Shown: one piece after another, positions 1 through 6,737 of the stretch
Numbering within the stretch: the stretch's first letter is position 1
How the letters are laid out: every line of letters starts with the position of its first letter
NCBI GenBank assembly: GCA_024699595.1
Contig: JAILPG010000167.1
Coordinates: forward strand, 1 to 6,737
Length of the DNA: 6,737 nucleotides
Origin: Lachnospiraceae bacterium
GTDB lineage: Bacteria; Bacillota_A; Clostridia; Lachnospirales; Lachnospiraceae
Direction: 5' to 3'
Notes under the pieces: generated by a model
What the model saw: only the letters and a program-made list of their open reading frames with translations
What the model was told of the DNA's origin: nothing
Database searches by the model: none
Made by a program: the position numbers and the translations under genes

Positions 1-224
1 TCCATATCAGTTATCCTGATATAAAGATCGTTCTCCAAAATAGCCAGAACTTCATCAATGTCTTCTTCCCGGCCCTGGATCTCCATTAGTACACTGCCAT
101 CGTATTCATTCTTTACCCAGCCTGTGCAGTTATTATTTGACGCTGCATACTCAGCTGTGTATCTGAAACCCACTCTCTGTACGCGGCCATAGAAGGTTAT
201 GTGTCTGCGGATCATATTACTCAT
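1..224 (-). CDS. acyP: Acylphosphatase, 3' end cut by the window edge
   Basis: This is a small cytosolic hydrolase predicted to cleave the carboxyl-phosphate bond of acyl phosphates such as acetyl phosphate. Seventy-four complete codons are present, about four fifths of the usual 90-residue length, and the frame is still open at base 1. The family signature is clear: residues 13-22 read GRVQRVGFRY, holding the catalytic arginine (Arg21) in the phosphate-binding loop, and residues 35-43 read GWVKNEYDG, holding the catalytic asparagine (Asn39). The loop is usually GRVQGVGFR, so Gly to Arg at position 17 is a small departure. The ATG at 224-222 overlaps the stop of the lipoprotein gene by one base (TAATG), which points to translational coupling as the last visible gene of the operon. 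An internal ATG at codon 4 is an alternative start. Identification is by motif and is firm. The gene symbol is the general family name. Confidence 0.9.
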   Translation of the reverse strand, partial: MSNMIRRHITFYGRVQRVGFRYTAEYAASNNNCTGWVKNEYDGSVLMEIQGREEDIDEVLAILENDLYIRITDM

Positions 225-421
225 TATTGCTGTGTATCCTGACCGGATCGGACATATTCATCCGAAACCGTTTCAGCCTGCTCATTTTCACTTGCAGTAA
301 TGATACTGTCTTCATATAAATCCTGAACATCCTGACCAGGTCCGTATACACAGCCATTAAGATTTAATGAAGCCGAAAAGATCATTCCGTACAATAATGT
401 TTTCTTTGTCGTCTTTTTCAT
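224..421 (-). CDS. Small predicted lipoprotein
   Basis: This 65-residue protein is of unknown function. The N-terminus is a lipoprotein signal peptide: a lysine-rich start (MKKTTKKT), a short hydrophobic stretch at residues 9-22 and a lipobox ending LNGC with the acceptor cysteine at residue 24. Cleavage before Cys24 would leave a mature peptide of about 42 residues that is acidic and hydrophilic (many Glu, Asp and Gln), tethered to the outer face of the membrane. A strong ribosome site (AAGGAGGG) lies just upstream of the ATG. The gene sits 44 bases after the membrane-protein gene and its stop overlaps the acylphosphatase start, so it is probably co-transcribed with both. No catalytic motif is visible. 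The lipoprotein call rests on the signal peptide alone. Confidence 0.72.
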   Translation of the reverse strand: MKKTTKKTLLYGMIFSASLNLNGCVYGPGQDVQDLYEDSIITASENEQAETVSDEYVRSGQDTQQ

Positions 422-465
422 AAGTTCCCTCCTTTTCCCATTGCATCCGGATCAATGCACTTTAC

Positions 466-984
466 CTACCCGGAATACAGGCTTCTTGACCAATAGTGCC
501 ATTTACCGTTTACCACATCCGCTGCGGCTTCAGGCTGTTTTCCATCGTAACCTTCATCGATATATATAAGATATAATCCCCACAGATCGGGACTGTCCTG
601 CCCGTCACCGCCTGTTTTTCTCTCCTTCACCATGACCTCATACATCATATCTCCCTGATCGTCATAGAACGCCTTGATGCCCATGTATTCTCTCAAAGTA
701 CTATATTTCTGATTCTTTTCTCTAAGTGCTTCAAGAATAAGCTTTATCTCATCCGGGGCTTCCTCTATCCTGTAATCAATGCTGTCTAAGCCTTCAGAAT
801 ACTGCTTTTCCATAACAGATGTAAGCTGATCGAGTTTTTCCTCATTATTACGGATACATCTGTCCAGATAATTCCGGTAATATACTTCAGAGTGAAAGAA
901 TATATACGCAGCAACAGGCATCATTACAAGAACGACCGCAATTATTATTATATATAATTTCAGTTTTTTGTCTTTATTACTCAT
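466..984 (-). CDS. Membrane-anchored protein of unknown function
   Basis: I do not recognise a family. From the ATG at 984 the product is 172 residues: a short lysine-rich cytoplasmic tail (residues 1-9), one hydrophobic segment at about 9-30 (rich in Ile, Val, Met), then a roughly 140-residue region predicted to lie outside the membrane. Residues about 40-100 are charged and look helical, possibly coiled coil. The C-terminal third is rich in Gly, Asp, Tyr and Trp. Start choice is uncertain. An in-frame ATG at 1026 has a better ribosome site (AGGAG) but would add 14 residues overlapping the HD-domain gene and put a non-typical leader before the lysine-rich tail. The 984 start follows the upstream stop by 10 bases and suits coupling, though its own ribosome site is weak. 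It is probably co-expressed with the small lipoprotein downstream, so both may work at the cell surface; that is inference. Confidence 0.7.
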   Translation of the reverse strand: MSNKDKKLKLYIIIIAVVLVMMPVAAYIFFHSEVYYRNYLDRCIRNNEEKLDQLTSVMEKQYSEGLDSIDYRIEEAPDEIKLILEALREKNQKYSTLREYMGIKAFYDDQGDMMYEVMVKERKTGGDGQDSPDLWGLYLIYIDEGYDGKQPEAAADVVNGKWHYWSRSLYSG

Positions 985-994
985 CAGTTGATAC

Positions 995-1456
995 TTACAT
1001 TCCAAACTCTTTGCAGAGCCTGTCATATCTCTCCTGTTCCTTTTCCTTTACAGCCTTTGAAAGATCATTCATAACATGATGTATCACATCTGCATCCTTA
1101 AGCACTTCATCCATAGGACCATCCGTAACAAGCTTATCATCATGATGATATACCGCAGAACATATCATGTCAGTTTCCGAAGCATCCGTAAGCTTAAGCT
1201 CATCCAGTATCTGTCTTGCAAGCTCAGCTCCCTTATGTGCATGGTCTTCATAAGAACCGCTCGTATAAGCATAAAGGTCATGCAGCATCGCCGCCATTGC
1301 TGACAGCTCCGGATCAAGACCTCTTTTCTTTGCTATCATTGTTGCTGCCAGGGATACTCCATAAAGATGCGCTATAGCAGATGTACGCTTATCCGCGTCT
1401 TCCATCCTGTTGATCTCTGCATCCACATATCTGCGAAGTTCTTTTAATCTCCCCAT
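995..1456 (-). CDS. HD-domain phosphohydrolase family protein
   Basis: This 153-residue soluble protein has the HD superfamily metal-binding layout: His30, the His59-Asp60 doublet (in AAMLHDLYAY), further histidines at 72/74 (DHAHKGAEL) and 104/105 (VYHHDDK), and a distal aspartate in KDADVIHH (Asp121 or Asp123). Such proteins are metal-dependent hydrolases acting on nucleotides or other phosphate esters. The substrate cannot be read from the sequence. There is no signal peptide or membrane segment. The ATG at 1456 overlaps the stop of the SGNH hydrolase gene (TAATG), and a ribosome site (GGAGGA) lies inside the end of that gene, so translation is likely coupled. The stand-alone domain is close to the size of small HD hydrolases, so no extra regulatory domain is present. 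Confidence 0.85.
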   Translation of the reverse strand: MGRLKELRRYVDAEINRMEDADKRTSAIAHLYGVSLAATMIAKKRGLDPELSAMAAMLHDLYAYTSGSYEDHAHKGAELARQILDELKLTDASETDMICSAVYHHDDKLVTDGPMDEVLKDADVIHHVMNDLSKAVKEKEQERYDRLCKEFGM

Positions 1457-2421
1457 TATTTATCCTCCCTATGGTTCACCGGCAGCCATGCTTTTATCTC
1501 ATCTGCAAGATTCCTTCCATAAGCTCCTGCCCCAAGACAGTTCGGATGAAGGTTGTCCAGATAGTATTCACATAGATGCGGCACCAGTTTAAATCCGTCT
1601 GCAACCGTAACATTTTTATAGCTTCCGGCTATCTTCTTAATATTCTCACAAAAGCGTTCAAAGGTCTCGAATTCATCAGGATGATCACCTCTCCAGATAG
1701 GTGAGATACAAAGAACCGGTATCTCCGTACCATAGATTCCCATCAGAGTCTCATAATATTCCTCAACATCCGTCATGGTCTCCGAACCGTATTGATTTGT
1801 TCCAAGCGCAACAATGATCCTGTCAGGATCATAGCCTTCCATTTTCATCAGGGATTTCTTATCATATACATATCCGCCGATACCCTGGTTGATAATATCA
1901 AAGTCCAGAAGTCTGTTAGCCACACTGACATATGTCATACCGGATCGGAGAGGGCCAAATCCCTGTGTAATGGAGTCTCCAAGCCAGAGTACTTTTTCTC
2001 CCTTCACCGGTCCTTTTACATCAGCGTTTATCTCAAAATTGCGTACCAATACGGTTGCATCAGCCGGAAGATAAATGACGACTTGCTTCTCGCCCTTCGG
2101 AAGAATCCAGGTTAAATTTCCTTCTTTCTCTATATCTTTTACATATACTATCTTTGAGATAAGTCCATCCAGCATCAGTTCAAAGGAATCCGGCGACCCC
2201 ATCCAGATGATCTTATAATCAAAAGACAGCTTCGTGGCTGTAGTCACAAATTCGATCGTCTTGGCGGTAGAAGCCATGCATCTGTCATACCAGAAGTCAA
2301 AAGCCCCTTTGAAATAGTCCATCTGTGCCTCGGAATACTGGAATGCCTGCAGCCAGCCATCCTCCGTATCCTTAAAACTATAGGCTCCGAAATAATACTT
2401 CTTTAACTCCTCATTTGTCAT
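1456..2421 (-). CDS. Two-domain SGNH/GDSL hydrolase, probable carbohydrate esterase
   Basis: This 321-residue protein is predicted to be a serine esterase. The C-terminal domain (about 140-315) has all the SGNH blocks: GDSITQG with nucleophile Ser150, the oxyanion Gly180 in INQGIGG, Asn209 in ALGTNQ, and the Asp289/His292 pair in LDNLHPN. The N-terminal part (about 10-135) lacks these motifs and looks beta-rich, as in esterases that place a beta-sandwich domain before a GDSL lipase domain. Some relatives remove acetyl groups from sugars or plant polysaccharides; that substrate is inference. No signal peptide is present, so it probably acts inside the cell on imported, already shortened substrates. 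It follows the aldose epimerase gene by 16 bases, with a strong ribosome site (AAGGAGG), which supports a role in sugar metabolism. Confidence 0.88.
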   Translation of the reverse strand: MTNEELKKYYFGAYSFKDTEDGWLQAFQYSEAQMDYFKGAFDFWYDRCMASTAKTIEFVTTATKLSFDYKIIWMGSPDSFELMLDGLISKIVYVKDIEKEGNLTWILPKGEKQVVIYLPADATVLVRNFEINADVKGPVKGEKVLWLGDSITQGFGPLRSGMTYVSVANRLLDFDIINQGIGGYVYDKKSLMKMEGYDPDRIIVALGTNQYGSETMTDVEEYYETLMGIYGTEIPVLCISPIWRGDHPDEFETFERFCENIKKIAGSYKNVTVADGFKLVPHLCEYYLDNLHPNCLGAGAYGRNLADEIKAWLPVNHREDK

Positions 2422-2437
2422 AAGAAACCTCCTTGTG

Positions 2438-3313
2438 TTATCTGACTATGATCTCATACCCTGCTTTAAAAACACATCCCTTAGCCAGCCTCTGCTCATG
2501 ATCACGATCCTTCAGTTCTCCGGAAAACGATTCAGAATCACATCTGCCATACCAGGGTTCTATACATACGAAAGGCGCATTCTTATGCGGAGGTGACCAC
2601 AGTCCCACCAGCGGCGCATCAAACTTTACAGTCAATAAGGAGATACTGTTTTCATCAATTAATGTAACGCTGCCGATCTGATGGTTTTCAAGAACCAGCG
2701 CATCATTGTCAAACAGCTCTTCCGAAAGAGAAAGCATGCCATCTATCAAAGAGATTTCTTCCGTTTTATCGGTTACGCAGCCCCCTTTACCAAATACGCG
2801 GTTCTTTATCGAACCGGCCTTTTTACCTTCTTTATCACTAAGTAAAAATGCATGTCCCTTCAGACGCTCTATCGCAAATCCCGGATGTGCGCCGATAGAG
2901 AAGAACATAATATCATCATTGGTATTCTTAACCTCCCACATGACTTTTACTTTTGTATCCTCTATCTTATAACCGATCCTGAGCAAAAAACGGAACGGAT
3001 ACTTTTCAAGGCTTTCTTTTGTCTCAGAAAGTGAAAACCATATTTCATCTTCTGTCCTGGATTCCAGAGAAAAATCCATATCCCTGGCAAAGCCATGCTG
3101 GCCAATAGAATACTCCTTTCCTTGATGCCGGTATGTTTTGTCCTTTACCCCGCCGACAAAGGGAAACAGAACCGGAGATGTCCTGTTCCAATAGGCCGGA
3201 TCCCCGCTCCACATAAATTCTTTTCCGTCTGATAAACGCTTCAGGCTCTTTAGCTCCGCGCCATGCAGATCAATTTCACAAACTATTTTTTCATTTTTGA
3301 TATCATATCTCAC
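2438..3313 (-). CDS. Aldose 1-epimerase family protein
   Basis: This 291-residue cytosolic protein belongs to the galactose-mutarotase-like superfamily, whose members interconvert the alpha and beta forms of aldose sugars or act on hexose-6-phosphates. Key positions are visible: NRTSPVLFPFVGG near 43-55, His73 in GQHGFAR, His143 in GAHPGFAI and the likely catalytic base Glu252 in CIEPWYGR. The two His and the Glu match the catalytic triad known for this family. Overall it resembles the shorter LacX-like branch rather than classical GalM, which is usually longer. The start is GTG (3313-3311): it is the in-frame codon 8 bases after a GGAGG ribosome site, while nearby ATGs are out of frame. It is the first gene of the operon, about 38 bases downstream of the predicted transcription start. 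The exact sugar is not deducible. Confidence 0.88.
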   Translation of the reverse strand: MRYDIKNEKIVCEIDLHGAELKSLKRLSDGKEFMWSGDPAYWNRTSPVLFPFVGGVKDKTYRHQGKEYSIGQHGFARDMDFSLESRTEDEIWFSLSETKESLEKYPFRFLLRIGYKIEDTKVKVMWEVKNTNDDIMFFSIGAHPGFAIERLKGHAFLLSDKEGKKAGSIKNRVFGKGGCVTDKTEEISLIDGMLSLSEELFDNDALVLENHQIGSVTLIDENSISLLTVKFDAPLVGLWSPPHKNAPFVCIEPWYGRCDSESFSGELKDRDHEQRLAKGCVFKAGYEIIVR

Positions 3314-3332
3314 GGATCCATCCTCCAGAATT
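3314..3332 (-). promoter_or_regulatory. Ribosome site deciding the GTG start of the epimerase gene
   Basis: On the minus strand CTGGAGG precedes GTG by 8 bases. The only ATG between them (ATGGATCCG) runs straight into a TGA stop, so the GTG at 3313 is the best start. Confidence 0.65.
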
Positions 3333-3357
3333 ACTGTGGTATTGAACTACAGGGAAG

Positions 3358-3366
3358 ATTATAACA
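3358..3366 (-). promoter_or_regulatory. Extended -10 promoter for the minus-strand operon
   Basis: The minus strand reads TGTTATAAT, a perfect TATAAT box with the TG extension that can compensate for a poor -35. The -35 region at the proper distance is weak, and a TTGACC further up is 28 bases away, too far to pair. Transcription would begin near 3350 and leave a leader of about 38 bases before the GTG start. It lies downstream of the tRNA-linked terminator, so the operon appears to have its own promoter. Confidence 0.6.
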
Positions 3367-3405
3367 TATCAGAGACACAGAGACCACCCATGGTCAACAT
3401 ACAGC

Positions 3406-3439
3406 AAAAAACCCCTCAAGCCTTATGCTTAAGGGGTTT
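3406..3439 (-). terminator. Intrinsic terminator downstream of the tRNA remnant
   Basis: Arms at 3411-3421 and 3427-3437 form an 11-bp stem with a five-base loop. Read on the minus strand the one imperfect pair is a G-U wobble, and the stem is followed by a run of six T (3406-3411). On the plus strand the same pair is a C-A mismatch and no good T run follows, so the minus strand is the working direction. It would stop transcripts of the tRNA gene that once lay immediately upstream and insulate the epimerase operon. Confidence 0.85.
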
Positions 3440-3446
3440 CATTCAG

Positions 3447-3480
3447 TCGAGGTGACTGGATTCGAACCAGCGGCCATCTT
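3447..3480 (-). other. tRNA 3'-end remnant (tRNA-Pro-like), probable att site
   Basis: On the minus strand this holds the T-arm (GCTGG, loop TTCGAAT, CCAGT at 3471-3455), the 3' half of an acceptor stem (CACCTCG, 3454-3448) and discriminator A (3447), followed within a few bases by an intrinsic terminator. No matching 5' acceptor strand (CGAGGTG), D-arm or anticodon arm can be found in the following 80 bases, so the tRNA is incomplete. CCA is not encoded. A C1-G72 pair with A73, implied by the fragment, is typical of tRNA-Pro, and the T-arm sequence also suits that assignment. Elements that integrate into tRNA 3' ends leave exactly such a duplicated tail at the far junction. I infer that this is the element/chromosome boundary, with host DNA to the left and element DNA to the right. 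The border past 3471 is approximate. Confidence 0.72.
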
Positions 3481-3668
3481 CAAAAAACACTATAAAGAAA
3501 GGGTTTTGAGGGATGTCTACTCTATCGTTCACCATCCGTTCACCATCTATTTTTGACAAAACTCTTTACTTTTCTCTGTTCCTTCTCCCATATAATAATA
3601 TACTGCATTCCGGGCTTAATGACAATCCCAAATCCTTCATATCAGCCTGCAATGCTTACTCCTACATT
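3481..3668. other. Non-coding stretch between the tRNA remnant and the recombinase gene
   Basis: Apart from the tandem repeat I see no convincing gene here. A minus-strand frame of 24 codons (3640-3566) lacks a good ribosome site. A short inverted repeat, CTACATT and AATGTAG at 3662-3668 and 3671-3677 with a two-base centre, straddles the stop codon of the recombinase. It has no T run on the minus strand and is not a convincing terminator. Confidence 0.5.
3526..3547. repeat. Perfect 11-bp tandem direct repeat
   Basis: CGTTCACCATC occurs twice head to tail with no spacer, at 3526-3536 and 3537-3547. The repeat is about 50 bp inside the tRNA remnant. Eleven base pairs is close to one helical turn, so a protein could bind both copies on the same face. 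Tyrosine integrases use short direct repeats near att sites as arm-type sites. This role is inference from position. Confidence 0.8.
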
Positions 3669-4367
3669 TCAATGTAGATACTCATCAAGAAGTTCCTTCT
3701 TATATTTATAGAAGGAATTCCTGCTTACCCCTGCCTGTTTCATACACTCTATATCTGTCATAGTCCCTCCAAACCATCGGCTCCATTTAAGAATGACCAT
3801 CTTAGCCGCCACGCTCTTTTTGGTCGTTAACTTCCGGCCTCGTTCAGTTCCGACACGCTTTCCATCTGCTTGAGCCTTTCGGACGCCCTCCGAAGTACGC
3901 TTATGGAGATAGTCGATTTCCTGCTGCGCTGACTGGAAAGCAAGCTCAATCTGCTTTCTGGCCAGTCTTTTAAGATAGCTATTAACGCCCTTTAGAATAT
4001 CGTCTATATCAGTACCGGTGAGGGGAACACCAGTCTGGAGAGCTTCTTTATATACAGACGTGCTGATATGGGGCTCTTTCAGAAAGACCAAATCTACCCC
4101 TTTTTCATAAAGCTCCTCATAAAGAGCATATCCCTCTTCCGCATTGCGGCTCATCCTGGATACTTCATCAAAGACAATAGTATCACCAGACTGTACCTGT
4201 TTCATCATTCTTTGGAAAGCAGGTCGATCCAGTTTAGTACCGGTATACTCATCTTGAAAGATCACAGCTTCCGGATAAGCTTTTTTGATGTTGTCTATCT
4301 GTCTTTCGATTTTCTGCTTATGCGTGCTCACCCTGGCATATCCAAAAATGATTGCTTTCCTTGCCAT
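3669..4367 (-). CDS. Serine recombinase, resolvase/invertase family
   Basis: This 232-residue site-specific DNA recombinase cuts DNA through a 5'-phosphoserine link. The catalytic domain opens with GYARVSTHKQ, giving the conserved Arg12 and nucleophile Ser14. LDRPAFQRM supplies Arg48, and DEVSRMSRN supplies Asp68, Arg71 and Arg74. A long dimer helix with RTSEGVRKAQADGKRVG (about 157-173) follows, then a C-terminal helix-turn-helix around 200-225 that should read the DNA site. The protein is about 40-50 residues longer than classical resolvases because of an insert at about 103-138 before the dimer helix. I recall a similar insert in many recombinases of Clostridia. A purine-rich ribosome site (GAGGAGGAGG) precedes the ATG. 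It is much smaller than large serine integrases, so resolution or inversion is more likely than being the element's integrase. Its location beside MobV points to a mobilizable element. Confidence 0.92.
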   Translation of the reverse strand: MARKAIIFGYARVSTHKQKIERQIDNIKKAYPEAVIFQDEYTGTKLDRPAFQRMMKQVQSGDTIVFDEVSRMSRNAEEGYALYEELYEKGVDLVFLKEPHISTSVYKEALQTGVPLTGTDIDDILKGVNSYLKRLARKQIELAFQSAQQEIDYLHKRTSEGVRKAQADGKRVGTERGRKLTTKKSVAAKMVILKWSRWFGGTMTDIECMKQAGVSRNSFYKYKKELLDEYLH

Positions 4368-4381
4368 AATCCTCCTCCTCT

Positions 4382-4490
4382 ATGTATTAAATCTAACGGT
4401 CGCTATCCTTAATACTATCGATGATACATCTTTTTCATCTTAAAATCAATAGTTTTGGTACTGATTTGTTGCAGGTTACATTTAATACAT
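4382..4490. repeat. 11-bp inverted repeat flanking the recombinase promoter
   Basis: ATGTATTAAAT at 4382-4392 is the exact reverse complement of ATTTAATACAT at 4480-4490. Related AATAC or ATACAT motifs occur between them at about 4409-4419 and 4420-4430. A cluster of short inverted sites just upstream of a small serine recombinase gene is the usual place for a res site or operator. The arms are too far apart for a terminator. The role is inferred. Confidence 0.5.
4421..4449 (-). promoter_or_regulatory. Predicted sigma-70-type promoter of the recombinase
   Basis: The minus strand has TTGATT (4449-4444), a 17-base spacer and TATCAT (4426-4421), four and five matches to the two consensus boxes. 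The start of transcription would fall near 4414, about 47 bases before the ATG. The promoter lies between the arms of an 11-bp inverted repeat, so the recombinase could repress its own gene. Confidence 0.55.
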
Positions 4491-4502
4491 TCTAAGAAAA
4501 TA

Positions 4503-4520
4503 AAAAAAAATATTTTTTTT
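4503..4520. repeat. A8-TA-T8 perfect palindrome in an AT-only tract
   Basis: Eight A, TA, then eight T form an 18-bp palindrome inside a tract (about 4495-4530) with almost no G or C. It lies about 60 bases upstream of the 4581 start. Such A/T tracts bend DNA and can act as upstream promoter elements, and the following TATATATA run could hold a -10 box, but no convincing -35 is found. An 11-base near-palindrome, GAATTTAATTC, follows at 4536-4546. Confidence 0.5.
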
Positions 4521-4580
4521 AATATATATACATAAGAATTTAATTCTATTTAACACCATCCATTAAGGAGGAAACACATT

Positions 4581-5282
4581 ATGAGAAAAACAATCACCAA
4601 GACAGTATCCGTAAACGGAACATCTTATGAGCTTCAGGTTCATGAAATCGAAAGCAAGAACTATGAGTATGTTACATGCATGTATGTAGCCAGCTACAAA
4701 AAGATCATCGAAACACCCGGCTTTAATAGCAAGGATTTTAATGAGGAATTAAAAAAGGCTAAAATCAACATCTCCCTCAGCGAGCCCCCGGCTGACTCTA
4801 TGAGCAAGCAGGACTTAAGAAGCCTTGATTTGCCCGAGCTGATCAGCTGTGTTAATACTGCCGCCGAATTTCCTAAGGATCTCATCTATATGTATTCGCT
4901 TGGATTCGGCTTCAGTTGGGGATTCTTTACAGATCTCATGGAATATCTCGGATGTAAAAACATCAGCAGCATCAAGGCTAAGCCTCAGTACATCATCCCG
5001 GATGAAGTCCAGATGCCTGCCTTAAGCCATGGTATGAAGATTGTTGAAATCGGACACAAGTGGACTGGCACTCAGCATAAGGCCAAATTTTATCTTAACG
5101 ATAATGATGAAGCACTATTTCAGGACATACTTGGTGGGTATTCACAGCAGAACCAAAGCAAAGTTATCAGCGTTCTGATTGCCGAAAAGCTATCCGAGCT
5201 GAAAGCATATCAGGACAAGGGAATGCTCAGGATCAAATATCAAGACATTCTCGGTGAGGAACTTAAGAAGACAAACGAGTAG
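4581..5282 (+). CDS. Unrecognised protein with a ribbon-helix-helix-like C-terminus
   Basis: I cannot name a family for this 233-residue soluble protein. A strong ribosome site (AAGGAGG) stands 9 bases before the ATG. No signal peptide or long membrane segment is seen; residues 101-116 (YMYSLGFGFSWGFF region) are aromatic and hydrophobic but too short and isolated for a confident membrane span. Residues about 167-210 look like a strand (KAKFYLN), a helix (DEALFQDILGGYS), a turn, and a second helix starting QSKVISVLIAEKL. That order and the serine-lysine cap before the second helix resemble ribbon-helix-helix DNA-binding domains. It is divergent from the recombinase and precedes the relaxase gene on the same strand by 291 bases. 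It could be an accessory DNA-binding protein of mobilization, a regulator or a replication protein; the first is my preference, with low certainty. That it is a real gene is well supported. Confidence 0.8.
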   Translation: MRKTITKTVSVNGTSYELQVHEIESKNYEYVTCMYVASYKKIIETPGFNSKDFNEELKKAKINISLSEPPADSMSKQDLRSLDLPELISCVNTAAEFPKDLIYMYSLGFGFSWGFFTDLMEYLGCKNISSIKAKPQYIIPDEVQMPALSHGMKIVEIGHKWTGTQHKAKFYLNDNDEALFQDILGGYSQQNQSKVISVLIAEKLSELKAYQDKGMLRIKYQDILGEELKKTNE

Positions 5283-5400
5283 TTTTCACAATAATTCAAT
5301 AATAAGACTATCTTCGGTCTCAATATTTAAATTATGAGAATGTGACAAGAACACCGAAATATACACTCTCACCCGCAACGGTCTTGGAAGGAAGATTTAG

Positions 5401-5466
5401 ATGAACAACAACGACAATGTAACAAAAAGATACTATCTGATCAAGGAATCCATCGAAGGATGGTAA
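5401..5466 (+). CDS. Possible 21-residue leader peptide
   Basis: An ATG at 5401 is preceded by a purine-rich GGAAGGAAG at a workable distance (6 bases) and opens a frame of 21 codons ending TGG TAA. The peptide starts MNNNDNVTKRYY and ends IEGW. It is hydrophilic and shows no motif. It could be a leader peptide for the relaxase gene about 107 bases downstream or a chance frame. Support is the ribosome site and placement only. Confidence 0.3.
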   Translation: MNNNDNVTKRYYLIKESIEGW

Positions 5467-5478
5467 TCAAAGATTTTC

Positions 5479-5498
5479 TTACCCTTAGCTTGAGGTAA
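5479..5498 (+). repeat. Short inverted repeat, candidate part of oriT
   Basis: TTACC (5479-5483) and GGTAA (5494-5498) form a five-base-pair stem with a ten-base loop. It lies 75 bases upstream of the relaxase start. Too short to be more than a candidate. Confidence 0.3.
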
Positions 5499-5517
5499 TG
5501 ATAGACACCAACATTCA

Positions 5518-5545
5518 GGAGGACAATCACCACCAAACATCCTCC
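5518..5545 (+). promoter_or_regulatory. Hairpin just upstream of the relaxase gene
   Basis: GGAGGA (5518-5523) pairs exactly with TCCTCC (5540-5545) across a 17-base loop. The left arm is itself a perfect ribosome-site sequence (AGGAGG) but is followed by no start codon at a normal distance. It may be a decoy, a structured leader or a binding site. The relaxase uses its own GAGGT site 28 bases before the gene end of this structure. Confidence 0.35.
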
Positions 5546-5573
5546 ACCACAAAAGAAAGCGAGGTAACCAAAA

Positions 5574-6737
5574 ATGAAACAGCGTAATTTTACTTATGCC
5601 GAGGCCGAGTCAGCCTACTATGAAGAAGAACGGATCAGCACCGGTAGCGTGTCCGAGTACTCATCCGCCAAACAGGGCAATGCACTGATCGATCCGTCGA
5701 AGACCCACTTAAACGTTGATCTGATCCCGCATCATCCGGCGCTTAACCCTGCTGACTTTAATAAGCACCATCGTGGCCGTGGCATAGCTGAATACCATAA
5801 GCAGGTGACCGGAAGAAGTGCGAGGATGAATGGCTCAAATGCCCAGAAATCTAAGGCTGTCGGATGCATCATTACGCTTCCGAGAGAGTATCTTCAGATT
5901 AACTACGGCTTGACCGACCGTGAGTATATAGCCGTTGAGCGCTATGTCGAATCCGGATGCCGCAAGAAACCTAAATCCAAGGACTTTAACAGCGCCATGG
6001 AAAAGATATCTCATTACTCGCTTAATGAGTCCGAACGTCAGCTCATTATCAAATTTTTGATGTCCGCCCTCCGCCAATGGCAGAAGAACGCCGGGATAAG
6101 GGATGAGGATATGCTCTTCGCCAAGATCCATTTCGACGAAACCTTCCCGCATCTGCATGCCATGGGGCTTCCCACGGTTGAAAAAGAAGTTCTTAATCCT
6201 GAAACCGGCAAACTCGAAAAAAAGATTACCTTCTCAACCGGCAAATACAATAATCATACCACGCATTACTTCGATCACCTCCATGAGAACATCATTCGTG
6301 GCATGATGATTGAAGACGGCATCGATGGCTCCGGACTTTTAAACGGCGCAACCAAGGGCAAAGGATGTACGGCTGCTGACTTTAATCACGAGCAGCGTGA
6401 AGCATATGCTGAAACAGCGTACATGAACATCGCCCTCAAGAACCGCAGAAACGACCTTCAGAATGAAGTAGATGCCCTCGTACAGGAAAAGACTGATCTT
6501 GTCGCAGAGGTTAAGACCTTAAAGCATACCGTTTCGGAGCAGCATAAGACACTCTATAAGCTCCGTTCCGCCATAAAAGAAGCCGCAGCAGAACTTAAGG
6601 ACATCCGCTCTACCATCGGCGATCTGATCAATAACGGCATCCGTGCCATTAAGCGTGCTTTCCTCAAAGGCAACAAGAAGAAAGCTGGAGAGCTTATGGA
6701 TACCGCAACCGAATCGCTGCTCACGATACAGAGTAAT
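5574..6737 (+). CDS. MobV/Pre-family relaxase, 3' end cut by the window
   Basis: This is a plasmid-mobilization relaxase that would nick one strand at oriT and lead it into a recipient through another element's transfer channel. All 388 codons present are open to the last base. The family block IDPSKTHLNVDL (39-50) and the metal-binding motif HFDETFPHLH (186-195: His186, Asp188, Glu189, His193, His195) are clear and match the HxDExxPHxH signature of MobV/Pre proteins. A charged coiled coil follows at about 285-345, then a basic helical stretch (355-372, many Lys and Arg). The usual motif I, His-Asn-x-Arg before the SKTHLN block, is not evident: there is no histidine before His45. The nearest candidate is YYEEER (15-20). 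The ATG at 5574 lies 8 bases after GAGGT. Higher GC and use of GCC, CTC and ACC codons set it apart from its AT-rich upstream region. The 3' part of the gene is missing from the window. Confidence 0.9.
   Translation, partial: MKQRNFTYAEAESAYYEEERISTGSVSEYSSAKQGNALIDPSKTHLNVDLIPHHPALNPADFNKHHRGRGIAEYHKQVTGRSARMNGSNAQKSKAVGCIITLPREYLQINYGLTDREYIAVERYVESGCRKKPKSKDFNSAMEKISHYSLNESERQLIIKFLMSALRQWQKNAGIRDEDMLFAKIHFDETFPHLHAMGLPTVEKEVLNPETGKLEKKITFSTGKYNNHTTHYFDHLHENIIRGMMIEDGIDGSGLLNGATKGKGCTAADFNHEQREAYAETAYMNIALKNRRNDLQNEVDALVQEKTDLVAEVKTLKHTVSEQHKTLYKLRSAIKEAAAELKDIRSTIGDLINNGIRAIKRAFLKGNKKKAGELMDTATESLLTIQSN

Follow-up and report, generated by a model that had tools for sequence, protein, structure and literature searches.

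Islander treats a tDNA together with a displaced fragment of it as the mark of a genomic island (PMC4383910), and the available portion of that paper describes tyrosine-family integrases as the only ones known to target tDNAs. Integrative and mobilizable elements (IMEs) use similar targets: in the accessible part of a review of these elements (PMC5704250), most IMEs with a single tyrosine recombinase are said to use specific sites, including tRNA 3' ends, and a table places Tn6031 in a tRNA-Pro gene.

We analysed one stretch of DNA, here called the window, which is an entire contig of 6,737 bp. Like the islands described by Islander, the putative element in it has mobility genes inside and is bounded on one side by a displaced 3' fragment of a tRNA; the Islander definition, as given in the portion of the paper available, also needs an intact tRNA and a tyrosine integrase, however, and neither is in the window, where the contig ends (PMC4383910). 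The window likewise resembles tyrosine-integrase IMEs such as Tn6031, likened here by description in the accessible part of the review, in having a relaxase without visible conjugation apparatus by a tRNA-Pro 3' end, but unlike them it shows no integrase of that kind (PMC5704250). Our conclusion is that, very likely, a mobilizable element has integrated here into a Lachnospiraceae-type chromosome and the window shows the end of it with the displaced fragment.

An orphan tRNA-Pro 3' end

The initial annotation described a bare tRNA 3' end at this site, and the sequence bears this out. Read on the minus strand from 3475 to 3447, it consists of part of a variable loop (GGCC), a T-stem, loop and stem (GCTGG TTCGAAT CCAGT), the acceptor 3' strand (CACCTCG) and the discriminator A73; the tail thus stops five bases short of position 3480, where the initial annotation had placed its end. 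The tRNA-Pro 3' end taken from intact genes of relatives (L029 and L031) matches the tail with 2 mismatches and has no other match in the window, and the same query matched 0 of 200 dinucleotide shuffles. When the tail was aligned on A73 to six intact tRNA-Pro genes, identity ended at the GGCC of the variable loop, and GTTTTTT occupies the position where the anticodon loop would be expected. Hence, the 5' part of the tRNA is truly absent. ARAGORN, run across the site, called 0 tRNA genes in the window and Rfam gave 0 matches at E <= 1, both as expected, since only a fragment is present.

Folding of positions 3400-3490 gave a 5-pair T-arm and, directly downstream of it, a 14-pair hairpin. The fold has a z score of -3.35, with 0 of 200 shuffles as stable, and the hairpin contributes most of this stability. 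An intrinsic terminator had been proposed 3' of the tail. The hairpin with its T-run does fold, but a strict consensus terminator scan listed none there; in our reading the scan misses the hairpin since the T-run is for the most part paired within the stem.

Other copies of the tail were sought in 299 genomes from the family of G001, a Lachnospiraceae genome that holds a relative of the window's recombinase (L007), using the 29 bases with up to 2 mismatches. Matches were found at 7 places in 6 of the 299 genomes, with 0 exact. Six of these near matches are ARAGORN tRNA-Pro genes with anticodon TGG, AGG or CGG, and the assignment to tRNA-Pro therefore holds. At the seventh place (L034) stands another orphan tail and not an intact tRNA; there a tyrosine integrase (PF00589) reads toward the orphan tRNA-Pro tail and ends 164 bp from it. 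All 29 bases also occur, letter for letter and without a complete tRNA, on a 45-kb IMG/VR viral contig (L036). Whereas the scars of L034, L036 and G002 begin at the anticodon loop, that of the window begins in the variable loop; this sequence comparison suggests that its integrase crosses over at a different position.

Genes on either side of the tail

The features of the window are collected in the table below. As had been proposed, an ordinary row of genes lies to the left of the tail, with metabolic genes on the same strand, and the right side holds recombinase and mobilization functions: a recombinase, a relaxase and an ORF that belongs to no family. The recombinase and the relaxase start directly past the tail and on one side only, which counts for the element reading. 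GC content, at 0.426 to the left of the tail and 0.429 to the right, does not differ and counts against integration.

Features of the 6,737-bp window, those with coordinates in order along the contig
Feature	Position	Strand	Basis or remark
Acylphosphatase gene, cut by the contig start	3..224	-	PF00708
Further left-side ORFs, 186 aa (no Pfam match) and 65 aa		-	
HD-domain protein gene, chromosomal side	995..1456	-	PF01966
GDSL lipase/esterase family gene, chromosomal side	1456..2421	-	PF13472; relatives in Lachnospiraceae
Aldose 1-epimerase family gene, chromosomal side	2438..3313	-	PF01263
14-pair hairpin with T-run, terminator-like, host-side 3' flank of the tRNA	3408..3440	-	Fold
Orphan tRNA-Pro 3' end (29 bases; probable displaced fragment, putative att core)	3447..3475	-	
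Small serine recombinase, 232 aa	3669..4367	-	PF00239, E 1.2e-27; PHROG 125 "DNA invertase", E 4e-41
233-aa ORF	4581..5282	+	Two known relatives, no family match
MobV-like relaxase (Mob_Pre), open at the contig end	5574..6737	+	PF01076, 28.5 bits (cut-off 25.5)

The serine recombinase reads toward the tail, with its stop codon 193 bp away. PF00239 is the sole domain found in it and large-integrase domains are absent, which places it with the small serine resolvases and invertases; residues R12, S14, R71 and R74 are invariant across 21 sequences. A relaxase of its own, as expected of an IME, is present and scores above the Pfam cut-off for Mob_Pre. Against the NCBIfam MobV model (NF041497) it reaches 32.9 bits, below the curated cut-off of 100, and we therefore call it MobV-like only. 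The 233-aa ORF has two relatives besides itself among 5.8 billion proteins searched and matches none of the families in Pfam, NCBIfam, PADLOC or PHROG. Pfam and NCBIfam scans of three element ORFs, all within the 3.26 kb that are visible, detected no tyrosine integrase. Since the window is the whole contig, the far end of the element lies beyond readable sequence. A second copy of the tail is likewise absent from the 6,737 bp, which end inside the element, and this counts against the element reading.

Relatives of the GDSL gene were found in 12 of 299 and 11 of 397 genomes (overlapping draws at different E limits), and relatives of the epimerase gene in 4 of 12 and 33 of 195. An empty site was found in none of the genomes of these relatives that were examined, which again counts against integration, and none of the relatives proved syntenic with the window: no other window protein matched near them at E 1e-5. 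In the nearest genome, G360, the two genes are about 70-75% identical to those of the window and lie on separate contigs, and scanning of their flanks (L131 and L157) revealed no tRNA.

The serine recombinase family and tRNA tails

The recombinase belongs to a large family: 7,987 of 8,000 scored candidates pass E 0.001. For 8 of the 120 matches listed the longest contig exceeds 12 kb, which fits small plasmids or short metagenome contigs. We examined 26 genome places, 20 of them with stretches of 7 to 120 kb, together with 64 IMG/VR loci and the loci L001-L008. The viral loci came from a query with a 21-sequence alignment; single-protein and small-alignment queries had returned 0.

No tRNA tail was found in flanks of up to 1.5 kb at any of the 26 genome places, where at least 3 of the flanks are cut by contig ends. 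L007, whose recombinase is 76% identical to that of the window, has no tail in 20.7 kb. The 20 longer stretches were scanned with the general T-arm motif of tRNAs, and this gave 5 T-arm-like sites outside ARAGORN tRNAs (two in G178 and one each in G310, G249 and G339). Judged by eye, only the site in G310 convinces as an orphan tail close to the recombinase. It lies 2.9 kb from the serine recombinase (L072, T-stem at 14653, minus strand; G310:C21:37628-37657), and a search of the genome with its 30-base end, allowing up to 1 mismatch, gave this one place and hence no visible intact partner. G178 carries an intact tRNA-Thr 4.3 kb from the recombinase and no second tail in 120 kb.

Three of the 64 IMG/VR loci have tRNA-like sequence in the fetched flanks. 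At L226 this is an intact tRNA-Gln, about 1.0 kb away from the recombinase, at L210 a tRNA call that is unclear, and at L176 an orphan tail. Between that tail and the serine recombinase of L176 lies a tyrosine integrase of 390 aa (PF00589), which adjoins the tail. Two integrase queries detected a tyrosine integrase in 5 of the 64 loci.

Four plasmids of Clostridia, pRGI00071, pRGI00069, pRUMAL03 and pTVTCOM2, encode serine recombinases 55-58% identical to that of the window over 95-98% of its 232 aa. They differ from the window in being circular and in having no ARAGORN tRNA and no tail next to the recombinase; on pTVTCOM2 a single T-arm-like site lies elsewhere. Plasmid scans for the relaxase and for the 233-aa ORF gave 0 matches each and carry limited weight. 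A relaxase scan of 387 genomes also gave 0 at E 1e-12, and it missed a 25%-identical relative in G001 that was found otherwise; the scan is therefore not sensitive.

The best analogue is in G002. Its contig C82 carries a tRNA-Ala(GGC) tail without a 5' part; a serine recombinase with 52% identity to that of the window lies 4.5 kb away. Contig C22 of the same genome has an intact tRNA-Ala with 50 of 51 bases in common with the C82 tail, and the gene of a 405-aa tyrosine integrase ends 93 bp from this tRNA. Judging from the repeat common to these separate contigs, C82 and C22 may be the two ends of one element. The G002 stretch from the orphan tRNA-Ala tail to the serine recombinase encodes a NACHT protein of 1203 aa in which pentapeptide repeats are long (L008:6182-9793). 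It has no PADLOC match, and we read it as cargo of a tRNA-linked element.

Origin of the scar

Could the window's own small serine recombinase be the integrase that targets the tRNA-Pro 3' end? It is the sole recombinase visible, its catalytic residues are kept, and orphan tails accompany its relatives in G310 and G002. Most of what was seen around the family speaks against such a role: flanks at the 26 genome places and the 20.7 kb of L007 are free of tails, relatives sit on circular plasmids, and a tyrosine integrase adjoins the tail at the one IMG/VR locus of 64 with an orphan tail in its fetched flank, just as one adjoins the intact tRNA of G002. We consider this role very unlikely. The small probability that we leave to it comes from L034 and L176, whose tyrosine integrases, reading toward the orphan tail, stand in the exact place and orientation of the window's serine recombinase; this also counts against a separate integrase elsewhere in the element. 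A serine integrase at tRNA-Pro, if true, would be new and would go against the statement in the available portion of the Islander paper (PMC4383910). It is somewhat less improbable, though still unlikely, that the tail is a tRNA pseudogene, or a scar that is old or has decayed, and the mobile genes next to it are unrelated, being those of a second element that is not the scar's maker. Tandem elements at tRNA genes are known, according to the accessible part of the IME review (PMC5704250), and the far end is beyond the contig. The tail is undecayed, however: its T-arm pairs, the same 29 bases recur in L036, and the mobile genes start within 193 bp. An assembly misjoin that put element DNA next to a host gene row has hardly any probability in our view; a single 6.7-kb metagenome contig carries the junction, but the join coincides exactly with a biologically meaningful point, the inner edge of the tRNA 3' end.

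We therefore return to an integrated mobilizable element. With still greater confidence than for the window as a whole, we take the tail to be an integration scar; a tRNA-gene insertion scar such as this is real, ordinary and of a known kind. On this view, recombination would have taken place between a short segment of element DNA and the 3' end of the host tRNA-Pro gene, leaving the host's original tail and terminator-like hairpin at the visible end as a displaced fragment; at the far end, beyond the contig, the tRNA should be made whole by the copy of the tail that the element brought. By analogy with the loci above, a tyrosine integrase, presumably encoded outside the window, is likely to have made the scar, and the small serine recombinase is probably a companion resolvase or invertase. 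One end of a MobV-like mobilizable element would thereby be fixed in an uncultured Lachnospiraceae-type host, with tRNA-Pro as target. Apart from the hint of another crossover position, the finding is textbook.

Just upstream of the serine recombinase lies a 16-nt inverted repeat (4382-4397 and 4475-4490), whose arms are 94% complementary and 77 nt apart. By its pairing and position, it is a possible recombination or operator site.
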